64,000 bases of DNA, taken from Rhodospirillaceae bacterium bin65. GTDB lineage: Bacteria; Pseudomonadota; Alphaproteobacteria; Bin65. The notes below the pieces were generated by a model. The model made no database searches. It saw only the letters and a list, made by a program, of their open reading frames with translations, and was not told the origin of the DNA. Location: positions 1-64,000 of the forward strand of contig MPMX01000012.1 in NCBI GenBank assembly GCA_002238725.1, in the 5' to 3' direction. A program made the translations under genes and the position numbers. Positions 1 to 64,000 of this stretch are shown here, piece by piece (positions within the stretch are counted from its first letter, which is position 1; the number at the start of each line of letters is the position of its first letter).

Positions 1-240
1 GGCAGGCTCCCGACGCACCCTTCGTTGCCGCCCCGGACGGAGCGCAGCGGAGATCCGGGGACCAGGAGCCACGGGCTGAAGCCTCGCGGGTCGACTCTGG
101 GCCCCGGATCGGGGTCCGGGGCGGCATTGTCGGGTATTTTCGGGCGTCGGCGAACGGGCGGCGTTTGGAGTTGTCGCCGGCGTCCCCGCCGCCGCGCGTC
201 AAGTAATCGGGATAGCGCCCTTTGAAACCTTCCCCTACGG
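1..240. repeat. Intergenic region with two related hairpins and a partial dispersed repeat
   Basis: No gene is supported here. Positions 31-60 and 102-121 each form a hairpin with the same 7-bp arms (CCCCGGA / TCCGGGG). The sequence around them is G/C-rich and looks like remnants of a dispersed intergenic element. Positions 221-240 carry a half copy of the palindrome found complete at 22808-22836 and 57531-57560 (right arm AAACCTTCCCCTACG). I infer repeat debris in front of mtnA. Confidence 0.45.
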
Positions 241-265
241 ACCTGCGTTAATCCGCGAATTTGGC

Positions 266-271
266 TATAAT
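266..271 (+). promoter_or_regulatory. Candidate -10 element for mtnA
   Basis: A perfect TATAAT lies 71 bases before the chosen mtnA start. This is conspicuous in such GC-rich DNA. No good -35 hexamer is visible at 16-18 bp, so the call is tentative. The in-frame TTG at 261 overlaps this box, which argues against using it as the start codon. Confidence 0.35.
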
Positions 272-341
272 TCCGAAATCGATCCGGCAGGAACGACAAT
301 CCAGGTCTGCGAGACGCCCCTTATGCCCGAATGCCCCCGCC

Positions 342-1439
342 ATGCGCGTTGACGGCACGCCCTACCGCTCGATCTGGCTCGATGCCGGCGGCACCGTCAC
401 GATCGTCGACCAGACGCTGCTGCCCTTCGAGTTCGCGACCCGGCCCCTGCACGCGCTGGATGACGCTGCCGAGGCCATCGCGGCGATGCGGGTGCGCGGC
501 GCGCCACTGATCGGCGCTACGGCGGCCTACGGCCTCTGCCTCGCGCTGCGCGACGACCCGTCCGACGCCGCCCTCGACGCCGCCTGCGAACGCTTGCTGG
601 CGACCCGGCCGACCGCGGTCAACCTGCGCTGGGCGCTCGACGACATGCGCGGCCAGCTGCGCGGCCGGCCGCCCGACGAGCGGGTGCAGGCTGCCTATGC
701 CCGCGCCGCTGCGATCTGCGAGGAGGACGTGGCGATGAACCGGGCGATCGGCGCGCACGCGCTCGGCCTGTTCGAGAAACACTGGAAGGAGAAAGGCGGG
801 AAGGGGCGGCTCAACGTGCTGACCCATTGCAACGCCGGCTGGCTGGCGACCGTCGACTGGGGCACCGCGCTGTCGCCGGTTTTCCAGGCCAGCGACGCCG
901 GCCTGCCCGTCCATGTCTGGGTCGACGAGACGCGGCCGCGCAACCAGGGCGCGGCGCTCACCGCCTGGGAACTGCGCAGCCACGGCGTCCCCCACACCGT
1001 GATTGTCGACAATGCCGGTGGCCACCTGATGCAGCGCGGAGAGGTCGATCTCTGCATCGTCGGCACCGACCGGACGACGGCGGCCGGCGACGTCTGCAAC
1101 AAGATCGGCACCTATCTCAAGGCCCTGGCGGCGCACGACAACGGCGTGCCCTTCTACGTCGCGCTGCCCGGCCCGACGATCGACTGGTCGCTCGACGACG
1201 GCCGCGACATCCCCATCGAGGAGCGCGCCGCCGACGAGGTGACGACCCTGCGCGGCGTCGGCGAGGACGGCAGCGTAGGCAACTTCCGGATTACGCCGGA
1301 GGGCAGTGGCGCGGCCAACCACGCCTTCGACGTGACGCCGCGCCGGCTGGTGACCGCGCTGGTCACCGAACGCGGCGTCTGCGCCGCGAACCGGGGCGAG
1401 CTCGAAGGGTTGTATCCGGAAATGTCAGATAGAGGCTGA
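342..1439 (+). CDS. mtnA: S-methyl-5-thioribose-1-phosphate isomerase
   Basis: Converts 5-methylthioribose-1-phosphate to 5-methylthioribulose-1-phosphate in the methionine salvage pathway; cytosolic. The 365-residue product matches the family length. Visible family motifs are RVRGAPLIG near the N-terminus, the catalytic-cysteine segment LTHCNAGWLATVDWGTALS, and the catalytic-aspartate segment IVGTDRTTAAGDVCNKIGTY. The start was placed at ATG 342 (MRVDGTPYRS) because homologs begin near here. The upstream in-frame TTG at 261 would overlap a likely promoter box. No other methionine-salvage gene is adjacent. The related eIF-2B alpha/beta/delta proteins are the only realistic alternative, and the motifs favour MtnA. 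Confidence 0.93.
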   Translation: MRVDGTPYRSIWLDAGGTVTIVDQTLLPFEFATRPLHALDDAAEAIAAMRVRGAPLIGATAAYGLCLALRDDPSDAALDAACERLLATRPTAVNLRWALDDMRGQLRGRPPDERVQAAYARAAAICEEDVAMNRAIGAHALGLFEKHWKEKGGKGRLNVLTHCNAGWLATVDWGTALSPVFQASDAGLPVHVWVDETRPRNQGAALTAWELRSHGVPHTVIVDNAGGHLMQRGEVDLCIVGTDRTTAAGDVCNKIGTYLKALAAHDNGVPFYVALPGPTIDWSLDDGRDIPIEERAADEVTTLRGVGEDGSVGNFRITPEGSGAANHAFDVTPRRLVTALVTERGVCAANRGELEGLYPEMSDRG

Positions 1440-1483
1440 TCGCAATCGGCCGATACGCCGTATCTCGGTTTCGGATTTCAGAG

Positions 1484-1520
1484 AGAGAAGGCCGGCCTCG
1501 GTAGAGACCGGCCCTCTTCA
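1484..1520 (-). terminator. Bidirectional stem-loop between mtnA and tRNA-Asn
   Basis: GGCCGG (1490-1495) pairs with CCGGCC (1508-1513), and the stem extends outward with GAGAA/CTCTTC. It sits between the convergent mtnA and tRNA-Asn genes. The flanks are only pyrimidine-rich rather than pure T, so it is a probable but not strong intrinsic terminator. Confidence 0.5.
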
Positions 1521-1521
1521 T

Positions 1522-1596
1522 TGGCTCCGGAGGAGGGATTCGAACCCCCGACAGGGTGGTTAACAGCCACCTGCTCTACCGCTGAGCTACTCCGGA
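1522..1596 (-). tRNA. tRNA-Asn (anticodon GTT)
   Basis: On the minus strand the sequence runs from TCCGGAG to CTCCGGA-G-CCA, so the 7-bp acceptor stem pairs perfectly and the CCA end is encoded. The anticodon loop reads CTGTTAA, giving anticodon GTT. The T-loop GGGTTCGAATCC is canonical. Length is 75 nt including CCA. Confidence 0.96.
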
Positions 1597-1654
1597 TCGG
1601 TCGTATGCAACGTCTGCGGCGCGGGTGGCGCAGACCGGAATTCCCGTTACCGAA

Positions 1655-1682
1655 TTTCTATGTCATCGACGTCATTCGTCAA
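1655..1682 (-). promoter_or_regulatory. Promoter of tRNA-Asn
   Basis: On the minus strand TTGACG (1682-1677) is followed after 16 bp by TAGAAA (1660-1655). This is a good sigma-70-type promoter about 60 bases upstream of the tRNA 5' end. Confidence 0.5.
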
Positions 1683-1709
1683 GCGCGACGCCAGCGGCAA
1701 AAGGCGATG

Positions 1710-1783
1710 TGGAGGCCCGGGCCGGAATCGAACCGACGTGCAAGGATTTGCAATCCTCTGCATCACCACTCTGCCACCGGGCC
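1710..1783 (-). tRNA. tRNA-Cys (anticodon GCA)
   Basis: The minus strand starts GGCCCGG and ends CCGGGCC-T-CCA, a perfect acceptor stem with encoded CCA. The anticodon loop ATTGCAAAT gives GCA. The T-arm has GGTTCGATTCC. Length is 74 nt. Confidence 0.96.
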
Positions 1784-1811
1784 CCGATTCAGCACCTGGG
1801 ATCTGCTTTCG

Positions 1812-1839
1812 TTTATGAGCCTCGGCGCTCAGATTTCAA
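1812..1839 (-). promoter_or_regulatory. Promoter of tRNA-Cys
   Basis: Minus strand: TTGAAA (1839-1834), 16-bp spacer, CATAAA (1817-1812), about 30 bases before the tRNA-Cys 5' end. Confidence 0.45.
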
Positions 1840-2170
1840 GCGCGCGAAGTGCCCGTCGGGCGGCGACATATAGGGGGCGGGCAATGGCCGGTCAAGCAAG
1901 CGGCAGACCGGGCAACATCACGGTTTGACCTGCCAAAATGTGTCGGGTCGGGCCCTGGGCGGTCTGCCGTGTCGCCCGTCCAGAACGCATCCGAACCGGC
2001 GCTGGGAGAAGGTTTGAAACGCTCCCCTGCGATCCCTCCGCCCCGAACGGGGCCGGAGCACGCATCCGGGCCGGCATTCCCGGCGCCGTACCGGGAAAAA
2101 CCCGAACCGGGACACTGCCGCGGCCGGCGCAGCGGTCCGGTGCCGAGCAATCCGTTCCGGGACTAGGCCG
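1840..2170. other. Intergenic stretch without a recognised gene
   Basis: About 330 bases between the tRNA-Cys promoter and the pcm promoter. Several short frames are open on both strands, but none has a recognisable product, a ribosome-binding site or a conserved motif. I see no RNA gene or repeat here. Confidence 0.5.
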
Positions 2171-2199
2171 TTGCCACCCGACCGGGCGCAACCTATAAA
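2171..2199 (+). promoter_or_regulatory. Promoter of pcm
   Basis: TTGCCA (2171-2176), an exact 17-bp spacer, then TATAAA (2194-2199). This is a near-consensus sigma-70-type promoter 67 bases before the pcm start. It may also drive the tolC-like gene downstream. Confidence 0.6.
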
Positions 2200-2265
2200 T
2201 CCGCCTCTTTCGCAATGCGCCCGGAGAGGCGCCGGAAACCCTGCGTTCGCTGTCCCCGGAGCGGC

Positions 2266-2925
2266 ATGACAGACTTCGCTGCAGCCCGGGCGAACATGGT
2301 GGAAAGCCAGGTTCGCCCCAACAAGGTGACGGACCCGGCGTTGATCCGCGCGCTGGCAACGCTGCCGCGCGAACAGTTCGTCCCAGGCGAACGGCGGCCG
2401 CTGGCCTATGTCGACGAAGACCTGCCGCTGGGCGGCGGCCGGTACCTGATGGAGCCGATGGTTCTGGCGCGGCTGATCCAGACGGCGGCGCCGGAAGCCG
2501 GTGGAATCGCCCTCGTCGTCGGCAGCGGCGCCGGTTATGCCGCCGCCGTCCTTTCCCGCCTGTGCGAAACGGTGATCGGCGTCGAATCGGACGCGGCGCT
2601 GGCCGGCCGCGCTGCCGCGACGCTGACCGATCTCGGCATCGACAATGCGCTGATCGTCGAAGGCCCGGCCAGCGCCGGATATCCGAAACAGGCGCCTTAC
2701 GATGTGATACTGTTCGACGGTGCGGTGCCGGACTTCCCCGAGACGGTCGCGGCCCAGTGCGCGGAAGGCGGACGCATGGTCGGCGTGCTGACGGGCGGTG
2801 GCGTTGGCGTGGGCCGGGCAACCGTCGGAACGAAATTCGGCGGAGTCATCTCGAAACGCCCGGTGTTCGATGCAAACGTGCCGGCGCTGCCGGAATTTAC
2901 CGAAGCCGGCGTATTCAGTTTTTGA
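2266..2925 (+). CDS. Protein-L-isoaspartate O-methyltransferase family protein
   Basis: A SAM-dependent methyltransferase of the PCMT family, which repairs isoaspartyl residues in aged proteins; 219 residues, cytosolic. The N-terminal segment (ARANMVESQVRPN, then LPREQFVP) and the SAM-binding strand VVGSGAGYAAAVLSRL followed by VIGVESD are characteristic. The SAM loop is VGSGAGY rather than the classic IGTGSGY, as in the alphaproteobacterial branch of the family found beside tolC. ATG 2266 was chosen over an upstream ATG because CCGGAG lies just before it and homologs start with this MTDFAAAR-type sequence. The neighbours (tolC, PopZ family) are the usual ones. Activity on isoaspartate is known for the family, not shown here. 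Confidence 0.85.
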   Translation: MTDFAAARANMVESQVRPNKVTDPALIRALATLPREQFVPGERRPLAYVDEDLPLGGGRYLMEPMVLARLIQTAAPEAGGIALVVGSGAGYAAAVLSRLCETVIGVESDAALAGRAAATLTDLGIDNALIVEGPASAGYPKQAPYDVILFDGAVPDFPETVAAQCAEGGRMVGVLTGGGVGVGRATVGTKFGGVISKRPVFDANVPALPEFTEAGVFSF

Positions 2926-2987
2926 ACCTTTGCCGGCGGGTGGCAGCCGAGCCGGCGACGGCCGGATGAACGGGAGGAGGCGGAGCG

Positions 2988-4588
2988 ATGGACAGGCAGC
3001 GCGAAATGCAGGCGTGGCGTACTTCTCATCCCGTTGCAGGCCGTCCGTTGCGCCATGCCCTACGCGATACCTTACCGGGCCTGGCGGCGGTGCCGGCGGT
3101 GGCCCTTGCGGCGGGGCTGGCGCTCGGCGCGGGCGCACCGGAGGTCCGGGCCGAGACCCTCGCCGAGGCGATGGCGCGCGCCTACCAGTACAAACCGCCA
3201 CTGCTCGCGGGGCGCGCCGCCCTGCGCGCCGACGACCAGCCAGCGGCGCGCCCGCGGGGCGCCGGGCGAAGCCCCGGGCGGGGGCGAGGGCGCGCGCCTA
3301 CCAGTACAATCCGCAACTGCTCGCGGCGCGCGCCGCCCTGCGCGCGGTCGACGAGCAGGCGGCGCAAGCCTCCGCCAACTGGCGCCCCGGCGTCCCCTCC
3401 CCCGCCGATGCCGGATTGGCGGCGGCGCGAGCCAAGAGCGCCGTCACTAGGGGATTCCAGAGCACCAGCCGCATTCCCGGTGGCGCGTCGCTGAACGTGA
3501 CCCAGAATATCTACCGCGGCGGGCGCAACCTGCATCAGTGGCGCCGGGCCAACTACAATATCTCCGCCCAGCGGGCGCGGCTGGCCGGCGTCGAGCAGAC
3601 CGTGCTTCTGAACGCCGTCCGCGCCTACATGAACGTGGTTCGCGATCTCGCGGTCGTGCGGTTAAACAGGAATAACGAACAGGTGCTGGCCCGCCAGCTT
3701 CAGGCGACGCGTGACCGGTTCAGCGTCGGCGAAGTGACCCGGACCGATGTATCCCAGGCGCAGGCGCGCCTCGCCCGGTCACGGGCCGCAACCATCCAGG
3801 CCCAGGGCATCCTGCAGGCGTCGCGGGCGAATTATGCCAACGTGGTCGGAGAGTTGCCCCGGGATATCCAGCAGCCCGAACTTCGCACCGATCTGCCGAG
3901 CGACCCGACTGAAATCGCCAAACAGGCCCAGCGCGCCAATCCAGTGGCGGTTGCGGCAATGTGGGACGAGCGCTCGGCGCAGGCGGCGGTCGATCTGGTG
4001 CGCGGCGAACTGATGCCGACCGTGTCGATCAATGGGCAGCTTCAGCGGCGCTACAACGCCCAGGCGGAAGATACGATCGGCGATTCCGCAAGCGTAACGG
4101 CCAACATCTCAATTCCGCTGTACCGGTCGGGCAGCGTGGCATCGCGCGTGCGGGCCGCGAAACAAATGGTGTTCCAGCGGCGCGACGAGCTCCGCCAGGC
4201 GCAGCGGACGGCCATCGAGAATGCGTCGCGGGCCAACGCCTCCCTGCGGACCGCGCGCTCGAGCGTCACGGCATTCGAAGCCCAGCTCGAAGCAAGCCGG
4301 ATTGCGCTCAACGGCGTTCGCCAGGAGGCGGCGGCCGGTTTGCGCACGGTGCTCGATACCCTGGACGCCCAGCAGGAGTTGCTGAACGCCCAGGTCAATC
4401 TGGTGAGGGCGCGGCGCGATCTCGTCGTTGCGACCTACGAAGTGCTCGGGGCCGTCGGCCGGATGAATGCGAAAGGGCTCGAACTCAAGGTCACGCTCCA
4501 CGATCCGGAAGTGCATTACCGGAAAGTGCGCCATAAGGCCTTCGGTTTCGGCGAGGCGATCGGCGGCGAACCGGCGCCGGCAAAGTAG
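2988..4588 (+). CDS. tolC: TolC family outer membrane channel protein; frame interrupted by a 116-bp imperfect duplication
   Basis: The outer-membrane exit channel of type I secretion and RND efflux. A signal peptide is encoded from 2988 (hydrophobic core LAAVPAVALAAGLALG, then ETLAEAMARAYQY). The rest of the protein continues in another frame to 4588, with typical TolC features: NVTQNIYRGG, RDRFSVGEVTRTDVSQAQARL, ISIPLYRSG and VRQEAAAGLRTVLDTLDAQ. A segment near 3181 (encoding AYQYKPPLLAGRAALRA) is repeated at 3297 (AYQYNPQLLAARAALRA). The offset is 116 bases, which is not a multiple of three. Removing one unit gives a single 494-residue ORF of normal TolC length. Either the gene is broken or, more likely, the sequence is misassembled here. 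It lies between pcm and a popZ-family gene, as in related bacteria. Confidence 0.8.
3175..3370 (+). repeat. Imperfect 116-bp tandem duplication inside tolC
   Basis: CCTACCAGTACAA occurs at 3181 and again at 3297, each followed by a similar stretch of about 60 bases (CTGCTCGCGG, CGCGCCGCCCTGCGCGC). The first copy differs from the second by several substitutions and runs into very GC-rich sequence. The second copy encodes the more family-like peptide. Confidence 0.75.
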
Positions 4589-4668
4589 ACCCGCCTGCAG
4601 GGGCCCCGGGAGGGCCCGTCGCGGGCGGGGAGCACGGAGCCGTCCGGCTTCCGCAGACGTGAAGGGCG

Positions 4669-5343
4669 ATGAACGACCGCGAAACCGAATCCCGGAAGCC
4701 CGACGATCCGTCGCTGGAAGAGATTCTGGCGTCGATCCGCCAGATCGTGTTCGAGAACGACGACAAGGAGGCCGGATCCCGCGCACGCGGCGGGAACGCC
4801 GGCCCGGACGCGTCCGAAACGACGCCTGAGGCCGCAACACCCGGCGAACCGGCCCCTGAGCCGCCGCGAGAGGACAGGGCGGACCCCGCCGTAACGGCGG
4901 AGGAACTGCCCGAAGAGCGAATCGCCGTCGAAACGGACAGCGCGGAAAAGACCGGCCTGCTGCAAGAAGCGGTATCGCCGGAGCCGCAGGATCCCGTTGC
5001 CGACATTGCGAACCCGGCAGACCGGCCGTCTCCGGCCGGCCGCGGCGAGGACGATGACGCCGCCGGCCCCGGCGATTCGGTTCTGCTCCTTACCGACATG
5101 ATCGCGCCCGACGGCTCGGTGGTGCATATCGATGCGCGAAGGGCGCAGGCCCGGCCGGATGCGCCGATGGCGGACGGGGCGGATACCGGCCGCGGCGAGG
5201 GCCCGGACGAACGCCCGCTCGACGCGGCGGCCGAGGGCGAGTTCGCGGCGGCGTTCCGCGAGTGGCTGGACCGGAACGGGCCCGACATCGTTGATCGCGT
5301 CGCCCGGCGCGAATTGCGCAAGCTGGCCGACCGGCAGGAATAA
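4669..5343 (+). CDS. popZ: PopZ-family (DUF2497) polar organizing protein
   Basis: 224 residues with the layout of alphaproteobacterial PopZ/DUF2497 proteins. A short conserved N-terminal helix (PSLEEILASIRQIVFEND, residues about 13-30) is followed by a long acidic, Pro/Ala-rich disordered middle, then a conserved helical C-terminus (FAAAFREWLDRNGPDIVDRV and ARRELRKLADRQE). In Caulobacter PopZ forms a polar matrix that anchors ParB-parS and polarity factors. Here only the family layout is visible, so that role is inferred. The position just after a tolC-like gene is standard; valS, often next, is not here. Confidence 0.8.
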   Translation: MNDRETESRKPDDPSLEEILASIRQIVFENDDKEAGSRARGGNAGPDASETTPEAATPGEPAPEPPREDRADPAVTAEELPEERIAVETDSAEKTGLLQEAVSPEPQDPVADIANPADRPSPAGRGEDDDAAGPGDSVLLLTDMIAPDGSVVHIDARRAQARPDAPMADGADTGRGEGPDERPLDAAAEGEFAAAFREWLDRNGPDIVDRVARRELRKLADRQE

Positions 5344-5370
5344 TCCGGTCGGCCGGGATCTGCGTGGCGG

Positions 5371-5835
5371 CTATTCCGCTGCCGCGTCCCCGCTGCCGGG
5401 CGCGACCTGTTCGACGAAGTTGCCGAAAAATTGATCGGCCATCTTGCGCGCCGTGCCGGCGATCAGGCGCGATCCGATCTGGGCGAGCTTGCCGCCGACC
5501 TGGGCGTCGGCCTCGTAGGTCAGGACCGTCCCGGCGCCGTCTTCGGCCAGCCGCACCGTGGCGCCGCCCTTGGCGAAGCCGGCCACGCCGCCCTTGCCTT
5601 CGCCCTGGATGCGGTAACCGGCCGGCGGATCGATATCCTCCAGTTCGACCGCGCCCTTGAAGGTTGCCGAAACCGGCCCGACCCTGGCCTTGACCGTCGC
5701 CGCGAAACCGGTGTCGGAGGTCTGCTCAAGTTCCTGGCATCCCGGGATGCAGGCGCGCAGCACGTCTGGATCGTTGAGCGCCTGCCAAACGGTTTCCCGG
5801 CTGGCGGGGATGCGATACTCGCCGTTCATTTCCAT
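5371..5835 (-). CDS. CoxG-like SRPBCC (carbon monoxide dehydrogenase subunit G) family protein
   Basis: A 154-residue START/SRPBCC-fold protein. It begins MEMNGEYRIPASRETVWQAL, followed by the family motif DPDVLRACIPGCQEL and a later segment ADAQVGGKLAQIGSRLI. In CO-oxidising bacteria CoxG helps recruit CO dehydrogenase to the membrane. Many homologs occur without a CODH operon and bind unknown hydrophobic ligands. No coxMSL-type molybdenum hydroxylase genes are present here, so the true partner is unknown. It stands alone on the minus strand, convergent with the popZ-family gene. Confidence 0.8.
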   Translation of the reverse strand: MEMNGEYRIPASRETVWQALNDPDVLRACIPGCQELEQTSDTGFAATVKARVGPVSATFKGAVELEDIDPPAGYRIQGEGKGGVAGFAKGGATVRLAEDGAGTVLTYEADAQVGGKLAQIGSRLIAGTARKMADQFFGNFVEQVAPGSGDAAAE

Positions 5836-6090
5836 GTCGGGAACGCTCCGGATTTCCTGAAATCGGGTGTGAAACTAGGCGTCGCAACAGGAACGTGCAA
5901 GCCGCCGCCGGGTCCGTTCCTGCGGCGGGCAAGATTCCGTTTGGCAATCGCTTCAGGTCTGTTACATCACTCGTCAGGATGGCGCGCGAAGAGTGACGCG
6001 CGTCCCGTTGTCAGAGAGGCGGGGCGCACCCGACGCCGGTACGGTCAGACGGGCAACTCCGTTTTTGGCAATTACTCAGGGAGAGACGAC

Positions 6091-7326
6091 ATGCTCAAAC
6101 ATTACAGCCCGGCGGCGGTCATCGCAGCCGCGGCAGTCGCTGCCGTAGCGGCGGCGCCGGCCGTGGCGAAGGTCGAGGGCGATACCATCGTTCTGGGTTC
6201 GGCCCTGTCCGAAACCGGCAAGTATTCGACCAACGGCATCCACGCCAAGAACGGCTACAACATCGCCATCGATCTCATCAACAAGACCGGCGGCGTCAAG
6301 GTCGGCGGCAAGGCCTACAAGCTTCGGGTCATCTACTACGACGACGAATCGACCCCGGCCCGCGGCGCCCAGCTCGCCGAACGCCTGATCAAGCAGGACG
6401 GCGTCAAATACATGTTGGGACCGTACAGCTCCGGCCTGACCAAGGCGATCGCGCCGGTCACCGAGAAATACCGCATCCCGATGGTCGAGGCCGAGGGCGC
6501 GTCGCGCTCGCTGTTCACCAAGGGCTACAAGTATCTGTTCGCGGTGCTGTCGACGTCCGAGCAGTATCTCGCCAGTTCGATCCAGCTTGCGGCCGAGATC
6601 GCCGACAAGGCGGGCAAGAAGCGCAAGAACGTCAAGATCGCCATGGCGTTCGAGAACGATCCCTTCTCCCTCGACGTGCGCGCCGGCGTGGTGACCGACA
6701 TCAAGCGCCTCGGCATGTCGATCGTGATCGACGACCGCCTGCCGCGCGACCTGTCGGACATGACGGCGACGCTCACCAAGGTGCGGGCGCTCAAGCCGGA
6801 TCTGCTGGTCGTTTCCGGCCATTCGAAGGGCGCCGCGACAGCGGGACGCCAGATCAAGGAGCTGAAAATTGCGACTCCGATGGTCGCGATGACCCATTGC
6901 GAATCGTCGAAGCTGGTTTCCAAGTTCGGCGCCGCAGTCAACGGCTTCCTGTGCCCGACCCAGTGGGCCGAGACCCTGTCCTACAAGGGCCCGTATTTCG
7001 GCAGCGCGGCCGACTTCGACAAGAAGTTCAAGGCGACCTTCAGCGGCTACAAGACGGTGCCCTACCAGTCGGCCCAGGCGGCCGCCGCGGTGCTGGTCTG
7101 GAAGGACGCGTTCGAGCGCGCAAACAGCTTCGACAAGGAAAAGGTCCGCGAGGCGATTTCCAGCACCAACATGACGACCTTCTACGGCCGGATCAAATTC
7201 TCCAAGGCCGGCAATAACATCGCGAAGCCGATGGTGCTGCGCCAGATCCAGGACGGCAAGTATGTCGTTGTGGCGCCATCGAAATGGGCTTCGCACAAGG
7301 TCCAGCATCCGCGCAAGGTCCAGTAG
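6091..7326 (+). CDS. Branched-chain amino acid-type ABC transporter, periplasmic substrate-binding protein
   Basis: The 411-residue periplasmic receptor of the transporter encoded by the next four genes. A signal peptide is obvious (MLKHYSPAAVIAAAAVAAVA, cleavage near AVAK). It is followed by a type I periplasmic-binding (LivJ-like) fold starting VEGDTIVLGSALSETGKYS, with GPYSSGLTKAIAPVTEKY and the hinge-side GHSKGAATAGRQIKEL. ATG 6091 has a good ribosome-binding site (GGGAGAG, 6 bases upstream). A strong hairpin with T-tract follows the gene, which would make this subunit more abundant than the membrane subunits. The substrate cannot be read from the sequence: amino acids, amides and urea are all known for the family. 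Confidence 0.88.
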   Translation: MLKHYSPAAVIAAAAVAAVAAAPAVAKVEGDTIVLGSALSETGKYSTNGIHAKNGYNIAIDLINKTGGVKVGGKAYKLRVIYYDDESTPARGAQLAERLIKQDGVKYMLGPYSSGLTKAIAPVTEKYRIPMVEAEGASRSLFTKGYKYLFAVLSTSEQYLASSIQLAAEIADKAGKKRKNVKIAMAFENDPFSLDVRAGVVTDIKRLGMSIVIDDRLPRDLSDMTATLTKVRALKPDLLVVSGHSKGAATAGRQIKELKIATPMVAMTHCESSKLVSKFGAAVNGFLCPTQWAETLSYKGPYFGSAADFDKKFKATFSGYKTVPYQSAQAAAAVLVWKDAFERANSFDKEKVREAISSTNMTTFYGRIKFSKAGNNIAKPMVLRQIQDGKYVVVAPSKWASHKVQHPRKVQ

Positions 7327-7353
7327 CCCCCAGAAGGGGTTCCGGCCCGTGAA

Positions 7354-7396
7354 TGCAGCACGCCCGGTTCCCTCGGGGGCCGGGCGGCTGCATTTT
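7354..7396 (+). terminator. Strong stem-loop between the binding-protein gene and the permease genes
   Basis: TGCAGC-A-CGCCCGG (7354-7367) pairs with CCGGGCG-GCTGCA (7380-7392), followed by TTTT. It is a 13-bp stem with one bulge inside an apparent operon. It probably acts as a partial terminator or an mRNA-stabilising 3' structure that sets subunit ratios. It also overlaps an upstream in-frame ATG of the next gene (7353), supporting ATG 7431 as the real start. Confidence 0.6.
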
Positions 7397-7430
7397 CGTC
7401 CGCAGACGTCCGAACGCAAGACCTAGCCCG

Positions 7431-8477
7431 ATGGCGACCCCGAAAACGGCATCGCAGTCCCGCACCGGCTTCCTGTCGCCGGCGTGGCTGAAAACGTCCG
7501 GCGACGGCTGGACCCTGTTGCTGATGATCGCGCTGGTCTGCGTCGTCCTGGTGCTGATCAGCGGCCAGGCCCAGACCAACCTGACCATCCTGCAGGTTGC
7601 GTGGCAGCAGAATATCCAGCTTCTGCTCGACGGCCTGTTCATCGGCGCCATCTTCGCCCTGGCGGCCTACGGCCTCGCCCTGGTCTGGGGCGTGATGAAC
7701 GTCAAGAATCTGTGCCAGGGCGAATATGTCATCATGGGCGGCTACATCGCCTACTATCTCTATGAGAGCGGCATCCATCCCTTCTTCGGGCTGCCGATCG
7801 CCATCGTTTTCATGTTCGGCTTCGGCTGGGCGATTTACGTTCTGGTCATCCGGCGGGTCATCGACCGCGATCTGTTCACCTCGCTGCTCGCCACCTTCGG
7901 CATCGCCATCGTCCTGCAGCAGGGCCTGAACCTGATCTTCGGGCCGGAAGTGCAGACCGCGCGCTCCGGCCTGCCGACGGCGACCGTGACGCTGGGCGGC
8001 GGCGCCTTCACCTTCGCCTGGATCAAGCTGACCGCCTTCCTGATGTGCGGCGCGCTGGCGCTGGCGGTGGTGATCTTCATGAAGCGCAGCCGCATGGGGC
8101 AGGCGATCCGCGCCACGGCGCAGGACGCGCGCGCCGCCCGGGTGATGGGCATCGACACCGACCGGGTCTACGCCTTCACCTATTCCCTGAACGCCGCAAT
8201 CTGCGGAGCCGCCGGGGTGCTGATCGCCATGATCTGGGTGATCCAGCCCTTTTACGGCATCACCCACTCGATCCGGTCTTTCGTCATCGTGACGGCGGCC
8301 GGCTTCGGCAACCTGCCCGGCGTCATCATGGCCGGCCTCGGCCTCGGCGTGGCCGAGCAGTATAGCGGCTTCGTTCTCGGCGCCGATTTCCAGCAGGCGA
8401 CGGTGGTCGGCATGCTGCTGCTGGTCCTGATCTGGCGCCAGATCATCGAAAACAAGCACCGCCGGGTGGTCGAGTAG
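7431..8477 (+). CDS. Branched-chain amino acid-type ABC transporter permease (LivH-like)
   Basis: One of the two inner-membrane subunits that form the translocation path; 348 residues with about eight hydrophobic segments. Visible LivH-family features are LLLDGLFIGAIFALAAYGLALVWGV, covering the first core helices, and the ATPase-contact loop with RATAQDARAARVMGIDTDRV (EAA-like). The C-terminal part GFGNLPGVIMAGLGLGVAEQ is also typical. ATG 7431 is preferred because the earlier in-frame ATG lies in a terminator-like stem. The gene is six bases from livM. Confidence 0.88.
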   Translation: MATPKTASQSRTGFLSPAWLKTSGDGWTLLLMIALVCVVLVLISGQAQTNLTILQVAWQQNIQLLLDGLFIGAIFALAAYGLALVWGVMNVKNLCQGEYVIMGGYIAYYLYESGIHPFFGLPIAIVFMFGFGWAIYVLVIRRVIDRDLFTSLLATFGIAIVLQQGLNLIFGPEVQTARSGLPTATVTLGGGAFTFAWIKLTAFLMCGALALAVVIFMKRSRMGQAIRATAQDARAARVMGIDTDRVYAFTYSLNAAICGAAGVLIAMIWVIQPFYGITHSIRSFVIVTAAGFGNLPGVIMAGLGLGVAEQYSGFVLGADFQQATVVGMLLLVLIWRQIIENKHRRVVE

Positions 8478-8483
8478 GTTCCG

Positions 8484-9647
8484 ATGATCGGGCGGAGGAT
8501 CGAGAAGCCGGGCTGCCTCGCTCTCGCCGTCTTCGGCGTGATCGCGCCGATGGTTTTCCCCGCGTATGTCCAGCAGATCGCCATGCTCTGGATCATGATC
8601 GTGTTCGCGCTGACCTGGGACACGATGGGCGGCCAGATGGGCTACAACTCGCTGGGCAACATCTTCTTTTTCGGCGCCGGCATGTATATCGCCGCGGTCT
8701 GCCAGATCTGGCCCTGGTACGATGTCGGCCAGTACACCGATCCGTCGGGCATCCTGACCACGTCCTTTACACCGGACCAGTATTTCCTCGGCCTCGCGCT
8801 CGGTGTCGTGCTGGCCGCGCTCGGCTCGGTCGTGCTCGCCGTCGTCTTCGGCCTGATCGTGTTCGGCTTGCGCGGCCCTTATTTCGCCATCGGCACCCTC
8901 GGCCTGGCGATCGCCGCCGGCGAGCTGATCGGCGCCTGGGACTGGGTCGGCGGCGGCGGCGGCATCCGGCTGCCGGTCTTCCCGTCGGGCACTGACGCCG
9001 ATCCGCTGTTCCGCGTGCCGTTCGGCGACATCCAGTCGGCCGACCTGCAAGGCGTTTTCTTCTACTGGACCTGTTTCGCGCTAGCGGTACTGACCTTCCT
9101 CTTCCTGCGCTGGCTCTACCGCACCCGCTTCGGCCTGATGCTGAACGCGATCCGCGACGACGAGGCCAAGGCCGAGGCGCTCGGCGTGCGGACCCAGCTC
9201 TACAAGACGGTCGCCTGGTCGATTTCCGCCTTCTTCCTCGGCATTTCCGGCGCCCTGTTCGGCAACATCATCGGCTTCATGGAGCCGCTGGAGGTTGCCT
9301 TCCCGACCGTCACCTTCGGCATCTTCATGGTGCTGATGGCGCTGCTGGGCGGCAAGGGCACGCTGTGGGGGCCGGTGATCGGCGCCACCCTGTTCCACAT
9401 CATCAAGGAAGTCACCTGGACCCATCTGCTGGGCTGGCAGTGGGTCGTGCTCGGCCTGCTGATCGTCGTCACGGTCGTGTTCTTCCAGCAGGGCATCGTC
9501 GGCTGGCTCCAGGAGAAGCGGCCCGAATGGTTCGGCATCGAAGTCGACCGGGGGACCGCCGGCCAGCGTGTCGATGCAGCCGCAGCCGACGGGCTCGACG
9601 CGGTACTCGATACCGGCGAGGACGCTGCCGGAGAGGGCGTCCGATGA
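8484..9647 (+). CDS. Branched-chain amino acid-type ABC transporter permease (LivM-like)
   Basis: The second membrane subunit of the importer, 387 residues. It has LivM signatures: GQMGYNSLGNIFFFGAGMYI near the N-terminus, LRGPYFAIGTLGLAIAAGEL in the middle, and the coupling-loop segment NAIRDDEAKAEALGVRTQLYK. The cytoplasmic C-terminal tail (about 40 residues, acidic and alanine-rich, after WFGIEVDRG) is longer than in E. coli LivM. Its stop codon overlaps the start of the LivG-like gene as ATGA, so translation is probably coupled. Confidence 0.88.
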   Translation: MIGRRIEKPGCLALAVFGVIAPMVFPAYVQQIAMLWIMIVFALTWDTMGGQMGYNSLGNIFFFGAGMYIAAVCQIWPWYDVGQYTDPSGILTTSFTPDQYFLGLALGVVLAALGSVVLAVVFGLIVFGLRGPYFAIGTLGLAIAAGELIGAWDWVGGGGGIRLPVFPSGTDADPLFRVPFGDIQSADLQGVFFYWTCFALAVLTFLFLRWLYRTRFGLMLNAIRDDEAKAEALGVRTQLYKTVAWSISAFFLGISGALFGNIIGFMEPLEVAFPTVTFGIFMVLMALLGGKGTLWGPVIGATLFHIIKEVTWTHLLGWQWVVLGLLIVVTVVFFQQGIVGWLQEKRPEWFGIEVDRGTAGQRVDAAAADGLDAVLDTGEDAAGEGVR

Positions 9648-10387
9648 GCGCGCTGATCGAAGTCGCGGATGTCAGCAAATCGTTCGGCGGCGTCGTCGCC
9701 AACAACGCCATCGGCCTTGGCGTCGAAGAGGGCAGCATCACCGGGCTGATCGGCCCCAACGGTTCCGGCAAGACGACCCTGTTCAACTCGATCGTCGGCT
9801 TCCATCCGATCGATTCGGGCAGCATCCGCTTCGAAGGCGTGGAAATCTCGAAAATGCGCGTGCCGCAGATCGCCCGGCTCGGCATGTTGCGCACCTTCCA
9901 GCAGACGCGGATTTTCCGGAAGCTGAACTGCGTCGAGAACATGCACGCCGCCTTGTCCCACCGCGGCGGCACCTTCCGCAGCATGTTCGCCCGCAAGTCC
10001 GGCGAGGCGGAGGAACGGGCGGAGGGCCTGCTCGATTTCGTCGGCCTCTACCAGAAGCGCAAGCTGCGCGCCGGCGACCTCTCGTTCGGCCAGCAGAAGC
10101 TGCTCGAATTCGCCATGGCGCTGATGAACGAGCCCAAGGTCCTGCTGCTCGACGAGCCGACCGCCGGCATCAACCCGACCCTGATCAACGGCCTGATCGA
10201 CCGCCTGCGCCTGGCCAACGAGCAGTTCGGCGTGACCCTGTTCGTGATCGAGCACAATATGCGCGTCATCATGAACCTGGCTGAGCACATCTACTGCCTG
10301 GCCCATGGCGAACTGCTCGCCGACGGTCCGCCGGAGGCCCTGCAGAACGACCAGCGCGTCATCGACGCCTATCTGGGGGCGCACTGA
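9644..10387 (+). CDS. Branched-chain amino acid-type ABC transporter ATP-binding protein (LivG-like)
   Basis: Cytosolic ATPase subunit, 247 residues. Walker A is GPNGSGKTT, the Q-loop region is TFQQTRIF, and the signature is LSFGQQKLLEFAMAL (non-canonical LSFGQ, common in LivG). Walker B is VLLLDEPTAGINP and the switch histidine is in FVIEHNMRV. The start is the ATGA overlap with livM. Together with the LivF-like protein it forms the heterodimeric motor. It ends in an overlapping TGATG with the next gene. Confidence 0.92.
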   Translation: MSALIEVADVSKSFGGVVANNAIGLGVEEGSITGLIGPNGSGKTTLFNSIVGFHPIDSGSIRFEGVEISKMRVPQIARLGMLRTFQQTRIFRKLNCVENMHAALSHRGGTFRSMFARKSGEAEERAEGLLDFVGLYQKRKLRAGDLSFGQQKLLEFAMALMNEPKVLLLDEPTAGINPTLINGLIDRLRLANEQFGVTLFVIEHNMRVIMNLAEHIYCLAHGELLADGPPEALQNDQRVIDAYLGAH

Positions 10388-11271
10388 TGGCCGGAAACGC
10401 CACGGGTCCGGACGGCAAACGGACGAAAGGCTATGGCGCCGGTTCGGTCGACACGGTCATCTCGGTCGAGGATGTCGTCCGCGAGGTCCAGAAGATCGCG
10501 GAGGAGGGGCCGAAGGCCGAAGAGCTGGCGGCGCTGGCCAACAACGACCCGTTCCTTTCCATCGACACGCTGTGCGCCGGCTACGGCAAGATGGAGATCC
10601 TGCACGATTTCCACCTCCATGTCGGCAAGGGCCAGTCGCTGTGCCTGATCGGGCCGAACGGCGCCGGCAAGTCGACCGTCCTCCACTCGATCTTCGGCTT
10701 CACCAACATTTTTTCCGGCGCGATCACCACCGACGGCGCCGAGAAACGGGACGTCACGCGGCTCGGCTCCAGCGATAAACTGAAGAACGCCGGCATTGCC
10801 TACATCCTGCAGGACAAGTCCGTCTTTCCGGACATGACCGTCGAGGAAAATCTCTGGATGGGCGGCTACCTGATGCCGAACCCGGCCGACGCCCGGCGCG
10901 CGGCCGAGAGGGTTTTCGAGAAATACGACCGGCTGGCCGCCCGGCGAAAACATCCGGCCAAGGTGCTATCCGGCGGCGAGCGGCGCCTGCTGGAAATTTC
11001 GCGCGCGCTGGTGATGAACCCGGAAGTGCTTCTGGTCGACGAGCCCTCGATCGGCCTGGAGCCGCGCTTCATCGACATGGTGTTCGAAATCCTCGACGAC
11101 CTCCAGCGCGGCGAGGGCAAGACCATCGTCATGGTGGAGCAGAACGCCAAGAAGGGCCTGGAATTCGCCGATATCGGCTATGTCCTGGTCTCCGGCCGCC
11201 TCGCCATGGCCGGCCCGGGCAAGACATTGCTGGAGAACCCGGAAGTCGGCCGACTGTTCCTCGGCGGGTGA
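10387..11271 (+). CDS. Branched-chain amino acid-type ABC transporter ATP-binding protein (LivF-like) with N-terminal extension
   Basis: The second ATPase subunit, 294 residues. The ABC domain begins only near residue 58 (FLSIDTLCAGYGKMEIL), with Walker A GPNGAGKST, signature LSGGERRLLEISRAL, Walker B VLLVDEPSIGLEP and H-loop MVEQNAKK. The first 57 or so residues (charged; VISVEDVVREVQKIAEEGPK predicted helical) are absent from E. coli LivF, which is about 237 residues. A later in-frame start would trim this, but the ATG overlapping the livG stop (TGATG) supports the long form. The role of the extension is unknown. Confidence 0.88.
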   Translation: MAGNATGPDGKRTKGYGAGSVDTVISVEDVVREVQKIAEEGPKAEELAALANNDPFLSIDTLCAGYGKMEILHDFHLHVGKGQSLCLIGPNGAGKSTVLHSIFGFTNIFSGAITTDGAEKRDVTRLGSSDKLKNAGIAYILQDKSVFPDMTVEENLWMGGYLMPNPADARRAAERVFEKYDRLAARRKHPAKVLSGGERRLLEISRALVMNPEVLLVDEPSIGLEPRFIDMVFEILDDLQRGEGKTIVMVEQNAKKGLEFADIGYVLVSGRLAMAGPGKTLLENPEVGRLFLGG

Positions 11272-11295
11272 CGGCCCGCCCGCCGTGCGGATGGC

Positions 11296-11706
11296 TCAGG
11301 AGCGCGCCGGGACGATGAAGCGGCATTTCGGACCGGACGCGCGGCTGAGCTTGCGGTCCAGCGTCAGGAGCGGGCAGCCGAGCGCTTCGGCCAGCGCCAC
11401 ATACCAGGCGTCGTAGACGGTCAGGTTGCTGCGCAGTTCCCAAGCGCGGCGGGCGAACGGGGCGAAGGGAAACAGTTCGATGGCCAGTCCAAGCAGATCG
11501 GCGTGGGCGCCGTTTGCCTCGGTCCGGGAGATCGCGTTCGTCCGCTCGAGCCGGCGCAAGATATTGGCGGCTTCCGCCAGCACCAGTTCCGGCGCGGCCA
11601 GCGCATCCCCGGTGATCGCCGATTCCGCCCATCTGCCGTCCGGACCGGTATCGATCAACGCTGCGACGACCACGGACGCATCGACCGCGGCGACCGCGGC
11701 GCTCAC
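11296..11706 (-). CDS. PIN-domain ribonuclease toxin (VapC family)
   Basis: 136 residues with the acidic PIN active site: D near residue 9 (VDASVVVAAL), E near 43 (ELVLAEAANIL), D near 98 (VYDAWYVALAE) and D near 117 (PLLTLDRKLSRA). PIN toxins of VapBC/FitAB type cleave tRNA or other RNAs when the antitoxin is degraded. It overlaps the antitoxin gene by four bases (ATGA), so the pair is translationally coupled. The target RNA cannot be predicted from sequence. Confidence 0.88.
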   Translation of the reverse strand: MSAAVAAVDASVVVAALIDTGPDGRWAESAITGDALAAPELVLAEAANILRRLERTNAISRTEANGAHADLLGLAIELFPFAPFARRAWELRSNLTVYDAWYVALAEALGCPLLTLDRKLSRASGPKCRFIVPARS

Positions 11707-11939
11707 CTGCGGTCCGCGTCCCGGGCTTGCAGAATGGCCGACCGCGGCACAGAGGCGCCGGCTGCCGCCTTGCGCCGGCGCACGTCCCGGAGCCAGAGAT
11801 CGACGGACGGACGGGAAGCGATTCGCTCCAACTCGCAGCGCAGGAACTCCTGCATGGATTGGCGGCGCGCCGCCGCGCGCAACGCCAGCTCGTCGCGAAC
11901 TTCTTCGGCAACGCCCCGTATCGTGATTTGAACCGGCAT
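11703..11939 (-). CDS. FitA/VapB-type ribbon-helix-helix antitoxin
   Basis: A 78-residue protein whose N-terminus is a ribbon-helix-helix DNA-binding domain (VQITIRGVAEEVRDELALRA). It is followed by the FitA-like segment RRQSMQEFLRCELERIA and a basic tail that would wrap the PIN toxin. It is expected to neutralise the toxin and, with it, to repress the operon by binding the perfect inverted repeat just upstream (11944-11972). Confidence 0.85.
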   Translation of the reverse strand: MPVQITIRGVAEEVRDELALRAAARRQSMQEFLRCELERIASRPSVDLWLRDVRRRKAAAGASVPRSAILQARDADRR

Positions 11940-11943
11940 GAAT

Positions 11944-11972
11944 GCATTATGCTGTTATAATCAGCATAATGC
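11944..11972 (-). promoter_or_regulatory. Operator/promoter of the toxin-antitoxin pair (perfect inverted repeat)
   Basis: GCATTATGCTG (11944-11954), a 7-base AT spacer TTATAAT, then the exact reverse complement CAGCATAATGC (11962-11972). It ends four bases upstream of the antitoxin start codon and is the most AT-rich sequence in the neighbourhood. This is what autoregulated VapBC/FitAB operators look like; the spacer contains a -10-like sequence. Confidence 0.7.
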
Positions 11973-12019
11973 AAGCAACTCTCGAAAGCCCACCGGCTGC
12001 GGACGTGCGGCAACTGCAA

Positions 12020-12037
12020 GGCGCTCACACCAGCGCC
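12020..12037 (-). terminator. Short hairpin at the end of the Mrp operon
   Basis: GGCGCT and AGCGCC (12020-12025, 12032-12037) form a perfect 6-bp stem that spans the stop codon of the last Mrp gene. Only a weak T-rich stretch follows, so termination there is uncertain. Confidence 0.3.
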
Positions 12038-13785
12038 AGGACCAGATAGACCGCCATCAGGATAAGGATCAGGCCGACCATACCGGCGGTCTGCCAGGTG
12101 CGGGCCAGCCGGCTCTGCGGCCCAGCGAACTGGAGCAGCCGGTTGTGGCCGCGGTGCAAAAACCGGCCGATCAGTGCGAACACGCCGATTTGCACCTTCC
12201 CGCCCTGCAGGCCGAATTCCCGCGCCACCGCCGTGCCGAACTTCCGGTAGAACCAGTCGATATCGAGGCTGATCGTGAGCGTGCGCTTCATCAGCGGCAG
12301 CAGCAGGAAGAAGGCGAGGCCGCTGAACAGCAGGAGCTGGAACATCGTCACGACGTGTTCGGCCGTGTAAGGCACATAGCTGACCGGGTAGGGCAGGATG
12401 GCGTAGAGCGGATCGGGCCAGACGCCGAGGAAGATGCACAGGAAGGCGAACAGGACCATCGCGCCGCGCATGCTGCGCGGCGGTTCCGGCGGCCGCAGGC
12501 CGCTGTCCTTCTGGAAGAACACGAACCAGGGGAACTTGATCCCGGCATGGAGGAACACGCCGGCTGAAGCCGCCATCAACGCGAGCCAGACCCAGAGCAG
12601 ATGCTGTTCCGCCGCGGACGACGAGATCATCGACTTGGAGATGAAGCCCGAGGTGAAGGGGAAGCTGGAAATCGAGAGGGCGCCGATGGTGCCGCAGATC
12701 ATCGTGAGCGGCATGGTGCGGAACAGGCCGCCCAGATCGGTGCATTTGCGCTTGCCGGTCATGTAAAGGACCGAGCCGGCGGACATCAGCAGCAGCGCCT
12801 TATAGATGATGTGGGTGAAGGCGTGGGAGGCCGCGCCGTTGAGCGCGAGCCGGTTGAATTCCGGATCGGCGCTGCCGGCGAGGCCGATGCCGCACACCAT
12901 GAAGCCGACCTGGTTGACGATCGAATAGGCCAGGATGCGCCGCATGTCGTTTTCCAGCAACGCATAGATGATGCCGTAGAAGATCATGTAAAGGCCGACC
13001 CAGATCAGCAGTTCCATGCCTGGAAATCCGCGGATCAGTACGAACACGGCCGTCTTGGTCGTGAAGGCCGACAGGAAGACCATGCCGCTCCACGAGGTTT
13101 CGGGATAGGCGTCGGGCAGCCAGGCCGATAAGGGCGGCGCGCCGGCGTTGATCAGGAAGCCGATCAGGATCAGCCAGGTGCCGGGCCGGTCGAAACCGAG
13201 GATGTTCTGAATAGCGTCGCCGCCGAAGGCAATCGACTGCGTGGCGACGATGTAGTCGGCGATCCCCGCCATCAGGATAACGCCGCCGAGCAGGTGGATC
13301 GCGGCATAGCGCAGACCTGCGGCCCGCGCCCCGACCGTCGCCGCCGACCAGATCACCAGCGTCGACCCGATCGCCATGATCTCCCAGAAGATGAAGACCG
13401 AGATAAGATCGCCGGCGAAGGCGACGCCGAGCGCCGCGCCGGCATAGCAATAGGCGGCCGCCAGTTCGGTCGTCCGTTTCTGCGGCAGGGCGAACAGGCC
13501 GCCGGCAAAGGCCATGACGGTGAAGACCGTGCCGAACAACCGGGCCAGCCGGTCGCCGCGCACAAGTTCGAGGTCGAACGCACCGGGTTTCAGGTCGGCG
13601 CCCGGGAACATCCAGGCCAGGTCGAGCAAGTGCAGCTTAAGGTGAACACCGTCCGGGATCTGCCAGACCCACCACAGCGCCAGCAGCGGCGCGCCGAGGA
13701 TCAGACCTTGCCGCAGCCGCGGCCCGGCCATCGGCAGCAGCAGGCCGGCGGCGATCAGGATCAGGCCGGGCGGGAGGCTACTCAT
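12025..13785 (-). CDS. Extra MrpD-like antiporter subunit (proton-conducting transporter family)
   Basis: A 586-residue polytopic membrane protein of the NuoL/M/N-MrpA/D family (Proton_antipo_M). The TM5 glutamate is present (FIFWEIMAIGSTLVIW), as is the TM8 lysine region (FLSAFTTKTAVFVLIRG). Where family members have a TM7 lysine followed by PxHxWLPxA, this protein has FLINAGAPPLSAWLPDAYPE: Lys is replaced by Asn and His by Ser. It also has a longer C-terminus (about 100 residues). It is the last gene of the operon and overlaps the 89-residue gene before it. I infer an accessory or regulatory half-channel rather than a standard pump module. Confidence 0.85.
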   Translation of the reverse strand: MSSLPPGLILIAAGLLLPMAGPRLRQGLILGAPLLALWWVWQIPDGVHLKLHLLDLAWMFPGADLKPGAFDLELVRGDRLARLFGTVFTVMAFAGGLFALPQKRTTELAAAYCYAGAALGVAFAGDLISVFIFWEIMAIGSTLVIWSAATVGARAAGLRYAAIHLLGGVILMAGIADYIVATQSIAFGGDAIQNILGFDRPGTWLILIGFLINAGAPPLSAWLPDAYPETSWSGMVFLSAFTTKTAVFVLIRGFPGMELLIWVGLYMIFYGIIYALLENDMRRILAYSIVNQVGFMVCGIGLAGSADPEFNRLALNGAASHAFTHIIYKALLLMSAGSVLYMTGKRKCTDLGGLFRTMPLTMICGTIGALSISSFPFTSGFISKSMISSSAAEQHLLWVWLALMAASAGVFLHAGIKFPWFVFFQKDSGLRPPEPPRSMRGAMVLFAFLCIFLGVWPDPLYAILPYPVSYVPYTAEHVVTMFQLLLFSGLAFFLLLPLMKRTLTISLDIDWFYRKFGTAVAREFGLQGGKVQIGVFALIGRFLHRGHNRLLQFAGPQSRLARTWQTAGMVGLILILMAVYLVLALV

Positions 13786-14047
13786 CGCCGTAGTAGCTGT
13801 CCGGCCGTTTGATCAGGACGCCGAGCACCTTGGCGAAGATCACCATGGCGACGCAGGCGCCGAAGCCGTAGACCCAGTAGAAGCCGAACCAGCCGTCCGG
13901 CCCGACATAGTCGTGCTTGTGGACCAGGAAGTCGGCACCGGAGAGCAACGCCAGCACGATGCCGAAGCCGATCCACAATTTGCGGATCGTCGCCGGCCGG
14001 ACCAGCCAGTGGTCGTCGGGCGGTTGCGTGGCGTGCTTTTCGTTCAT
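13778..14047 (-). CDS. Small two-TM membrane protein of the Mrp operon
   Basis: An 89-residue protein with two hydrophobic helices (LWIGFGIVLALLSGADFLV and GFYWVYGFGACVAMVIFAKVLGVLI) joined by a polar turn HKHDYVGPDG, and a charged C-terminus KRPDSYYGDE. I do not recognise a characterised family. Four-base-scale overlaps with genes on both sides tie it to the Mrp operon, between the MrpA-like and extra MrpD-like subunits. It is plausibly a small structural subunit of the complex. Confidence 0.75.
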   Translation of the reverse strand: MNEKHATQPPDDHWLVRPATIRKLWIGFGIVLALLSGADFLVHKHDYVGPDGWFGFYWVYGFGACVAMVIFAKVLGVLIKRPDSYYGDE

Positions 14048-14051
14048 CGCG

Positions 14052-15515
14052 TCAGCCTCCCACCACGGCCCGGGCGAGCGCCAGCGGCAGCTGCGGCATC
14101 AGGAACAGGATGATCGTCCCGGCCGCGGTCACGGTCAGCGCGAGTACAATGGGGAAGGGCGCCTCGCCGTGATCGTCGTGCGGCCCGCCCTCCGGCGCGG
14201 GCCGGAAGAAGGCGCGGTAGACGATGGGCAGGAAATAGCCCGCGTTGAGCAGGGTGCTGGCGAAGATCACGCAGATCGTCACGACCGACCTCGTGTCCAG
14301 GGCGCCGGACAGAAAATACCATTTGCTCACGAAGCCGGCGGTCAGCGGCAGGCCGATCATGGAGAGCGCGCCGATGCCGAAGGCCGCCATCGTCCAGGGC
14401 ATGCGCCGGCCGATGCCGTCGAGTTGGCTCACCTCGGTCTTGTGCGCCGCCGTGTAAATCGAGCCGGCGGCGAAGAACAGGGTGATCTTGCCGAAAGCAT
14501 GGGCGGCGATATGCAGGACCGCCCCGGCGACCGCCATCGGCGTAAACAGGGCGGCGGCCATGATGACGTAGGACAGCTGGCTGACCGTCGAATAGGCGAG
14601 GCGCCGCTTCAGGTTGTCGGCCTGCAGGGCGATGACGGAGGCGACGATAATGGTCGCGCCGCTGACGTAGAGCAGCCATTCCGATCCGCCGAGATTTTGC
14701 AGATAGTCGAGGCCGAAAACGTAGACGATCACCTTGACGACGGTGAACACGCCGGCCTTCACGACGGCGACGGCATGGAGCAGGGCGGAGACCGGCGTCG
14801 GCGCCACCATGGCCGCAGGCAGCCACGGATGGATCGGCATCAGGGCGGCCTTGCCGATTCCGTACATGAACAGGACCAGCAGGATCAGGCCCAGGGCATC
14901 GCTCACCCTACCCTGAAGGATGCCGCCGGGCGCGAATGTCAATGTCCCGGTCTGCTGCCAGACGATCAGGATCGCCGTGAGCAGGAATACGATCGAGGTC
15001 GAGATCAGGATGCCGAGATAGACCCGCCCGGCGCGCACGGCCTTTTCCGTGCCGGCATGGGTGACCAGCGGGTAGGTCGAAAGGGTCAGCGCCTCGTAGA
15101 AGACGAACAGGGTGAACAGGTTGGCCGAGAAGGCGAGGCCCATGGTGCTGGCGAGCGCGACGGCGAAGCAGACATAGAAGCGGGTCTGATGGCCCTCCTT
15201 GTTGCCGCGCATATAGCCAATCGAATAAACCGAGTTGACGATCCACAGGAACGACGCGACCAAGCCGAACAGCATGCCCAGCGGCTCGATGGCGAAGGCG
15301 AAGGGCACCCCCTCGACGGGTTCGGCGACATGCAGCGCCGGCGTTTCGCCGTCCAGGACAAGAACCGCCAGCAAGATATTGACGATAAACAACAAAACCG
15401 CAGTGAAGACGGTTATCGTCTCGCGCAGGTTCGGCCAGCGGCCTGACAGGGCGATCAGCCCCGCGCCGGCGAGCGGAACGAGGACCGCCAGGGCGACGAG
15501 CAGCCCGGCGTTCAT
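14052..15515 (-). CDS. MrpA/NuoL-like antiporter subunit (N-terminal MrpA module without the C-terminal domain)
   Basis: 487 residues, proton-conducting transporter family. TM5 glutamate: FVFYEALTLSTYPLV. TM7 lysine and histidine: GIGKAALMPIHPWLPAA. It continues APTPVSALLHAVAVVKAGVF, a pattern closer to MrpA/NuoL than to MrpD. The DUF4040 region that normally forms the C-terminus of MrpA is encoded separately at 17822-18487, so MrpA appears split in this cluster. ATG 15515 overlaps the stop of the preceding gene (ATGA). It probably provides one of the ion channels of the secondary Na+(K+)/H+ antiporter in the inner membrane. Confidence 0.87.
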   Translation of the reverse strand: MNAGLLVALAVLVPLAGAGLIALSGRWPNLRETITVFTAVLLFIVNILLAVLVLDGETPALHVAEPVEGVPFAFAIEPLGMLFGLVASFLWIVNSVYSIGYMRGNKEGHQTRFYVCFAVALASTMGLAFSANLFTLFVFYEALTLSTYPLVTHAGTEKAVRAGRVYLGILISTSIVFLLTAILIVWQQTGTLTFAPGGILQGRVSDALGLILLVLFMYGIGKAALMPIHPWLPAAMVAPTPVSALLHAVAVVKAGVFTVVKVIVYVFGLDYLQNLGGSEWLLYVSGATIIVASVIALQADNLKRRLAYSTVSQLSYVIMAAALFTPMAVAGAVLHIAAHAFGKITLFFAAGSIYTAAHKTEVSQLDGIGRRMPWTMAAFGIGALSMIGLPLTAGFVSKWYFLSGALDTRSVVTICVIFASTLLNAGYFLPIVYRAFFRPAPEGGPHDDHGEAPFPIVLALTVTAAGTIILFLMPQLPLALARAVVGG

Positions 15516-16990
15516 TGGACAGCGCCCATCAGGGCTGTCGCCGCCGCCCTGGCGACATCGACGTTGCCGCTGGTCTCGAGCCCAAACCAGAGGTTGGCGC
15601 CGACCATAATCCAGAGCGGAACGAGCATGGCGAGCGGCGCCTCGCCGATCCTGCCGGCGGTGCCGGGCGGATCGCGGAACCAGGCCACCTCCACGACCTT
15701 CCAGACATAGACCACCGCGAGCAGCGAGGTGAGGACGATCAGGGCGGCGACCGGCCACCAGCCCTTCTCCAGCGCCGCCAGCACCAGATACCATTTGCTG
15801 ACGAAACCGGCCGTCGGCGGCACGCCGATCAGGCTGAGGCCGCACAGCAGGAAGCCCATCATGGTCCAGGGCATCTGCCGGCCGACGCCGGCGATCGCCT
15901 CGATCCGGCAGCTGCCGAGGCGCAGGAACACGCAGCCCATGGCGAGGAACAGGCCGGCCTTGATGATCGCGTGGTTGAACATGTGCAGCAGCCCGGCCTG
16001 CAGGCCGATCGCCGTTGCAAAGGACAAGCCGAGCAGCATGTAGCCGATCTGCGCCACCGACGACCAGGCGAGCAGCCGCTTGACATTGTCCTGGTAGATC
16101 GCCACCAGCGAACAGACGACGATCCCGGCAATGGCGAGAACCAGCAGTGCCGGGCCGAGCGGCTGGTTGACGAAGCTGAACTCGAACCCGAACACGGTAA
16201 AGATGAACCGGAGCACGACGTAGAGCGACACCTTGGTCGCCGTGCCGGCGAGAAAGACACTGACCGTCGACGGCGCGTGGGCGTAGGCGTTGGGCAGCCA
16301 CAGGTGGAGCGGAAAGACCGCCAGCTTCAGCCCCATGCCGACGACGATGAAACCGAAGGCCGCGAGCACGATGCGCGATCCGGCGAGCGGCTTCAGCTGA
16401 TCCGCCAGATCGGCCATGTTGAGGGTGCCGGTCATCATGTAGAGCAGGCCGACGCCGATCAGAAAGAAGGTCGCCCCGATCGTGCCCATGACCAGATACT
16501 GGTAGGCGGCGTGCAGCGCCTTGCGGTGCCGCCCCATGCTGATCAGCGCATAGGACGACAGGGACGAGATTTCGAGGAACACGAAGACGTTGAAGGCGTC
16601 GCCGGTGATCGTGATGCCAAGCAGGCCGGCAAGGCACAGCAGATACATCACATAGAACAGCCCGATCTGCCGTTCCGGCAGTTCGCTGTCGATGCTGCGC
16701 AGGGCATAGGGCGCAACGACCGCGCCGATGGCGGCGACGATGACCAGGATAAAGCCGTTCAGCCGGTCGACGACATATTCGATGCCCCAGGGCGCGACCC
16801 AGTTGCCGAGCTGATAGCGGATCGTGCCGCCGTCGAGCACCTGGTGCAGCAGCAGGACCGCGATGGCGAGGCACAGCCAGCTTACCAGCGTTGCGATCAG
16901 CCAGCAGGCGAGAGCATGACGCACGAGCAGGCACAGGGGCGCGGCGATCAACGGCAGGATCACCTGCAATATGGGCAGATGGTCCGCCAT
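15512..16990 (-). CDS. mrpD: Mrp Na+/H+ antiporter subunit D
   Basis: 492 residues with about 14 hydrophobic segments. It carries the TM5 glutamate (NVFVFLEISSLSSYALISM) and the TM7 motif GLKLAVFPLHLWLPNAYAHA with Lys and His in place. The TM8 lysine is in STVSVFLAGTATKVSLYVVL. All residues thought to carry protons in MrpD and NuoM/N are therefore present. It follows mrpC with an overlapping start/stop (16990), the usual Mrp order. Confidence 0.9.
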   Translation of the reverse strand: MADHLPILQVILPLIAAPLCLLVRHALACWLIATLVSWLCLAIAVLLLHQVLDGGTIRYQLGNWVAPWGIEYVVDRLNGFILVIVAAIGAVVAPYALRSIDSELPERQIGLFYVMYLLCLAGLLGITITGDAFNVFVFLEISSLSSYALISMGRHRKALHAAYQYLVMGTIGATFFLIGVGLLYMMTGTLNMADLADQLKPLAGSRIVLAAFGFIVVGMGLKLAVFPLHLWLPNAYAHAPSTVSVFLAGTATKVSLYVVLRFIFTVFGFEFSFVNQPLGPALLVLAIAGIVVCSLVAIYQDNVKRLLAWSSVAQIGYMLLGLSFATAIGLQAGLLHMFNHAIIKAGLFLAMGCVFLRLGSCRIEAIAGVGRQMPWTMMGFLLCGLSLIGVPPTAGFVSKWYLVLAALEKGWWPVAALIVLTSLLAVVYVWKVVEVAWFRDPPGTAGRIGEAPLAMLVPLWIMVGANLWFGLETSGNVDVARAAATALMGAVQ

Positions 16991-17349
16991 CAGTCGGCGG
17001 CATCCATCTCGTTGATTTCGTCTTCCTCGATCGTGCCGTATGCCTCTTTGAGGCGGACGACCAGCGCCAGCCCGAGGGAAGTGGTGGCGACGCCGACGAC
17101 GATGGCCGTAAGGATCAGAACATGGGGCAGGGGATTGGAATAACTGGATATTCCCTCTTCGATTATCGGCGCCGTACCGTCAGCGACCTTGCCGACGCTG
17201 ATGTAGAACAGGAATACGGAAGACTGGAAAATGCTCAGGCCGATCAGCTTCTTCACCAGATTGTGCCGCGACATCACGATGTAGAAGCCCGCCATCATTA
17301 GCAGGATGACGATCCAGTAGTTGTAGAGGCCGAGAAAACTCTCCCACAC
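16990..17349 (-). CDS. mrpC: Mrp Na+/H+ antiporter subunit C
   Basis: A 119-residue NuoK/MnhC-like protein with three hydrophobic helices: YWIVILLMMAGFYIVMS, LIGLSIFQSSVFLFYIS and VLILTAIVVGVATTSLGLAL. The motif DPLPHALVLTAIVVG, typical of the family, appears here as SNPLPHVLILTAIVVGVA. The C-terminal acidic tail (EEDEINEMD) is cytoplasmic. It is expected to sit beside MrpD in the inner membrane complex. Confidence 0.9.
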   Translation of the reverse strand: MWESFLGLYNYWIVILLMMAGFYIVMSRHNLVKKLIGLSIFQSSVFLFYISVGKVADGTAPIIEEGISSYSNPLPHVLILTAIVVGVATTSLGLALVVRLKEAYGTIEEDEINEMDAAD

Positions 17350-17357
17350 GGCGCCGG

Positions 17358-17825
17358 TTACCGATCTTCGTCGTCTTCGGCTGTCGCGACGTCCTCACGC
17401 GCTTCCAGCACGCCGCGCCGGCCGGCGAAGGTGAAGAATACCGTGATCATGACCGCCGCCACGGTCACCCCGACGCCGAATTCGACGATCAGGATGCCGT
17501 AGTGCTGGCCGTGCCCGGCATCCTGGGCCAGCAGGGAATAGTCCAGATACTTGCCGCCCAGCAGCATCGAGGCGACGCCGGTGCCGGCATAGATCAGCAC
17601 ACCCAGCCCGATCGCCGCCTGGGCGACGGCGGGCGGCGCGATCTGCCGGGCGTTTTCGACGCCGTAGATCAGCGCATAGAGGATGAAGGCCGAGGCGAAG
17701 ATAACCCCGGCCTGGAAGCCGCCGCCGGGGCCGAAATCGCCGTGGAACTGCACATAAAGCGCGAACAGGACGATAAACGGGGCCAGCAGCTTGGCGATGA
17801 CCCGCAGGACGACATGCTCGATCAT
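17358..17825 (-). CDS. mrpB: Mrp Na+/H+ antiporter subunit B (MnhB domain)
   Basis: 155 residues, four hydrophobic segments. The MnhB signature is seen in FALYVQFHGDFGPGGGFQAG and the following helix VIFASAFILYALIYGVE. It ends in an acidic cytoplasmic tail. Its start overlaps the stop of the DUF4040 gene before it (17822-17825), so the two are coupled. It is part of the membrane arm of the Mrp complex. Confidence 0.9.
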   Translation of the reverse strand: MIEHVVLRVIAKLLAPFIVLFALYVQFHGDFGPGGGFQAGVIFASAFILYALIYGVENARQIAPPAVAQAAIGLGVLIYAGTGVASMLLGGKYLDYSLLAQDAGHGQHYGILIVEFGVGVTVAAVMITVFFTFAGRRGVLEAREDVATAEDDEDR

Positions 17826-18487
17826 GCGCCGGCCCCGTTACCCGATGACCCAGGGCTCGATGACCCAGCGCCCGATGACCCAGCGCCCGATGAATCCGCG
17901 TGGGGCGCCGGATTTCGGCGCCGCCGGCGGATTCCGTTGCCGCCGAGCAGGATCAGCACGCCGACCCCGGCCGTAAAGATCACCACGACCTCGCCCAGGG
18001 TGTCGAATCCGCGATAACTTGCCAGGGTCGTCGTCACGACATTCGGAACATGGATCGCTGTCGGCTTTTCCGCGCCGACCTGCTTCACCGAATCCGCCAG
18101 GAATTCCGGCGCCAGGCGGCCGTGCGCAGGGGCTTTGGCATCCCCGTAATGCGGCATTCGCGGGTCCAGGGTGGTGTAGACCAGCGCCACACCCAGGAGA
18201 ACGACCAGCAGCATCGGCCCGAGACTCGCCATGCGGTTCTTGCGCGGCTTCGCCTCCCGGTCGGTCAGCAGCAGGGCGCCCAGGAACAGCACCGTGGTAA
18301 TGCCGGCGCCGACAGCCGCTTCGGTAAAGGCGACATCGACCGCGTCGAGCAACACGAAGACCGTGGCGGTGAGCAGGCTGTAGATGCCGGCGAGCATCGT
18401 GACGACGAACAGGTTGCGGATCCGGGCGATGGCCCACGCCAGCACCACCAGGAATGCGAGCAGCACGAGATTGGTGGCGGTGATCAA
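17822..18487 (-). CDS. DUF4040 / MrpA C-terminal-domain protein
   Basis: 221 residues. The N-terminal half is the DUF4040 (MbhD-like) part of MrpA: RNLFVVTMLAGIYSLLTATVF, then DAVDVAFTEAAVGAGITTVLF. The second half resembles the MbhE/MrpB-N region (ASYRGFDTLGEVVVIFTAGVGVL). In most bacteria these segments are the C-terminus of MrpA; here they form a separate gene. The extreme C-terminus is made of five-residue Ser/Gly/Ala repeats encoded by 15-bp tandem repeats at 17841-17900. Confidence 0.85.
   Translation of the reverse strand: MITATNLVLLAFLVVLAWAIARIRNLFVVTMLAGIYSLLTATVFVLLDAVDVAFTEAAVGAGITTVLFLGALLLTDREAKPRKNRMASLGPMLLVVLLGVALVYTTLDPRMPHYGDAKAPAHGRLAPEFLADSVKQVGAEKPTAIHVPNVVTTTLASYRGFDTLGEVVVIFTAGVGVLILLGGNGIRRRRRNPAPHADSSGAGSSGAGSSSPGSSGNGAGA
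17841..17900. repeat. Four 15-bp tandem repeats at the 3' end of the DUF4040 gene
   Basis: Units CCCGATGACCCAGGG, CTCGATGACCCAGCG, CCCGATGACCCAGCG and CCCGATGAATCCGCG lie head to tail. The length is a multiple of three, so changes in copy number would leave the reading frame intact. They encode the Ser/Gly-rich tail of the protein. Confidence 0.8.
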
Positions 18488-18834
18488 GGCGATGCCTCAT
18501 CCGCCAGAGCGGCGGTTTCGTCGGCGGTAAGCTGATGGCACAGCGGATTCAGGCCGCCGGCAAGCGCGCCCTTGACCAGCGCGTGGGTCGCCGTCGGGCT
18601 GGTGAAGAACAGCAGCAGCCCGATCAGCCCCAGTTTCACGGTAACAAGCGCGAACCCGGCCTGAAGCGCCAGGCCGAGCAGGATGAACAGTGCGCCGCCG
18701 GTATCGATGACGCCGGCAGCGTGGCTGCGCGCGTAGACATCCGGGAAGCGGATCATGCCAACGCCGCCGGCGAAGCACAGCAGCGCCCCGGCGACCAGAC
18801 AGGCCCAGCTTGCGATATCGACCGCCAGCGCCAT
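18484..18834 (-). CDS. mrpG: Mrp Na+/H+ antiporter subunit G
   Basis: 116 residues with three hydrophobic helices. The PhaG/MnhG signature is GMIRFPDVYARSHAAGVIDT, followed by LLLFFTSPTATHALVKGAL. ATG 18834 (MALAVDIASW) was chosen because the family begins one helix before the signature; the frame is open further upstream but without similarity. It starts three bases after the mrpF stop and overlaps the DUF4040 gene. Confidence 0.9.
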   Translation of the reverse strand: MALAVDIASWACLVAGALLCFAGGVGMIRFPDVYARSHAAGVIDTGGALFILLGLALQAGFALVTVKLGLIGLLLFFTSPTATHALVKGALAGGLNPLCHQLTADETAALADEASP

Positions 18835-18836
18835 CG

Positions 18837-19133
18837 CTACCGGCCGCTCTCGCCGGCGTCCGGCGATTCGCCGGATGCGCCGAGGTCGCCATATTGCAGA
18901 TATTTCAGGATCGCAATGGTGCCGACGAAATTGATCAGCGCGTAGAGCAGGGCGATATCGAGGAATTGCGGCCGGCCCATCAGGAAACCGAGCACGGCGA
19001 TTGCCAGCACGGTCACGGTGCCGAATGTATTCAGCGCCAGAACCCGGTCGAACACGGTCGGGCCGAGCAGGGCGCGGACAAGCGTCAGAGCCATCGCCGC
19101 CAGCACGCCGGCCATGGCGGCCGCAAACATCAT
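18837..19133 (-). CDS. mrpF: Mrp Na+/H+ antiporter subunit F
   Basis: 98 residues, three helices. The MrpF/PhaF signature is visible: LVRALLGPTVFDRVLALNTF, then QFLDIALLYALINFVGTIAI. The C-terminal tail is rich in Gly, Glu and Asp. It overlaps the end of mrpE by four bases. Confidence 0.9.
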   Translation of the reverse strand: MMFAAAMAGVLAAMALTLVRALLGPTVFDRVLALNTFGTVTVLAIAVLGFLMGRPQFLDIALLYALINFVGTIAILKYLQYGDLGASGESPDAGESGR

Positions 19134-19603
19134 TGCTCGCCCTCCACCCGGCAGATCCGCGCGCCCATTTCGTCGCCCAGAACATCGCGGGCCCCGTCAC
19201 GGGTCAGCGCGTGGACCCGGATTTCGTGGTCCCAGGTCTGCATCGAGACGGTGCCCGGCGTCAGCGTGATGGAGTTGGCGTAGGTTACCACCCCGACACT
19301 CGTTTCCTGGTCCGCCGGAGCCAGGAAAACACAGGGGTCGATCCGGCTACCCGGCAAGACGCACCGTTTCGCGACGTCGACGTTGGCTTTCAGGATCTGT
19401 CCGAGCAGCCAGAGCCAGTAGAAGGGCAGCTTCGGTTTGAGGTACCAGGAAAGGGTTTCGTCATCGACGATGTCCTTGCGCCGGGCAATGTAGACGGCCG
19501 CGGCGCAGGAGACGATGCCGAAGCCGAGGATCAGCGCCTCGTAGTGGCCGGACATCAGCAGCCAGAACACGAACAGGGCAAGATACAGGCCGACCAGCCG
19601 CAC
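19130..19603 (-). CDS. mrpE: Mrp Na+/H+ antiporter subunit E
   Basis: 157 residues from the GTG at 19603 (read as MRLVGLYLALFVFWLLMSG). Two N-terminal helices are followed by the cytoplasmic MrpE domain, with the segment NSITLTPGTVSMQ, a hallmark of the family. GTG 19603 is preferred because GGAGAGG lies 11 bases upstream. The frame is open to a TTG at 19672, but that codon coincides with the -35 box of a good promoter. First gene of the ten-gene Mrp operon. Confidence 0.88.
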   Translation of the reverse strand: MRLVGLYLALFVFWLLMSGHYEALILGFGIVSCAAAVYIARRKDIVDDETLSWYLKPKLPFYWLWLLGQILKANVDVAKRCVLPGSRIDPCVFLAPADQETSVGVVTYANSITLTPGTVSMQTWDHEIRVHALTRDGARDVLGDEMGARICRVEGEQ

Positions 19604-19643
19604 GACGATCCATTCCTCTCCAGAGCGCGTTCGAATGCCGCGA

Positions 19644-19672
19644 ACCCTAGTGAGCGCGGTCAATCGTGACAA
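19644..19672 (-). promoter_or_regulatory. Promoter of the Mrp operon
   Basis: Minus strand: TTGTCA (19672-19667), exact 17-bp spacer, TAGGGT (19649-19644). Transcription would begin about 35 bases before the mrpE GTG. It allows the Mrp genes to be expressed separately from thiXY upstream. Confidence 0.45.
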
Positions 19673-19685
19673 GGCCGCCGGAGCG

Positions 19686-20651
19686 TCACTTCAGTTCTGT
19701 CGCATAGTCGGCGACCGGCAGAATTTTCGCGATCACGCCCTGGCGCTTCAGGAACGCGGCGAAGCGCTCGTAACGCTGCGTGTCGAGGGCGGCGGGCCGC
19801 AAGGCGAACCGGGGCAGAGTATCCCGCCAGGCGCGGCGGTTGAGCTCGGTGTCCAGCTCTTTCTCGCGGCCTCTGATAAACAGCGTCCAGCTTCGTTGCG
19901 GATAATTGACCAGGTATTGAACGCCACGTTCTACCGCGCCGATAAAACGGCGCATTTTGGGATCGCGGACGCGGTCGCGGTGGGCGACGTAGACCAGTTC
20001 GTCGTAGGGCGGCACACCTTCTTCCTCGACATAGAAGGCGCGCCCCGGCCGCTTCTCGAGAGCCATATGGTTGAGTTCGAAATTCCGGTAGGCGCCGATG
20101 ACCGCGCCGACTTTGCCCGACATCAGGCTGCCCGACAGGTCGAAGTTTACGTTGACCAGCGTGATGTCTTCGATCGTCAGCCCGTGCTTGCCCAGCATGG
20201 CCTTCAGCAGGGCGGTCTCGAAGCCGCCGACCGAATAGCCGACCTTGCGGCCCTTGAGATCGGCGATCCGCCTGACCGGGCCGTCGCGCAGCACGACCAG
20301 AGAATTGAGCGGCGTCGCGACCAGAGTGCCGATCCGGACCAGCGGCAGTCCCTTGCTGGTCTGGATATGGAGCTGCGGCTGGTAGGAAATGGCGACATCG
20401 CCGCGCCCGGCCGCCACGAGCCGCGGCGGATCGTTGGGATCGGACGGCGCGATCAGCGTGACGTCCAGCCCGGCTTCGGTGAAATATCCGCGCTCCTGCG
20501 CAACGAACAGCGGGCCATGATCCGGATTGACGAACCAGTCCAGCAAAACCGTGAACTTGTCGGCGGCTGCGGCCCCGGTGGAGGCGGCGGCGAAGATGGC
20601 GCCGGTTAGAGAGAGGATCCGGAACCGGCGGATAAATGTCTGAAATGTCAT
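19686..20651 (-). CDS. thiY: ThiY-like substrate-binding protein of a thiamine-precursor ABC transporter
   Basis: A 321-residue NMT1/THI5-like periplasmic receptor. It has a signal peptide (LSLTGAIFAAASTGAAAA) and starts the mature domain KFTVLLDWFVNPDHGPLFVA, typical of the HMP-precursor (N-formyl-4-amino-5-aminomethyl-2-methylpyrimidine) binding branch. Further motifs are RLVAAGRGDVAISYQP and GRKVGYSVGGFE. It follows thiX by 16 bases, downstream of a TPP riboswitch, so a role in uptake of the thiamine pyrimidine moiety is well supported by context. Confidence 0.85.
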   Translation of the reverse strand: MTFQTFIRRFRILSLTGAIFAAASTGAAAADKFTVLLDWFVNPDHGPLFVAQERGYFTEAGLDVTLIAPSDPNDPPRLVAAGRGDVAISYQPQLHIQTSKGLPLVRIGTLVATPLNSLVVLRDGPVRRIADLKGRKVGYSVGGFETALLKAMLGKHGLTIEDITLVNVNFDLSGSLMSGKVGAVIGAYRNFELNHMALEKRPGRAFYVEEEGVPPYDELVYVAHRDRVRDPKMRRFIGAVERGVQYLVNYPQRSWTLFIRGREKELDTELNRRAWRDTLPRFALRPAALDTQRYERFAAFLKRQGVIAKILPVADYATELK

Positions 20652-20667
20652 CGCTTTTCCTCGATCT

Positions 20668-21510
20668 TCAGGTGGTTTCGGCGCGCCAGGGCACGGCCAG
20701 GCGCAACAGCCGGTCGACGGCGAAATACAGGCAAACTGCGATAACGGCGATCGCGACCAGCGCGGCGAACATCCGGGGCTCCTCGGACTGGGCCTTGGAC
20801 TGGTTCATGACATGGGCAAGGCCGGCGCTGGCGCCGATCCATTCGCCGACTATGGCGCCGATCGGCGCGGTTGCCGCGGCAATGCGGATGCCGGAGGCAA
20901 GGGAGGGCAGGGCCGCCGGCAGGCGGATCAGCCGCAAGACGTCGCGGCGCGACGCACCCATCGAGCGCGCCAGATCGATCCATTGCCGGTCGGCCTGGCG
21001 CAGCCCGTCGAAGAAAGCGGCCGTCACCGGGAAATAGATGATCAGGGTCGCCATGACGACCTTGGGCCAGATGCCGAAGCCGAACCACAGCACCAATACC
21101 GGCGCGAGCGCGTAGACCGGCACCGCCTGGCTGGCGACCAGCACCGGCAGCATCCAGCGCCGCACGGGCGCGCTCGCCGCCATCGCCAGAGCCGTTGCGC
21201 AGCCGACCGTGACGCCGAACAGCATCCCGAGCAGGATTTCACTGATCGTGGTGAGCGCGTTTTCGGCGAGCAGGCCCGCATCGTCGATCAGCGAAGCCAG
21301 CACCGCATCCGGCGGCGGCAGGATGAATTCGGGCGCATCGGTCAGCAGGATCGCGGCATACCAGAAGGCGACGACCCCGATCAGGACGGTGCCGACCCGG
21401 GCGGTGCGTTCGAGCGCGCCCGCTTCCTCCGGCGCAAAGGGGTCGTCGGGCGCAAAGGGGTCGCCAGATAGGCTGGATGCGGGGGTAGGGGATTTCCGGC
21501 TCTCGGCCAT
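20668..21510 (-). CDS. thiX: ThiX-like ABC transporter permease
   Basis: 280 residues, inner-membrane subunit. About 40 polar N-terminal residues, including a repeated DPFAPDDPFAPEE stretch, precede the first helix. The EAA loop is seen as ARSMGASRRDVLRLIRLPAA and the family segment as VPVYALAPVLVLWFGFG. It is the first gene after a TPP riboswitch. The ATPase subunit (ThiZ) is not encoded in the window, so it must lie elsewhere or be shared. Confidence 0.85.
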   Translation of the reverse strand: MAESRKSPTPASSLSGDPFAPDDPFAPEEAGALERTARVGTVLIGVVAFWYAAILLTDAPEFILPPPDAVLASLIDDAGLLAENALTTISEILLGMLFGVTVGCATALAMAASAPVRRWMLPVLVASQAVPVYALAPVLVLWFGFGIWPKVVMATLIIYFPVTAAFFDGLRQADRQWIDLARSMGASRRDVLRLIRLPAALPSLASGIRIAAATAPIGAIVGEWIGASAGLAHVMNQSKAQSEEPRMFAALVAIAVIAVCLYFAVDRLLRLAVPWRAETT

Positions 21511-21517
21511 GTCACTG

Positions 21518-21634
21518 TTCCCTACGCCGGTGCGAACCGGGTCAGGTTCCAGGGGTCGTTCGCTGCGCCGTCCGGCTTGCGGTTACGGGCCGGGCGGGGC
21601 AGGGAACCTCTCAGCCGTCGCTAGGGCTCCCCCA
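21518..21634 (-). promoter_or_regulatory. TPP (THI-box) riboswitch
   Basis: The minus strand carries the conserved core in order: GGGGGAGCCC at the 5' end, GGCTGAGAGG, GACCCCTGGAACCTGACCC, and GGTTCGCACCGGCGTAGGGAA at the 3' end. All TPP-aptamer hallmarks (CUGAGA, ACCYGAUCUGGAUAAUACC-like region in its proteobacterial form CCTGACCCGGTT) are present. It ends about seven bases from the thiX start codon, so SAM-independent, TPP-dependent blocking of translation is the likely mechanism. Confidence 0.95.
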
Positions 21635-21648
21635 AGTGATGCGACAGG

Positions 21649-21675
21649 ATTATGACAGGCGGCGCGCCGATGCAA
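21649..21675 (-). promoter_or_regulatory. Candidate promoter of the TPP riboswitch-thiXY transcript
   Basis: Minus strand: TTGCAT (21675-21670), 15-bp spacer, CATAAT (21654-21649), about 15 bases before the aptamer. The spacer is short, so this is tentative. Confidence 0.35.
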
Positions 21676-21703
21676 GCGGCAGGATGCTGGATCGACCGGC
21701 GGA

Positions 21704-22771
21704 ATGCGCTATTTCTGCGCTGTCATGCCCAGCCCCCGCTTCATCGGCAGCGAGATTTACCGGCGGTCGCGCTACGGCGGCAAACATCCTTTGGCGATCC
21801 CGCGGGTGTCGCTCGCCGTCGACCTGTGCCGCGCGCTCGGCTGGCTGCCGGCGGACCGGTATGTCGACAGCCCGGTCGCCACGGTCGAACAACTCACCCG
21901 GTTCCACGATCCGGACTATGTCGCCGCCGTGCAGCAATGCGAGCGGGACCGGGGCGCAACCGACGAACAGCGCAAGCGCTTCAACCTCGGCGTCAACGGC
22001 AACCCGGTGTTCGGCGAGATATTCCGGCGCCCGGCAACCGCGGCCGGGGCGACGCTGCACGCCATCGAACTTCTGAAAATGGGCGGCATCGTCTTCAGCC
22101 CGGCCGGCGGCACCCATCACGGCCTGAAAGGCCGGGCGAGCGGCTTCTGCTTTTTCAACGATCCGGTGCTCGGTATCCTGTCCGCGCTCGACAAGGGCGC
22201 AACGCGGGTCGCCTATCTGGATATCGACGCCCATCACTGCGACGGCGTCGAGATCGCCCTGGCCGACGACCGGCGCGTGATGACCCTGTCGGTCCACGAG
22301 GCCGGCCGGTGGCCGCGCACCGGCAACGCGGGCGATCCGTCACGGCACGTTCACAATTACCCGGTCGCCGCAGGTTTCGACGACAAAGACTTCGAATCGT
22401 TGATGAATTCGGAAATCCTTCCGGCGGTGCGCGCTTTCGATCCGCAGCTCCTCGTCCTGCAATGCGGCGCCGATGCGCTGGCCGACGACCCGATGAGCAA
22501 GCTGGCGCTCACCAACGCCAGCCATGCCCGGATGGCCGCGGCGGCGATGGGGCTGAGCCCGCGCCTGCTGGTCACGGGCGGCGGCGGTTACAATCCCTGG
22601 GCGACGGCGCGCTGCTGGACCCGGGTCTGGGGCGTCCTGAATAGCCTGGAGGCGGAACATCCGATCGGACCGGAAGCCGAGGCCGTTCTGCGGGCCGTGA
22701 CCTGGAGCCATTCCCGCGGGCGCAATCCGCCGGAGGCCTGGTTCGACTCGGTGTGCGACGAGGCGGATTGA
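21704..22771 (+). CDS. Histone deacetylase family protein (AcuC-like amidohydrolase)
   Basis: 355 residues with the arginase/deacetylase fold. Active-site segments are GGTHHG (two tandem histidines), the zinc ligands in DIDAHHCDGVE, a third ligand in LQCGADALADDPMS, and the GGGGYN loop near the substrate tunnel. Bacterial members deacetylate acetyl-CoA synthetase (AcuC) or acetylpolyamines; the sequence does not decide between them. The start is uncertain: ATG 21704 (used) or ATG 21725 (MPSPRFIGSEIYRR), neither with a good ribosome-binding site. It stands alone. Confidence 0.85.
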   Translation: MRYFCAVMPSPRFIGSEIYRRSRYGGKHPLAIPRVSLAVDLCRALGWLPADRYVDSPVATVEQLTRFHDPDYVAAVQQCERDRGATDEQRKRFNLGVNGNPVFGEIFRRPATAAGATLHAIELLKMGGIVFSPAGGTHHGLKGRASGFCFFNDPVLGILSALDKGATRVAYLDIDAHHCDGVEIALADDRRVMTLSVHEAGRWPRTGNAGDPSRHVHNYPVAAGFDDKDFESLMNSEILPAVRAFDPQLLVLQCGADALADDPMSKLALTNASHARMAAAAMGLSPRLLVTGGGGYNPWATARCWTRVWGVLNSLEAEHPIGPEAEAVLRAVTWSHSRGRNPPEAWFDSVCDEAD

Positions 22772-22807
22772 ACGAACAACGGGACTTATTCAGCCGCCCA
22801 GCACCTT

Positions 22808-22836
22808 GTAGGGGAGGGTTTAAAACCCTCCCCTAC
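22808..22836. repeat. Perfect palindrome, dispersed-repeat family (also 57531-57560 and partly 221-240)
   Basis: GTAGGGGAGGGTTT, one A, then the exact reverse complement. It lies between two convergent genes. Its arms recur at 57531-57560, also between convergent genes. It could act as a two-way terminator or be a mobile intergenic element. Confidence 0.75.
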
Positions 22837-22879
22837 GCCTTTGTAACGAAGCCGAATTTTATCCGGGCGCACCGAAGTG

Positions 22880-23002
22880 CGCCCCTCGATACGGCCCCTG
22901 CGGGGCCTACTCGGGATGAGGGGAATTTGCAATTCGCAGCCGTTCCGTCACCATCCTCACCCTCGTCCTGAGTAGACGCCGGAGGCGGCGGATCGAAGGG
23001 CG
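22880..23002. repeat. Inverted pair of 43-nt dispersed elements
   Basis: Positions 22880-22922 (minus) and 22960-23002 (plus) align over 43 nt with 34 identities, starting CCCTC and ending GGGCG. Each copy contains its own small hairpin (GGCCCC/GGGGCC and CGCC/GGCG), and one base pair is changed on both sides (C-G to G-C). The pair fills most of the gap between the deacetylase and methyltransferase genes. Confidence 0.7.
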
Positions 23003-23004
23003 CT

Positions 23005-23673
23005 CTAGCGCAGGCGTCGCGCCATCAGCACGCCGTCGCCGACCGGCACCATGGAGACCTCGAAATCGTCGCGTTCGAAGGCCCTGCGCGTCGCCTTCCG
23101 GATGGCGACCGTCGATTTTTCCGTGTCCTCCGGGTCGGCGACCCGGCCGCCCCAGAAGACATTGTCGAGCAGGATCAGGCCGTTGGGCCGGACAAGTTTC
23201 GCGCAATAGGTGAAATAGGCCGGGTAATCCTTTTTGTTGGCGTCGATGAACGCCATGTCGAAACTGTCCGGGCCGGGATCGTCCAGCAGAGTCTCGAGCG
23301 ATTCCAGCGCCGGGCCGATGCGCAGGTCGATACGGTCCTCCATGCCGGCGTCGCGCCAGTGTTTGCGGCCGGCCGCCTCGACGAATTCGTCGGTGATGTC
23401 GCAGGCCACCACCCTGCCACCTTCTGGCAGCGCCAGCGCCATCCGCAGACTGGTGTAACCGGTGAAGGTGCCGACTTCGAGGAATTGGCGGGCGCCGATC
23501 GCGCCGGCGAGCAGCGCCATGAACTGAACCTGTTCGGGCGAACTCTGCATGCCGTCCTGAGCCAGTTTGTGGGTGTCTTCGCGCAATGCCCTGACCGGGG
23601 CGGGTTCGTCGACTCCCCAGCGCAACATGTAAGCGTGGAGCGCGTCGGTGAGGTGACCGGTGCGACGGGACAT
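23005..23673 (-). CDS. Class I SAM-dependent O-methyltransferase (CCoAOMT/COMT-like)
   Basis: 222 residues. Motif I is FLEVGTFTGYTSLRMALALP and motif II VVACDITDEF. The metal-binding region is DMAFIDANKKDYPAYF, followed by NGLILLDNVFWGGRV, the divalent-metal signature of caffeoyl-CoA-type methyltransferases. The natural acceptor is unknown; bacterial members methylate small catechols or tRNA (TrmR). ATG 23673 (MSRRTGHL) was chosen; the open frame continues upstream without similarity and would run into the tRNA-Pro gene. Confidence 0.87.
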   Translation of the reverse strand: MSRRTGHLTDALHAYMLRWGVDEPAPVRALREDTHKLAQDGMQSSPEQVQFMALLAGAIGARQFLEVGTFTGYTSLRMALALPEGGRVVACDITDEFVEAAGRKHWRDAGMEDRIDLRIGPALESLETLLDDPGPDSFDMAFIDANKKDYPAYFTYCAKLVRPNGLILLDNVFWGGRVADPEDTEKSTVAIRKATRRAFERDDFEVSMVPVGDGVLMARRLR

Positions 23674-23773
23674 GAGCGGTTTCCTGGACGGGGAGGGCGG
23701 GCGCCGGGTCCGGCGAAGATGCGCGCCTTGATAACACAGGTTCGGCGATACCACATCTACCTGCGACAAGCGC

Positions 23774-23802
23774 TTGCCGCGCGCCGCGGGTTCGGCTATC
23801 GG
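23774..23802 (+). promoter_or_regulatory. Promoter of tRNA-Pro
   Basis: TTGCCG (23774-23779), 17-bp spacer, TATCGG (23797-23802), 11 bases before the mature tRNA 5' end. Confidence 0.4.
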
Positions 23803-23813
23803 CAGGCACAGAC

Positions 23814-23890
23814 CGGGGCGTAGCTCAGCCAGGTAGAGCACCTGCTTTGGGAGCAGGAAGCCGGCGGTTCGAATCCGTCCGCCCCGACCA
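23814..23890 (+). tRNA. tRNA-Pro (anticodon TGG)
   Basis: Starts CGGGGCG and ends CGCCCCG-A-CCA, a perfect 7-bp acceptor stem with encoded CCA. The anticodon arm is CCTGC-TTTGGGA-GCAGG, anticodon TGG. The T-loop is GGTTCGAATCC. 77 nt. Confidence 0.96.
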
Positions 23891-23921
23891 GGCAAGGATT
23901 ATCGGAATTCGGAACTGAACC

Positions 23922-24218
23922 ATGCGCGCGCGCATCTACCGTCCGGCCAAGACCGCCATGCAATCCGGCCGCGGCAACGCCCGGAACTGGATTGTCGAAT
24001 ACGAACCGCAGGCGGCGCAGAAGCAGGACCCTGTGACCGGCTGGACCTCGTCGTCGGATACCGGCCAGCAGGTCAAGATGGGATTCGAGACGAAGGACGA
24101 GGCGATCGCCTTCTGCAAACGCAAGGGCATCGAGTACCAGGTCCGCGAGCCGCGGGAACGGACCGTAAAGCCCAAGAACTACGCCGAGAATTTCCGTTCC
24201 GACCGCGTGATTGGCTGA
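23922..24218 (+). CDS. NDUFS4-family accessory subunit of NADH dehydrogenase (complex I)
   Basis: 98 residues matching the ETC_C1_NDUFS4 domain: ARIYRPAKTAMQSGRGNARN at the start, WTSSSDTGQQVKMGFETKDE, and a C-terminus RTVKPKNYAENFRSDRVIG. In alphaproteobacteria and mitochondria this small subunit stabilises the N-module of respiratory complex I. It lies 31 bases behind tRNA-Pro. No nuo genes are in the window. Confidence 0.9.
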   Translation: MRARIYRPAKTAMQSGRGNARNWIVEYEPQAAQKQDPVTGWTSSSDTGQQVKMGFETKDEAIAFCKRKGIEYQVREPRERTVKPKNYAENFRSDRVIG

Positions 24219-24324
24219 ACCGCCCGATTCCGCCGCCCGGAAGTGAATGCAAGCGGCGTGCTCCGGGCCGTCCCGCGCGCAATCGCACCTTGAACGGGGA
24301 GAGGCGAGGGGGCATTTCCGGGTC

Positions 24325-25299
24325 ATGGCGATTCCCGATTCTGCAGCCGCTCATGCCGGGGACCGGGCCAAGCTGCGGCATCCCGAAAAGGCGCACCGGC
24401 CGGATAATCCGATTCGGCGCAAGCCCGACTGGATTCGGGTAAAGGCGCCGGCGGGCGACGCCTTCAACGCGACCCGGAAGCTGGTCCGGGATCACAATCT
24501 CGCGACGGTGTGCGAAGAGGCGGCCTGCCCGAATATCGGCGAATGCTGGGCGAAGAAGCACGCCACCTTCATGATCCTGGGCAGTGTCTGCACCCGCGCC
24601 TGCGCCTTCTGCAACGTCGCGACCGGCCTGCCGGACCTGCTCGACCCCCACGAGCCGGAAAATGTCGGCCGGGCCGCCGCGCGGCTCGGGCTTGAGCATA
24701 TCGTGGTCACGTCGGTCGACAGGGACGATCTGGCGGACGGCGGCGCCGGTCATTTCGTCGAGACCGTACGCGCCCTGCGCCGCCACGCGCCGCAAACCAC
24801 GGTCGAGATTCTGACGCCGGATTTCCTGCACAAGCCGGGCGCGGTCGATAAGGTCGTCCATGCCCGGCCGGACGTGTTCAACCACAATCTGGAGACGGTG
24901 CCGCGGCTCTATCCGAACATCCGGCCGGGCGCGCGCTATTTCGTTTCGCTGCGCCTGCTCCAGCAAGTCAAGGAGACCGATCCGTCGATCTTCACCAAGT
25001 CCGGCCTCATGGTCGGCCTGGGCGAGACGAAGGAAGAGGTCTACCAGGTCATGGACGACCTGCGCTCGGCCGATGTCGATTTCCTCACCGTCGGCCAGTA
25101 TCTGCAGCCGACGCGCAAGCATGCCGCCGTCGACCGATTCGTCCATCCGGACGAGTTCCGCGACTACGAAAAAATGGCCTACGGCAAGGGCTTCCTGATG
25201 GTTTCTGCATCGCCCCTCACCCGCAGTTCCTATCACGCCGGCGACGATTTTGCCCGCCTGAAGGCGGCGCGGGCCGCGTCGGAAACGGCAGCCGGCTAG
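24325..25299 (+). CDS. lipA: Lipoyl synthase
   Basis: A radical-SAM enzyme that inserts two sulfur atoms into octanoyl groups on E2 and GcvH proteins; 324 residues. The auxiliary [4Fe-4S] cluster ligands are in [12 protein letters not shown], and the radical-SAM cysteines in [13 protein letters not shown] (CxxxCxxC). The C-terminal RSSY-type motif is [14 protein letters not shown] 24325 ([12 protein letters not shown]) is chosen, giving the usual length. It forms a tight pair with the COQ10-like gene four bases downstream. Confidence 0.95.
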
Positions 25300-25303
25300 C
25301 GCC

Positions 25304-25786
25304 ATGCCGAAGCACCGGCAGACCGCGATCCTGCCCTACGCGCCGGAGCAGATGTTCGATCTCGTCGCCGACGTGAAACGCTATCCGGAGTTCCTGCCCT
25401 GGGTGATGGGCGCGCGCATACGGCGGCAGTCGGAGACGCTGATCGTTGCGGACCTGCTGGTCGGTTTCCGGATGATCCGCGAGCGCTATACCTCGCGGGT
25501 CGCCCTCGACCGGCCGGGGCGCATCGACGTGACCTATACCGAAGGGCCGTTCCGCTACCTGGAAAACCACTGGAAATTCGCGCCGCATCCGGAGGGCTGC
25601 GAGATCGAGTTCTTTCTTGATTTCGAGTTCAAGTCCCGCCTGCTGCAACGGCTTATCGGGGCCTTGTTCAACGAGGCGGTTCGCAAGATGGTCTCGGCGT
25701 TCGAAAACCGCGCCCGCAAACAGTACGGCAATCCCGCAGCGATCGGGGAGGCAGCGCCGGTCGCCCCGCGCGAAAATCCCGCCTAG
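25304..25786 (+). CDS. COQ10/RatA-family START-domain protein
   Basis: 160 residues. The family motif is PYAPEQMFDLVADVKRYPEF, then LPWVMGARI; the helix LIGALFNEAVRKMVSAFENR closes the fold. Eukaryotic COQ10 is a ubiquinone chaperone needed for respiration, whereas E. coli RatA was described as a ribosome-association toxin. In alphaproteobacteria the gene follows lipA, as here, and a quinone-binding role fits better; this is inference. Confidence 0.87.
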   Translation: MPKHRQTAILPYAPEQMFDLVADVKRYPEFLPWVMGARIRRQSETLIVADLLVGFRMIRERYTSRVALDRPGRIDVTYTEGPFRYLENHWKFAPHPEGCEIEFFLDFEFKSRLLQRLIGALFNEAVRKMVSAFENRARKQYGNPAAIGEAAPVAPRENPA

Positions 25787-26523
25787 CCGAGCCCGCTGCG
25801 GTCGGGGGCGAGCGCCACCGCGCCGTATACCAGGACCAGCTGCGCGATGTTGAACGACTGGTGCAGCAGGATGCACGGCAGGATCGATCTGGATTTTTCA
25901 TAAAGCCAGGCAAGGAGGCAGCCCATCGCAAAGGCGACGACCATCACTTCGACCCGCCAGTGCACGAGCGCGAAGATGAGGGCGCTGAGCGGAATGGCGC
26001 TCGATGCGGCCAGCCGGTTGCGCAGCCAGGAATAAACCAGACCGCGGAAGAACAGTTCCTCGAGAATCGGCACCGCAATCCCGCCATAGAGGATGATCGT
26101 GGCGGCGGCGATCCAGGAAAAATCGACCGGCACGAGAAATTCAGCGCCGGGCGGATCCAGATTCAGGACCCGGCGAAGCATCAGGCCGACTGCGAAGGCG
26201 AGCGGCGTGGCGGCGATCCCCAGCCCGATGGCCAGACGCTTCCACCGGTCGGCGACCGGTCTGACTCCGAGATCCTGCCATATGTAGCCGGGATTGCGCA
26301 GCAGTATGGCCGCAATCGCCGCGCCGAACGCCGCCAGGTTAACCGCGAGATAGCCGATCAGGACGATCTGCTGCCGTGTTCCGGTCATCGGCTCGCTTCT
26401 CAGCAGGGGCACGAACTGGACCGCGAAGGCGTAGACCAGGATCGCCACGCCGACCGCGATCAGCAGGTCGCGGCCGGCGATCGGCTTGGGCGGCGTCTGC
26501 GTTGCGGCCGGCGTTGCGCTCAT
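25783..26523 (-). CDS. CPBP family intramembrane metalloprotease (CAAX/Abi type)
   Basis: 246 residues with about seven hydrophobic helices. The EEExxR-type motif is seen as LEELFFRGLVYSWL, the second motif as IFALVHWRVE (conserved His), and the third as LLHQSFNIAQL (His, Asn). These are the glutamates and histidines of the Rce1/CPBP active site. The substrate is unknown. Its start overlaps the cinA stop (ATGA), making it the last gene of the ispDF-pgpA-cinA operon. Confidence 0.87.
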   Translation of the reverse strand: MSATPAATQTPPKPIAGRDLLIAVGVAILVYAFAVQFVPLLRSEPMTGTRQQIVLIGYLAVNLAAFGAAIAAILLRNPGYIWQDLGVRPVADRWKRLAIGLGIAATPLAFAVGLMLRRVLNLDPPGAEFLVPVDFSWIAAATIILYGGIAVPILEELFFRGLVYSWLRNRLAASSAIPLSALIFALVHWRVEVMVVAFAMGCLLAWLYEKSRSILPCILLHQSFNIAQLVLVYGAVALAPDRSGLG

Positions 26524-27026
26524 GATTTCCGGCCGCCGATTGCCCGGACGAGCAAAGCAAGGGCGTGCTGCGTTGCGGCGGTCCGGATTCCGTGGCGGTC
26601 GCCGGCGAAAATGCGGCGGTCCGCGCCGGTCGCGCCGCCCCGGGCCGACCAGCCGAAATGGACGAGGCCGACGGGCTTTTCGGCCGAGCCGCCGCCCGGG
26701 CCGGCAACCCCGGTGACCGACACGGCGATATCGGCCCGGGAACGCCGCACGGCGCCTTCGGCCATGGCGCGGGCGACCGGTTCGCTGACGGCGCCGGGAC
26801 CGTCCGGCCCGGTGAGCGCCGGATCGACCCCGAGCAATTCCGCCTTGGCCTCGTTGGAATAGGTCACGAAACCGCGCTCGAATACGTCGGACGAGCCGGC
26901 GATGTCCGTCAGGGCCGCCGCTACCATGCCGCCGGTGCAGGATTCGGCGGTGGCGATCGTGAATCCGGCCTGCCGCGCCGTCTGCAGGACGTAAGCCGGG
27001 TCGATGGGCCGTTCTTCCGGATTCAC
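26520..27026 (-). CDS. Nicotinamide-nucleotide amidohydrolase (CinA C-terminal domain protein)
   Basis: 168 residues from GTG 27026, which overlaps the pgpA stop as GTGA. It is the stand-alone C-terminal domain of CinA (PncC activity, NMN to nicotinic acid mononucleotide plus ammonia). Motifs are ATAESCTGGMVAAALTDIAG, FVTYSNEAKAELLGV and SVTGVAGPGGGSAEKPVG. The N-terminal MoCF-like domain of long CinA proteins is absent, as in E. coli PncC. Confidence 0.9.
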   Translation of the reverse strand: MNPEERPIDPAYVLQTARQAGFTIATAESCTGGMVAAALTDIAGSSDVFERGFVTYSNEAKAELLGVDPALTGPDGPGAVSEPVARAMAEGAVRRSRADIAVSVTGVAGPGGGSAEKPVGLVHFGWSARGGATGADRRIFAGDRHGIRTAATQHALALLVRAIGGRKS

Positions 27027-27526
27027 AGGGTCGGCTCCAGTCGAATCGCCAGCCAAGTCAGGGCCGCGGCGTACAGACCGGCCGCGATATCGTCCGCCAT
27101 CACGCCCCAGCCGCCGCCGATCCGGCGGTCGATCCATCCGATCGGCCAGGGTTTGACGATATCGAACAACCGGAAAAAGCCGAATGCCAGCAGAAATTGC
27201 CACCAGGCGTTCCCTGAAACCGAAATCGGGGCGGCCGGCAGCAGGGCGATCCACTGGCCCGCAACCTCGTCGACGACGATCGCCGCAGCATCGTGGCCGC
27301 CGGTCTGGCGGTCGTAATGCGCCGCTGCCCAGGCGCCCAGCGGCAGAAGCAGCAGGGCGGCGAGGACGAGCCACAGCCAGCCCCAGGCGCCGCCGGCCCA
27401 CAGAAGCGCCGCACCGAAGGGCAGCGCGGCCAGCGAGCCGGCGGTTCCCGGCGCAATCGGCGACAGGCCGGCGCCGAACCAGACCGCCAGCCAGCCGGCG
27501 AAGCCGTCCGGTCGTGCCGCCGCCAC
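27023..27526 (-). CDS. pgpA: Phosphatidylglycerophosphatase A
   Basis: A 167-residue integral membrane phosphatase that makes phosphatidylglycerol from its phosphate. The N-terminal motif FGAGLSPIAPGTAGSLAALP and the acidic segment AAAIVVDEVAGQWIAL, followed by FRLFDIVKPWPIGWIDRR and GGWGVMADDIAAG, match the PgpA family closely. It lies between ispDF and cinA, an arrangement common in alphaproteobacteria. Confidence 0.93.
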   Translation of the reverse strand: MAAARPDGFAGWLAVWFGAGLSPIAPGTAGSLAALPFGAALLWAGGAWGWLWLVLAALLLLPLGAWAAAHYDRQTGGHDAAAIVVDEVAGQWIALLPAAPISVSGNAWWQFLLAFGFFRLFDIVKPWPIGWIDRRIGGGWGVMADDIAAGLYAAALTWLAIRLEPTL

Positions 27527-27527
27527 G

Positions 27528-28730
27528 TCACACCGTATCCGGCAGGTCGATGGACACCGCCGCCTGCGCCGCGATGCCTTCGCCGCGGCCGGTGAAGCCC
27601 AGCTTTTCGGTCGTCGTCGCCTTGAGGCCGATCCGCGCCGGCGGCAGACCGGTCAGATCGCAGAGTTTCCGCTTCATGGCGTCGTGGTGCGGCGCCAGTT
27701 TCGGCCGCTCGCAGATAACGGTGAGATCCAGGTTGATCAACCGGCCGCCCGCATCGGCGACCAGGCCGAGCGCATGGCGCAGGAACCGGTCCGACGCCGC
27801 GCCGCGCCACTGCGGATCGCTGTCGGGAAAATGCCGGCCGATATCGCCTTCTCCGATCGCGCCCAGGACGGCGTCGGTCAGGGCGTGCAGGGCGGCGTCG
27901 GCGTCCGAATGGCCCTCAAGCCCCTGAAAATGGCCGATCTTCACGCCGCACAGGACGACATGGTCGCCGGGGCCGAAGCGGTGAACGTCGAATCCATGGC
28001 CGACGACCGTGATCCGCGGACCGGCCAAGGCCCGCGCCATCCGGTCGGCCCGCGCCAGATCCCCGGCGGTGGTGATCTTGAAATTGTCCTCCGATCCCGG
28101 GCTCACGGCCACGGTGAGGCCGGCGGCTTCGGCGACCGCGGCATCGTCGGTCAGCGCCTCTCCCGCCGCGGCTTCGTGCGCCGCCACGAGATTGCGATAG
28201 CGGAAGGCCTGCGGAGTCTGGGCCCGCCACAGCCGGTCACGCGCCACCGTTCCCGTTACCGTGCCCGAATCGTCCGTCTGCTTGACGGTATCGGTCATCG
28301 GGACGCCGACGATCGCGGCGCCGTGGCGCTGCGCTTCATCGAGGCAACGGCTGACGATTTTCGCGGTGACGAACGGACGGGCCGCATCGTGCACCAGGAC
28401 AAATTCCGGATCCATTTTATCGAGGATTTTCAAACCGTTGTAGACCGATTCCTGACGTGACGCGCCGCCGGGAACGAAGCGGACCGCTTCCGCGCCGACG
28501 GATTGACGGGCCAGCGTCTCATCGTCCGGATGGATGACCGCAACGATGGCCGAAATCGCCGGATGCGCAGCGAAGACGCCGACCGTCCGGCGCAGCACCG
28601 GTTCGCCGCCGATCCGGGCATACTGTTTCGGGACATCGCCGCCGGCGCGCACGCCGCGCCCGGCCGCCACGATCACAGCCGCGCAGGCGCCCGGTTCGCC
28701 GGGTGCAGCAGGCGTTCGGTCGTCAGTCAT
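27528..28730 (-). CDS. ispDF: Bifunctional IspD/IspF: MEP cytidylyltransferase and MEcPP synthase
   Basis: Two steps of the non-mevalonate isoprenoid pathway in one 400-residue protein. IspD, residues about 1-235: CAAVIVAAGRGVRAGG then VPKQY, VHDAARPF, and ARDRLWRAQTPQAF. IspF, about 240-400: GHGFDVHRFGPG (metal ligands D and H), GLEGHSDADAALHALTDA and GDIGRHFPDSD. The fusion is typical of alpha- and epsilonproteobacteria. ATG 28730 was chosen; an in-frame ATG four codons upstream (28742) is possible. Confidence 0.95.
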   Translation of the reverse strand: MTDDRTPAAPGEPGACAAVIVAAGRGVRAGGDVPKQYARIGGEPVLRRTVGVFAAHPAISAIVAVIHPDDETLARQSVGAEAVRFVPGGASRQESVYNGLKILDKMDPEFVLVHDAARPFVTAKIVSRCLDEAQRHGAAIVGVPMTDTVKQTDDSGTVTGTVARDRLWRAQTPQAFRYRNLVAAHEAAAGEALTDDAAVAEAAGLTVAVSPGSEDNFKITTAGDLARADRMARALAGPRITVVGHGFDVHRFGPGDHVVLCGVKIGHFQGLEGHSDADAALHALTDAVLGAIGEGDIGRHFPDSDPQWRGAASDRFLRHALGLVADAGGRLINLDLTVICERPKLAPHHDAMKRKLCDLTGLPPARIGLKATTTEKLGFTGRGEGIAAQAAVSIDLPDTV

Positions 28731-28866
28731 GGTGCCGCTCATATCACCGATCCGGCAGCGTTCCCATCCCGCGCTATCCGCCGCATTGCCGGATGTCCGC
28801 GTTGCCGCCGGTTCCACCGCAGCCTAGGTTTGCCGAATTGCACAACAAATAGGCGTTGAACGAAAA

Positions 28867-29915
28867 ATGGGCATCCGGATCGGAAAATTGACGCTGGACG
28901 CGCCGGTCCTGCTCGCGCCGATGTCCGGCGTGACCGATCTGCCGTTCCGGCGGCTCGTCCGGTCCTTTGGCGCCGGGCTGGTCTTTTCCGAAATGGTCGC
29001 CAGCCACACAATGGTGCAGCGAACGCGCAAGTCGCGCCTCCGGGGCGATCTCCGCCGCGAACGCCCGCCCACCGCCCTCCAGCTCGCCGGCGCCGAGCCG
29101 GCGGTCATGGCGGAAGCGGCCCGGCTTGCCCGGGACTGTGGCGCCGCCCTGATCGACATCAATTTCGGCTGCCCGGCAAAGAAGGTCGTCAACAAGGCCT
29201 GCGGCTCGGCCCTTATGCGCGAACCCGACCTTGCCGCACGCATCGTCGAGGCGGTCGTGCGCGCCGCCGACCCGCTGCCGGTAACCGCAAAGATGCGGCT
29301 GGGATGGGACGATTCGAGCCGCAACGCACCGGCCTTCGCCCGGCTGTGCGAAGCGGCCGGCGCCCGGATGCTCACCGTCCATGCCCGGACGCGCGAACAG
29401 CGTTTCGGCGGAAGCGCCGATTGGGCCGCGGTTGCGCCGGTCAAACGCGCTGTCGGCGTGCCGGTTGTCGTCAACGGCGATATCCGCTCGACGGCGGATA
29501 TGGGCGAAGCGCTGGCATTGTCGGGCGCCGACGGCGTCATGATCGGCCGCGGCGCCTGCGGCAGGCCCCGGCCGCTGCGCGGCGCGGTGCGGCGGGGCGG
29601 CCGGCGTGCGGCGGGCCCTGGCTGCTGGGCGATGCGGTGCGGCGGCTGGCCGGGTGCGCGGCGGTCGCGCCGCCTGCCGGACCGGCGCTTGCCGCCCTCG
29701 TCAAGGGCCACTACGGCGCGATTCTCGAACACTACGGCGTGCCGGCAGGGGTCAGGATCGCCCGCAAGCACCTGGCCTGGTACGCCGATGCCGCCGGTGT
29801 CCCGCCGGCTTTCAAAGCCGCGGCAAACCGGCTGACGGTTCCGGCCGATGTGCTGGCGCTGATCGAGCGGGCATTCGACGCGCCCGAGCCGGCGCGGACA
29901 AGCCTGGCGGCCTGA
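28867..29915 (+). CDS. dusB: tRNA-dihydrouridine synthase (DusB); frame interrupted by a 50-bp imperfect duplication
   Basis: FMN-dependent reduction of uridines in the tRNA D-loop. Motifs: APMSGVTDLPFRRLVRSFGA, DINFGCPAKKVVNKACGSAL (catalytic Cys in KKVVNKACG), HARTREQRFGGSADW and NGDI. After GADGVMIGRGACG (about 29560) the frame is lost, and the C-terminal third continues in another frame (GPWLLGDAVRRLAG to 29915). The sequence at 29551-29600 is an imperfect copy of 29601-29650, offset exactly 50 bases. Removing one copy gives an uninterrupted 332-residue protein of normal DusB length. An assembly artefact is more likely than a true pseudogene. It precedes ntrB, as in many alphaproteobacteria. 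Confidence 0.82.
29551..29655 (+). repeat. Imperfect 50-bp tandem duplication inside dusB
   Basis: TGCGGC at 29557 and 29607, and GCGGTGCGGCGG at 29584 and 29634, are both offset by 50 bases. The first copy is degenerate, with runs of G and C. The second encodes the family-conforming peptide. Confidence 0.75.
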
Positions 29916-29917
29916 GC

Positions 29918-31054
29918 ATGAATGTGCGTTATGCCCCGGCGCCGCCGGTGCGGCCGGCGCCACCGGCGCAGCCCGAAGCCGAAACCGCCGCCTCGGACGG
30001 CTGGACCTTTCTCAACGGCCTGGCGGACGCGATCCTCGTCGTCGACCGGGAAAACGCCATTCGGTTCGCCAATCTCGCGGCCGAAAATCTGCTGCGCTCC
30101 AGCCGCAAGGCGATCTGCCGGCGGACCCTGGCGCAGTATTTTTCCGACGACAGCCCGATCTTCACGCTCCTGCAGCAGGCGCGCGCGAGCGGCAGCACCG
30201 TCGCGGACAGCGATACCTCCCTCGAATCGCGGCAACGGGCGATTCCGCATGTCGCGGTTCACGCCAGCCCGGTCGACGACGGCGCAGGTTCGATCGTTCT
30301 CAGCTTCCGGGAGCAATCGATCGCGCATCAGATCGATCGCCAGCTCAGCCACCGCAGCGCCGCCCGGTCGGTTTCCGCCATGGCCTCCCTGCTGGCCCAC
30401 GAAATCCGCAATCCGCTGAGCGGGATCAAGGGCGCAGCGCAGTTGCTCGAAACCGCAGTGGGTGCAGAAGACCGGCCGCTCGCCAGCCTGATCCGCGATG
30501 AGGCCGACCGCCTGAACGCCCTGGTCGACCGGTTCGAGATCTTCGCCGACCGGCCGCTCGTCCGGCGCGAGGGAGTCAATATCCACGAAGTGCTGGGCCG
30601 GGTCCGGCGCAGCGCGGAAAACGGCTTCGCCAAAGGCAGGCGGATCGTGGAAGACTACGACCCCTCCCTGCCGCCGGTTCTGGGCGACCGGGACAGGCTG
30701 GTGCAGGTTTTTCTGAACCTTGTCAAAAATGCCGCCGAAGCGGCGCCCGACCGGGACGGTGAGATCCGGCTGCGCACGGCGTACCGCTCGGGCGTCCGGA
30801 TCGCAGCGCCCGCCAACGACAGCTTTGTCCGGTTGCCGATCGTCGTTTCGGTCGAGGATAATGGCCCCGGCATACCCGGCGAACTGCGCAATCACCTGTT
30901 CGACGCCTTCGTCACGACCAAAGCGTCGGGCAGCGGACTGGGGCTGGCCCTTGTCGCCAAGATCGTCGAAGAACTGGGCGGCGTCGTCGAATTCGATCGG
31001 GAAAACGGCCGCACCGTGTTCCAGGTGTTGCTGCCGGCGCAGGAAAGGCCCTGA
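29918..31054 (+). CDS. ntrB: Nitrogen regulation sensor histidine kinase NtrB
   Basis: 378 residues, cytosolic. PAS domain at residues about 25-125 (FLNGLADAILVVDRENAIRF), H-box SLLAHEIRNPLSGIKGAAQL with the phosphorylated histidine, N-box VFLNLVKNAAEAA, G1 VSVEDNGPGIP and G2 SGSGLGLALVAKIVEE. It lacks transmembrane segments, as expected for NtrB, which phosphorylates or dephosphorylates NtrC according to PII status. It is followed by ntrC after three bases. Confidence 0.94.
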   Translation: MNVRYAPAPPVRPAPPAQPEAETAASDGWTFLNGLADAILVVDRENAIRFANLAAENLLRSSRKAICRRTLAQYFSDDSPIFTLLQQARASGSTVADSDTSLESRQRAIPHVAVHASPVDDGAGSIVLSFREQSIAHQIDRQLSHRSAARSVSAMASLLAHEIRNPLSGIKGAAQLLETAVGAEDRPLASLIRDEADRLNALVDRFEIFADRPLVRREGVNIHEVLGRVRRSAENGFAKGRRIVEDYDPSLPPVLGDRDRLVQVFLNLVKNAAEAAPDRDGEIRLRTAYRSGVRIAAPANDSFVRLPIVVSVEDNGPGIPGELRNHLFDAFVTTKASGSGLGLALVAKIVEELGGVVEFDRENGRTVFQVLLPAQERP

Positions 31055-31057
31055 GCG

Positions 31058-32554
31058 ATGGCCGACGCCACCATCCTGCTGGCCGACGACGACCGGAGCA
31101 TCCGCACGGTCCTCAGCCACGCCCTGATCAGGGCGGGTTACGATGTCAAGGCGACCGGCAACGCCGCCACGCTTTGGAGCTGGATTCAAGATGGCGCCGG
31201 CGACATGGTGATCACGGATGTGATCCTGCCGGACCAGAACGGACTCGATCTCGTGCCGCGAATCCGGAAGCTGCGGCCGTCGCTGCGCGTGATCGTGATG
31301 AGCGCGCAGAACACCCTTGCCACCGCGGTTCGCGCGACCGAGCGCGGCGCGTTCGAATATCTGCCGAAACCTTTCGATATCAACGAGTTGGTCGGCGTCG
31401 TTCAGCGCGGTTTGGCAGCATCGGCATCGAACGGCTCCGACCGCCGGACCGGCCGGTCTCCGGACGACGGCCTGCCGCTGATCGGCCGATCGCCGGCGAT
31501 GCAGGAAATCTACCGCACGCTGGCCCGCCTGATGCCGACGGACCTGTCGATTGTCGTGACCGGCGAATCCGGCACCGGCAAGGAACTGATCGCCCGCGCC
31601 CTGCACGACTACGGCAAGCGCAAGAACCGGCCCTTCGTCGCCATCAACATGGCGGCCATCCCGCGCGACCTGATCGAGAGCGAACTGTTCGGCCACGAGA
31701 AGGGGGCGTTTACCGGCGCCGAATCCCGTGCGCCGGGCCGGTTCGCGCAAGCCGAGGGCGGCACCCTGTTCCTCGACGAAATCGGCGACATGCCGATCGA
31801 GGCGCAAACCCGGCTGCTCCGCGTGCTTCAGCAGGGCGAGTATCTTCCGGTCGGCGGGCGCTCGCCGATGCGGGCGAACGTCCGGATCGTCGCTGCGACC
31901 CACCGCGACCTGCGCACCCTGATCCGGCAGGGGCTGTTCCGGGAAGACCTGTTCTACCGGCTGAACGTCGTGCCGATCCGCGTCCCGCCGCTGCGCGAAA
32001 GGCCGGAGGACATTCCCGACCTCGTCGACCATTTCCTGGCGCGCGCCGAAGCCGAGGGACTGCCGCGAAAAGCGATCGAAGAGGCCGCCGTGTCGCGCCT
32101 CGCCCGGGCCCGGTGGCCGGGCAATGTACGGGAGCTCGAAAACCTCATCCGCCGTCTGACGGCGCTCTATTCCGAAGAGACGATCACGACCGGGATCGTC
32201 GAGGCCGAACTGGCGGACCGCAACGAGACGCCGTCGTTCGGCGCCGACGGCGGCGGCGAAGACGACGGGAGCATCGGCGGTTCGGTAGAACGCCATTTGC
32301 GTGCCTATTTCGACGCGCATGACGGCAGACTGCCGGCCGCTGGCCTCTATGCGCGGGTGATCCGGGAGGTCGAACGGCCGCTCATCGAATTGTCGCTGGC
32401 GGCCACGAACGGCAACCAGCTGCGCGCCGCCGGGATGCTCGGCCTCAACCGGAATACCCTGCGCAAGAAAATCTCGGATCTCGATATCGGCATTGCGCGC
32501 GGCCGGCGGACGGCGCGTTTCCGGGATTCGGAGCCCGAGAGAGGCGACGGCTGA
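31058..32554 (+). CDS. ntrC: Nitrogen regulation response regulator NtrC
   Basis: 498 residues. Receiver domain about 1-120 with phospho-Asp in [14 protein letters not shown]. Sigma-54 AAA+ domain about 145-385: Walker [15 protein letters not shown], the sigma-54-contact loop [14 protein letters not shown] intact, Walker [14 protein letters not shown], and arginine-finger region [13 protein letters not shown]. Fis-type helix-turn-helix at the C-terminus ([20 protein letters not shown]). It activates nitrogen-assimilation genes with RpoN. Its stop overlaps the ntrY start by one base. Confidence 0.96.
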
Positions 32555-34839
32555 TGGATACGGCCCTCCCGCGCAGGCGGCAGAGGCAGCGCTGGATGCT
32601 GCGGGTCTCGGCATTCGTCAACCGGGTTGCGCTGTCGAGCCGCCTCGCCGTCGGACTGGCGATCGCGGCCGTCATCACCAGCGTGCTGACGGCGATTAAC
32701 CTGGCCGAATCGCCGCTGGGCGCCGATCCGGGCATCAATCTGGCATTGATCGTCATCGATCTGGCGATCGTATTGCCGCTTGCCGGGCTCATCGCCTTTC
32801 GAGTCGTTCTTCTCTGGTCGGCCCGGCGGCAGGGCAAGGCCGGATCGCGGCTCCATGCCCGGCTGGTGCTGCTGTTCAGCATCATCGCGGTGACGCCGGC
32901 GATTATCGTCGCGATATTTTCGGCCGTGATGTTCGAGTTCGGCATCCAGGCCTGGTTCAGCAGCCGTGTCGCCACAGCGCTGCGCGAATCGGTCAACATA
33001 ACCGAAAAGTATGTCGACGAGCACATCATCGCGCTGCAGACGGACGTCCGCAATCTCGGATCCGACATCAATACGCACGCGCTGGAGTTGATGAACGATC
33101 CGGGGCAGCTGCCCGCTTTCGTCACCCGGCGGGCGCGCGAGCGCGGCATCGTCGGCGCGTCGGTATTCGACGAGCGCGGCCGGATTCTGGTTTCCGATGT
33201 CGGCAGTTTTTCGCCTGCCAACGAGCGGCCGGCAAACCTGCGCGCCGCGATTTCGCGGGTGCGCAAGGACGGCGACATCGTCGTGATCGCGCGTCGGGGC
33301 GAGCACAATATCCGGGCGCTGCTGCGGCTGACGATCTTTTTCGATTCGAACATCTATCTGTATATCAGCCGTCCCATTGAACCGACTCTGCGCTCGCACA
33401 TGGTGCGCATGCAGGGCGCCGTCGACGAGTATCTCAAGCTGGAAGGGCAGCGCTCCGGCCTGCAGATCGGCTACTTCCTGCTCTACGGCGTGGTCTCGCT
33501 GCTGCTCCTGCTTGCCGCGATCTGGCTCGGCCTCTATTTCGCCGGCCGGCTTGTCCGGCCCATCTCGGAATTGATCGCAGCGTCCGAACGGGTCGGCCGG
33601 GGCGACCTCGGCGTGCGGGTCCGCAGTTCGGGGCAGGACGAAATCGCCAGCCTTTCCCGCTCCTTCAACCAGATGACCGGCGAGCTTGAGCGCAATCGCC
33701 GGGAACTCGTCGCGGTTAACCGGCAGAACGAAGCCCGCCGCGAGTTTACCGAGAAGGTTCTGGAAGGCGTTTCTGCCGGGGTCATCGGCCTCAATGCCGA
33801 CCGGAGCATCAATCTGCCGAACCGGTCGGCTTCCGATCTCATCGGCGTCGATCTCGAAGCGCGGATCGGCGAGCCGATCGCCGATGTCGTGCCCGAATTC
33901 GGCGAGATGATGGACCGGATCGCGCGCAATCCGGTGCGTCGACACTGGAGCGAGATCGTCATCCAGCGCAACGACAGGGCCCGGACGCTGATGGTCCGCC
34001 TCGCCGCCGAATACCTATCGTCCGAAATCGTCGGCTATGTCTTCACCTTCGACGATATCACCGAGCTGCAACAGGCGCAGCGCACGGCAGCCTGGGCGGA
34101 CGTCGCCCAGCGCATCGCCCACGAAATCAAGAACCCGCTGACCCCGATCCAGCTTTCGGCCGAGCGATTGCGGCGCAAATATCTCAAGCATATCGAGACC
34201 GATCCGGAAGTCTTCGACACCTGCACCGACACGATCATCCGGCAGGTCGACGATATCGGCCGGCTGGTCAGCGAATTTTCCAATTTCGCCCGGATGCCGG
34301 CGCCGCGCATGAAGGAAAACAACCTGCGAGAACTGTGCCGGCAGGCGATCTTCCTGCAGCGCTCGGCGCATCCGGCGATCGCCTACGATTTTGCCAAAAT
34401 CAATACGCCGCTGCCCATCCTGTGCGACGGCCATCAGGTCAGCCAGGCGCTGACCAATCTGCTTCAGAATGCCGCCAACGCGATCGAGGAACAGGGTGGC
34501 CCGCCCGGTTCGAAGGACGCTTCCGGGCGCATCGGCACCGTTACCCTGACGATCGACGACAGCGAAAGCGGAACCGCGGTCTCGATCTCGGATACCGGGC
34601 CCGGCCTGCCGACCGACATGCTTCACCGGCTCACCGAGCCCTATGTCTCGACCCGGGCCAAGGGGACCGGCCTCGGGCTGGCCATCGTGCGCAAGATCAT
34701 GGAGGATCATGGCGGGGAGTTGCGATTGAAGAACGACTATACGCAGGAAAGAGAGATTCGCGGTGCAACGATCACCATGGCGTTCCCAGCCACGGTTCGC
34801 GCCGACGGGCCGGTACAGCCGGTTTCGGCGGATGCCTGA
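32554..34839 (+). CDS. ntrY: Membrane sensor histidine kinase NtrY
   Basis: 761 residues. Several N-terminal helices, a periplasmic domain (about 150-290), a further helix LLYGVVSLLLLLAAIWLGLY, and a HAMP domain around LIAASERVGRGDLGVRV. These are followed by a PAS domain (EKVLEGVSAGVIGLNADRSI), H-box QRIAHEIKNPLTPIQLSAER, N-box ALTNLLQNAANAIEE and G2 GTGLGLAIVRKIME. NtrY pairs with NtrX and has been linked to nitrogen and redox sensing in alphaproteobacteria. It lies downstream of ntrBC. Confidence 0.95.
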   Translation: MDTALPRRRQRQRWMLRVSAFVNRVALSSRLAVGLAIAAVITSVLTAINLAESPLGADPGINLALIVIDLAIVLPLAGLIAFRVVLLWSARRQGKAGSRLHARLVLLFSIIAVTPAIIVAIFSAVMFEFGIQAWFSSRVATALRESVNITEKYVDEHIIALQTDVRNLGSDINTHALELMNDPGQLPAFVTRRARERGIVGASVFDERGRILVSDVGSFSPANERPANLRAAISRVRKDGDIVVIARRGEHNIRALLRLTIFFDSNIYLYISRPIEPTLRSHMVRMQGAVDEYLKLEGQRSGLQIGYFLLYGVVSLLLLLAAIWLGLYFAGRLVRPISELIAASERVGRGDLGVRVRSSGQDEIASLSRSFNQMTGELERNRRELVAVNRQNEARREFTEKVLEGVSAGVIGLNADRSINLPNRSASDLIGVDLEARIGEPIADVVPEFGEMMDRIARNPVRRHWSEIVIQRNDRARTLMVRLAAEYLSSEIVGYVFTFDDITELQQAQRTAAWADVAQRIAHEIKNPLTPIQLSAERLRRKYLKHIETDPEVFDTCTDTIIRQVDDIGRLVSEFSNFARMPAPRMKENNLRELCRQAIFLQRSAHPAIAYDFAKINTPLPILCDGHQVSQALTNLLQNAANAIEEQGGPPGSKDASGRIGTVTLTIDDSESGTAVSISDTGPGLPTDMLHRLTEPYVSTRAKGTGLGLAIVRKIMEDHGGELRLKNDYTQEREIRGATITMAFPATVRADGPVQPVSADA

Positions 34840-34870
34840 CCCGGCCGGAATGCACCGGAGCCGTTAGCCG

Positions 34871-36274
34871 ATGGCCGCCGATATTCTGATCGTCGACGAT
34901 GAAGCCGATATCCGGAGCCTGATATCGGGCATCCTGTCGGACGAGGGCTACATGACCCGGCAGGCCGCCGATGCCGATGCCGCGCTCACGGCGATTCGCA
35001 CCCGGCGGCCGTCGCTCATCGTGCTCGATATCTGGCTGGAAGGCAGCCGCATGGACGGCATGGAACTCCTGGAGCGGGTCAAGACGGATCATCCCGACCT
35101 GCCGGTCATCATGATCAGCGGCCACGGCACGGTCGAGATGGCCGTCGACGCCATCAAGATCGGCGCCTTCGACTTTATCGAGAAGCCGTTCAAGAGCGAC
35201 CGGGTACTCCTGCAGATCGAACGCGCCATCGAGACCGCGCGCCTCAAGCGCGAAAACGAAGCGCTGTGGGAGCGCGCCGGCGGCGCCTACGAACTGGTGG
35301 GCGAATCGCCGGCCATCTCGCAGATCAACCAGGCCATCGAACGCGTGGCCCCGACGAGCAGCCGGGTTCTGGTGACCGGCGCCGCCGGCGTGGGCAAGGA
35401 GGTCGTCGCCCGGCTGATCCATCAACGCAGCGCCCGCGGCAACGGCCCATTCGTGATCGTCAACTGCGCGACCATGCATCCGGACCGCCTGGAGCAGGAA
35501 CTGTTCGGCGAGGAAGCCGGAGACCGCACACGCAGCGGCATTCTCGAAGGCTGCCACGGCGGCACGCTGTTGCTCGACGAAATCGCCGACATGCCGTGGG
35601 AAACCCAAGGCAAGTTTGTCAGAATTCTTCAGGACCGGGGGTTTCAGAGAATCGGCGGCCATGCGACCGTCGAGGTGGATATCCGCGTCATCGCGTCGAC
35701 CAGCCGGCATCTCAAGCCCGAAATCGCCGCCCGGCGTTTCCGGGAAGATCTGTATTACCGGCTCAGAGTCGTCCCCATCGACATTCCGCCCCTGCGCGAC
35801 CGGCGTCCGGATATTCCCGATCTGGCGGTGCATTTCATGGCCAAGGCGGCGGCCCGTTCCGGCCTGCCGGCGCGCGCCTTCTCCGACGATGCGCTGGCGG
35901 CATTGCAGGCGTACGACTGGCCGGGCAATGTCCGCGAACTGGCCAACGTGATCGACCGCCTCCTGATCATGGCGCAGGCCGGACCGGGCGAAAAACTGAT
36001 CGCAAGAATGATGCCACCTGAAATTCTGGGCGAGGAAACCATGCTGCCCCGCTTCGAAAAGGGCGGCGAGATCATGGCGTTGCCCCTGAGGGAGGCGCGC
36101 GAAATGTTCGAACGCGAATACCTGACGGCGCAGGTCGACCGCTTCGGCGGCAATGTTTCCAGGACGGCCGAATTCGTCGGCATGGAGCGCTCCGCGCTGC
36201 ACCGCAAGCTGAAGCTGCTCGGCCTGACCGGCGGCGAGCGCGGCGCCGGCGACAAAACCGATACCGTCCATTGA
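34871..36274 (+). CDS. ntrX: Response regulator NtrX
   Basis: 467 residues. Receiver domain with phospho-Asp in IVLDIWLEGSRMDGME. AAA+ domain: Walker A GAAGVGKEVVARL, Walker [29 protein letters not shown]-terminal Fis-like helix is seen as NVSRTAEFVGMERSALHRKL. The sigma-54-contact GAFTGA loop is missing: the position reads LFGEEAGDRTRSG. This agrees with NtrX of other alphaproteobacteria, thought to act without RpoN. It is encoded 31 bases after ntrY. Confidence 0.95.
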   Translation: MAADILIVDDEADIRSLISGILSDEGYMTRQAADADAALTAIRTRRPSLIVLDIWLEGSRMDGMELLERVKTDHPDLPVIMISGHGTVEMAVDAIKIGAFDFIEKPFKSDRVLLQIERAIETARLKRENEALWERAGGAYELVGESPAISQINQAIERVAPTSSRVLVTGAAGVGKEVVARLIHQRSARGNGPFVIVNCATMHPDRLEQELFGEEAGDRTRSGILEGCHGGTLLLDEIADMPWETQGKFVRILQDRGFQRIGGHATVEVDIRVIASTSRHLKPEIAARRFREDLYYRLRVVPIDIPPLRDRRPDIPDLAVHFMAKAAARSGLPARAFSDDALAALQAYDWPGNVRELANVIDRLLIMAQAGPGEKLIARMMPPEILGEETMLPRFEKGGEIMALPLREAREMFEREYLTAQVDRFGGNVSRTAEFVGMERSALHRKLKLLGLTGGERGAGDKTDTVH

Positions 36275-36313
36275 TCTGCCGCTCGCTTCTTCACGACAGG
36301 GCCGGATGACATC

Positions 36314-37690
36314 ATGCGGGTAATTGTGTGCGGGGCAGGGCAGGTCGGTCTCAACATCGCCCGTCATCTCGCGACCGAGAACAACGAGGTCACCGTCATC
36401 GACCGTTCCGAGGCGCTGATCCGCCGGATCGGCGACGCCCTGGACGTGCGCGCCATCGTCGGCCATGCGCCGCATCCCGACGTGCTGGAGCGCGCCGGTG
36501 CGGCCGACTGCGACATGATCATCGCGGTCACCCAGACCGATGAAGTCAACATGGTGGCCTGCCAGGTCGCCCATTCGCTGTTCGACGTGCCGACCAAGAT
36601 CGCGCGCGTTCGGGCGCAATCCTATCTCCAGCCGATCTGGGCCGGCCTGTTCAGCGCCGATCACATGCCGATCGACGTGCGCATATCGCCGGAAGTCGAG
36701 GTTGCGCGCGCGGTCCGGCGGCGGATGCACGTTCCCGGCGCCTTCGACGTGATCCCGCTGGGCCTGGGCCGGGTGCAGGCGATCGGCACCCGGCTGGGCG
36801 AGGACTGCCCCGTGCTGGATACGCCGATCCGCCAGCTCACCTCGCTGTTTCCCGATCTGGCCACGGTGATCGTCGCGATACTGCGCGGCGGCCGGACGAT
36901 CGTGCCGACGCCGGACGACCAGCTGCTGGCCGGCGACGAAATCTACTTCGTCGCCGACCGTGAGCATGTCGCCCGCGCCATGGCGGCGTTCGGCCACGAA
37001 GAGCCCGAAGCGCACCGGGTCATCATCGTCGGCGGCGGCAATATCGGGCTGTTCCTTGCCCAAGAGATCGAGGAGCAGGACGAGGATGTCACCGTCAAGC
37101 TGATCGAACTGGACGAGGAACGGGCCAAGGTCGTGGCCGCCTCGCTGGCCCATACCGTCGTCGTGCACGGCGATGTCCTGGACAACGAAATCCTGGAGGA
37201 GCTCAATCTCCAGCATACCGACATGCTCATCACCGTGACCGACAACGACGAGGTCAACGTGCTGGCGGCGCTGCTCGCCAAACGGCTGGGATGCGCGCGG
37301 ACGGTGGCGCTGGTCAATACCGTGCACTACCAGCCGCTGGTCACCTCGCTCGGTGTCGACGTTGCGGTCTCGCCCCGGGGCATCACGGTCTCGACGATCC
37401 TGCAGCATTTGCGCCGCGGCCGGATTCGCGCCGTCCATTCGTTGCGCGAAGGGGTAGGGGAGATCATCGAGGCCGAGGCGATGGATACCTCGCGGATCGT
37501 CGGCAAGCCGCTCAGCGGCGTGAAACTGGACAAGGGCATCATGGCCGGCGCGATCCTACGGGGCGACGCCGTGATCATGCCGCGCGGCGATACCGTGATT
37601 CAGGCCGGCGACCGGGTTATCCTCTACGCCTTGCCGAACGTCGTGCGGAAGGTGGAGAAACTGTTCTCCGTCAGTCTCGAATTCTTCTAG
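36314..37690 (+). CDS. trkA: Trk potassium uptake system regulatory protein TrkA
   Basis: 458 residues with duplicated RCK architecture: an NAD-binding half starting MRVIVCGAGQVGLNIARHLA (GxGxxG), its RCK_C part, then a second Rossmann half VIIVGGGNIGLFLAQEIEEQ and a second RCK_C (MAGAILRGDAVIMPRGDTVI). It gates the TrkH/TrkG K+ channel in response to nucleotides. No trkH lies in the window. The position after ntrX is a recurrent alphaproteobacterial order. Confidence 0.95.
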   Translation: MRVIVCGAGQVGLNIARHLATENNEVTVIDRSEALIRRIGDALDVRAIVGHAPHPDVLERAGAADCDMIIAVTQTDEVNMVACQVAHSLFDVPTKIARVRAQSYLQPIWAGLFSADHMPIDVRISPEVEVARAVRRRMHVPGAFDVIPLGLGRVQAIGTRLGEDCPVLDTPIRQLTSLFPDLATVIVAILRGGRTIVPTPDDQLLAGDEIYFVADREHVARAMAAFGHEEPEAHRVIIVGGGNIGLFLAQEIEEQDEDVTVKLIELDEERAKVVAASLAHTVVVHGDVLDNEILEELNLQHTDMLITVTDNDEVNVLAALLAKRLGCARTVALVNTVHYQPLVTSLGVDVAVSPRGITVSTILQHLRRGRIRAVHSLREGVGEIIEAEAMDTSRIVGKPLSGVKLDKGIMAGAILRGDAVIMPRGDTVIQAGDRVILYALPNVVRKVEKLFSVSLEFF

Positions 37691-37754
37691 CCCCGTCCGG
37701 CGCCCCGCTAACAAGACCCGCCTGTCAGCGCCGCTGCCTTTCGCGAGAGCCGCC

Positions 37755-38633
37755 ATGTCCCGAATCGCCTATGTCAACGGCCGCTACGCGCCGCACCGCG
37801 ACGCAGCGGTCCATATCGAGGATCGGGGATACCAGTTCGCCGACGCGGTCTATGAGGTAATCGCGATCCAGAATGGCCGGTTCGTCGACGAGGAGCCCCA
37901 TCTCGACCGGCTTGACCGGTCGCTGCGCGAATTGCGCATGGCCGCGCCGGTCGCCCGGCCGGCTTTGAAACATATCCTGCGCGAAACCGTCCGGCGCAAC
38001 CGGGTGCGCGACGGCATCGTCTATATGCAGATCTCGCGCGGCGTCGCGCGGCGCGACCATGCCTTTCCGGCGCACCGCGAAAGTTCCCTCGTCGTGACGG
38101 CGCGGTCGACCACGCCCAAGTCAGCGGCCAGGGCCGGCGGCGTTGCGGTGGTGACGACAGAAGATATCCGGTGGAAACGCTGCGATCTCAAGACAGTAGG
38201 GCTGCTGCCTAACGTGCTGGCCAAACAGATGGCGGCGGAGGCGGGAGCCTACGAGGCCTGGATGATCGGGGCGGACGGCGCGATCACCGAGTGCACATCG
38301 GCGAACGCCTGGATCGTCACGGACACGCGCGAGGCGGTGACCCGGCCGCCGACCCACGCGATCCTCAACGGCATCACCCGCCGAACCGTTCGCGCCATTG
38401 CCGAGGAAGCCGGCTACAGTGTTGTTGAGCGATCATTTACCCTGGACGAGGCGCTCGCCGCCGCCGAGGCCTTCCTGACCAGCACGACGTCCCACGTCAT
38501 GCCAGTCGTGAGGATTGACGGCGCGCCGATCGGCGACGGCCGACCCGGACCGCTGACCTGCGCCCTGCAAGCGCAGTACGAGGCCTATGCGGGTGCGGCC
38601 GAGGCGGGCACGACCGCTGCAGGCGGGGCATGA
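37755..38633 (+). CDS. D-amino-acid aminotransferase (class IV PLP aminotransferase)
   Basis: 292 residues, fold type IV. It starts RIAYVNGRYAPHRDAAVHIE and EDRGYQFADAVYEV. The PLP lysine is in WKRCDLKTVGLLPNVLAK, and the phosphate-binding part ECTSANAWIV is followed by ILNGITRRTV. Closest in features to D-alanine transaminases, which supply D-Ala/D-Glu, but branched-chain and aminodeoxychorismate enzymes share the fold. Its stop overlaps the next gene's start. Confidence 0.87.
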   Translation: MSRIAYVNGRYAPHRDAAVHIEDRGYQFADAVYEVIAIQNGRFVDEEPHLDRLDRSLRELRMAAPVARPALKHILRETVRRNRVRDGIVYMQISRGVARRDHAFPAHRESSLVVTARSTTPKSAARAGGVAVVTTEDIRWKRCDLKTVGLLPNVLAKQMAAEAGAYEAWMIGADGAITECTSANAWIVTDTREAVTRPPTHAILNGITRRTVRAIAEEAGYSVVERSFTLDEALAAAEAFLTSTTSHVMPVVRIDGAPIGDGRPGPLTCALQAQYEAYAGAAEAGTTAAGGA

Positions 38634-39298
38634 CGGCGCTGCCGGCGCCGGCCGCCATCCTGTTCGACTGGGACAACACGCTGGTCGATAACTGGCCCTC
38701 GATCGCCCGGGCGCTGAATGCAGCGAGACGCGCCTTCGGCCATCCGGAATTGAGCGAAGCGGCGGTGCGCGGCTGGGTCCGGCAATCGATGCGCAACAGC
38801 TTCCCCGCCATGTTCGGCGAGGCCTGGACCGAGGCGCGTGAGATCTTCTACGACACATTCCGCGCAAACCATCTGGAGACGCTGAAACCGCTGCCGGGCG
38901 CTGCTGAACTGCTGGAGACTCTGAACGGGCGCGGCCTCTATGTCGGCGTCGTCAGCAACAAGAACGGCGACTATCTGCGCAAGGAAATCCGCCATCTGGC
39001 CTGGACCGCCCGTTTCGGGCGCGCCGTCGGCGCCGGCGATGCGGTCGAGGACAAGCCGGCCGTCGCCCCGGTCGACCTGGCGCTGGACGGATCGGGCATC
39101 GGCCGGTCCGGCGCGGTCTGGTTCGTCGGCGATGCGGCGGTCGACATGGAATGCGCCATCCGCGCCGGCTGTACGCCGATCCTGCGGGCGACCGCCGACG
39201 AGCCGGAAACGGCGTTCAGCGACTGGCCGCCGGCGGCGGTGGCAGATTCTTCGGAGGGCATTATGAGGCTTGTCGATAAAGCGCGGTGGCCCATATGA
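38630..39298 (+). CDS. HAD family hydrolase (phosphoglycolate-phosphatase-like)
   Basis: 222 residues. HAD motif I is LFDWDNTLVDNW (nucleophile and acid Asp), motif II VVSNKNGDYLRKEI, motif III lysine in EDKPAVAPVDLAL, motif IV FVGDAAVDMECAIRAG. The cap is of the small helical (subfamily I) type. The substrate is not evident; phosphoglycolate or another sugar phosphate is typical. It is translationally coupled to the aminotransferase by an ATGA overlap. Confidence 0.85.
   Translation: MTALPAPAAILFDWDNTLVDNWPSIARALNAARRAFGHPELSEAAVRGWVRQSMRNSFPAMFGEAWTEAREIFYDTFRANHLETLKPLPGAAELLETLNGRGLYVGVVSNKNGDYLRKEIRHLAWTARFGRAVGAGDAVEDKPAVAPVDLALDGSGIGRSGAVWFVGDAAVDMECAIRAGCTPILRATADEPETAFSDWPPAAVADSSEGIMRLVDKARWPI
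39270..39297 (+). promoter_or_regulatory. Candidate promoter of hfq
   Basis: TTGTCG (39270-39275), 16-bp spacer, CATATG (39292-39297), at the very end of the HAD gene and about 100 bases before hfq. Confidence 0.35.
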
Positions 39299-39400
39299 CG
39301 GGGTGAGCGGCGAATCCTGCCGCCGGCGCAGCCGGGATGCTCCGCACCGGAAAGGCTCGGCACCGGGAATGACTGCATAAGAATAATGAAGGATTCGAGC

Positions 39401-39658
39401 ATGTCCTCGGAAAAGCAACAAAACCTGCAGGACGTGTTCCTGAACAATATCCGGAAGAACAAGACGCCGGTGACCGTGTTTCTTGTGAACGGTGTCAAGT
39501 TGCAGGGGATTGTCACCTGGTTCGACAATTTCTGCGTTCTGCTGCGCCGGGACCAGCATTCGCAGCTGGTCTACAAACACGCGATCTCGACGGTCATGCC
39601 GGCGCAGCCGGTCCAACTGTTCGAGCCGGACGCAGCGGGCGCCGACAGCAGCGCCTGA
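39401..39658 (+). CDS. hfq: RNA chaperone Hfq
   Basis: 85 residues. Sm1 motif [20 protein letters not shown], Sm2 around [10 protein letters not shown]; the proximal-face Q ([10 protein letters not shown]) and distal-face residues are in place. It forms a hexamer that pairs small RNAs with mRNAs. ATG 39401 is preferred over ATG 39386 because GAAGGA lies seven bases before it. It is followed by hflX in the same reading frame, as in many proteobacteria. Confidence 0.96.
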
Positions 39659-39709
39659 TCCCGGGCAACCGCCATCGCTATCGAAAGACAGTCGAACGGG
39701 GCAGGGGCC

Positions 39710-41008
39710 CTGGTCGTTCACCCTTGGCTGCGGAGCGACGCCGGCGCTTCTGCGCGTAGCGAAGACCGGCTCGGGGAAGCCATCGGCCTGGCCCGCGCCA
39801 TCGGCCTCGATGTCCGAAGCGCTCATCCAACACCGTGCGGGCGCGTCGTGCCGGCGAGCTGGATCGGCAAGGGAGCGGTCGAAACGATCGGCTGCGAGGT
39901 CGCGGCGACGGGCGCGGAACTGGTCGTCATGGACTGCGCGCTCAGCCCGGGCCAGCAGCGCAATCTGGAACGGCGCTGGCACTGCAAGGTCATCGACCGG
40001 ACTGCTTTGATCCTGGAAATCTTCGGCGCACGCGCCCGCACCCGGGAAGGCCGGCTCCAGGTCGAACTCGCCCACCTGACGTGGCAGCGCAGCCGGCTGG
40101 TACGCAGCTGGACCCACCTGGAGCGGCAGCGCGGCGGCTTCGGGTTTGTCGGCGGCCCCGGCGAATCCCAGATCGAGCTGGACCGGCGCCTGATCGACGA
40201 CCGGATTGCCCGGCTGAAACGGGAACTCGAAACGGTACGCAAGCGCCGCGCCCTGCAGCGCAAGGCGCGGGAGAAATATCCATTTCCGGTCGCAGCGCTG
40301 GTCGGATACACCAACGCTGGAAAATCCACGCTGTTCAACCGGCTGACCGCGGCCGGAGTCGCGGCGGAAGACATGTTGTTCGCGACCCTCGATCCGACGA
40401 TGCGCAAGGTCGAACTCCCGCGCGGGCGCAAGATCATCCTGTCGGACACGGTCGGCTTCATATCGGACCTGCCGACCGAACTCGTCGCCGCCTTCCGGGC
40501 GACGCTGGAGGAAGTCGCGCTCGCGGATGTCATCCTGCATGTCCGGGATATCGCAAGGCCGGACTCGGCGGCGCAGGCCGAGAGCGTACGCGGGATCCTG
40601 CGCGACCTGGTATCGGCGGACAAGCTCGACTCGGCGACCATCGAGGTCTGGAACAAGATCGACTGCGTGGACCGCGCCGGCCGCGAGCTTCTGGGCAACC
40701 GTGCGGACCGGTCCAACGAGCGTATTCAGCTCGTCTCCGCGCTGACCGGCGACGGCGTCGCCGGGCTGTGCGCCGGGGTCGAGGCGCTGCTCGGCGCTGC
40801 ACGCCGGCGCATGGCGATCCGGGTGCCGCACGAAAAGGGCGCGGCGCTGACCTGGCTGTACGACCGCGGGGCGGTCGTCGAACGCACCGACGACGAAGAG
40901 GGCAGTCTGCTGATCGTCGACGTCGAGCAGTCGGACTGCCGGACCCTGGACCGCCGCTACGGGTTGTACACAGCGCCCCGGGCGGACGAATCAGCCGGCG
41001 GACCGTGA
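39710..41008 (+). CDS. hflX: GTPase HflX; N-terminal start codon unclear
   Basis: A ribosome-splitting GTPase. G1 GYTNAGKSTLFN, G3 DTVGFISDLPTELV, G4 NKID; the HflX N-terminal domain has RSRLVRSWTHLERQRGG and GFVGGPGESQIELDRR. Family-like sequence starts at LVVHPWLRSDAGAS (codon 39710). Yet no ATG, GTG or TTG occurs in frame between the hfq stop (39658) and GTG 39848, which would remove about 46 conserved residues. A CTG at 39710 with GGGGCAGGGG upstream, or ATC at 39674 or 39680, are the only candidates; otherwise there is a sequence error. The end is certain. Confidence 0.85.
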   Translation: MVVHPWLRSDAGASARSEDRLGEAIGLARAIGLDVRSAHPTPCGRVVPASWIGKGAVETIGCEVAATGAELVVMDCALSPGQQRNLERRWHCKVIDRTALILEIFGARARTREGRLQVELAHLTWQRSRLVRSWTHLERQRGGFGFVGGPGESQIELDRRLIDDRIARLKRELETVRKRRALQRKAREKYPFPVAALVGYTNAGKSTLFNRLTAAGVAAEDMLFATLDPTMRKVELPRGRKIILSDTVGFISDLPTELVAAFRATLEEVALADVILHVRDIARPDSAAQAESVRGILRDLVSADKLDSATIEVWNKIDCVDRAGRELLGNRADRSNERIQLVSALTGDGVAGLCAGVEALLGAARRRMAIRVPHEKGAALTWLYDRGAVVERTDDEEGSLLIVDVEQSDCRTLDRRYGLYTAPRADESAGGP

Positions 41009-41019
41009 TTCCGCCACCC

Positions 41020-41061
41020 TGTATACTGCGTGTACAATCGTGCATATGCATGCAGCATACA
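41020..41061 (+). promoter_or_regulatory. AT-rich inverted repeat upstream of the inositol-monophosphatase-like gene
   Basis: TGTATACTGC (41020-41029) is nearly the reverse complement of GCAGCATACA (41052-41061); one mismatch. Between them lie TACAAT and the palindrome TGCATATGCA. It starts 12 bases after the hflX stop and ends 30 bases before the next gene, so a promoter with an operator is plausible. Confidence 0.35.
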
Positions 41062-41090
41062 GAATCCCGTTGGCACGTCGGCCCGGGCCT

Positions 41091-41948
41091 ATGAACCGGG
41101 ACGCCGAGGGCCGCCGGCATCCCGACCTGCCGGATTTCGAGACCGTCGACCGCATCCTGCGCGAGGCCGCGCGAACCATCGTGCTGCCGCACTTCCAAAA
41201 CCTCGCCGGCGACGATGTCAGGACCAAATCGAGCCCCAACGACTTCGTTACGGTGGCAGACGAACGCTGCGAGGTCTTTCTGCGCGACGCACTGACCCGC
41301 GCCTTGCCCGGCTCGGCAACGATCGGCGAAGAGGCGGCGGCGGACGACCCGGCGGTGCTGGAGCGCCTCGGCCGGCCGGGCGACGTCTGGATCATCGATC
41401 CTATCGACGGCACCTACAACTACGCCCACGACAATCCGCGCTTTGCCACGATCGTCGCGCTGGTGCGCGACGGCGTCGTGGTGCGCGGGTACATTCATTT
41501 GCCGGTCCGGGGAGAAACCTATGCCGCGGCGCTGGGGCAGGGGGCTCACGACGGTACCGGCGCGCTCGCATTGCCGGAGCCGGCGGCGTTCGGCGCCATG
41601 ACCGGCGCGCTCTATGTCGGCAAATCGAGGGCGCCGGCGCTGTTCGGGCGGATCAAGGCGCTGCGGGACGGCGGCCGGCTCGGGCAGCGCCGGTTCGCCC
41701 GCTGCGCCGCCTGGGAGTATATCGCGATGCTGACGGGGCGGGCGCACTACGCCGTCTTCACCCGCCTGCTGCCCTGGGACCACGCGGCCGGCATCCTGAT
41801 GATCGCCGAGGCGGGCGGCTGTTACGGATTTATCGACGACGCACCGCAATCGGGCCCGTGGCGGCCGGTCGACCGCGACGTCCCGTTCCTGTTGGCCCCT
41901 GACGCGGCGAGTTGGCGCCTGATCCGGGACACGCTGACCGAAGAGTGA
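41091..41948 (+). CDS. Inositol monophosphatase family protein
   Basis: 285 residues with the Mg2+-dependent phosphatase signature: TIGEEAAADD, WIIDPIDGTYNYAHDNPRFA (metal ligands D, D in DPIDGT) and the C-terminal LLPWDHAAGILMIAEAGG. Substrates of the family include inositol phosphate, histidinol phosphate and PAP/CysQ substrates. This protein has no decisive feature. ATG 41091 was chosen; an earlier in-frame ATG lies inside the AT-rich inverted repeat. Confidence 0.87.
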   Translation: MNRDAEGRRHPDLPDFETVDRILREAARTIVLPHFQNLAGDDVRTKSSPNDFVTVADERCEVFLRDALTRALPGSATIGEEAAADDPAVLERLGRPGDVWIIDPIDGTYNYAHDNPRFATIVALVRDGVVVRGYIHLPVRGETYAAALGQGAHDGTGALALPEPAAFGAMTGALYVGKSRAPALFGRIKALRDGGRLGQRRFARCAAWEYIAMLTGRAHYAVFTRLLPWDHAAGILMIAEAGGCYGFIDDAPQSGPWRPVDRDVPFLLAPDAASWRLIRDTLTEE

Positions 41949-42054
41949 CCCCGGAAGGTCAGGAAATGGCCGGTGCTACCCCCTGCTACGCCCGGATAAC
42001 GGCCTGCGCAAAGCCGGCAGCGAGGCAAAGAACCGCCGCAACGCCCCGAAAAAC

Positions 42055-42897
42055 CTAGTCTTCGGCCTCCGCGGCCTTCGCTTCGCTCCAGTAGCGCTCC
42101 AGGTCATCCATCGGCAGCCCGGCAACGGTGCGGCCGTCATGCCGGATACTGTCTTCCACGCTGCGGAAGCGGCGTTCGACCTTGCGGTTGGCCCGGCGCA
42201 GGGCTTCTTCCGGGTCGATGCCGAGCCGGCGGCCGACCTGGGCAACGGTGAACAGCAGGTCGCCCAGCTCCTCGGCGGCGCGGGACTCGTCCCCGTGCCG
42301 GATTTCCTCGCGCAATTCGCCGAGTTCTTCGGTCACCTTTTCGGTAATCGACAGCGCATCCGGCCAATCGAAGCCGACGCGGGCCATCCGCCGGCCCAGC
42401 TTGTGGGCGCGCAGCAGCGCGGGCAGGGCGGCGGGCACATCGTCCAGCACGCTGGCGGAATCGCCGCCCTGTTGCGATTTCTCAACCCGTTCCCGCGCCT
42501 TGTGCTCTTCCCACGCGGCAGACTGGGCCTCGACCGACGCGACCCGTTCCTCGCCGAAGACGTGCGGATGCCGCCGTTCCATCTTGTCGGCGATGGAGCG
42601 GGCGACGTCGGCGAAGTCGAACGCGCCGGCTTCTTCGGCCATCCGGGCGTGGAACACGGCCTGGAACAGGAGGTCGCCCAGTTCGTCCTGCAGGTCGGCC
42701 ATATCGTTGCGGCCGATGGCGTCGGCGACTTCGTAGGCTTCCTCGATCGTATAAGGCGCGATGGTGGCGAAATCCTGCTCCAGATCCCAGGGGCAGCCGC
42801 CGTCCGGGTTGCGCAACGCCGCCATGATGTTGAGCAGGCGCCGGATCTGGGCGGCGGCTTTTGCATTGTCGGCGGCCGGAGAAGGGGAATACGTCAT
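42055..42897 (-). CDS. mazG: Nucleoside triphosphate pyrophosphohydrolase MazG
   Basis: 280 residues with two MazG domains, as in E. coli MazG. First domain: PWDLEQDFATIAPYTIEEAY with the metal-binding EEAYEVADAI and DELGDLLFQAVFHARM. Second: TEELGELREEIRH and EELGDLLFTVAQVGRRLG. It hydrolyses NTPs to NMP and PPi. An AT-rich palindrome (42932-42947) lies 35 bases upstream. Confidence 0.94.
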   Translation of the reverse strand: MTYSPSPAADNAKAAAQIRRLLNIMAALRNPDGGCPWDLEQDFATIAPYTIEEAYEVADAIGRNDMADLQDELGDLLFQAVFHARMAEEAGAFDFADVARSIADKMERRHPHVFGEERVASVEAQSAAWEEHKARERVEKSQQGGDSASVLDDVPAALPALLRAHKLGRRMARVGFDWPDALSITEKVTEELGELREEIRHGDESRAAEELGDLLFTVAQVGRRLGIDPEEALRRANRKVERRFRSVEDSIRHDGRTVAGLPMDDLERYWSEAKAAEAED

Positions 42898-42931
42898 CCT
42901 GTCACGCCTCGCGCCCTGTAACGGTGATTCG

Positions 42932-42947
42932 CATAATATATATTATG
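42932..42947 (-). promoter_or_regulatory. 16-bp perfect AT palindrome upstream of mazG
   Basis: CATAATATATATTATG reads the same on both strands and lies in a very AT-rich island (42928-42958) between mazG and the end of tatD. It contains -10-like sequence and may be the mazG promoter/operator. Confidence 0.45.
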
Positions 42948-42957
42948 GAAAATATTA

Positions 42958-43755
42958 TCAAGATACGGCCACTGTAGCCGGACGGTCTATCTTGTTGAAA
43001 AGTCGATAGAAATTTTCAGTTGTGGTTCGCTCCAGCCGTTCCATCGGCACATCGCGGACCGTTGCCAGGCACTGCGCCGTATGCACGACGAAAGACGGCT
43101 CGTTGGTCTTGCCGCGATGCGGGACCGGCGCCAGGAACGGCGCGTCGGTCTCGACCAGGAGCCGGTCCTCCGGGAGGTCGCGGGCGATGTCCCGCAGTTC
43201 GCCGGCCTTCTTGAAGGTGACGATGCCGGAGAATGACACATACATGCCGAGCTCGATCGCCCGCTCGGCAAGGGCGCGCGAGCCGGTGAAACAATGGATC
43301 ACGCCAGGGAACGCGCCCTTCGCCTGCTCCGCCGTCAGAATTTCCATGGTCTCGGCGTCGGCGTCGCGCGTGTGGACGATCAGCGGCAGCCCGGTTTCGC
43401 GCGCCGCTGCGATATGGGCCAGGAAACTGGCGCGCTGGGTTTCCGGACGACTGTTCGTGTAAAAATAGTCCAGCCCGGTCTCGCCGATGCCGACGACCTT
43501 GCTGTTTCCTGTCTTTCCAATCAGTTGCGCGGCGTTTTCGATGCCCTCTTCATCGGCATTGTGCGGATGGACGCCGACCGAGCAGTAGACGCGCTCGTGC
43601 CCGACTGCGATCGCCAGAATCTCGCCGAAGCGGCTCATCCGGGTGCAGATCGTCACGACGGTCTCGATCCCGGCCTGCCGGGCGCGGTCCAGCACCGCGC
43701 TCCGGTCCTCGGCCAGAACGTCGAAATCGAGATGGCAGTGGCTGTCGACCAGCAT
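42958..43755 (-). CDS. tatD: TatD family metal-dependent deoxyribonuclease
   Basis: 265 residues, TIM-barrel hydrolase. Metal ligands: HCHLDF (HxH) at the start, GETGLDYFY (Glu), IVHTRDADAETMEIL, HCFTGS and VETDAPFLAPVPHRG. The members studied have 3'-5' exonuclease activity. ATG 43755 (MLVDSHCHLD) matches the family start. It follows metG by about 23 bases in the same direction. Confidence 0.93.
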   Translation of the reverse strand: MLVDSHCHLDFDVLAEDRSAVLDRARQAGIETVVTICTRMSRFGEILAIAVGHERVYCSVGVHPHNADEEGIENAAQLIGKTGNSKVVGIGETGLDYFYTNSRPETQRASFLAHIAAARETGLPLIVHTRDADAETMEILTAEQAKGAFPGVIHCFTGSRALAERAIELGMYVSFSGIVTFKKAGELRDIARDLPEDRLLVETDAPFLAPVPHRGKTNEPSFVVHTAQCLATVRDVPMERLERTTTENFYRLFNKIDRPATVAVS

Positions 43756-43778
43756 CGTCGGTAATCTTCGGCCGGCGG

Positions 43779-45329
43779 TCAGGCGGCGTCTTCGCCGACG
43801 AAGCGCGGGAAGACCGGCGAGGGCGCCGGCAGCGCCGTACCGGGCGCGATCCGTGCGGGCAAGGCGGCAAAGGTGCGGGCGCCCTCCTCGTCCGGCACCG
43901 CCAGTTGTTCGAGCAACGCCGCCGCCGCATCCGGCACGACCGGCTGCACGAAAATCGCCAACTGCCGGATCGTGTCGGCCAGAACGTAGAGCACCGTCGC
44001 CATGCGCGCGGGATCGGTCTTGCGCAGTGCCCACGGCGCCTGGGCGTCGACATAGCGGTTGGCGTCGCCGACGACCCGCCAGATCGCTTCCAGCATCCTG
44101 TGGATCGCCAGACCGGCCATTTCGCGCCGGGTTTCCTCCACCAGCGCCACGGCAGCGGCGAACAGGGCCTCGTCGGCTTCGGTGAATTCGCCCGGCTCGG
44201 GCACCCGGCCGTCGCAGTTCCGGGCAATCATGGTCAGGACGCGCTGGCCGAGATTTCCCAGATCGTTCGCGAGATCGCTGTTGATGCGCTGCACGATGGC
44301 TTCGGGCGTGACCGAGCCGTCGTTGCCGTAGGGCACCTCGCGCATCAGGAAATAGCGCATCTGGTCGAGCCCGTAGGTTTCCCGCATCGCCTCCGGCGTG
44401 ACGACATTGCCGACCGATTTCGACATTTTCCGCCCTTCGATGGTCAGGAAGCCGTGGCCGAACACCTGGCCCGGCAATGGCACCCCCGCCGACATCAGGA
44501 ACGCCGGCCAGTAGATGGCGTGGAAGCGCATGATATCCTTGCCGACGATGTGGATGTCGGCCGGCCAGTAGCGCCGATAAAATTCCGAATCTTCATGGGG
44601 ATAGCCGGCGGCGGTGATGTAGTTGGTCAGCGCGTCGAGCCAGACGTAGACGATATGGTCGTCGTCGCCCGGCACCGGTACGCCCCAGTTGAAACTTGTC
44701 CGCGACACCGACAGGTCTTTCAGCCCCTGGCGCATGAAATTCATCAGCTCGTTGCGCCGGTGAGGCGGTGCGGCAAAACCCGGGTTGGCCTCGTAATGGG
44801 CGATCAGCTTGTCCGTATAGGCCGACAGGCGGAAAAAGTAGCTCGGCTCCTCGATCCACTCGACCTCGGCGCCGCCCGGCGTCAGCCAGCGGTCACCGTC
44901 TTTGACCAGTTCGTCCTCGCCGATATACGCCTCGTCCCGGACCGAGTACCAGCCGGCGTAGCTGCCGAGATAGATGTCGCCGGCATCGACCAGCTTCTGC
45001 CAGATCGCCCGGGTCGATTCGTAATGGCGCGGTTCGGTCGTCCGGATGAAACCGTCGTTCGAGATGTTGAGCGTCCGGGTCATCTCCTTGAACTGGGCCG
45101 CGATCATGTCGCAGAACGCCTTCGGCTCCATGCCCTGGGCGCGCGCCGAGGATTCGACCTTCTGGCCGTGCTCGTCGGTCCCGGTGAGGAAAAAGACGTC
45201 GTGGCCGTCGAGCCGCTTGTAGCGGGCGATGACGTCGGTCGAGATCGCTTCGTAGGCATGGCCCAGATGGGGCGCGCCGTTGACGTAGGAAATCGCCGTC
45301 GTGATGTAGAATTTGGGCTTGTCGGTCAT
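43779..45329 (-). CDS. metG: Methionyl-tRNA synthetase
   Basis: 516 residues. Class I signatures: HLGHA in APHLGHAYEAISTDV and KMSKS in EGRKMSKSVGNVVTP. The connective peptide has none of the zinc-knuckle cysteines of E. coli MetG, and the C-terminal tRNA-binding (OB) domain is missing. This is the compact type seen in alphaproteobacteria. ATG 45329 (MTDKPKFYITTAIS) is the family start. It is in the operon after holB. Confidence 0.96.
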   Translation of the reverse strand: MTDKPKFYITTAISYVNGAPHLGHAYEAISTDVIARYKRLDGHDVFFLTGTDEHGQKVESSARAQGMEPKAFCDMIAAQFKEMTRTLNISNDGFIRTTEPRHYESTRAIWQKLVDAGDIYLGSYAGWYSVRDEAYIGEDELVKDGDRWLTPGGAEVEWIEEPSYFFRLSAYTDKLIAHYEANPGFAAPPHRRNELMNFMRQGLKDLSVSRTSFNWGVPVPGDDDHIVYVWLDALTNYITAAGYPHEDSEFYRRYWPADIHIVGKDIMRFHAIYWPAFLMSAGVPLPGQVFGHGFLTIEGRKMSKSVGNVVTPEAMRETYGLDQMRYFLMREVPYGNDGSVTPEAIVQRINSDLANDLGNLGQRVLTMIARNCDGRVPEPGEFTEADEALFAAAVALVEETRREMAGLAIHRMLEAIWRVVGDANRYVDAQAPWALRKTDPARMATVLYVLADTIRQLAIFVQPVVPDAAAALLEQLAVPDEEGARTFAALPARIAPGTALPAPSPVFPRFVGEDAA

Positions 45330-45584
45330 GCCGTCGGAACCGCGGGGCGTCGGGGGTTGAAGGAAAGGCCCGGCGCGCCGGGACGCCGGACATAGGAGGC
45401 CCAGACACATAAGCCATGCCGGCCGGTGGCGCCACAGCGGCCAATCGACCTTGCGGGTTGCTTCGCAAATGGCGCCGCCGCCGCGCGGCCTGCGCCGGCA
45501 GGACTGTCGCCTCAGTGACATATTCCAAACCGGACTTGCAGAGATTGCCGGAGCAATCGTTGAGGAGTAATTCGCCGCCAGGCG

Positions 45585-46739
45585 TCAGCCGCCCTGTGCG
45601 CCCGGCGAGTGGAAGAGGCTGCTTGTATCCCGGCACGCTTTCAGCACCGTATGGCGCCGGTCCAGATTGAGCAGCTCGGCCTCGCGAAAGCGCTCCGCGA
45701 TCTCGAACCATAGGGCGGCGGCAGCGTCCCGCGTCGCGGGCTGCCCCGCGTCGCGCGCCAGTATCGCGGTGCGGCGCGCCAGCAGTTCGCCGACCACGCG
45801 AAAGGCGGCCGTCGCCCCGGCCCCCCGCGCGACCTGCTCGGCCAGGTCCAGCGCCTGGAGCCCGCCGGCCTCTTCCGGCGCCGCCAGGATGGCGCCGATC
45901 CGGCTTTCCAGCGCGCCGGCATCGGCCTCGAGAAGCCGGATCGCCCGGCCCGGGCTGCCGCCGGCGAGTTCCAGGACCGCTTCGTCCGCCGCCAGATCCG
46001 GCGCCGCCGCGCTCAGGACCCTCCGCAGATCCTCCGGCCCCAGTGCCGGCAAGGCAAGGACCTGACAGCGCGACCGGATCGTCGGCAAGACTGCGCCGGA
46101 AACGTGATTAATTAGCAGAAACAGGCATTTGCCTGGCGGTTCTTCGAGTGACTTCAGCAAGGCGTTCGCGGCGTTCCGGTTCATCTCGTCGACCGGATCG
46201 ACGATGACGATTCGCCAGCCGCCGCCGGTCGCCGTCCGGTTGAGAAACTTCATGGCGTCGCGCACGTCGCCGACCACGATCTCGCCGCGCATCTTCCCGG
46301 TATCGGGATTGACCGACCGGCGGATGACCTTGAGGCCGGGTTGGGCGCCGGCCGCGATCCGCCGGGCCGCAGCGTCGTCCGCACCGACCTTCGGGCGGGG
46401 TGCGCCCCCCCCGCGGGCGCCGCCGCGCCGCGCCGCCGCGGCGCCGCCGGCGCCTCCCCCCCCCCCCGCGGCGGGCCCCCCCCCCGCCGCAGGCGCCGCC
46501 AGGCCCGGCAACTCCGGCGGCGCCGGGGCGTCGATCGCGCCGGACAGGATGGCGCGGGCAAAGCGGTAGGCCAGGGTCGCCTTGCCGATGCCCTCGCCGC
46601 CGGTAAAGAGCCAGCCGTGGGCCAGGCGGCCGCCGCGCCACGCCGCCGACAGCACCGCTTCGGCCGCGTCGTGGCCGATCAGGAGATAAGTGTTCTCCGG
46701 CCCGGGCCGCGGCGCCTCTTCGACGTTCGGTTCAGCCAT
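45585..46739 (-). CDS. holB: DNA polymerase III subunit delta' with a low-complexity insert
   Basis: 384 residues; clamp-loader subunit. AAA+ motifs: LIGHDAAEAVL, AHGWLFTGGEGIGKATLAYR (Walker A-like), IVIVDPVDEMNRNAANALLK (Walker B-like), LEEPPGKCLFLLINHVSGAV and TIRSRCQVLAL. Residues about 80-120 are almost pure Gly/Ala/Arg, encoded by G/C runs with three C homopolymers of 8, 12 and 10 bases (46405-46412, 46456-46467, 46476-46485). This stretch is unlike homologs and may be misassembled. The start overlaps the tmk stop. Confidence 0.88.
   Translation of the reverse strand: MAEPNVEEAPRPGPENTYLLIGHDAAEAVLSAAWRGGRLAHGWLFTGGEGIGKATLAYRFARAILSGAIDAPAPPELPGLAAPAAGGGPAAGGGGGAGGAAAARRGGARGGGAPRPKVGADDAAARRIAAGAQPGLKVIRRSVNPDTGKMRGEIVVGDVRDAMKFLNRTATGGGWRIVIVDPVDEMNRNAANALLKSLEEPPGKCLFLLINHVSGAVLPTIRSRCQVLALPALGPEDLRRVLSAAAPDLAADEAVLELAGGSPGRAIRLLEADAGALESRIGAILAAPEEAGGLQALDLAEQVARGAGATAAFRVVGELLARRTAILARDAGQPATRDAAAALWFEIAERFREAELLNLDRRHTVLKACRDTSSLFHSPGAQGG
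46396..46500. repeat. GC-only low-complexity block with C homopolymers inside holB
   Basis: About 100 bases consist almost entirely of G and C and hold runs of 8, 12 and 10 C. No such runs are seen elsewhere in the window. Short-read or long-read consensus is unreliable in such sequence. Confidence 0.7.
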
Positions 46740-47394
46740 CGGTCAGCAGCCTCTCGCCGACCGCCGCAGCGATCCGCCGGGCCACGCTGTCGACCGGCGC
46801 GGTTGCATCGACGACGATGCAGCGCGCGGGCTCCCGGCGGGCGATATCGAGAAAGCCGTCGCGGACCGCTTCGTGAAACCGGAGAGTCCGCTCCTCGAAG
46901 CGGGATTCGGCGGCCTGGCGGTCGCCGGCCCGCGCTCCTGCCCGCTTCAGTCCCTCGGCCGCCGGCAGGTCGAGAACGACCGTCAGGTCCGGGGCCAGGT
47001 TGCCCACCGCGAACCGGGTGAGCGCGGTCAGCCCGTCCGGCGGCAATCCGCCGGCATAGCCCTGGTAGGCCAGCGTCGAATCAGCGAAGCGGTCGCACAG
47101 CACCCACGCGCCGCGCGCCAGCGCCGGCTGGATGACGTTCACGGCATGGTCGCGCCGGGCCGCAGTCATGAGCAGGGCTTCGGTCGTGGCGTCCCACCGG
47201 TCCGGCTCGCCGGTGACCAGCAGCGCGCGGATCGCTTCGGCACCCGGCGTTCCGCCCGGCTCCCGGGTCGTCACGGCTTCGACGCCCTGCCCGTTCAGCC
47301 AGGCGGCGAGCCGCCGGACCTGGGTCGACTTGCCGGCCCCCTCCCCGCCTTCGACGGTGATGAAACGGCCGGTTGCAACGCTGCAGTCCGTCAT
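46732..47394 (-). CDS. tmk: Thymidylate kinase
   Basis: 220 residues. P-loop FITVEGGEGAGKSTQVRRLA, DRX motif VLCDRFADSTLAYQGYAGGL, LID region around RAGARAGDRQAAESRFEE, where the R-rich LID of class II-like enzymes is expected. It makes dTDP from dTMP. ATG 47394 overlaps the stop of the upstream carboxypeptidase gene (ATGA). Order dac-tmk-holB-metG-tatD is typical of alphaproteobacteria. Confidence 0.95.
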   Translation of the reverse strand: MTDCSVATGRFITVEGGEGAGKSTQVRRLAAWLNGQGVEAVTTREPGGTPGAEAIRALLVTGEPDRWDATTEALLMTAARRDHAVNVIQPALARGAWVLCDRFADSTLAYQGYAGGLPPDGLTALTRFAVGNLAPDLTVVLDLPAAEGLKRAGARAGDRQAAESRFEERTLRFHEAVRDGFLDIARREPARCIVVDATAPVDSVARRIAAAVGERLLTDG

Positions 47395-48239
47395 TCCCGG
47401 CCTGCCGGCTGGTCGAAGCCCCAACGCAGGAGCCGGATCGCTTCCTGCTGCCGTTCGTTCCCGCTCTTCAGGCCGTTGACGACCAGGATCAACCGCCGGC
47501 TGCCCCGCTTTGCCGAGGCGACAAGGCCGTAGCCGCCGGCCCGCGTATAGCCGGTTTTAAAGCCGTCGGCGCCTTCCACCCGGCCGAGGACCGGGTTCCG
47601 GTTGCGCCAGTTCCGGCCGCCGAACCGGACCGAGCGCAGGGCGAAAAGCGGATAGCGATCCGGAAACCGCGCGAGGATCACGCCGGCCAGCCGGGCGATG
47701 TCGCGCGCGCTGGTCAGGTGGCCGGGTGCCGTGAAGCCGGTGGCGTTGCGGAACGACGTATCGCGCAGGCCGAGCTGCCGGGCGCGCCGGATCATCGCCG
47801 CAGCGAAGGCCTTTTCGCTGCCGGCCAGCCGCTCGGCCAGCGCCACCGTCGCATCGTTGGCGGAATGGACGATCATAGCCAGCATCAATTCCCGCGCCGG
47901 ATAGCGGCCGCCGCGCCTCAGCCCGACGCGCGATCCGCGCTGGCCGGCGGCGTGTTTGCTGGCGGGAATCTTCTCTTCGCCGGAAAGCCGGCCGTCGCGA
48001 AGCGCCTCGAAGACCAGCAGGGCGGTCATCAGCTTGGTCATGGACGAGGGCCGCATCCTGTATCCGGCATTCTTCGCGAGCAGCGTGCGGAAAGACGGAT
48101 ACTCGACCAGCAACGCCTGTTTGGCCGGCGTGGCGATGGCGGGAGCGCCCCTGCCCGCCTCCGCAGCCGCCGCCATCGACGGGAACGGGGGCGTCAGAAT
48201 CAGGCAGGTCGGCAGGAAGAGCAGCAGGAACGGACGCAT
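47391..48239 (-). CDS. D-alanyl-D-alanine carboxypeptidase (short PBP5/6 type)
   Basis: 282 residues. Signal peptide MRPFLLLFLPTCLILTPPFP. The active-site SxxK is in RPSSMTKLMTALLVFE, SxN in MIVHSANDATVALAE, KTG in GFKTGYTRAGGYGLVAS. It trims pentapeptides of peptidoglycan in the periplasm. The C-terminal PBP5 domain and membrane anchor helix of DacA/DacC are absent, so it is a soluble or loosely attached short form. ATG 48239 was chosen; the frame is open further upstream into repeat sequence, which is not coding. Confidence 0.9.
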   Translation of the reverse strand: MRPFLLLFLPTCLILTPPFPSMAAAAEAGRGAPAIATPAKQALLVEYPSFRTLLAKNAGYRMRPSSMTKLMTALLVFEALRDGRLSGEEKIPASKHAAGQRGSRVGLRRGGRYPARELMLAMIVHSANDATVALAERLAGSEKAFAAAMIRRARQLGLRDTSFRNATGFTAPGHLTSARDIARLAGVILARFPDRYPLFALRSVRFGGRNWRNRNPVLGRVEGADGFKTGYTRAGGYGLVASAKRGSRRLILVVNGLKSGNERQQEAIRLLRWGFDQPAGRE

Positions 48240-48347
48240 CGTCACCCGGAACGGTCGAAGTCGGCGCTGCCATTGTACGGGAAATTCTCTGGCCGGGTAG
48301 CCCGCCACGCGGCTTCGTGCCAGTCGAGTATGGTACCTTCCAATACC

Positions 48348-48467
48348 GTCATATCGACCGAAGCGGCCCGGAGGGTCGCGAAACGGAGATATCTTTTCGG
48401 TGCGGAGCGAGGGACTATGCACCGCGCTGGAAAGATTTCTCCGCTCCCTGCGGTCGGTCGAAATGAC
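48348..48467. repeat. Large imperfect stem-loop, dispersed intergenic element
   Basis: The arm at 48348-48396 (starting GTCATATCGACCG, ending GATATCTTTT) is a rough reverse complement of 48431-48467 (AAAGATTTCTCCGC to GTCGAAATGAC). The structure fills most of the 310 bases between the carboxypeptidase and tRNA-Ser. Elements ending in GGTCGAAATGAC are a common form of dispersed palindrome in bacterial genomes. Confidence 0.6.
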
Positions 48468-48501
48468 GGAATTCACTATGCCGGAGCGCCGGTTTCGCCG
48501 G

Positions 48502-48529
48502 TTGACGCTTCGCGCCCTGAATCTAATCT
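48502..48529 (+). promoter_or_regulatory. Promoter of tRNA-Ser
   Basis: TTGACG (48502-48507), 16-bp spacer, TAATCT (48524-48529), 20 bases before the mature tRNA 5' end. Confidence 0.5.
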
Positions 48530-48549
48530 GCTTCCCGACAGAACGATAC

Positions 48550-48639
48550 GGATGGGTGGCCGAGCGGTCGAAGGCACCGGTCTTGAAAACCGGCAGGCGT
48601 GCAAGCGTCTCGTGGGTTCGAATCCCACCCCATCCGCCA
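48550..48639 (+). tRNA. tRNA-Ser (anticodon TGA)
   Basis: Starts GGATGGG and ends CCCATCC-G-CCA. The anticodon arm is CCGGT-CTTGAAA-ACCGG, anticodon TGA. A long variable arm (CAGGCGTGCAAGCGTCTC) marks a class II tRNA. 90 nt with encoded CCA. Confidence 0.96.
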
Positions 48640-48779
48640 GCTTCGTTCGATAATGGTATGCAAATAAAGAGAATTCCTGTTATTTTGAGAACGCTAGTTC
48701 CAGAAACAACTTGCCCGGCGCGGCCGCATTCCGCCGGGGAACTGCGGCCGGGTGCGCCATGTCCAGGGGAGGACGGCCG

Positions 48780-49283
48780 ATGAAGCCAACCCATGCGCGG
48801 CGAACCGCATCGGCGGCTCTTGCCTTCCTGGTGTGCGCCCTTTTTGCGGCCGGTCCGGCAGGAGCGGCGGGCGGCACGCCCGACAGCGGCACGCGTCCGA
48901 AGGTGGCCGGCAAGGCCGAATACGACCGGGCGGAAGCGCTGATAGAGGCCGGAAAATACGCCGAGGCGATCCCCCTGCTCAAGACGGCCGATGCGAAGGC
49001 GCCGGACAGTGCGGACGTCCACAACTGGCTCGGCTACGCCTACCGCAAGCTGAAGAAGTACGACGCCGCGCTGAAGCATTACAAAATCGCCCTGCGCCTC
49101 GCGCCGCGGCATCGCGGGGCGAACGAATATCTCGGCGAGCTCTATCTCGCGCTCGGACAGCTCAAGAAAGCCGAAGAACGCCTTGCCGTCCTCGACAGAG
49201 CCTGCCTGTTCGGGTGCGAGGAATACACCGAGCTCAAGGAAGCGATCGCCGCTTACAAGGCCCGAAAGGGAATAAGCGAGTAG
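48780..49283 (+). CDS. Exported TPR-repeat protein
   Basis: 167 residues. Signal peptide at 1-25 (ASAALAFLVCALFAAGPAGA, possibly cleaved at AGA-A). Two to three TPR units follow: AEALIEAGKYAEAIPLLKTA, DVHNWLGYAYRKLKKYDAAL and RGANEYLGELYLALGQLKKA. The C-terminal segment has CLFGCEEYTELKEAI, typical of a widespread alphaproteobacterial TPR family. ATG 48780 has a good ribosome-binding site (GGGGAGGA). Probably a periplasmic scaffold; partner unknown. Confidence 0.85.
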   Translation: MKPTHARRTASAALAFLVCALFAAGPAGAAGGTPDSGTRPKVAGKAEYDRAEALIEAGKYAEAIPLLKTADAKAPDSADVHNWLGYAYRKLKKYDAALKHYKIALRLAPRHRGANEYLGELYLALGQLKKAEERLAVLDRACLFGCEEYTELKEAIAAYKARKGISE

Positions 49284-49293
49284 CCCTGCCCTC

Positions 49294-49698
49294 TCACGCC
49301 GCCTCCGAACCGGAAGGCTGCGCCGACTCCTCCGGTTCTCCCGCCTCCCCGTCCTCCGAGCGCACCGGGTAGCCGGCGATCGACCAGTCGACAATGCCAC
49401 CGTCCATATGCACGACTTCGCGGAAGCCGGTATCGACGAAGCGTTCGAAATGCTCGGCGGTCCGGCGCCCGGAGCGGCAATGGAAGATGCCGATCTTCCC
49501 GCCGTCGCCCTCGGGCCGCCGGGAATCGAAGTCCGAAAGCGGAAACAGCGCCGCACCGGGGATATGTTCGTCCTCGTACTCGATGAATTCGCGCACGTCG
49601 ATCAGGACGGCTTCGCCGGCCTCCAGCAGCATCTTCGCCCGGTGCACGTCGACCGCCCGCACGGTGATGGTTTTCCTGTCGTTCGAAAGAGTCGCCAT
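49294..49698 (-). CDS. Rhodanese-like domain protein
   Basis: 134 residues, one rhodanese domain. Substrate-loop region VLIDVREFIEYEDEHIPGA and the active-site loop FHCRSGRRT with the catalytic Cys, then VVHMDGGIVDWSIAGYPV. Sulfur transfer from thiosulfate or a persulfide is the family activity. It lies 14 bases after metZ, so it may handle sulfide or persulfide for sulfhydrylation; this link is inference. ATG 49698 gives a compact single domain; longer frames lack similarity. Confidence 0.88.
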   Translation of the reverse strand: MATLSNDRKTITVRAVDVHRAKMLLEAGEAVLIDVREFIEYEDEHIPGAALFPLSDFDSRRPEGDGGKIGIFHCRSGRRTAEHFERFVDTGFREVVHMDGGIVDWSIAGYPVRSEDGEAGEPEESAQPSGSEAA

Positions 49699-49712
49699 GT
49701 CGATCGGTCCTT

Positions 49713-50972
49713 TCAGCAGGCGCCGTGCCCGACCGCGGCGCCCGCACAGTTCAGGGCATGGTCGAGGTCGCGGATCAGGTCGTCGGGATGTTCGAGGCCG
49801 ACCGACAGGCGGATCATGTCGTCGCCGATGCCGACGGCGGCCCGGCCCTCGGCGCCGATGCGGTGGTGCGTCGTCGAGGCCGGATGGGTCGCCAGGCTCT
49901 TGGCGTCGCCCAGATTGTTGGAAATCGGGATCAGTTGAAGGCCATTGAGCAGGCCGAAGGCCTCGCGCCGGCCACCCTCGATCGTGAAGGTCACGACTGT
50001 GCCGCCGTCCTTCATCTGGCGCCGCGCCAATGCTGCCTGCGGATGGGAATCGAGGAAGGGATAGAGCACCCGCCGGACGCCGGCGCGCCGTTCCAGCCAC
50101 TGCGCAATTTTCCCCGCCGTCCGGCACTGGCGTTCGATCCGCACCGACAGGGTTTCCAGCCCTTTCAACAGCACCCAGGCGTTGAACGGGCTCATGCTCG
50201 GCCCGGTGTGGCGAACGAAGGGCGACAGCGCCTCGGTGCAGTATTCCTTCGAGCCCAGGATGGCGCCGCCCAGGCAACGGCCCTGTCCGTCGATATGTTT
50301 GGTGGCCGAGTAGACCGCGACGTCGGCGCCGAGTTCGAGCGGTCGCTGGAGCAGCGGCGTCGCGAACACATTGTCGACCACCACCGTCGCGCCGGCGTTG
50401 TGCGCCAGGTCGGCGACCGCTTTCACGTCGACGATGTCGAGCTGTGGATTGGTCGGGGTTTCCAGGAAGACCGCCTTTGCGGGAGAGGCGAGCGCCCGTT
50501 CCCAGACCGCCAGGTCGGTGCCTTCGACCAACTCGGTGGTGACGCCGAAGCGCGGAAGGATGTCGGTGCAGATATAGGCGCAGGAACCGAACAGGGCGCG
50601 CGAGGCGACCAGCCGGTCTCCCTGGCGCAGCAAGCCGATCAGCGCGGTGAAGACCGCCGACATGCCGCTCGCGGTCGCGACGCCGGCCTCCGCGCCCTCG
50701 ATCGCGCACAACCGGTCGACGAACATCTGCACCGTCGGGTTGCCGTAGCGGCTGTAAACGTAGCGCAGGTCGGTTTTTTCGAACGCTTCCGCCGCTTCTT
50801 CGGCCGAGCCGTAGACATAGCCCGAGGTCAGGTACAGTGCTTCGGCGGTTTCCTCGAAGCGGCTGCGCGCGATACCGCCATGGACGGCGGCGGTGTCGGT
50901 GTGAAGCGGGAGAAGCGGTCCCGGGTTTCGAGCCCCGGGCGGCTGGAACATCTGATTCACGGTCATCCCCAT
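49713..50972 (-). CDS. metZ: O-succinylhomoserine sulfhydrylase
   Basis: 419 residues, Cys/Met metabolism PLP enzyme. PLP lysine in VAVYSATKHIDGQGRCLGG; other motifs YSRYGNPTVQMF, ASGMSAVFTALIGLL and SVGLEHPDDLIRDLDHAL. Makes homocysteine from O-succinylhomoserine and sulfide. Family assignment to MetZ rather than MetB/MetC is supported by the tandem SAM-II-type leader (51011-51180). ATG 50972 was used; ATG 50966 (MTVNQMFQ) is an alternative. Confidence 0.93.
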   Translation of the reverse strand: MGMTVNQMFQPPGARNPGPLLPLHTDTAAVHGGIARSRFEETAEALYLTSGYVYGSAEEAAEAFEKTDLRYVYSRYGNPTVQMFVDRLCAIEGAEAGVATASGMSAVFTALIGLLRQGDRLVASRALFGSCAYICTDILPRFGVTTELVEGTDLAVWERALASPAKAVFLETPTNPQLDIVDVKAVADLAHNAGATVVVDNVFATPLLQRPLELGADVAVYSATKHIDGQGRCLGGAILGSKEYCTEALSPFVRHTGPSMSPFNAWVLLKGLETLSVRIERQCRTAGKIAQWLERRAGVRRVLYPFLDSHPQAALARRQMKDGGTVVTFTIEGGRREAFGLLNGLQLIPISNNLGDAKSLATHPASTTHHRIGAEGRAAVGIGDDMIRLSVGLEHPDDLIRDLDHALNCAGAAVGHGAC

Positions 50973-50991
50973 GGGCTGCCGGTCGGCGGGC

Positions 50992-51013
50992 CCACGGAGA
51001 AAAGCCTCCGTGG
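50992..51013 (-). promoter_or_regulatory. Hairpin between the second SAM-II aptamer and metZ
   Basis: CTCCGTGG and CCACGGAG (51006-51013, 50992-50999 on the plus strand) form an 8-bp perfect stem with a 6-base loop rich in T (GCTTTT on the minus strand). It lies four bases after the GCTAAA pseudoknot strand and about 20 bases before the start codon. It is a likely part of the expression platform. Confidence 0.55.
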
Positions 51014-51066
51014 CGCTTTAGCAGTTGGTGACGCGGATGCAAGCTGCCCGATCAAATCCCGCGGAT
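51011..51066 (-). promoter_or_regulatory. SAM-II riboswitch aptamer, proximal copy
   Basis: Minus strand: P1 arm CGCGG (51063-51059), GATTTG (51058-51053), GCTTGCA (51044-51038), P1 arm CCGCG (51036-51032), then CAACTGCTAAA (ending 51017). This order and the GATTTG, CTTGC and GCTAAA blocks match the metA-type SAM-II aptamer of alphaproteobacteria. The motif lies in front of metZ. Confidence 0.8.
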
Positions 51067-51089
51067 CCGGTAAGGGGGATCGGCCCAAA

Positions 51090-51119
51090 CAAAAAACCCG
51101 TCGCGGCTTCCGGACGGGT
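51090..51119 (-). terminator. Intrinsic terminator after the distal SAM-II aptamer
   Basis: Minus strand: ACCCGTC (51119-51113) pairs with GACGGGT (51102-51096) around a 10-base loop, followed by six Ts. It is a strong rho-independent terminator seven bases after the first aptamer, well before metZ. Confidence 0.8.
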
Positions 51120-51125
51120 CTCCCA

Positions 51126-51180
51126 CCTCTTTAGCCGCATTTCATAAAGCGCCCGCAAGTCGGTCTAAATCGGCGCTTCG
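51126..51180 (-). promoter_or_regulatory. SAM-II riboswitch aptamer, distal copy
   Basis: Minus strand: AAGCGCC (51178-51172), GATTTA, ACCG, CTTGCG, GGCGCTT (51153-51147, pairing perfectly with the first arm), AAATG, GCGGCTAAAG ending near 51129, then AGGTGG. This follows the metX-type SAM-II consensus closely, including the pseudoknot strand GCTAAA. A promoter and a terminator bracket it. Confidence 0.85.
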
Positions 51181-51183
51181 GAT

Positions 51184-51212
51184 CATATGAGGCATCGCCG
51201 GTGCGGCGTCAA
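51184..51212 (-). promoter_or_regulatory. Promoter of the metZ leader
   Basis: Minus strand: TTGACG (51212-51207), exact 17-bp spacer, CATATG (51189-51184). Transcription would start near 51177, that is at the first P1 arm of the distal SAM-II aptamer. Confidence 0.6.
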
Positions 51213-51384
51213 GGCCATTTTCCCGCCGACGGCGCAGGTCCGACGCGGCGGCAGGGGAAGGATCGAAAACTACCTGTGGCGCTCGTCCCTTGGCATCCAC
51301 GCCGCATCGGTTAATCTGGCGACCGGAGACCCGATCGAGCGGTGCCCGGCACTCCGGTGCGCATCAGCGGGAGCAATTTAGGCG

Positions 51385-51825
51385 ATGATCCGCCAGTTTG
51401 CCGTCGGATCGGCCCTGATCGTGCTGAGTTTCGCGATCCATGCTGCGTTCATGGCGCTGGCGGTCCGCGCCTTCCGCCGGTACGAAGCATGGCTGGCGCG
51501 GGCACCGCAATTGCCCAGGCTCGCCGGAGCGCTCTGCGTACTTTCCCTCTGGTTGCTGATGAGCATGAGCGTCACGGTCTGGATCTGGGCCCTCTATCTG
51601 CTGTGGAGCGGGGCGCTGGGCGATCTGGAGACGGCGGTCTATTTCTCGCTGGTCTCCTTCACGACCCTGGGCTTCGGCGACATCGTGCTCGACCGGCCGC
51701 ACCGCCTGCTGTCGGGGATGCTCGCCGCCAACGGCCTCGTGCTTTTCGGCCTGACCACGGCCGTGCTGATCGACCTGATCCGCAGCCTGCACCCGGCGGG
51801 AGCCGGGGAGGCGTCCGGAGACTGA
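51385..51825 (+). CDS. Two-TM potassium channel (ion channel family protein)
   Basis: 146 residues. Hydrophobic segments at about 8-28 and 50-75 precede a pore loop with the selectivity filter TTLGFGD (in LVSFTTLGFGDIVL), followed by the inner helix SGMLAANGLVLFGLTTAVL. This is the Ion_trans_2 (pfam07885) layout. The filter reads GFGD rather than GYGD, a known variant of K+ channels. No RCK or cyclic-nucleotide domain is attached. Stand-alone gene, divergent from metZ. Confidence 0.85.
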   Translation: MIRQFAVGSALIVLSFAIHAAFMALAVRAFRRYEAWLARAPQLPRLAGALCVLSLWLLMSMSVTVWIWALYLLWSGALGDLETAVYFSLVSFTTLGFGDIVLDRPHRLLSGMLAANGLVLFGLTTAVLIDLIRSLHPAGAGEASGD

Positions 51826-51902
51826 ATTCCGGTTCCGCAATCCCCGCTTGCGCGGAATGCGGGCTTTCGCAGACCGCCGCCGCCCTGCTCCAGCCGCTGC
51901 CC

Positions 51903-53075
51903 CTACCAGGCCATATCCAGAATTTCGCGCACCTGGGCCGCTTCGGTAATCGGCCGCGGGTTGGAGCGGACCATCATGTTGCCGACGCTGCCCTTCGCGA
52001 CGATGTCCAGCTGATTTTCGGTTATTCCGACAGCGCGCAGGGTGCCGGGCTGTCCGAGCCGGGCGATGAAGCCGGCGACGACGTCGGCCGCCGCCTCCCC
52101 TGCCCGGCCGAAACCTTCGCTCACCGCTGCCTGCTGCACCGCATTGACCGGCGCGTTCCAGCGCAGAACGCTCGGCAGCATGACGCAGCTGGTGTGGCCG
52201 TGGGGCACGCCGCCGACCGCGCCGAGCTGGTGGCCGATGCCGTGGCTGGCGCCGTATTCGACCCGGCCGAGACCGAAGGCCGCCAGCCAGACCGCGAGTT
52301 GGCACTCGCCCCGCGCCGCCAGATCGTCCGGACTTTCCTTCGTCCGCGGCAGCGCATCGGCGAAGATTTTCAGCGCGTGGATGGCCGTTGCATCCGGCAG
52401 CGGCTGGGCCGAGCGCGAGCACAGGGTTTCCACGGCATGGTCGACCGCCCGGACCCCGGTCGAAAGCCACAGCCACTCCGGCGTATGGACGGTTGCCGCC
52501 GGGTCCAGGATGACGGCGACCGGTGCGCTGTCGCGCGCGATATAGGCGTCCTTGATGCCGCGTTCCGGGTCGGTGACGCCGGCGATGTTGCTGAATTCGG
52601 CGCCGGAGAGCGTCGTCGGCACGGCAATCTGCCGGACTGCGGAGGGCCCGACCGGCGGCACGGTGCGCGCGCCGTCTGTGCCGACCGTCACGCGGTAGGC
52701 CTTCAGGGCTTCGGCGTCGTGCACATCCTCCGCGAGGCACAGGAGGGCGGCCTTGACGGTGTCGATGGGCGTGCCGCCGCCCACGGTCACGACGGCGTCG
52801 GCTTCGCTTCGGCGGATCGCCGCGGCGCAGTCGATCACGGTGTCGACCGGCGTGTGCGCGCGGCAGCCGGTGAAGAGGCCGGCGATCCCGTCGCCCAGTT
52901 CGGCCTCGATGTCGGCGATCAGGTCAGTCCGGGTGGCGATGGTGGTGGAAGCTACGATCAGGGCGCGGGACACGCCGAGCGCCGCCATCTCGCGGCCGAT
53001 CGCCCGGGGCGCCGGCGTGCCCCAACCGACACGCTCCTGGGCCAGAAACCGGAACAGGCCTTCCGCAACTGTCAC
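51903..53075 (-). CDS. Maleylacetate-reductase-like iron-containing alcohol dehydrogenase
   Basis: 390 residues from GTG 53075, which starts just after the ppx stop. Iron-type dehydrogenase fold with the NAD-binding GGGTPIDTVKAALL, the maleylacetate-reductase-like segment VPTTLSGAEFSNIAGVTD, and metal-ligand region HGIGHQLGAVGGVPHGHTSC. Maleylacetate reductases work in chloroaromatic and resorcinol pathways, but no such pathway genes are nearby, so the substrate is open. Coding next to ppx seems accidental. Confidence 0.85.
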   Translation of the reverse strand: MTVAEGLFRFLAQERVGWGTPAPRAIGREMAALGVSRALIVASTTIATRTDLIADIEAELGDGIAGLFTGCRAHTPVDTVIDCAAAIRRSEADAVVTVGGGTPIDTVKAALLCLAEDVHDAEALKAYRVTVGTDGARTVPPVGPSAVRQIAVPTTLSGAEFSNIAGVTDPERGIKDAYIARDSAPVAVILDPAATVHTPEWLWLSTGVRAVDHAVETLCSRSAQPLPDATAIHALKIFADALPRTKESPDDLAARGECQLAVWLAAFGLGRVEYGASHGIGHQLGAVGGVPHGHTSCVMLPSVLRWNAPVNAVQQAAVSEGFGRAGEAAADVVAGFIARLGQPGTLRAVGITENQLDIVAKGSVGNMMVRSNPRPITEAAQVREILDMAW

Positions 53076-53077
53076 GA

Positions 53078-54658
53078 TCAGCTCAGGATCAGCCGCGGCT
53101 CCAGGTCCAGCGTCGCCGCCAGATCGGCGAGGCGTTTCTGGATGACCTCGCCGAAATAATGGATGTCGCTGTCGCCGACCTGCAGGGCAAGGGCGGTATC
53201 CGTTCGCTCGAAGCGGCTGTCGGCGAGGATTTCGGGTCGGCCCGCGGCAATGGTGTAGCCCAGCCGCAAAGCCTGTCCGAGTGCGCGGGCATCGCGGATA
53301 TCGTCGTCGTCCAGGCCCGTGTCGCGCGCGGTCCGTTCCATATCCTCTTCGATGCCGCCGCTGTAGCGGGCGCTCGCCGCGAGGGCCAGAAATGTGCGGC
53401 CGGCATGGTCCAGCCCCATCAGCGGCGCGGTCAGGATGCGGCCCCAGGCGTGGCGGTTGCGGTAGTCCGGATGATCGAACCAGCCGGCGTCGGCAATCTC
53501 GCACACCGCACGGCGCAGGCGCGTCCGCTCGCCGGTTTCGTCCGGAAAGATGCCGCCGGTCCAGGCGGCAAGCGCCGGGCCGAGGCCGGTGAAGCGGCAA
53601 AAGCGCTGGCCGAAGGCGGCCGCCCCGGCGAGCAGCGGATCGCCGCGTCGTGCCTTGCGGTCGAGGGCTTCGTACAGAACTCCCTCGCGAACGCCGCGGG
53701 CGGCAAAAACGATCTGCGCCGGCCGGGCGAGCCGGATCAGGCGGCGCAGCACAATCGATGCCGCCGGCACGGATTCGATCCGCTTTGCGGAGATCGCCGG
53801 AAGCCGGTCCAGCCCCCGGTCGCTCTGGCGCGCCAGCAGTTTGGCGAATTCGGCGAAGGGCGCGGCGGCGACCCGGTAGCCGTCGACCATCCTCAGCGCC
53901 CTGCCGTGCTGCGCCATATGCACCTTGGCCAGCGAGCGCCACGCGCCGCCGACAGCGTAGAGCGTCTTGCCTTCTGCCCGGGAGAGCCAGTCGATTTCGG
54001 TCAGCGATTTCTTGACCAAGGCGCCGATCGTCTCGCCCTGCCCCATGGCCTCGTTCAACCGCAAGGGGCCGAGCGGCAGGGTCGCCATCTCGTGGACCTG
54101 TTCGCCGCCGACCCGGACAAGCTCCAGGCTGCCGCCGCCCAGATCGCCGACGATGCCCTCGGCCTGGGGAAAGCCGGCCATAACGCCATAGGCCGAGAGG
54201 CGCGCCTCGTCCTCACCGCTGAGCACCCGGACTTCTAGGCCCAGTCGCCGACGCAATGTTTCGATGAAGTCCGGCCCGTCTTCCGCCTCGCGCACCGCTG
54301 CGGTCGCAAAGGCCGACAGGTTCGCCACCTTCATGGCGGCTGCAGCCCCGACGAATCTGCCGAGATTCTCGAGCGCGCCGTCAACGCCTTCCGGATTGAG
54401 CCGGCCGCTGGACTGCATGCCGCGGCCCAGCCCGCACATCACCTTTTCGTTGAAGATCGGCGTCGGCGCCCGGACCGAGCCTTCGAACACCACCAGCCGG
54501 ATGGAATTCGAGCCGATATCGATAACGGCGACCCGCCGCCCGAAATAATCGGAGGCACCGGCCTCCGGCTCGCCGGCGCCCTCGCCCACCGGCAGCACGG
54601 CAACATTGCCGGCGGCAAAGCCGCGAACGGCCTCGTTCTCAGCCAGATTGGACGCCAT
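53078..54658 (-). CDS. ppx: Exopolyphosphatase / guanosine pentaphosphate phosphatase family
   Basis: 526 residues, ASKHA fold. Phosphate-1 motif VAVIDIGSNSIRLVVFEG, the glutamate region ATAAVREAEDGPDFIE and phosphate-2 IVGDLGGGSLELVRVGG. The C-terminal HD-like half is helical. Removes terminal phosphates from polyphosphate. It lies 14 bases after ppk in the same direction, so synthesis and breakdown of polyphosphate are co-encoded. Confidence 0.93.
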   Translation of the reverse strand: MASNLAENEAVRGFAAGNVAVLPVGEGAGEPEAGASDYFGRRVAVIDIGSNSIRLVVFEGSVRAPTPIFNEKVMCGLGRGMQSSGRLNPEGVDGALENLGRFVGAAAAMKVANLSAFATAAVREAEDGPDFIETLRRRLGLEVRVLSGEDEARLSAYGVMAGFPQAEGIVGDLGGGSLELVRVGGEQVHEMATLPLGPLRLNEAMGQGETIGALVKKSLTEIDWLSRAEGKTLYAVGGAWRSLAKVHMAQHGRALRMVDGYRVAAAPFAEFAKLLARQSDRGLDRLPAISAKRIESVPAASIVLRRLIRLARPAQIVFAARGVREGVLYEALDRKARRGDPLLAGAAAFGQRFCRFTGLGPALAAWTGGIFPDETGERTRLRRAVCEIADAGWFDHPDYRNRHAWGRILTAPLMGLDHAGRTFLALAASARYSGGIEEDMERTARDTGLDDDDIRDARALGQALRLGYTIAAGRPEILADSRFERTDTALALQVGDSDIHYFGEVIQKRLADLAATLDLEPRLILS

Positions 54659-54672
54659 TCAGCCGCGTCCCG

Positions 54673-56892
54673 TCAGGCGCATTCGGGGGAGCGCAGATCG
54701 ACCGGCGGGCGCCGGCCCTTGCCGCGCAGCGCACTGCCGCGGCCGGAAAGGCTCGGGTTGGTCATGAAATAGGTATGGCAGGAAAAATCCTTCGATGCAC
54801 GTCCGGAAGCCTTCTCCGCCGAGACCCGGGCGTAGCGGCCGTCCGCGTCCAGAACCCAGCTCTGCCGGTTGTCGTTGATCTGGGCAACCATGATCTGGTC
54901 CAGCACCTGCTCGTGCACGGTCGGGTTCTCGATCGGCACCAGGCTCTCGACCCGGCGGTCGAGGTTGCGCGGCATCCAGTCGGCCGACGACAGGTAGAGC
55001 CCGGCGCGGCGGTTCGGCAGCGCCTTGCCGTTGGCGAAGGCGACAATGCGCGAATGTTCGAGGAAGCGGCCGACGATACTCTTGACCCGGATATTCTCCG
55101 ACATGCCCGGCACGCCGGGCCGCAGGCAGCAGATGCCGCGCACGACCAGGTCTATCTGCACCCCGGCCCCTGAGGCGCGGTAGAGCGCATCGATCAGCGG
55201 CCCGTCGACCAGCGAGTTCACCTTGGCCCATATCTGCGCCGGCCTGCCGGCCCGGGCGTTGGCGACTTCGGTATCGATATGCTCCAGCAGCCTCTGGCGC
55301 AGGTCGATCGGCGCGACCGCCAGCTTCTGCATCGGTTCCGGCCGGGCATAGCCGGTCATGTAGTTGAACAGATGGGTGGCGTCGCGGGTCAGCACCGGAT
55401 CGCAGGTAAAGAAGGAGAGGTCGGTATAGCTGCGCGCCGTGATCGGATGATAGTTGCCGGTGCCGTAATGGGCATAACGGGCCAGCCCGTGGCCCTCCCG
55501 CCGCACGACCAGCGAGACCTTGGCGTGGGTCTTGAGGTCGATGAAGCCGTAGACGACCTGGGCGCCGGCGCGCTCCAGATCGCGCGCCCAGCGAATATTG
55601 GCCGCTTCGTCGAACCGCGCTTTCAGTTCGACCAGCGCCGTGACGCTCTTGCCCGCCTCGGCCGCTTCGGCCAGCGCCGCGACGATCGGCGAATCGGTAC
55701 TGGTCCGGTACAGGGTCTGCTTGATCGCGACGACCGAGGGATCGCGTGCCGCCTGGCGCAGGAATTGCACGACGACGTCGAAACTCTCGTAAGGGTGGTG
55801 GACGACGATGTCCTTGGCGCGGACCGCGGCGAAACAGTCGCCGCCGAAATCCCGGATGCGTTCGGGCGAGCGCGGGTTGTAAGGCTCGAACAGCAGGTCC
55901 GGGCGGTCGTTGTCGATCAGCTGATTGACGTCGGCGAATCCGAGCAGGCCGTCGATCTCGAAGACATCGTCCTCCGGCACCTCCAGTTCGTTGACCACGA
56001 AGCTGCGCAGACGCTCCGGCATCGCGGCATCGACCGAAAGATGGATGACATGGCCTCGCCGGCGCCGCTTCAGCGCCGTTTCGAACAGGGCGACCAGGTC
56101 TTCGGCCTCTTCCTCGATCTCGATGTCGCTGTCCCGGATGACCCGGAAAAGGCCGCGCGCCTGGACCTCGAAGTCCGGGAACAGATGGTGCAGCATCAGC
56201 CCGACCAGGTCTTCCAACGTCACATAGCGCGCCGCTTCGCCGGGCAGCCGGACGAAACGGGGCAGCTGGTCGGTCAGGCGGACCAGCGCATAGAGGGATT
56301 CGTCATTGTCGGGCCGCGCCAGCTCCAGCGCGATCGCCAGACCCAGATTCGGGATGAAAGGGAAGGGGTGCGCCGGATCGACCGCGATCGGCGTGAGGAC
56401 GGGGAACACTTCTTCCATGAAATGATCGTCGAGCCAAGCCAGGTCGGCAGCGTCCAGCGCGGCCGGCTCGATCACCGCGATGCTGTGCCGGGCGAGGTCC
56501 GCCCTGAGCCGCCGCCAGGTCGCCAGCTGCGATTCGATCAGGTCGCCGCCGCGGTCGAAAATCGCCTGCAGCTGCTCGGCCGGCGTCAGGCCGTCCTGGC
56601 TCGGCGTCGTCACGCCGGCCTCGACCTGCCCCTTCAACCCGGCGACCCGGACCATGTAGAATTCGTCCAGGTTGCTTGCCGAAATCGAAAGGAACCGCAA
56701 TCGCTCCAGTAACGGATGGTCAGGATTGCCGGCTTCTTCCATGACCCGCTCGTTGAAAGCGAGCCAGGACAGTTCCCGGTTGATGAACCGCTTGGAATCG
56801 GTCAGCGAAAATCCGGCGGCGTCCGGACACTCATCTCCGGAGTCGGCGTAGGGGGCGTCGCTGTCCTGTAACGGGGCGATCCGGTCGTCCAT
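54673..56892 (-). CDS. ppk: Polyphosphate kinase 1
   Basis: 739 residues. N-terminal domain [20 protein letters not shown]; the autophosphorylated His is in [18 protein letters not shown], followed by [20 protein letters not shown]. The C-terminal segment [20 protein letters not shown] is conserved in the family. Reversibly makes polyphosphate from ATP at the inner membrane. Pairs with ppx downstream. ATG 56892 fits the family start. Confidence 0.95.
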
Positions 56893-56963
56893 CGGGAGTC
56901 CGCGTCATTGCCGGGCGTCGAGCCTTCGTACAATCTATATATGACATTTTTCGGGAGAACCTA

Positions 56964-57494
56964 ATGGCCGGCGCCAACCGTAACTGCCGCATCCTGATCC
57001 TGCGCCACGCCAAGTCCGACTGGGCGGCGGGGATCGGGTCCGATTTCGAGCGTCCGCTGAACGGCCGCGGACGCCGCGCCGCCGCCGCCATGGGCGCCTG
57101 GCTGGCCGACGAATGCCCGGTCCCGTCCCTCGTCCTGTGCTCCGCCGCCCGGCGCGCCGCGGAAACCTGGGCGATCGTCGCCCGGCAATGGCCCGATGCG
57201 CCCGACGCGGTTCTGGACGAAAGCCTCTATCTTGCCGAAACTTCCGACCTGCTCCAGCTGCTGAGATCGCTGGACGCCTCGGTGGAGACCGTCTGCCTGG
57301 TCGGCCATCATCCGGGTTTCGACGGCCTGGCGATCCTGCTCGCGGCGGACCGGGCGGCACCCGGGGTCGTCCAGATGCGCGCAAAGTTTCCGACCGCCGC
57401 GCTCGCCGACCTGGCGTTCGACGGGCCTTGGTCGGCCCTCGGGCCGGGCAAGGCAACGCTTCTGCGCTTTGTCCGCCCGAAGGACCTCGTTTGA
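56964..57494 (+). CDS. SixA-type histidine phosphatase
   Basis: 176 residues of the phosphohistidine-phosphatase branch. The catalytic motif is LILRHAKSDWA (RHAK/RHG), with a second histidine in LVGHHPGFDGLA. In E. coli SixA dephosphorylates the HPt domain of ArcB or NPr; here the target is unknown. ATG 56964 has GGGAGA upstream. It is divergent from ppk. Confidence 0.88.
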   Translation: MAGANRNCRILILRHAKSDWAAGIGSDFERPLNGRGRRAAAAMGAWLADECPVPSLVLCSAARRAAETWAIVARQWPDAPDAVLDESLYLAETSDLLQLLRSLDASVETVCLVGHHPGFDGLAILLAADRAAPGVVQMRAKFPTAALADLAFDGPWSALGPGKATLLRFVRPKDLV

Positions 57495-57530
57495 GAGGGA
57501 TTGTACCCGGCGATCCGGCCGCCCCGAATT

Positions 57531-57560
57531 CGTAGGGGAGGGATTAAAACCTCCCCTACG
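57531..57560. repeat. Dispersed palindrome, second copy
   Basis: CGTAGGGGAGG (57531-57541), 8-base spacer GATTAAAA, CCTCCCCTACG (57550-57560). Same family as 22808-22836; again between convergent genes. Confidence 0.75.
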
Positions 57561-57581
57561 GTCTTTGATCAACAAATCCGA

Positions 57582-58088
57582 CTAATCTTTTGTTTTGAAA
57601 TACAATTTCATCCTCGCCACGGCAAAACATCCATACCCCGCCGCCATCGCAAAGGGCCAGAGCAGAAGGCCGATCCAGGTGAACCAGAAGCCGGCCGCGA
57701 CCGCGATCAGGATGCCGCCGGCGCGCAGCCAGCCTGCCGCAGCGAGCAGCTTCAGGCCGCCCCAGGCTCCGGCCGCGCCATAGGCCAGCCACGCCGCCAG
57801 TCCGGCCCAACCGATCCAAGCGGAAGATCCGCCCCCGAAATACGGTTCGACCGGCAAACCCGCGACAAGAGCGGCGGCAAACAGCGCTTCGCCCAGGAAC
57901 AGCAGCCGGAACGCCCCCTGTTGTGCCGTGTCTTCCGCCGCCGTCGCCCGGCGCAGCAGCAGCAGTGTGCCGAGCCGGCACGCCGCCGCACCGACCGCCA
58001 GCGCCAGCACCGAGCCGAACAGGTCCGGGGCCACGAAGGCGAAGACGGTCAGAAGCGCGGCAAGCGCGGCGGCAACGGCGGTAGCCAT
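57582..58088 (-). CDS. Membrane protein of unknown function
   Basis: 168 residues with about five hydrophobic helices (for example VAAALAALLTVFAFVAPDLFG, SAWIGWAGLAAWLAYGAAGAW). No motif that I can tie to a family. A basic end (RMKLYFKTKD) suggests a cytoplasmic C-terminus. Minus strand, one of three consecutive unassigned membrane proteins between sixA and the SDR gene. Confidence 0.6.
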   Translation of the reverse strand: MATAVAAALAALLTVFAFVAPDLFGSVLALAVGAAACRLGTLLLLRRATAAEDTAQQGAFRLLFLGEALFAAALVAGLPVEPYFGGGSSAWIGWAGLAAWLAYGAAGAWGGLKLLAAAGWLRAGGILIAVAAGFWFTWIGLLLWPFAMAAGYGCFAVARMKLYFKTKD

Positions 58089-58139
58089 GGGCGGTAGCGG
58101 TCTCCCCGTTCCGGCCGGTTTTCGGGACCGCGGGCCCGG

Positions 58140-58784
58140 TTACGTCCGGGCCATTTCGCGAGCGCCGATTATCAGGCCGATACCGTGGCAGACCCAGCCG
58201 CCAAGCACAACCGGCCCGGCAATCAGCAGGATCAGGCCGGTCGCCCCGCCGATTCCGGACAGCAGCAGGCCGTTGCCGACGAATGCCAGGGAGGTGCCGA
58301 CGAGATAGACGATCCCGATCGCCTTCCACAATTGCGAGCCGACCTGGGTGCCGAAGCCGATCGCCGCAATCGAGAACCAGATCCAGGCCATGACCGTCGC
58401 CAGGACGGCGATGGCCGAAAAGATGCCGAAAGCCGCGGACCCGCCGCCCGAGGGAGATCCGGTCTCCGCCGATGGCGCGCCCGCACCGAACAGGGTCAGA
58501 GCGAGATTTATCGCCATGAGGATCATGAGGGTCATGATCGGCGTGTCGGCCCGGCGGTAGGCGAAGGCGTTGAACAGGCCTTTCGTCGTCCAGTAGACGA
58601 AGATCATGATTGCGAGATAGACGATCATCGTCAGGCTGAGGGTGGAGCCGAAACGCGCCGGGTCCGGAACGCCCCCGGCGCCCGCACCGGCCATCGCGCC
58701 GGCCAGCATGAAACCCGTCACCAGCACGGCCAGGATCAGGAAAAAGACCATGACCCCGCCCGTGCGCACCATCGTCGCCGACAT
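58140..58784 (-). CDS. Membrane protein of unknown function
   Basis: 214 residues with about six hydrophobic helices, the first two flanking a glycine/alanine-rich loop (AGAMAGAGAGGVPDPARF). A second loop, ETGSPSGGGSAAF, is also low in complexity. No family motif recognised. It lies 51 bases upstream of the 57582-58088 gene on the same strand, so the two may be co-transcribed. Confidence 0.6.
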   Translation of the reverse strand: MSATMVRTGGVMVFFLILAVLVTGFMLAGAMAGAGAGGVPDPARFGSTLSLTMIVYLAIMIFVYWTTKGLFNAFAYRRADTPIMTLMILMAINLALTLFGAGAPSAETGSPSGGGSAAFGIFSAIAVLATVMAWIWFSIAAIGFGTQVGSQLWKAIGIVYLVGTSLAFVGNGLLLSGIGGATGLILLIAGPVVLGGWVCHGIGLIIGAREMART

Positions 58785-58870
58785 TTCAGTTTACTCCCGT
58801 CGTTTTCGCCTGGATCATCGATCCTGCACCGGTGCGCCGTCAATCCTGAGCGGATTGGATTTTGCCGCGC

Positions 58871-59464
58871 TCACGCCGACGGCCGGCGGCGCGTGAAGGC
58901 CAGCGCAGTCAGTAGCAGCGTCAGGAATAGCGCGCCGACGGCAATGCCGGCCTGGATCAGCAAGTCCGGCCAATCCCGGTCCGGGCCGAAGAGCAGACCG
59001 CCGGCGCCGCCGATGGATTGCAGCATCAGGCCGGCGCCGGCGCCGCAGAGTAGCTGCCCTGTCGCCCTCGCCTCCCCTGCCCGGCGCAGCCGCAGGCCGG
59101 CGAACGCGATCGCACCGGCATAGACCGCCCAGCACAGGATCAAGGCTGCAACGACGATCCCGTAGACCGCGACGCTGCCGACGCCGGAGGCCGCGGCCAC
59201 GAACGCCGGAACCAGCGCAAAGGGCGCAACCGCGCCCGCCAGCAACAACCGGCGCGTCGTCCGGTCCCCGGTCTGGCTGCGCAGCATGAAGAAGCCGGCA
59301 ACGACGCCGCCAATCGCGAGTGGCGCCAGGATCGCGACGCGCAGCAGGCCGCCCGGGATCGCGTCGCCCGCCGGCTCCAGAACCCGATCGAGGGCGAGCA
59401 GCACGATCGCCACGGCGCCGATCCCGCAGGACAGCCGGCCCGAAACCGCTCCGAAACGCCGCAT
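58871..59464 (-). CDS. Membrane protein of unknown function
   Basis: 197 residues with about six predicted helices from ATG 59464 (MRRFGAVSGRLSCGIGAVAI). It ends in RRRPSA. No recognised family. It begins 17 bases after the end of the SDR gene, in the same direction, and so may be in one transcript with hdaA and the SDR gene. Confidence 0.6.
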   Translation of the reverse strand: MRRFGAVSGRLSCGIGAVAIVLLALDRVLEPAGDAIPGGLLRVAILAPLAIGGVVAGFFMLRSQTGDRTTRRLLLAGAVAPFALVPAFVAAASGVGSVAVYGIVVAALILCWAVYAGAIAFAGLRLRRAGEARATGQLLCGAGAGLMLQSIGGAGGLLFGPDRDWPDLLIQAGIAVGALFLTLLLTALAFTRRRPSA

Positions 59465-59481
59465 TCCGAAGTACCGTGCGA

Positions 59482-60261
59482 TTACAGCGTCGACATCGCC
59501 TCGCCGCCGTCGACGACGATGTTCTGGCCGGTGACGTAGCCGGCATGAGCCGAGGCGAGAAAGGCGCACATGGCGCCGAATTCCGCCGGATCGCCGACCC
59601 GGCCGGAGGGGTTGCCGTCGTAGCGGCCCTGCATTTCCTCCTCGAAGGGGATTCCCTTGCGCGCGGCCATCGCCGCCACATTGGAGCGCAGCCGGTCGGT
59701 ATCGAACGGGCCGGGCAGCACGTTGTTGATCGTCACATTGTGCTGCACCGTCTCGCGCGCCAGGCCGGCGATAAAGCCGGTCAGCCCGGCCCGCGCCCCG
59801 TTCGACAGGCCGAGGCCGGGCAAGGGTTTTTTTACGGCGTAGGACGTGATGTTCAGAATGCGGCCGAAACGCCGTTCGATCATCGGGTCGAGCACCGACT
59901 TTATCAGCAGGATCGGCGTGATCATGTTGGCGTTGCAGGCTTCGGCCCATTCGCCCGCGCCCCACTCACGGAAGTCGCCGGCCGGGGGGCCGCCGGCGTT
60001 GTTGATCAGGATATCCGGGTCCGGGCAGGCCGCGAGCGCCATAGCCCGGCCCGCCTCGGTCGTGATGTCGCCGGCAGCCGGTGTCACCGCCTGGCCCGTC
60101 GCATTGGAGATTTCCGCCGCCGTGCGCTCCAGATCGGCCGCGGTGCGCGCGGTGATCGTCACGCTGACGCCTTCGCGCGCCAGCGCTTCGGCACAGGCGC
60201 GGCCCAGCCCCTTGCTCGCCGCGCACACCAGCGCCGTTCTGCCTTCAAGCCCCAGGTCCAT
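59482..60261 (-). CDS. Short-chain dehydrogenase/reductase family protein with an atypical active site
   Basis: 259 residues, Rossmann fold: ALVCAASKGLGRACAEALAR (TGxxxGxG-like cofactor motif as AASKGLG), DILINNAGGPP (NNAG). Catalytic Ser is in NITSYAVKKPLPG. The position of the YxxxK pair reads GLSNGARAGLTG, so Tyr and Lys are not in place, although homologs with this SNGAR/SNTAR sequence are known. It is probably an NAD(P)-binding protein of unknown activity. ATG 60261 has GAGGGAG six bases upstream and overlaps the hdaA end by 17 bases. Confidence 0.85.
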   Translation of the reverse strand: MDLGLEGRTALVCAASKGLGRACAEALAREGVSVTITARTAADLERTAAEISNATGQAVTPAAGDITTEAGRAMALAACPDPDILINNAGGPPAGDFREWGAGEWAEACNANMITPILLIKSVLDPMIERRFGRILNITSYAVKKPLPGLGLSNGARAGLTGFIAGLARETVQHNVTINNVLPGPFDTDRLRSNVAAMAARKGIPFEEEMQGRYDGNPSGRVGDPAEFGAMCAFLASAHAGYVTGQNIVVDGGEAMSTL

Positions 60262-61021
60262 GCTCATCTCCCTCGATTGAGTCTGCCGGCTGCGCCGGCT
60301 GCGCCGGCTCGCCGGTCCGGTTCAACACCTCCGCAGCCAGGTCCCTGCCGACCTTCCGGCGCCGCTCCAGCGCGAGCCGGTCGATCCGGTCGACGAACTC
60401 CCGGATCGCGGAAAAGGACCGCTCGATCCGCGGCAGGACATAACGCACCGTTTCGGGCTGGACCGGCAGCTGCCGGTCGCCGAACTGTTTGCGCATCACG
60501 GTTTCGAGCAGCCGGTCGTCCGGCAGGGCGATCCCGGCCGCCGGCAACGCGGCGATGCGCGAGCGCAGGTCCGGCAGATCGACGGGCCAGGCGCCCGGCA
60601 GGCAGCGCGCGGTCATCAACAGGCTGCCGCCCGCCAGCCGGACGGCGTTGTAGAGATGGAGCAGCGTCTCCTGCCAGGCCGGCACCGCCGCCAGCCGCGT
60701 ATCGATGTCTTCCAGCAGCAGGGCGCCGCCCCCTTCGGCCAGTTCCCGCCCGGTTTCCAGGTCGAGCGCGCCGCCGCTCAGCGCCGCCGCGCCGCTGGAT
60801 GCCTGCCAGACCGCCGCGAGATGGGATTTGCCGCACCCCGCTGGCCCGTGCAGGACCAATCCGGCGCCGGGCCAGTCGGGCCAGCGGTCGACCCAGCCGA
60901 CGGCGAGCGCGTTGCACTCGGCGACGGCGAAATCCTCGCGCGCGAGCGCCGGCCGGAACGGGAGGTCGAGGGTGAGCTGGCGCGGCCGCGGAACCTTCCG
61001 GGCGGCGTTCCCGGGCGTCAT
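60245..61021 (-). CDS. hdaA: DnaA-related regulatory protein HdaA
   Basis: 258 residues, AAA+ protein related to DnaA domain III without the DNA-binding domain. Walker A LHGPAGCGKSHLAAVW, Walker B ALLLEDIDTRLAAVP, and FSAIREFVDRIDRLALERRR near the end. In Caulobacter HdaA works with the clamp to inactivate DnaA-ATP after initiation. N-terminal clamp-binding QLTLDLPFR is visible. It overlaps the DUF2066 gene by four bases. Confidence 0.93.
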   Translation of the reverse strand: MTPGNAARKVPRPRQLTLDLPFRPALAREDFAVAECNALAVGWVDRWPDWPGAGLVLHGPAGCGKSHLAAVWQASSGAAALSGGALDLETGRELAEGGGALLLEDIDTRLAAVPAWQETLLHLYNAVRLAGGSLLMTARCLPGAWPVDLPDLRSRIAALPAAGIALPDDRLLETVMRKQFGDRQLPVQPETVRYVLPRIERSFSAIREFVDRIDRLALERRRKVGRDLAAEVLNRTGEPAQPAQPADSIEGDEHGPGA

Positions 61022-62187
61022 TCGTCCGGTTCGCCGTCCGGCGTCCGTTCTTCTTCCGGCGCCCGTTCGGCCAGCACCCAGATCGTCTTCGCCTTCCGTC
61101 CCGTGCCGCGCTCCTGCCGCAGCAGCAGGCCGAAGGCCGGCAGCCGGCGCGCCAGATCGTCCGCATTGCCCCTGTGCGACAGGGACAACACGGCTTCGCC
61201 CGCGGAAAACGCGATCACGCGCTGGCCCGCCACTGACGGCGCTGCGACGAGGTTCTCGCGCACCCGGACCCAGGCAGCGAGATCGTCGAACCGGAGAACG
61301 ACCTGCGTCGCCGCCACCGGCCCCTCCGGCACGATGACGCGGTCCTTCCAGCGTTCCTGAAGCCAGGCCGTAAGCGAGGCCGCCGCATCGGCCATTGCGG
61401 TTTCGCCCGCCACGACCAGCGGTTCCAGTTCCTCCGAATCGCCGCTGCGCAGGTTGAACAGGGCGGCGGAAATCGCGAGCGTGCCCTCCTCCTCTCCGGG
61501 GCCGGCAGCAGCGACCAACACCTGTTTTGCCCCGTAGTGGCCGGCGACCGCCGCCAGGCTTTGCGCATCGCGTTCGCTCGCCTGGTCGGCGCCGATTGCC
61601 TGCAGATCCTTGAGACTGCCCTCCGGCAGGATGACGGGCACCAGGCCGGGCTCGCTTTCGGTCGCGGCCCAGGCATCGCGCCATGGATTCGGGTCGTCCC
61701 ACAAAATGCCGACGCCCTCGCCGCGCCAGACCGGCAGCACGAGCACGGGATCGCTGCGCCGCGCGGACCAGGCGATCCCCTCGGTGCGGAGAAACGCACC
61801 GACCGCCCTGGGCCTGAACAAGTAGCTCAACGCACCGTCGAACGAGCGGCCCGCTGCGGTTTTGCGCCGTTTGGCGCGGACCACCTCGATACCCCGGACC
61901 ATCGACCGCGCCCGCTCTGCCGGGACCGGCGGCAGAAACTCGTGCTCCCGGGCCGACGTGAGACGCCGGAACAGCCGGTCGAGCGCCGCCGGCGCGGCAT
62001 TCAGCGCCGCCTCGCGCCGGGCGACCCGGTCGGTCTTGCCCTTGCCCTTGGCCGGAATGTCGCGAACCCAGTAAATTTTCTCTTCCGCATGCGATGGTCC
62101 CGCGGCGAGCGAGGCGGCGATCAGGATGGCGGCCGCCGCGAGCGCAGCGCGGCCAAGCAGGTGCGGAGACGATGGAACCGGGGTCAT
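61018..62187 (-). CDS. DUF2066 domain protein, exported
   Basis: 389 residues with an N-terminal signal peptide (LLGRAALAAAAILIAASLAA) followed by the DUF2066 segment (YWVRDIPAKGKGKTDRVARR, then REAALNAAPAALDRLFRRLT). Function unknown; the family is common in proteobacteria. It is directly upstream of hdaA, which is usual in alphaproteobacteria, and divergent from purM. Confidence 0.87.
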   Translation of the reverse strand: MTPVPSSPHLLGRAALAAAAILIAASLAAGPSHAEEKIYWVRDIPAKGKGKTDRVARREAALNAAPAALDRLFRRLTSAREHEFLPPVPAERARSMVRGIEVVRAKRRKTAAGRSFDGALSYLFRPRAVGAFLRTEGIAWSARRSDPVLVLPVWRGEGVGILWDDPNPWRDAWAATESEPGLVPVILPEGSLKDLQAIGADQASERDAQSLAAVAGHYGAKQVLVAAAGPGEEEGTLAISAALFNLRSGDSEELEPLVVAGETAMADAAASLTAWLQERWKDRVIVPEGPVAATQVVLRFDDLAAWVRVRENLVAAPSVAGQRVIAFSAGEAVLSLSHRGNADDLARRLPAFGLLLRQERGTGRKAKTIWVLAERAPEEERTPDGEPDE

Positions 62188-62213
62188 CGGCAGCGGTCTC
62201 GGAAAGCGAAATT

Positions 62214-62255
62214 GCGAACGCGGGATTGCAAACTCGGGATTGCGAACTCAGGATT
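62214..62255. repeat. Three 14-bp tandem repeats
   Basis: GCGAACGCGGGATT, GCAAACTCGGGATT and GCGAACTCAGGATT lie head to tail between the DUF2066 gene and purM, upstream of both. Confidence 0.75.
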
Positions 62256-62334
62256 GGACTGGGTCGGTGAGGCCGCCTAAACCTACGCTCAAATCCCGAC
62301 CGGGGAAACCGCCGTCATCGCCCCTGAACCGGAT

Positions 62335-63408
62335 ATGACTGGACGCTACAAGGAAGCCGGGGTCGATATCGCGGCCGGCGGCCGGCTGGTCGACCGGATC
62401 GCCCCGATGGCCGAAGCGACGGCCCGGCCCGGCACGATGGGCGGGATCGGCGGCTTCGGCGGCCTGTTCGACCTTGCCAAAGCCGGCTATCGCGATCCGG
62501 TCCTGGTCGCGGCCACCGACGGCGTCGGCACGAAACTGCGCATCGCCATCGAAACCGGCCGCCACCGGACGATCGGCATCGACCTCGTCGCCATGTGCGT
62601 GAACGATCTGGTCGTCGCCGGCGCCGAGCCGCTGTTCTTCCTGGATTATTTCGGCACCGGAAAGCTCGAGCCGGACGTGGCGGCCGACGTCGTCGCCGGT
62701 ATCGCGGAGGGCTGCCGCCGAGCCGGTTGCGCGCTGATCGGCGGGGAAACCGCCGAACTGCCCGGCCTCTACGCCACCGGCGATTACGACCTGGCCGGTT
62801 TCGCGGTCGGCGCGGCGGAGCGCGGCCGGGTGCTGACCGGCAGCACGGCCGCGCCGGGAGACATCGTGCTCGGGATCGCGTCGGACGGGCTCCATTCCAA
62901 CGGCTTCTCGCTGGTGCGGATGCTGGGCGCGGAGGCCGGACTCAGTTGGACCGATCCCGCCCCGTTCGATCCGGCCCGCCCGCTCGGCGAAGCGCTGTTG
63001 ACGCCGACCCGGGTCTACGTCGAAAGCTGCCTCGCTGCCGTGCGCGCCGGATATTCCGGGTCCGGCGTCAAGGCGCTGGCGCACATCACCGGCGGCGGGC
63101 TGATTGAGAATATCCCCCGGGTCCTGCCGCAAGGCCTGGGGGTCGATCTGGACGGCGGCGCCTGGACCGTTCCGCCGGTCTTCCGCTGGGTGCAGAGCGT
63201 CGGCCGGATCGCCGCCGCCGAGATGGCGACGACGTTCAATTGCGGGCTCGGCATGGTCGCCATCGCGGCGCCGGACGCTGCCGGGGCCGTGGAAGCGGCG
63301 TTCCGCGAACACGGCGAGACCGTGACGGCGGTCGGCACGCTCGTACAGCGCGACAGCGGCGGGAAGACAGTGCAGATCGCCGGCTGGGACGAACAATGGC
63401 GCGCCTGA
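62335..63408 (+). CDS. purM: Phosphoribosylformylglycinamidine cyclo-ligase
   Basis: 357 residues. AIR synthetase motifs: [70 protein letters not shown], and [19 protein letters not shown]. Catalyses the fifth step of purine synthesis (FGAM to AIR). Start ATG 62335. Overlaps purN by 13 bases, so the two are coupled. Confidence 0.96.
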
Positions 63409-64000
63409 AGGTCGGTGTTCCGATCTCCGGCCGCGGCTCCAACATGGCGGCGCTGGCCGAAGCGTGCGCCGATTCCGCCTTCCCGGCGGAAATCGTGCTG
63501 GTGCTGTCCAACGAGCCGGGCGCGGCGGGCCTCGACCGGGCGCGCGACTTCGGCATCGAGACGGCGGTCATCGACCATCGCGGCTTTGCCGGCCGGGCCG
63601 CGTTCGACGCCGCGGTCACCGCCCGGCTGGAGCAAGCCGGCGTCGAGTTGATCTGCCTCGCCGGCTTCATGCGCCTGTTCACCGCCGGTTTCGTCGAGCA
63701 CTGGCGCAACCGGCTGCTCAACATCCATCCGTCCCTGCTGCCCGCCTTCCGGGGATTGAACACCCACGAGCGCGCCCTGGCGGCGGGAGTCCGGCTGCAC
63801 GGCTGCACGGTCCATTTCGTGCGGCCGGAATTGGACGACGGCCCGATCGTCATGCAGGCGGCGGTGCCGGTGCAGCCGGACGACACGGCGGAGAGCCTCG
63901 CCGACCGGGTGCTGGCCCAGGAGCACCGGATCTATCCGGCCGCCCTGCGCCTGGTTGCCGAGGGCGCCGTGACAGTCGAGGGCGAAAGGGTTGTCTATCC
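63396..64000 (+). CDS. purN: Phosphoribosylglycinamide formyltransferase (3' end beyond the window)
   Basis: 201 complete residues shown; the usual length is 190-220, so only a few are missing. Phosphate loop [17 protein letters not shown], the folate-binding and catalytic segment LAGFMRLF, then [10 protein letters not shown] (Asn, His), [18 protein letters not shown] with the catalytic Asp. Transfers formyl from 10-formyl-THF to GAR. Overlaps purM, as in many bacteria. Confidence 0.95.

Follow-up and report, generated by a model that had tools for sequence, protein, structure and literature searches.

The window, by which we mean the whole stretch of 64,000 nucleotides analysed here, comes from a sponge-associated bacterium and carries hfq and hflX one behind the other on its forward strand. 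The features of this locus, all on the forward strand, are the following:

39401..39658, forward strand: hfq, the upstream gene of the pair (PF17209, E=2.1e-33), with start codon ATG 39401
39653..39666, forward strand: possible short hairpin GCCTG-ATCC-CGGGC around the hfq stop, ending 7 nt ahead of ATC 39674
39656..39658, forward strand: hfq stop codon TGA, in the frame of hflX; TGA in 7/7 genomes of the genus
39674..41008, forward strand: hflX in its proposed extent, 444 aa, the HflX GTPase, a ribosome-splitting factor (TIGR03156 and Pfam domains)
39674..39676, forward strand: proposed hflX start codon ATC, 15 nt past the hfq stop; AT(C/T) in 7/7 genomes
39677..39709, forward strand: variable N-terminal linker, differing in length among the seven genomes
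39680..39682, forward strand: second ATC, rejected as the common start (ACC in 4/7)
39710..39712, forward strand: CTG, where the conserved core starts; rejected as the common start (CTC in 1/7)
39848..39850, forward strand: GTG, the first standard in-frame start codon, at residue 64 of the frame and internal to the HflX N-terminal domain

The hflX frame is open from 39659 to 41005 and ends at the stop TGA 41006-41008. It matches TIGR03156 (GTPase HflX) from residue 31 with 418.1 bits against a cut-off of 216.75, while the score for NF008280, an enterobacterial-type model, lies below the cut-off (328.1 vs. 441). The N-terminal, middle, G and C-terminal domains are present, with PF13167, PF16360, PF01926 and PF19275 all over their cut-offs, and the match to the Pfam family GTP-bdg_N (PF13167) begins at residue 36. 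Because the matches begin at residues 31 and 36, the conserved N-terminal domain must begin upstream of GTG 39848. For hfq, an N-terminal MSSEK or MSSDK is found in all seven genomes of the genus; the farther ATG 39386 is not common to the relatives. Upstream of the pair lie genes for a class IV aminotransferase (37755-38633) and a HAD-family hydrolase (38630-39298), which overlap by 4 nt, and downstream of hflX, within 41091-42897, an inositol monophosphatase-family gene on the forward strand is followed by a MazG gene on the reverse strand.

The junction was compared between the window genome and six other genomes of the same genus (G001-G006), found by genome search. In all seven, hfq is terminated by TGA, hflX follows in frame 0 relative to hfq, and ATG, GTG and TTG are absent from the hfq stop to the VVHP or VIHP strand of HflX. 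The first-pass annotation, made from the window, had reported exactly this lack of a standard codon at the conserved N-terminus and the common frame of the two genes, and both observations are confirmed. It had offered four explanations without a choice between them, namely a start at CTG 39710, a start at ATC 39674 or 39680, readthrough of the hfq stop into an Hfq-HflX fusion, and a sequencing error. The codons do lie at these positions, and the comparison with close relatives that it proposed settles most of the options, leaving its interpretation partly supported. A base-calling error is excluded by the agreement of seven genomes, and an ATG at the matching place, looked for in the six other genomes, occurs in none of them. 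Chance is a poor explanation for the missing codon as well, because a standard codon lies at most 25 codons from the G1 motif in 61/61 located era genes (at most 20 codons in 57/61, at most 15 in 50/61) and a standard start codon is present in 122/122 located hfq genes.

What is conserved instead is a near-cognate codon. Codon +6 after the hfq stop reads ATC in six of the seven genomes and ATT in G006, the most divergent member, and AT(C/T) is thus the one near-cognate start at a fixed place in all seven. Codon +8, the ATC 39680 of the window, is ATC in 3/7 and ACC in 4/7, so that of the two ATC codons put forward earlier only 39674 holds. From AT(C/T) to the proline of VVHP/VIHP the distance is 16, 16, 27, 37, 37, 37 and 41 codons; the linker lengths differ by whole codons only, and the frame is always kept. 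Within three sister pairs the linker shows 2 synonymous and 8 non-synonymous changed codons and hence no coding constraint, whereas in the 46 codons from the beta-1 strand (VVHP) to GTG 39848, 29 codons changed, 19 of them synonymously, where neutrality predicts a share of about 0.30 (p=1e-4). Such an excess indicates selection at the protein level, and therefore translation begins upstream of GTG 39848. The AUC start is supported by the conservation of AT(C/T) at +6, by the downstream indels that keep the frame, and by the selection upstream of GTG.

At the level of sequence, this comparison establishes both the absence of a standard start and the presence of a conserved AUN codon whose spacing from the hfq stop is constant. 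In the sponge-associated bacterium and its six relatives, hflX most likely begins at this AUC or AUU just after hfq. Because the seven genomes share ancestry, AT(C/T) could represent one event and limited time; counter to that, G006 has only 68% protein identity and a changed third base in codon +6.

The bases around the hfq stop are also fixed. Invariant in 7/7 genomes are the final GCC codon of hfq, its TGA stop and, two free bases on, CCGGGC, while in the flanks 20/39 positions are invariant in the 13 codons before the motif and 2/7 between CCGGGC and ATC. All 10 bases of the potential 5-bp stem are invariant, and two loop bases vary (GCCTG-ANNC-CGGGC). The hairpin is predicted in 5/7 folds of 60 nt (missing in L006 and L007) and in 2/7 folds of 120 nt. 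Because no compensatory change occurs and only two of the seven long folds contain it, we treat the hairpin as a lead and rejected it as a firm structure. The exact motif was found at the same place in no surveyed locus outside the genus. A search of 39000-40200 with Rfam gave no element at the junction, its two matches being both off the junction and far under the gathering score. A good Shine-Dalgarno sequence ahead of the ATC is absent in the genus genomes, the best pairing with an assumed anti-Shine-Dalgarno sequence being -2.5 to -4.6 kcal/mol.

To place the genus in context, we surveyed 146 alphaproteobacterial hflX loci (46 plus 100 fetched later), 138 of them from 172 genomes with a match; the other 34 genomes, with weaker matches, unlisted matches or, in G145, the gene at a contig edge, were left out. 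Start classes were assigned mechanically: the interval scanned ran from 30 nt before the hfq stop, or from an in-frame stop, to the sixth codon before the beta-1 proline, and the best standard codon inside it defined the class. This gave TTG in 55 loci, ATG in 45, GTG in 28 and none in 18, the ATG count being an upper bound because chance ATGs score as ATG. As controls in the same class, hfq has ATG in 116 and GTG in 6 of 122 located genes (16 loci not located and 2 cut off were left out), and era has ATG in 56 and GTG in 5 of 61 (7/68 loci not located). The difference between hflX and era in ATG has p=5.5e-16, with loci taken as independent and kinship ignored. When six of the seven genus genomes are dropped, hflX lacks a standard codon in 12/140 loci, compared to 0/61 for era (p=0.02) and 0/122 for hfq (p=0.0005), kinship again being ignored.

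Seven of the 18 loci with no standard codon belong to the window genus and 11 do not. By reading, the latter offer ATA in L097, ATC in L109, a CTG overlapping the hfq stop in L138, L150 and L191, and a CTG just before that stop in L184; five of the 18 (L104, L141, L170, L183 and L196) have no clear near-cognate start, L170 having a GTG five codons ahead of the proline. The hflX gene of L280 is likewise devoid of a standard start and of a clear near-cognate one. A further 48 named loci were counted apart, three of them window-genus genomes already among the 146, and gave TTG 17, GTG 11, ATG 11 and none 9. Besides the three window-genus records, the nine comprise L068, where ATT or TTA is possible, and five loci that lack a standard codon ahead of the core strand and in which a CTG overlaps the hfq stop (GAAGACTGAGC): L060, L066 and L067 (Rhodobacteraceae), L065 (Phaeovulum) and L069 (an unclassified alphaproteobacterium). 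In these five CTGA loci HflX may be annotated too short. An ATG is on offer for hflX in L070 (Rhodobacteraceae) and L075 (Albidovulum).

Related genomes show both consistency and change. In the G185 family, where hflX was found in 3/4 genomes, all three loci (L097, L285 and L286) carry AAGGACGA(C/A)TCCG and then ATA within the last hfq codons, so placed that the ATA stands behind AAGGA, and their leaders have no standard codon except a core-strand GTG in L097. G163 has CTGA and its congener G231 TTG. Among six genomes of the G137 genus, two have ATC, two CTG-ATC and one CTC at the place of the ATC, and one is unassignable; with these mixed codons the genus does not qualify as a second clear instance of ATC. 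In E. coli K-12, the annotated start of hflX is TTG. In 40 loci of the same phylum outside the class, for which E. coli HflX served as the anchor (extrapolated where the match began late) and the limits differ from those of the 146-locus survey, the best codon is ATG in 17, TTG in 13, GTG in 9 and none in 1.

The choice of codon goes together with the gene arrangement. An ATG is available in 40/134 hfq-linked vs. 5/6 unlinked loci of the Alphaproteobacteria and, by hand count, in 8/28 loci with hfq detected upstream vs. 9/12 without it outside the class, loci being called unlinked when no hfq was detected in the sequence available for them. Pooled, these are 48/162 linked vs. 14/18 unlinked (p=1e-4, in a post hoc comparison that ignores kinship), and the named loci, kept outside the pool, give 9/41 vs. 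2/4. Judged by the codons on offer, a weak start appears to be a widespread property of hflX behind hfq, with the window genus as its extreme. The class-wide pattern of weak and non-standard hflX starts is absent from the first-pass annotation; as it goes with the hfq-hflX arrangement, it amounts to a testable rule.

AUC and AUU are of the codon kind against which IF3 discriminates. We consider it probable that hflX starts at AUC/AUU 15 nt past the hfq stop by termination-reinitiation and that start discrimination of the IF3 type keeps its output low. The initiator fMet-tRNA would read the AUC or AUU, and because a good Shine-Dalgarno sequence is missing and the hfq stop is so near, we infer that most initiation there comes from ribosomes that have terminated on hfq immediately before. 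Production of HflX would be low and responsive to IF3, because IF3 destabilises both initiation at non-standard codons and reinitiation without a Shine-Dalgarno sequence, and it would rise when IF3 or recycling is limiting, by the logic known for infC. In this way the start codon would probably limit HflX synthesis and couple it to the condition of the translation apparatus. In E. coli, overproduction of IF3 inhibits non-standard starts as well as reinitiation without a Shine-Dalgarno sequence (PMC2268962). The gap of 15 nt between TGA and ATC is within the spacing of termination-reinitiation pairs (up to about 25 nt), and it counts in favor of coupling because the optimal range is given as <25 nt (PMC7538156). 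On the other hand, the mixed codons of the G137 genus, the unconstrained linker and the five of 18 loci with no clear near-cognate start count against this explanation.

An AUC/AUU start that carries no regulation, a weak start having drifted to ATC under relaxed selection because hflX needs little expression, is possible but in our judgment rather unlikely. TTG and GTG are common in the relatives, no regulation is visible in the sequence, and HflX is dispensable for normal growth of E. coli (PMC9067457). However, neighboring positions change while AT(C/T) and the surroundings of the hfq stop are fixed, and several lineages have acquired AUN or CUG codons; both observations lower the probability of drift.

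Could the hfq-hflX junction be a built-in sensor of ribosome recycling, in which unrecycled post-hfq ribosomes start at the AUC or read on in frame? When recycling by RRF, EF-G and IF3 falls short, HflX, as a back-up splitting factor, would then be made in proportion to the shortfall, and the weak or non-standard hflX starts behind hfq across the Proteobacteria would be less extreme versions of this sensor. According to older work cited in the discussion of PMC2268962, ribosomes initiated at non-standard codons downstream of stops once RRF activity was lost. In vitro, unrecycled E. coli ribosomes lacking RRF continue translating in the frame of the stop codon, and in vivo, with RRF inactivated at 39 degrees, all frames are read (both PMC9955659). 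Together, the findings on IF3 and RRF suggest that a recycling feedback on HflX may exist. Yet in E. coli depleted of RRF, coupling is unchanged in reporters and genome-wide, and the authors of that study doubt that reinitiation plays a major part (PMC7538156); this result counts against a recycling feedback and also against reinitiation itself. How coupling works is still under dispute (PMC12548453). We regard the sensor as doubtful.

Readthrough of the hfq TGA, by which an amino acid would be inserted at the stop to give an Hfq-HflX fusion, possibly cleaved later, is very improbable. It would profit from the common frame of the two genes, with no stop between them in 7/7 genus genomes, and from the in vitro reading-on of unrecycled E. 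coli ribosomes (PMC9955659). Outside the genus, however, hfq and hflX are in frame in 35/133 loci, which is about the chance expectation, and readthrough was rejected as a class-wide mechanism; in-frame genes with a frame open right after the hfq stop occur in 30/140 loci with hfq detected, seven of them from the window genus. The hfq stops of the 140 loci vary between TGA (80), TAA (38) and TAG (22). Within the genus, the changes in codons +1 to +5 fall mainly on first and second bases, the invariant CCGGGC excepted, a pattern that is not protein-like, and the conservation of the AT(C/T) codon would serve no need.

CTG is a known weak start. That hflX starts at CTG 39710 or, genome by genome, at the near-cognate codon nearest the core is still highly improbable, even though the sequences of some other hflX genes point to CTG as their likely start and CTG 39710 is kept in 6/7 genomes. 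The seventh, L009 (G006), has CTC; the linker would have no reason to keep its frame through the changes in length; and the leucine belongs to the conserved beta-1 strand, where it is expected irrespective of any start function. Finally, a truncated HflX starting at GTG 39848, with the upstream frame as a decaying remnant, is scarcely credible: GTG is the first standard codon in frame, and in the distant pair L001-L009 the first 46 core codons evolve faster (24/46 non-synonymous vs. 35/200 in the rest), but part of the N-terminal domain model falls in the upstream stretch, which contains no stop or frameshift in 7/7 genomes and shows in the sister pairs the synonymous excess on which the internal GTG was rejected as sole start.

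Very few bacterial genes are known to start naturally with AUC, AUU or AUA. One of them, infC, has a Shine-Dalgarno sequence, whereas no good one lies at the normal spacing ahead of hflX; infC represses itself through IF3, while for hflX we propose coupling to the termination of hfq. Another such gene, pcnB, is not known to use reinitiation. The resemblance to E. coli infC, which encodes IF3 and starts with AUU, lies in an AUN start in a gene for a ribosome factor that is conserved in its lineage and missed by start-codon rules (PMC5472188, PMC1780047). E. coli pcnB (printed pncB in PMC1780047) shares with hflX an inefficient, gene-limiting AUU start and differs in function. The GTC start of sigR in Streptomyces is a genus-conserved non-standard start that keeps the product low, and its repression by IF3 was demonstrated by experiment (PMC5472188); it differs in being GTC rather than AUN and in that sigR is the upstream gene of its pair and hflX the downstream one. 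Another translation GTPase requires an AUU start for its full length, as found by comparison only; both the GTPase and its lineages are different from those of hflX. In Firmicutes, control of hflX by the state of the ribosomes translating its leader has been reported or proposed for uORFC-6-1 upstream of hflX in Bacillales (PMC8632094) and for rli80-hflXr in Listeria (PMC9067457). Both are leader-ORF or attenuation mechanisms, while the genus of the window has a weak start codon behind hfq.

A non-standard start of hflX was not found in our literature search, which covered titles and abstract openings among the matches listed and few subscription journals. The hflX gene would be a new case of the rare known kind of AUN-started genes, differing in its position behind a stop without a good Shine-Dalgarno sequence. 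With a conserved AUN start so placed in the gene of a ribosome-splitting factor, the translation factors whose synthesis is perhaps set by start-codon discrimination would gain one more member. An annotation pipeline might well pick GTG 39848, and HflX of such genomes may be annotated too short.

The IF3 gene of the window genus likely has an AUN start too. In 7/7 genomes (L084, the window genome, and L081, L082 and L085-L088) infC shows an ATA 7 nt behind AAGGAAG or a similar sequence, which makes it likely that the genus has a second AUN-started translation gene. In six of the seven, the frame has no standard codon from its upstream stop to the conserved RIN motif; in G006, an ATG is present 14 codons upstream of the ATA. 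Among further relatives, with L090 not located, an ATA stands at the matching place of infC in L083, L089 and L091.

Follow-up and report, generated by a model that had tools for sequence, protein, structure and literature searches.

The 64,000-nucleotide stretch of DNA analysed here, which we call the window, carries metZ on its minus strand, and the assignment made in the initial annotation is confirmed by a TIGR01325 match. Candidate in-frame starts of metZ are ATG 50972, ATG 50966 and GTG 50960, and a rhodanese-domain gene lying directly 3' of it probably shares its transcript. Read 5' to 3' on the minus strand, the leader consists of promoter-like boxes, a first aptamer (copy 1), a terminator, a second aptamer (copy 2) and a hairpin, followed by the metZ start; a sequence check found all the motifs that had been described upstream of the gene, each at its given position. 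The features, from the promoter onwards, are:

51184..51212, minus strand: sigma70-like promoter TTGACG-17-CATATG, assigned by sequence (TTGACG 51212-51207, CATATG 51189-51184)
51126..51180, minus strand: first SAM-II aptamer, type A (RF00521, 28.6 bits; conserved in G001-G005)
51111..51154, minus strand: candidate antiterminator of copy 1, P1 3' strand CGGGCG (51155-51150 region) with terminator CGTCCG (51116-51111 region)
51090..51119, minus strand: intrinsic terminator of copy 1, ACCCGTC 51119-51113 / GACGGGT 51102-51096 plus six T at 51096-51091
51064..51081, minus strand: hairpin P0 of copy 2, GATCC 51081-51077 / GGATC 51068-51064, before P1
51011..51066, minus strand: second SAM-II-type aptamer core, type B (RF00521, 34.5 bits; own type-B model, with the window in its seed, 99.9 bits)
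50992..51013, minus strand: inserted hairpin P3, CCACGGAG(G)/(T)CTCCGTGG, inside the pseudoknot 3' strand
50987..50991, minus strand: distal pseudoknot strand GCCCG, pairing with the aptamer-loop CGGGC at 51050-51046
50966..51000, minus strand: alternative helix P4, TCTCCGTGGGC 51000-50990 / GCCCATGGGGA 50976-50966, 11 bp over ATG 50972
49713..50972, minus strand: metZ, O-succinylhomoserine sulfhydrylase (NCBIfam TIGR01325, 565 bits against a cut-off of 510)
49294..49710, minus strand: rhodanese-domain protein directly 3' of metZ (PF00581, E 7.9e-15)

We scanned the leader with the two Rfam models that the initial annotation had proposed for checking it, RF00521 (SAM_alpha) and RF01826 (SAM-V). 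Copy 2 matched RF00521 with an E-value of 6e-6 in the leader scan and 7.5e-6 for the whole genome, and copy 1 with 2.4e-4 and 3.0e-4, respectively; RF01826 gave zero matches at E<=1 in the leader scan. Both RF00521 matches are significant, and both (34.5 and 28.6 bits) lie under the gathering score of 36 bits, which is why a default Rfam scan of the window returned tRNAs only and listed neither aptamer. The P1 stem and the ATTT, CTTGC and GCTAAA core of SAM-II are present, and the positions that contact SAM in the shared SAM-II/SAM-V core, namely the UUU third strand, UU and UAAA (PMC6061858), occur in both copies. The initial annotation had held that a tandem would be contradicted if only one region scored above threshold; formally this is the outcome, with both regions below, and it is overridden by the retention of the pair in five congeneric genomes (G001-G005) and by base-pair covariation, so that the proposed tandem of two SAM-II-type aptamers, each with a significant match, stands. 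Those relatives that have names are MAGs entered under Rhodospirillaceae or Alphaproteobacteria, and the name of at least one points to a sponge association. Both promoter boxes are retained in the relatives L036, L037, L039 and L040 despite a diverged spacer. The only congeneric genome without the tandem, G006, the sixth, is also without a close metZ (best match 36% identity), which fits a switch belonging to metZ. In other genera of the same family, a single canonical SAM-II lies just upstream of metZ (G007:C444:53442-53518, 60.3 bits; G009:C47:14119-14196, 62.4 bits), and the riboswitch type at one gene therefore differs between close genera.

Copy 1 has a perfect 7-bp P1 (AAGCGCC 51178-51172 / GGCGCTT 51153-51147) and the core elements GATTTA (51171-51166), CTTGC (51159-51155) and GCTAAAG (51135-51129); a distal pseudoknot of 3 bp is possible (ACC 51164-51162 / GGT 51127-51125), and the permutation test of this helix among type-A elements was not significant, the elements being too alike. 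The strong terminator attributed to the first aptamer in the initial annotation is borne out by its fold (-20.1 kcal/mol, z -3.6, equalled by 0 of 200 shuffles), and a hairpin with a U-run lies downstream of 33 of the 35 distinct type-A elements. The candidate antiterminator is a 6-bp duplex of -10.0 kcal/mol, and its site likewise reads CGGGCG/CGCCCG in relatives, with one compensated change in L069. Among type-A elements, the P1-strand antiterminator was on average no better than shuffled background, and the permutation test for a P2b-strand antiterminator was not significant, again with elements too alike. Type A, the aptamer with a GCGCC/GGCGC stem and a terminator, is always the first copy in the compared tandems and also stands alone, for example before metY of the same genome. 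This last locus (L001, G000:C86:33345-33422) is the third SAM-II match of the genome (40.8 bits) and consists of a single type-A aptamer and terminator ahead of an O-acetylhomoserine sulfhydrylase-like gene.

Copy 2, the type-B element, shares with RF00521 SAM-II the P1, the ATTTG, CTTGC and GCTAAA core, the pseudoknot, the association with methionine genes and the occurrence in Alphaproteobacteria; unlike RF00521 SAM-II, it carries P0 as an additional hairpin on the 5' side and P3 as an insertion that separates the proximal from the distal pseudoknot strand. Its P1 is formed by CGCGG (51063-51059) and CCGCG (51036-51032), and its core by GATTTG (51058-51053), CTTGC (51043-51039) and GCTAAAG (51022-51016). 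The type-B core reads CCGCGG-ATTTGA-(GGGC)AGCTTGC-CCGCGTCACCAA-GCTAAAGCG, then CCACG...CGTGG, with the segments GCGCCAC and CACCAA invariant. Across 101 distinct sequences, both P0 and P1 show covariation; P0 is 93% paired and all 5 of its pairs are changed on both sides, the alignment having been fitted to that structure and thus leaning towards it. The P3 arms (51013-51006 / 50999-50992) fold at -13.9 kcal/mol (z -5.5). In a hand-trimmed, fixed-register alignment (n=28) in which a spacer stood in for the apical part of P3, all cells of P3 (100%) are paired and 5 of its 7 pairs have changes on both sides, and the distal helix between the loop and the post-P3 strand is 90% paired, with compensatory GC to AU/UA changes that 0 of 500 shuffles equal. 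Over 67 loop/partner combinations the distal helix scored 3.63 versus 2.97 (sd 0.13), with 0 of 2000 permutations as good; once GGGC loops are removed the signal is weaker (2.84 versus 2.34, sd 0.18), partly through mis-anchored loci.

Judged by its sequence, copy 2 is a SAM-II variant in which two hairpins are added and the distal pseudoknot strand is displaced past P3. The second SAM-II-like core of the initial annotation is thus present, as a variant unlike ordinary SAM-II, and the 8-bp hairpin noted before metZ exists, sitting inside the pseudoknot 3' strand rather than forming a separate post-aptamer element. Two other pairings were considered and rejected: that of the copy 2 L1 with the adjacent GCC, the canonical site, suits GGGC loops only, and the post-P3 partner is stronger; for an outer helix GGGCC/GGCCC enclosing copy 2, seen by eye, the distal helix accounts better for GCCC.

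A covariance model (R1) built from nine type-B sequences, the window among them, gives matches in 74 of the 386 alphaproteobacterial genomes sampled, with nearly all type-B matches at 45 bits or above and ordinary SAM-II near 29 bits. All 14 type-B-positive genomes of a phylum-wide sample belong to the same class, Alphaproteobacteria, and plasmid-borne type B was found under the names Azospirillum, Niveispirillum, Microvirga, Roseomonas, Tistrella, Novosphingobium, Sphingobium and Methylobacterium. Seventeen sampled genomes, from eight other families, combine the two types, always with type A first and a U-run between the copies; an exact-pattern scan of GTDB yielded eight such tandems, among them Aquibaculum arenosum and a Kiloniellales MAG. 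When 19 tandem loci were rescanned with RF00521, the cut-off was reached by seven first copies and by none of the second, and surveys run at the Rfam threshold would therefore overlook these tandems. None of the 20 stand-alone type-B loci reached it either, most being without any match at E<=1, and type B fell under the gathering score in 40 of 40 loci scanned. The Rfam SAM-II model thus keeps below threshold an uncatalogued variant that is widespread in Alphaproteobacteria. In an earlier survey, SAM-II was confined to Rhizobiales and Rhodobacterales, with none reported in nine Rhodospirillales genomes (PMC4239095), a gap that type B partly fills.

Among the 93 type-B loci, which are not independent, a type-A terminator switch lies in front of 23, and about 70 have type B without type A. 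This bears on whether copy 1 could be the sole working switch and copy 2 a decayed duplicate, as the lack of a terminator and of a canonical adjacent distal strand in copy 2 might indicate. We strongly disfavour such decay and give it scarcely any credence: copy 2 scores higher than copy 1 against RF00521, its helices covary, and type B is mostly found on its own.

The initial annotation had been uncertain how often tandem SAM-II copies had been reported. Sherlock et al. 2022 give 44 cases, which like the present one have two SAM-II per leader, some with a terminator first and an RBS second (PMC9481103); the comparison is by description. The tandem arrangement itself is therefore already known, and the type-B copy is what is new. 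Terminator-first, translation-second order is shared by the Pelagibacter SAM-II/SAM-V tandem, whereas copy 2 here is without a SAM-V match at E<=1. In S. meliloti, where metZ and metA switches have been studied, metZ is likewise under a terminator-type SAM-II, but with one single aptamer per gene (PMC9373788). In the literature searched, with few subscription journals, no paper judged by title and abstract describes such a hairpin insertion in a SAM-II, and nothing turned up on Azospirillum SAM-II, sul1 RNA or Cys leader attenuation.

No terminator follows copy 2. The P4 duplex, which is mutually exclusive with P3 and overlaps the distal helix, has -25.1 kcal/mol in the window, within the best 2% of all pairings, and isolated 50955-51016 folds into P4 as its MFE structure. 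Across loci, the P3 3' arm with the next bases complements the start region of its own locus better than swapped ones (mean -18.4 versus -15.7 kcal/mol), a locus-specific complementarity with a permutation z of -8.0 over 66 loci; elsewhere, P4-type pairing covers the Shine-Dalgarno (for example 9 bp in L096, 11 bp in L076). The energies of the P3 and P4 states are close, which is favoured varies by locus, and their comparison points to neither direction of control. Because the 11-bp alternative helix can sequester the start region, copy 2 plausibly acts at the level of translation. In L066, L070, L073 and L085 (family f38), type B has a degenerate P3, and the distal strand GCCCC itself appears complementary to the Shine-Dalgarno.

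Type-B elements lie ahead of methionine biosynthesis and sulfur assimilation genes, their neighbours being metZ, metY, metX, metA, metF, metE, cysG, SUMT, cysH, sulfate/sulfonate-type binding proteins, MetN and MetQ; type B thereby widens the SAM-II regulon beyond the methionine genes, to the reduction and uptake of sulfate. In 28 of the 93 loci (L078, L092, L108, L111, L112, L115, L135, L147 and 20 more), a short, Shine-Dalgarno-preceded, Cys-rich ORF begins soon after the element, with endings such as MTTCCP, MTCCCP, ...CCCRR and ...RCRCRT, as compared to a mean of 0.7 and a maximum of 4 in 200 shuffled controls. None of the 28 is a tandem locus; the Cys-rich motif is also found downstream of the Azospirillum brasilense Sp 7 copy (L150). 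On sequence grounds this suggests candidate leader peptides and cysteine-dependent attenuation downstream of a SAM-type element, and it connects such an aptamer with Cys-rich leader ORFs.

We consider it likely that the metZ leader as a whole is a two-stage SAM switch composed of a terminator copy 1 and a translational copy 2, both OFF. SAM-stabilised P1 and pseudoknot of copy 1 would block the antiterminator, so that transcription stops. In copy 2, the P3 3' arm would pair either with the P3 5' arm or, as P4, with the start region, the P4 state hiding the start codon; repression at high SAM is the most likely outcome, since metZ belongs to the methionine pathway and copy 1 is an OFF device. 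What the sequences show is that both copies are present and conserved, that P0, P1, P3 and the distal helix covary, and that P4 is complementary to the start region; we infer that each copy binds SAM, that the direction is OFF, and in what order the events occur. The two-stage switch is supported by the significant RF00521 matches, the conservation and recurrence of the pair, the covariation, the locus-specific P4 complementarity, the SAM-contacting positions, the type-B neighbour genes and the type-A switch with a terminator at metY of the same genome; the sub-cut-off Rfam scores of both copies, the similar energies of the P3 and P4 states and the non-significant type-A antiterminator and distal helix speak against it, as does the simplest fold of copy 2. 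A ligand stabilising P3 and the distal helix would exclude P4 and open the start site, and therefore SAM would activate.

On that reading SAM would turn copy 2 ON at the level of translation, against the effect of copy 1, with band-pass or buffered metZ expression as the result, or copy 2 would gate leader ORFs elsewhere. In the window, the start-hiding P4 cannot coexist with P3 or the distal helix; this exclusion, the P4 structure of the isolated segment and the conserved P4 complementarity all agree with activation, and where the Cys-rich leader is the gated ORF its activation could repress the operon. We nevertheless regard an ON switch as unlikely, given that the direct targets metZ, metY, metX and cysG ought to be SAM-repressed and that it would be odd for one gene to combine ON and OFF devices. 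Huang and Lilley argue that in many SAM-II RNAs the distal helix forms whether or not the ligand is bound (PMC6061858), and secondary structure alone therefore cannot set the direction. Repression is favoured by the methionine and sulfur genes downstream of type B and by the type-A terminator switch that accompanies it, and we estimate that SAM is clearly more likely to repress than to activate at copy 2. One way out of the contradiction, which type B makes testable, would be a bound state built on the invariant GCGCC adjacent to GCTAAAG, with the post-P3 strand set free. The two-stage gate of the initial annotation thus keeps its copy 1 terminator and, plausibly, a translational copy 2, at which SAM would either block translation or free it.

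Copy 2 might also keep the SAM-II fold and sense a different ligand as its readout of sulfur or cysteine status. The reach of the type-B regulon to sulfate/sulfonate uptake and CysH would suit such a ligand, as would the distinct sequence family with its invariant GCGCCAC and CACCAA; with all named SAM-contact core positions unchanged and met genes prominent among the targets, we find a change of ligand very improbable. A broader and speculative proposal, to which we assign a small but real chance, is that type B constitutes a separate SAM-II-derived class, with a pseudoknot hairpin and translation control, that either activates or senses a different sulfur signal, with a Cys-rich leader ORF under its control in roughly one third of loci. 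If true, together with the leader ORFs it would give a joint SAM-and-cysteine decision. Several type-B/leader loci are followed by a recurrent small protein of about 76-124 aa with the motif AGxAxR..GFRFxxAxxRF (L101, L110, L135 and L136), without a Pfam match in those scanned.
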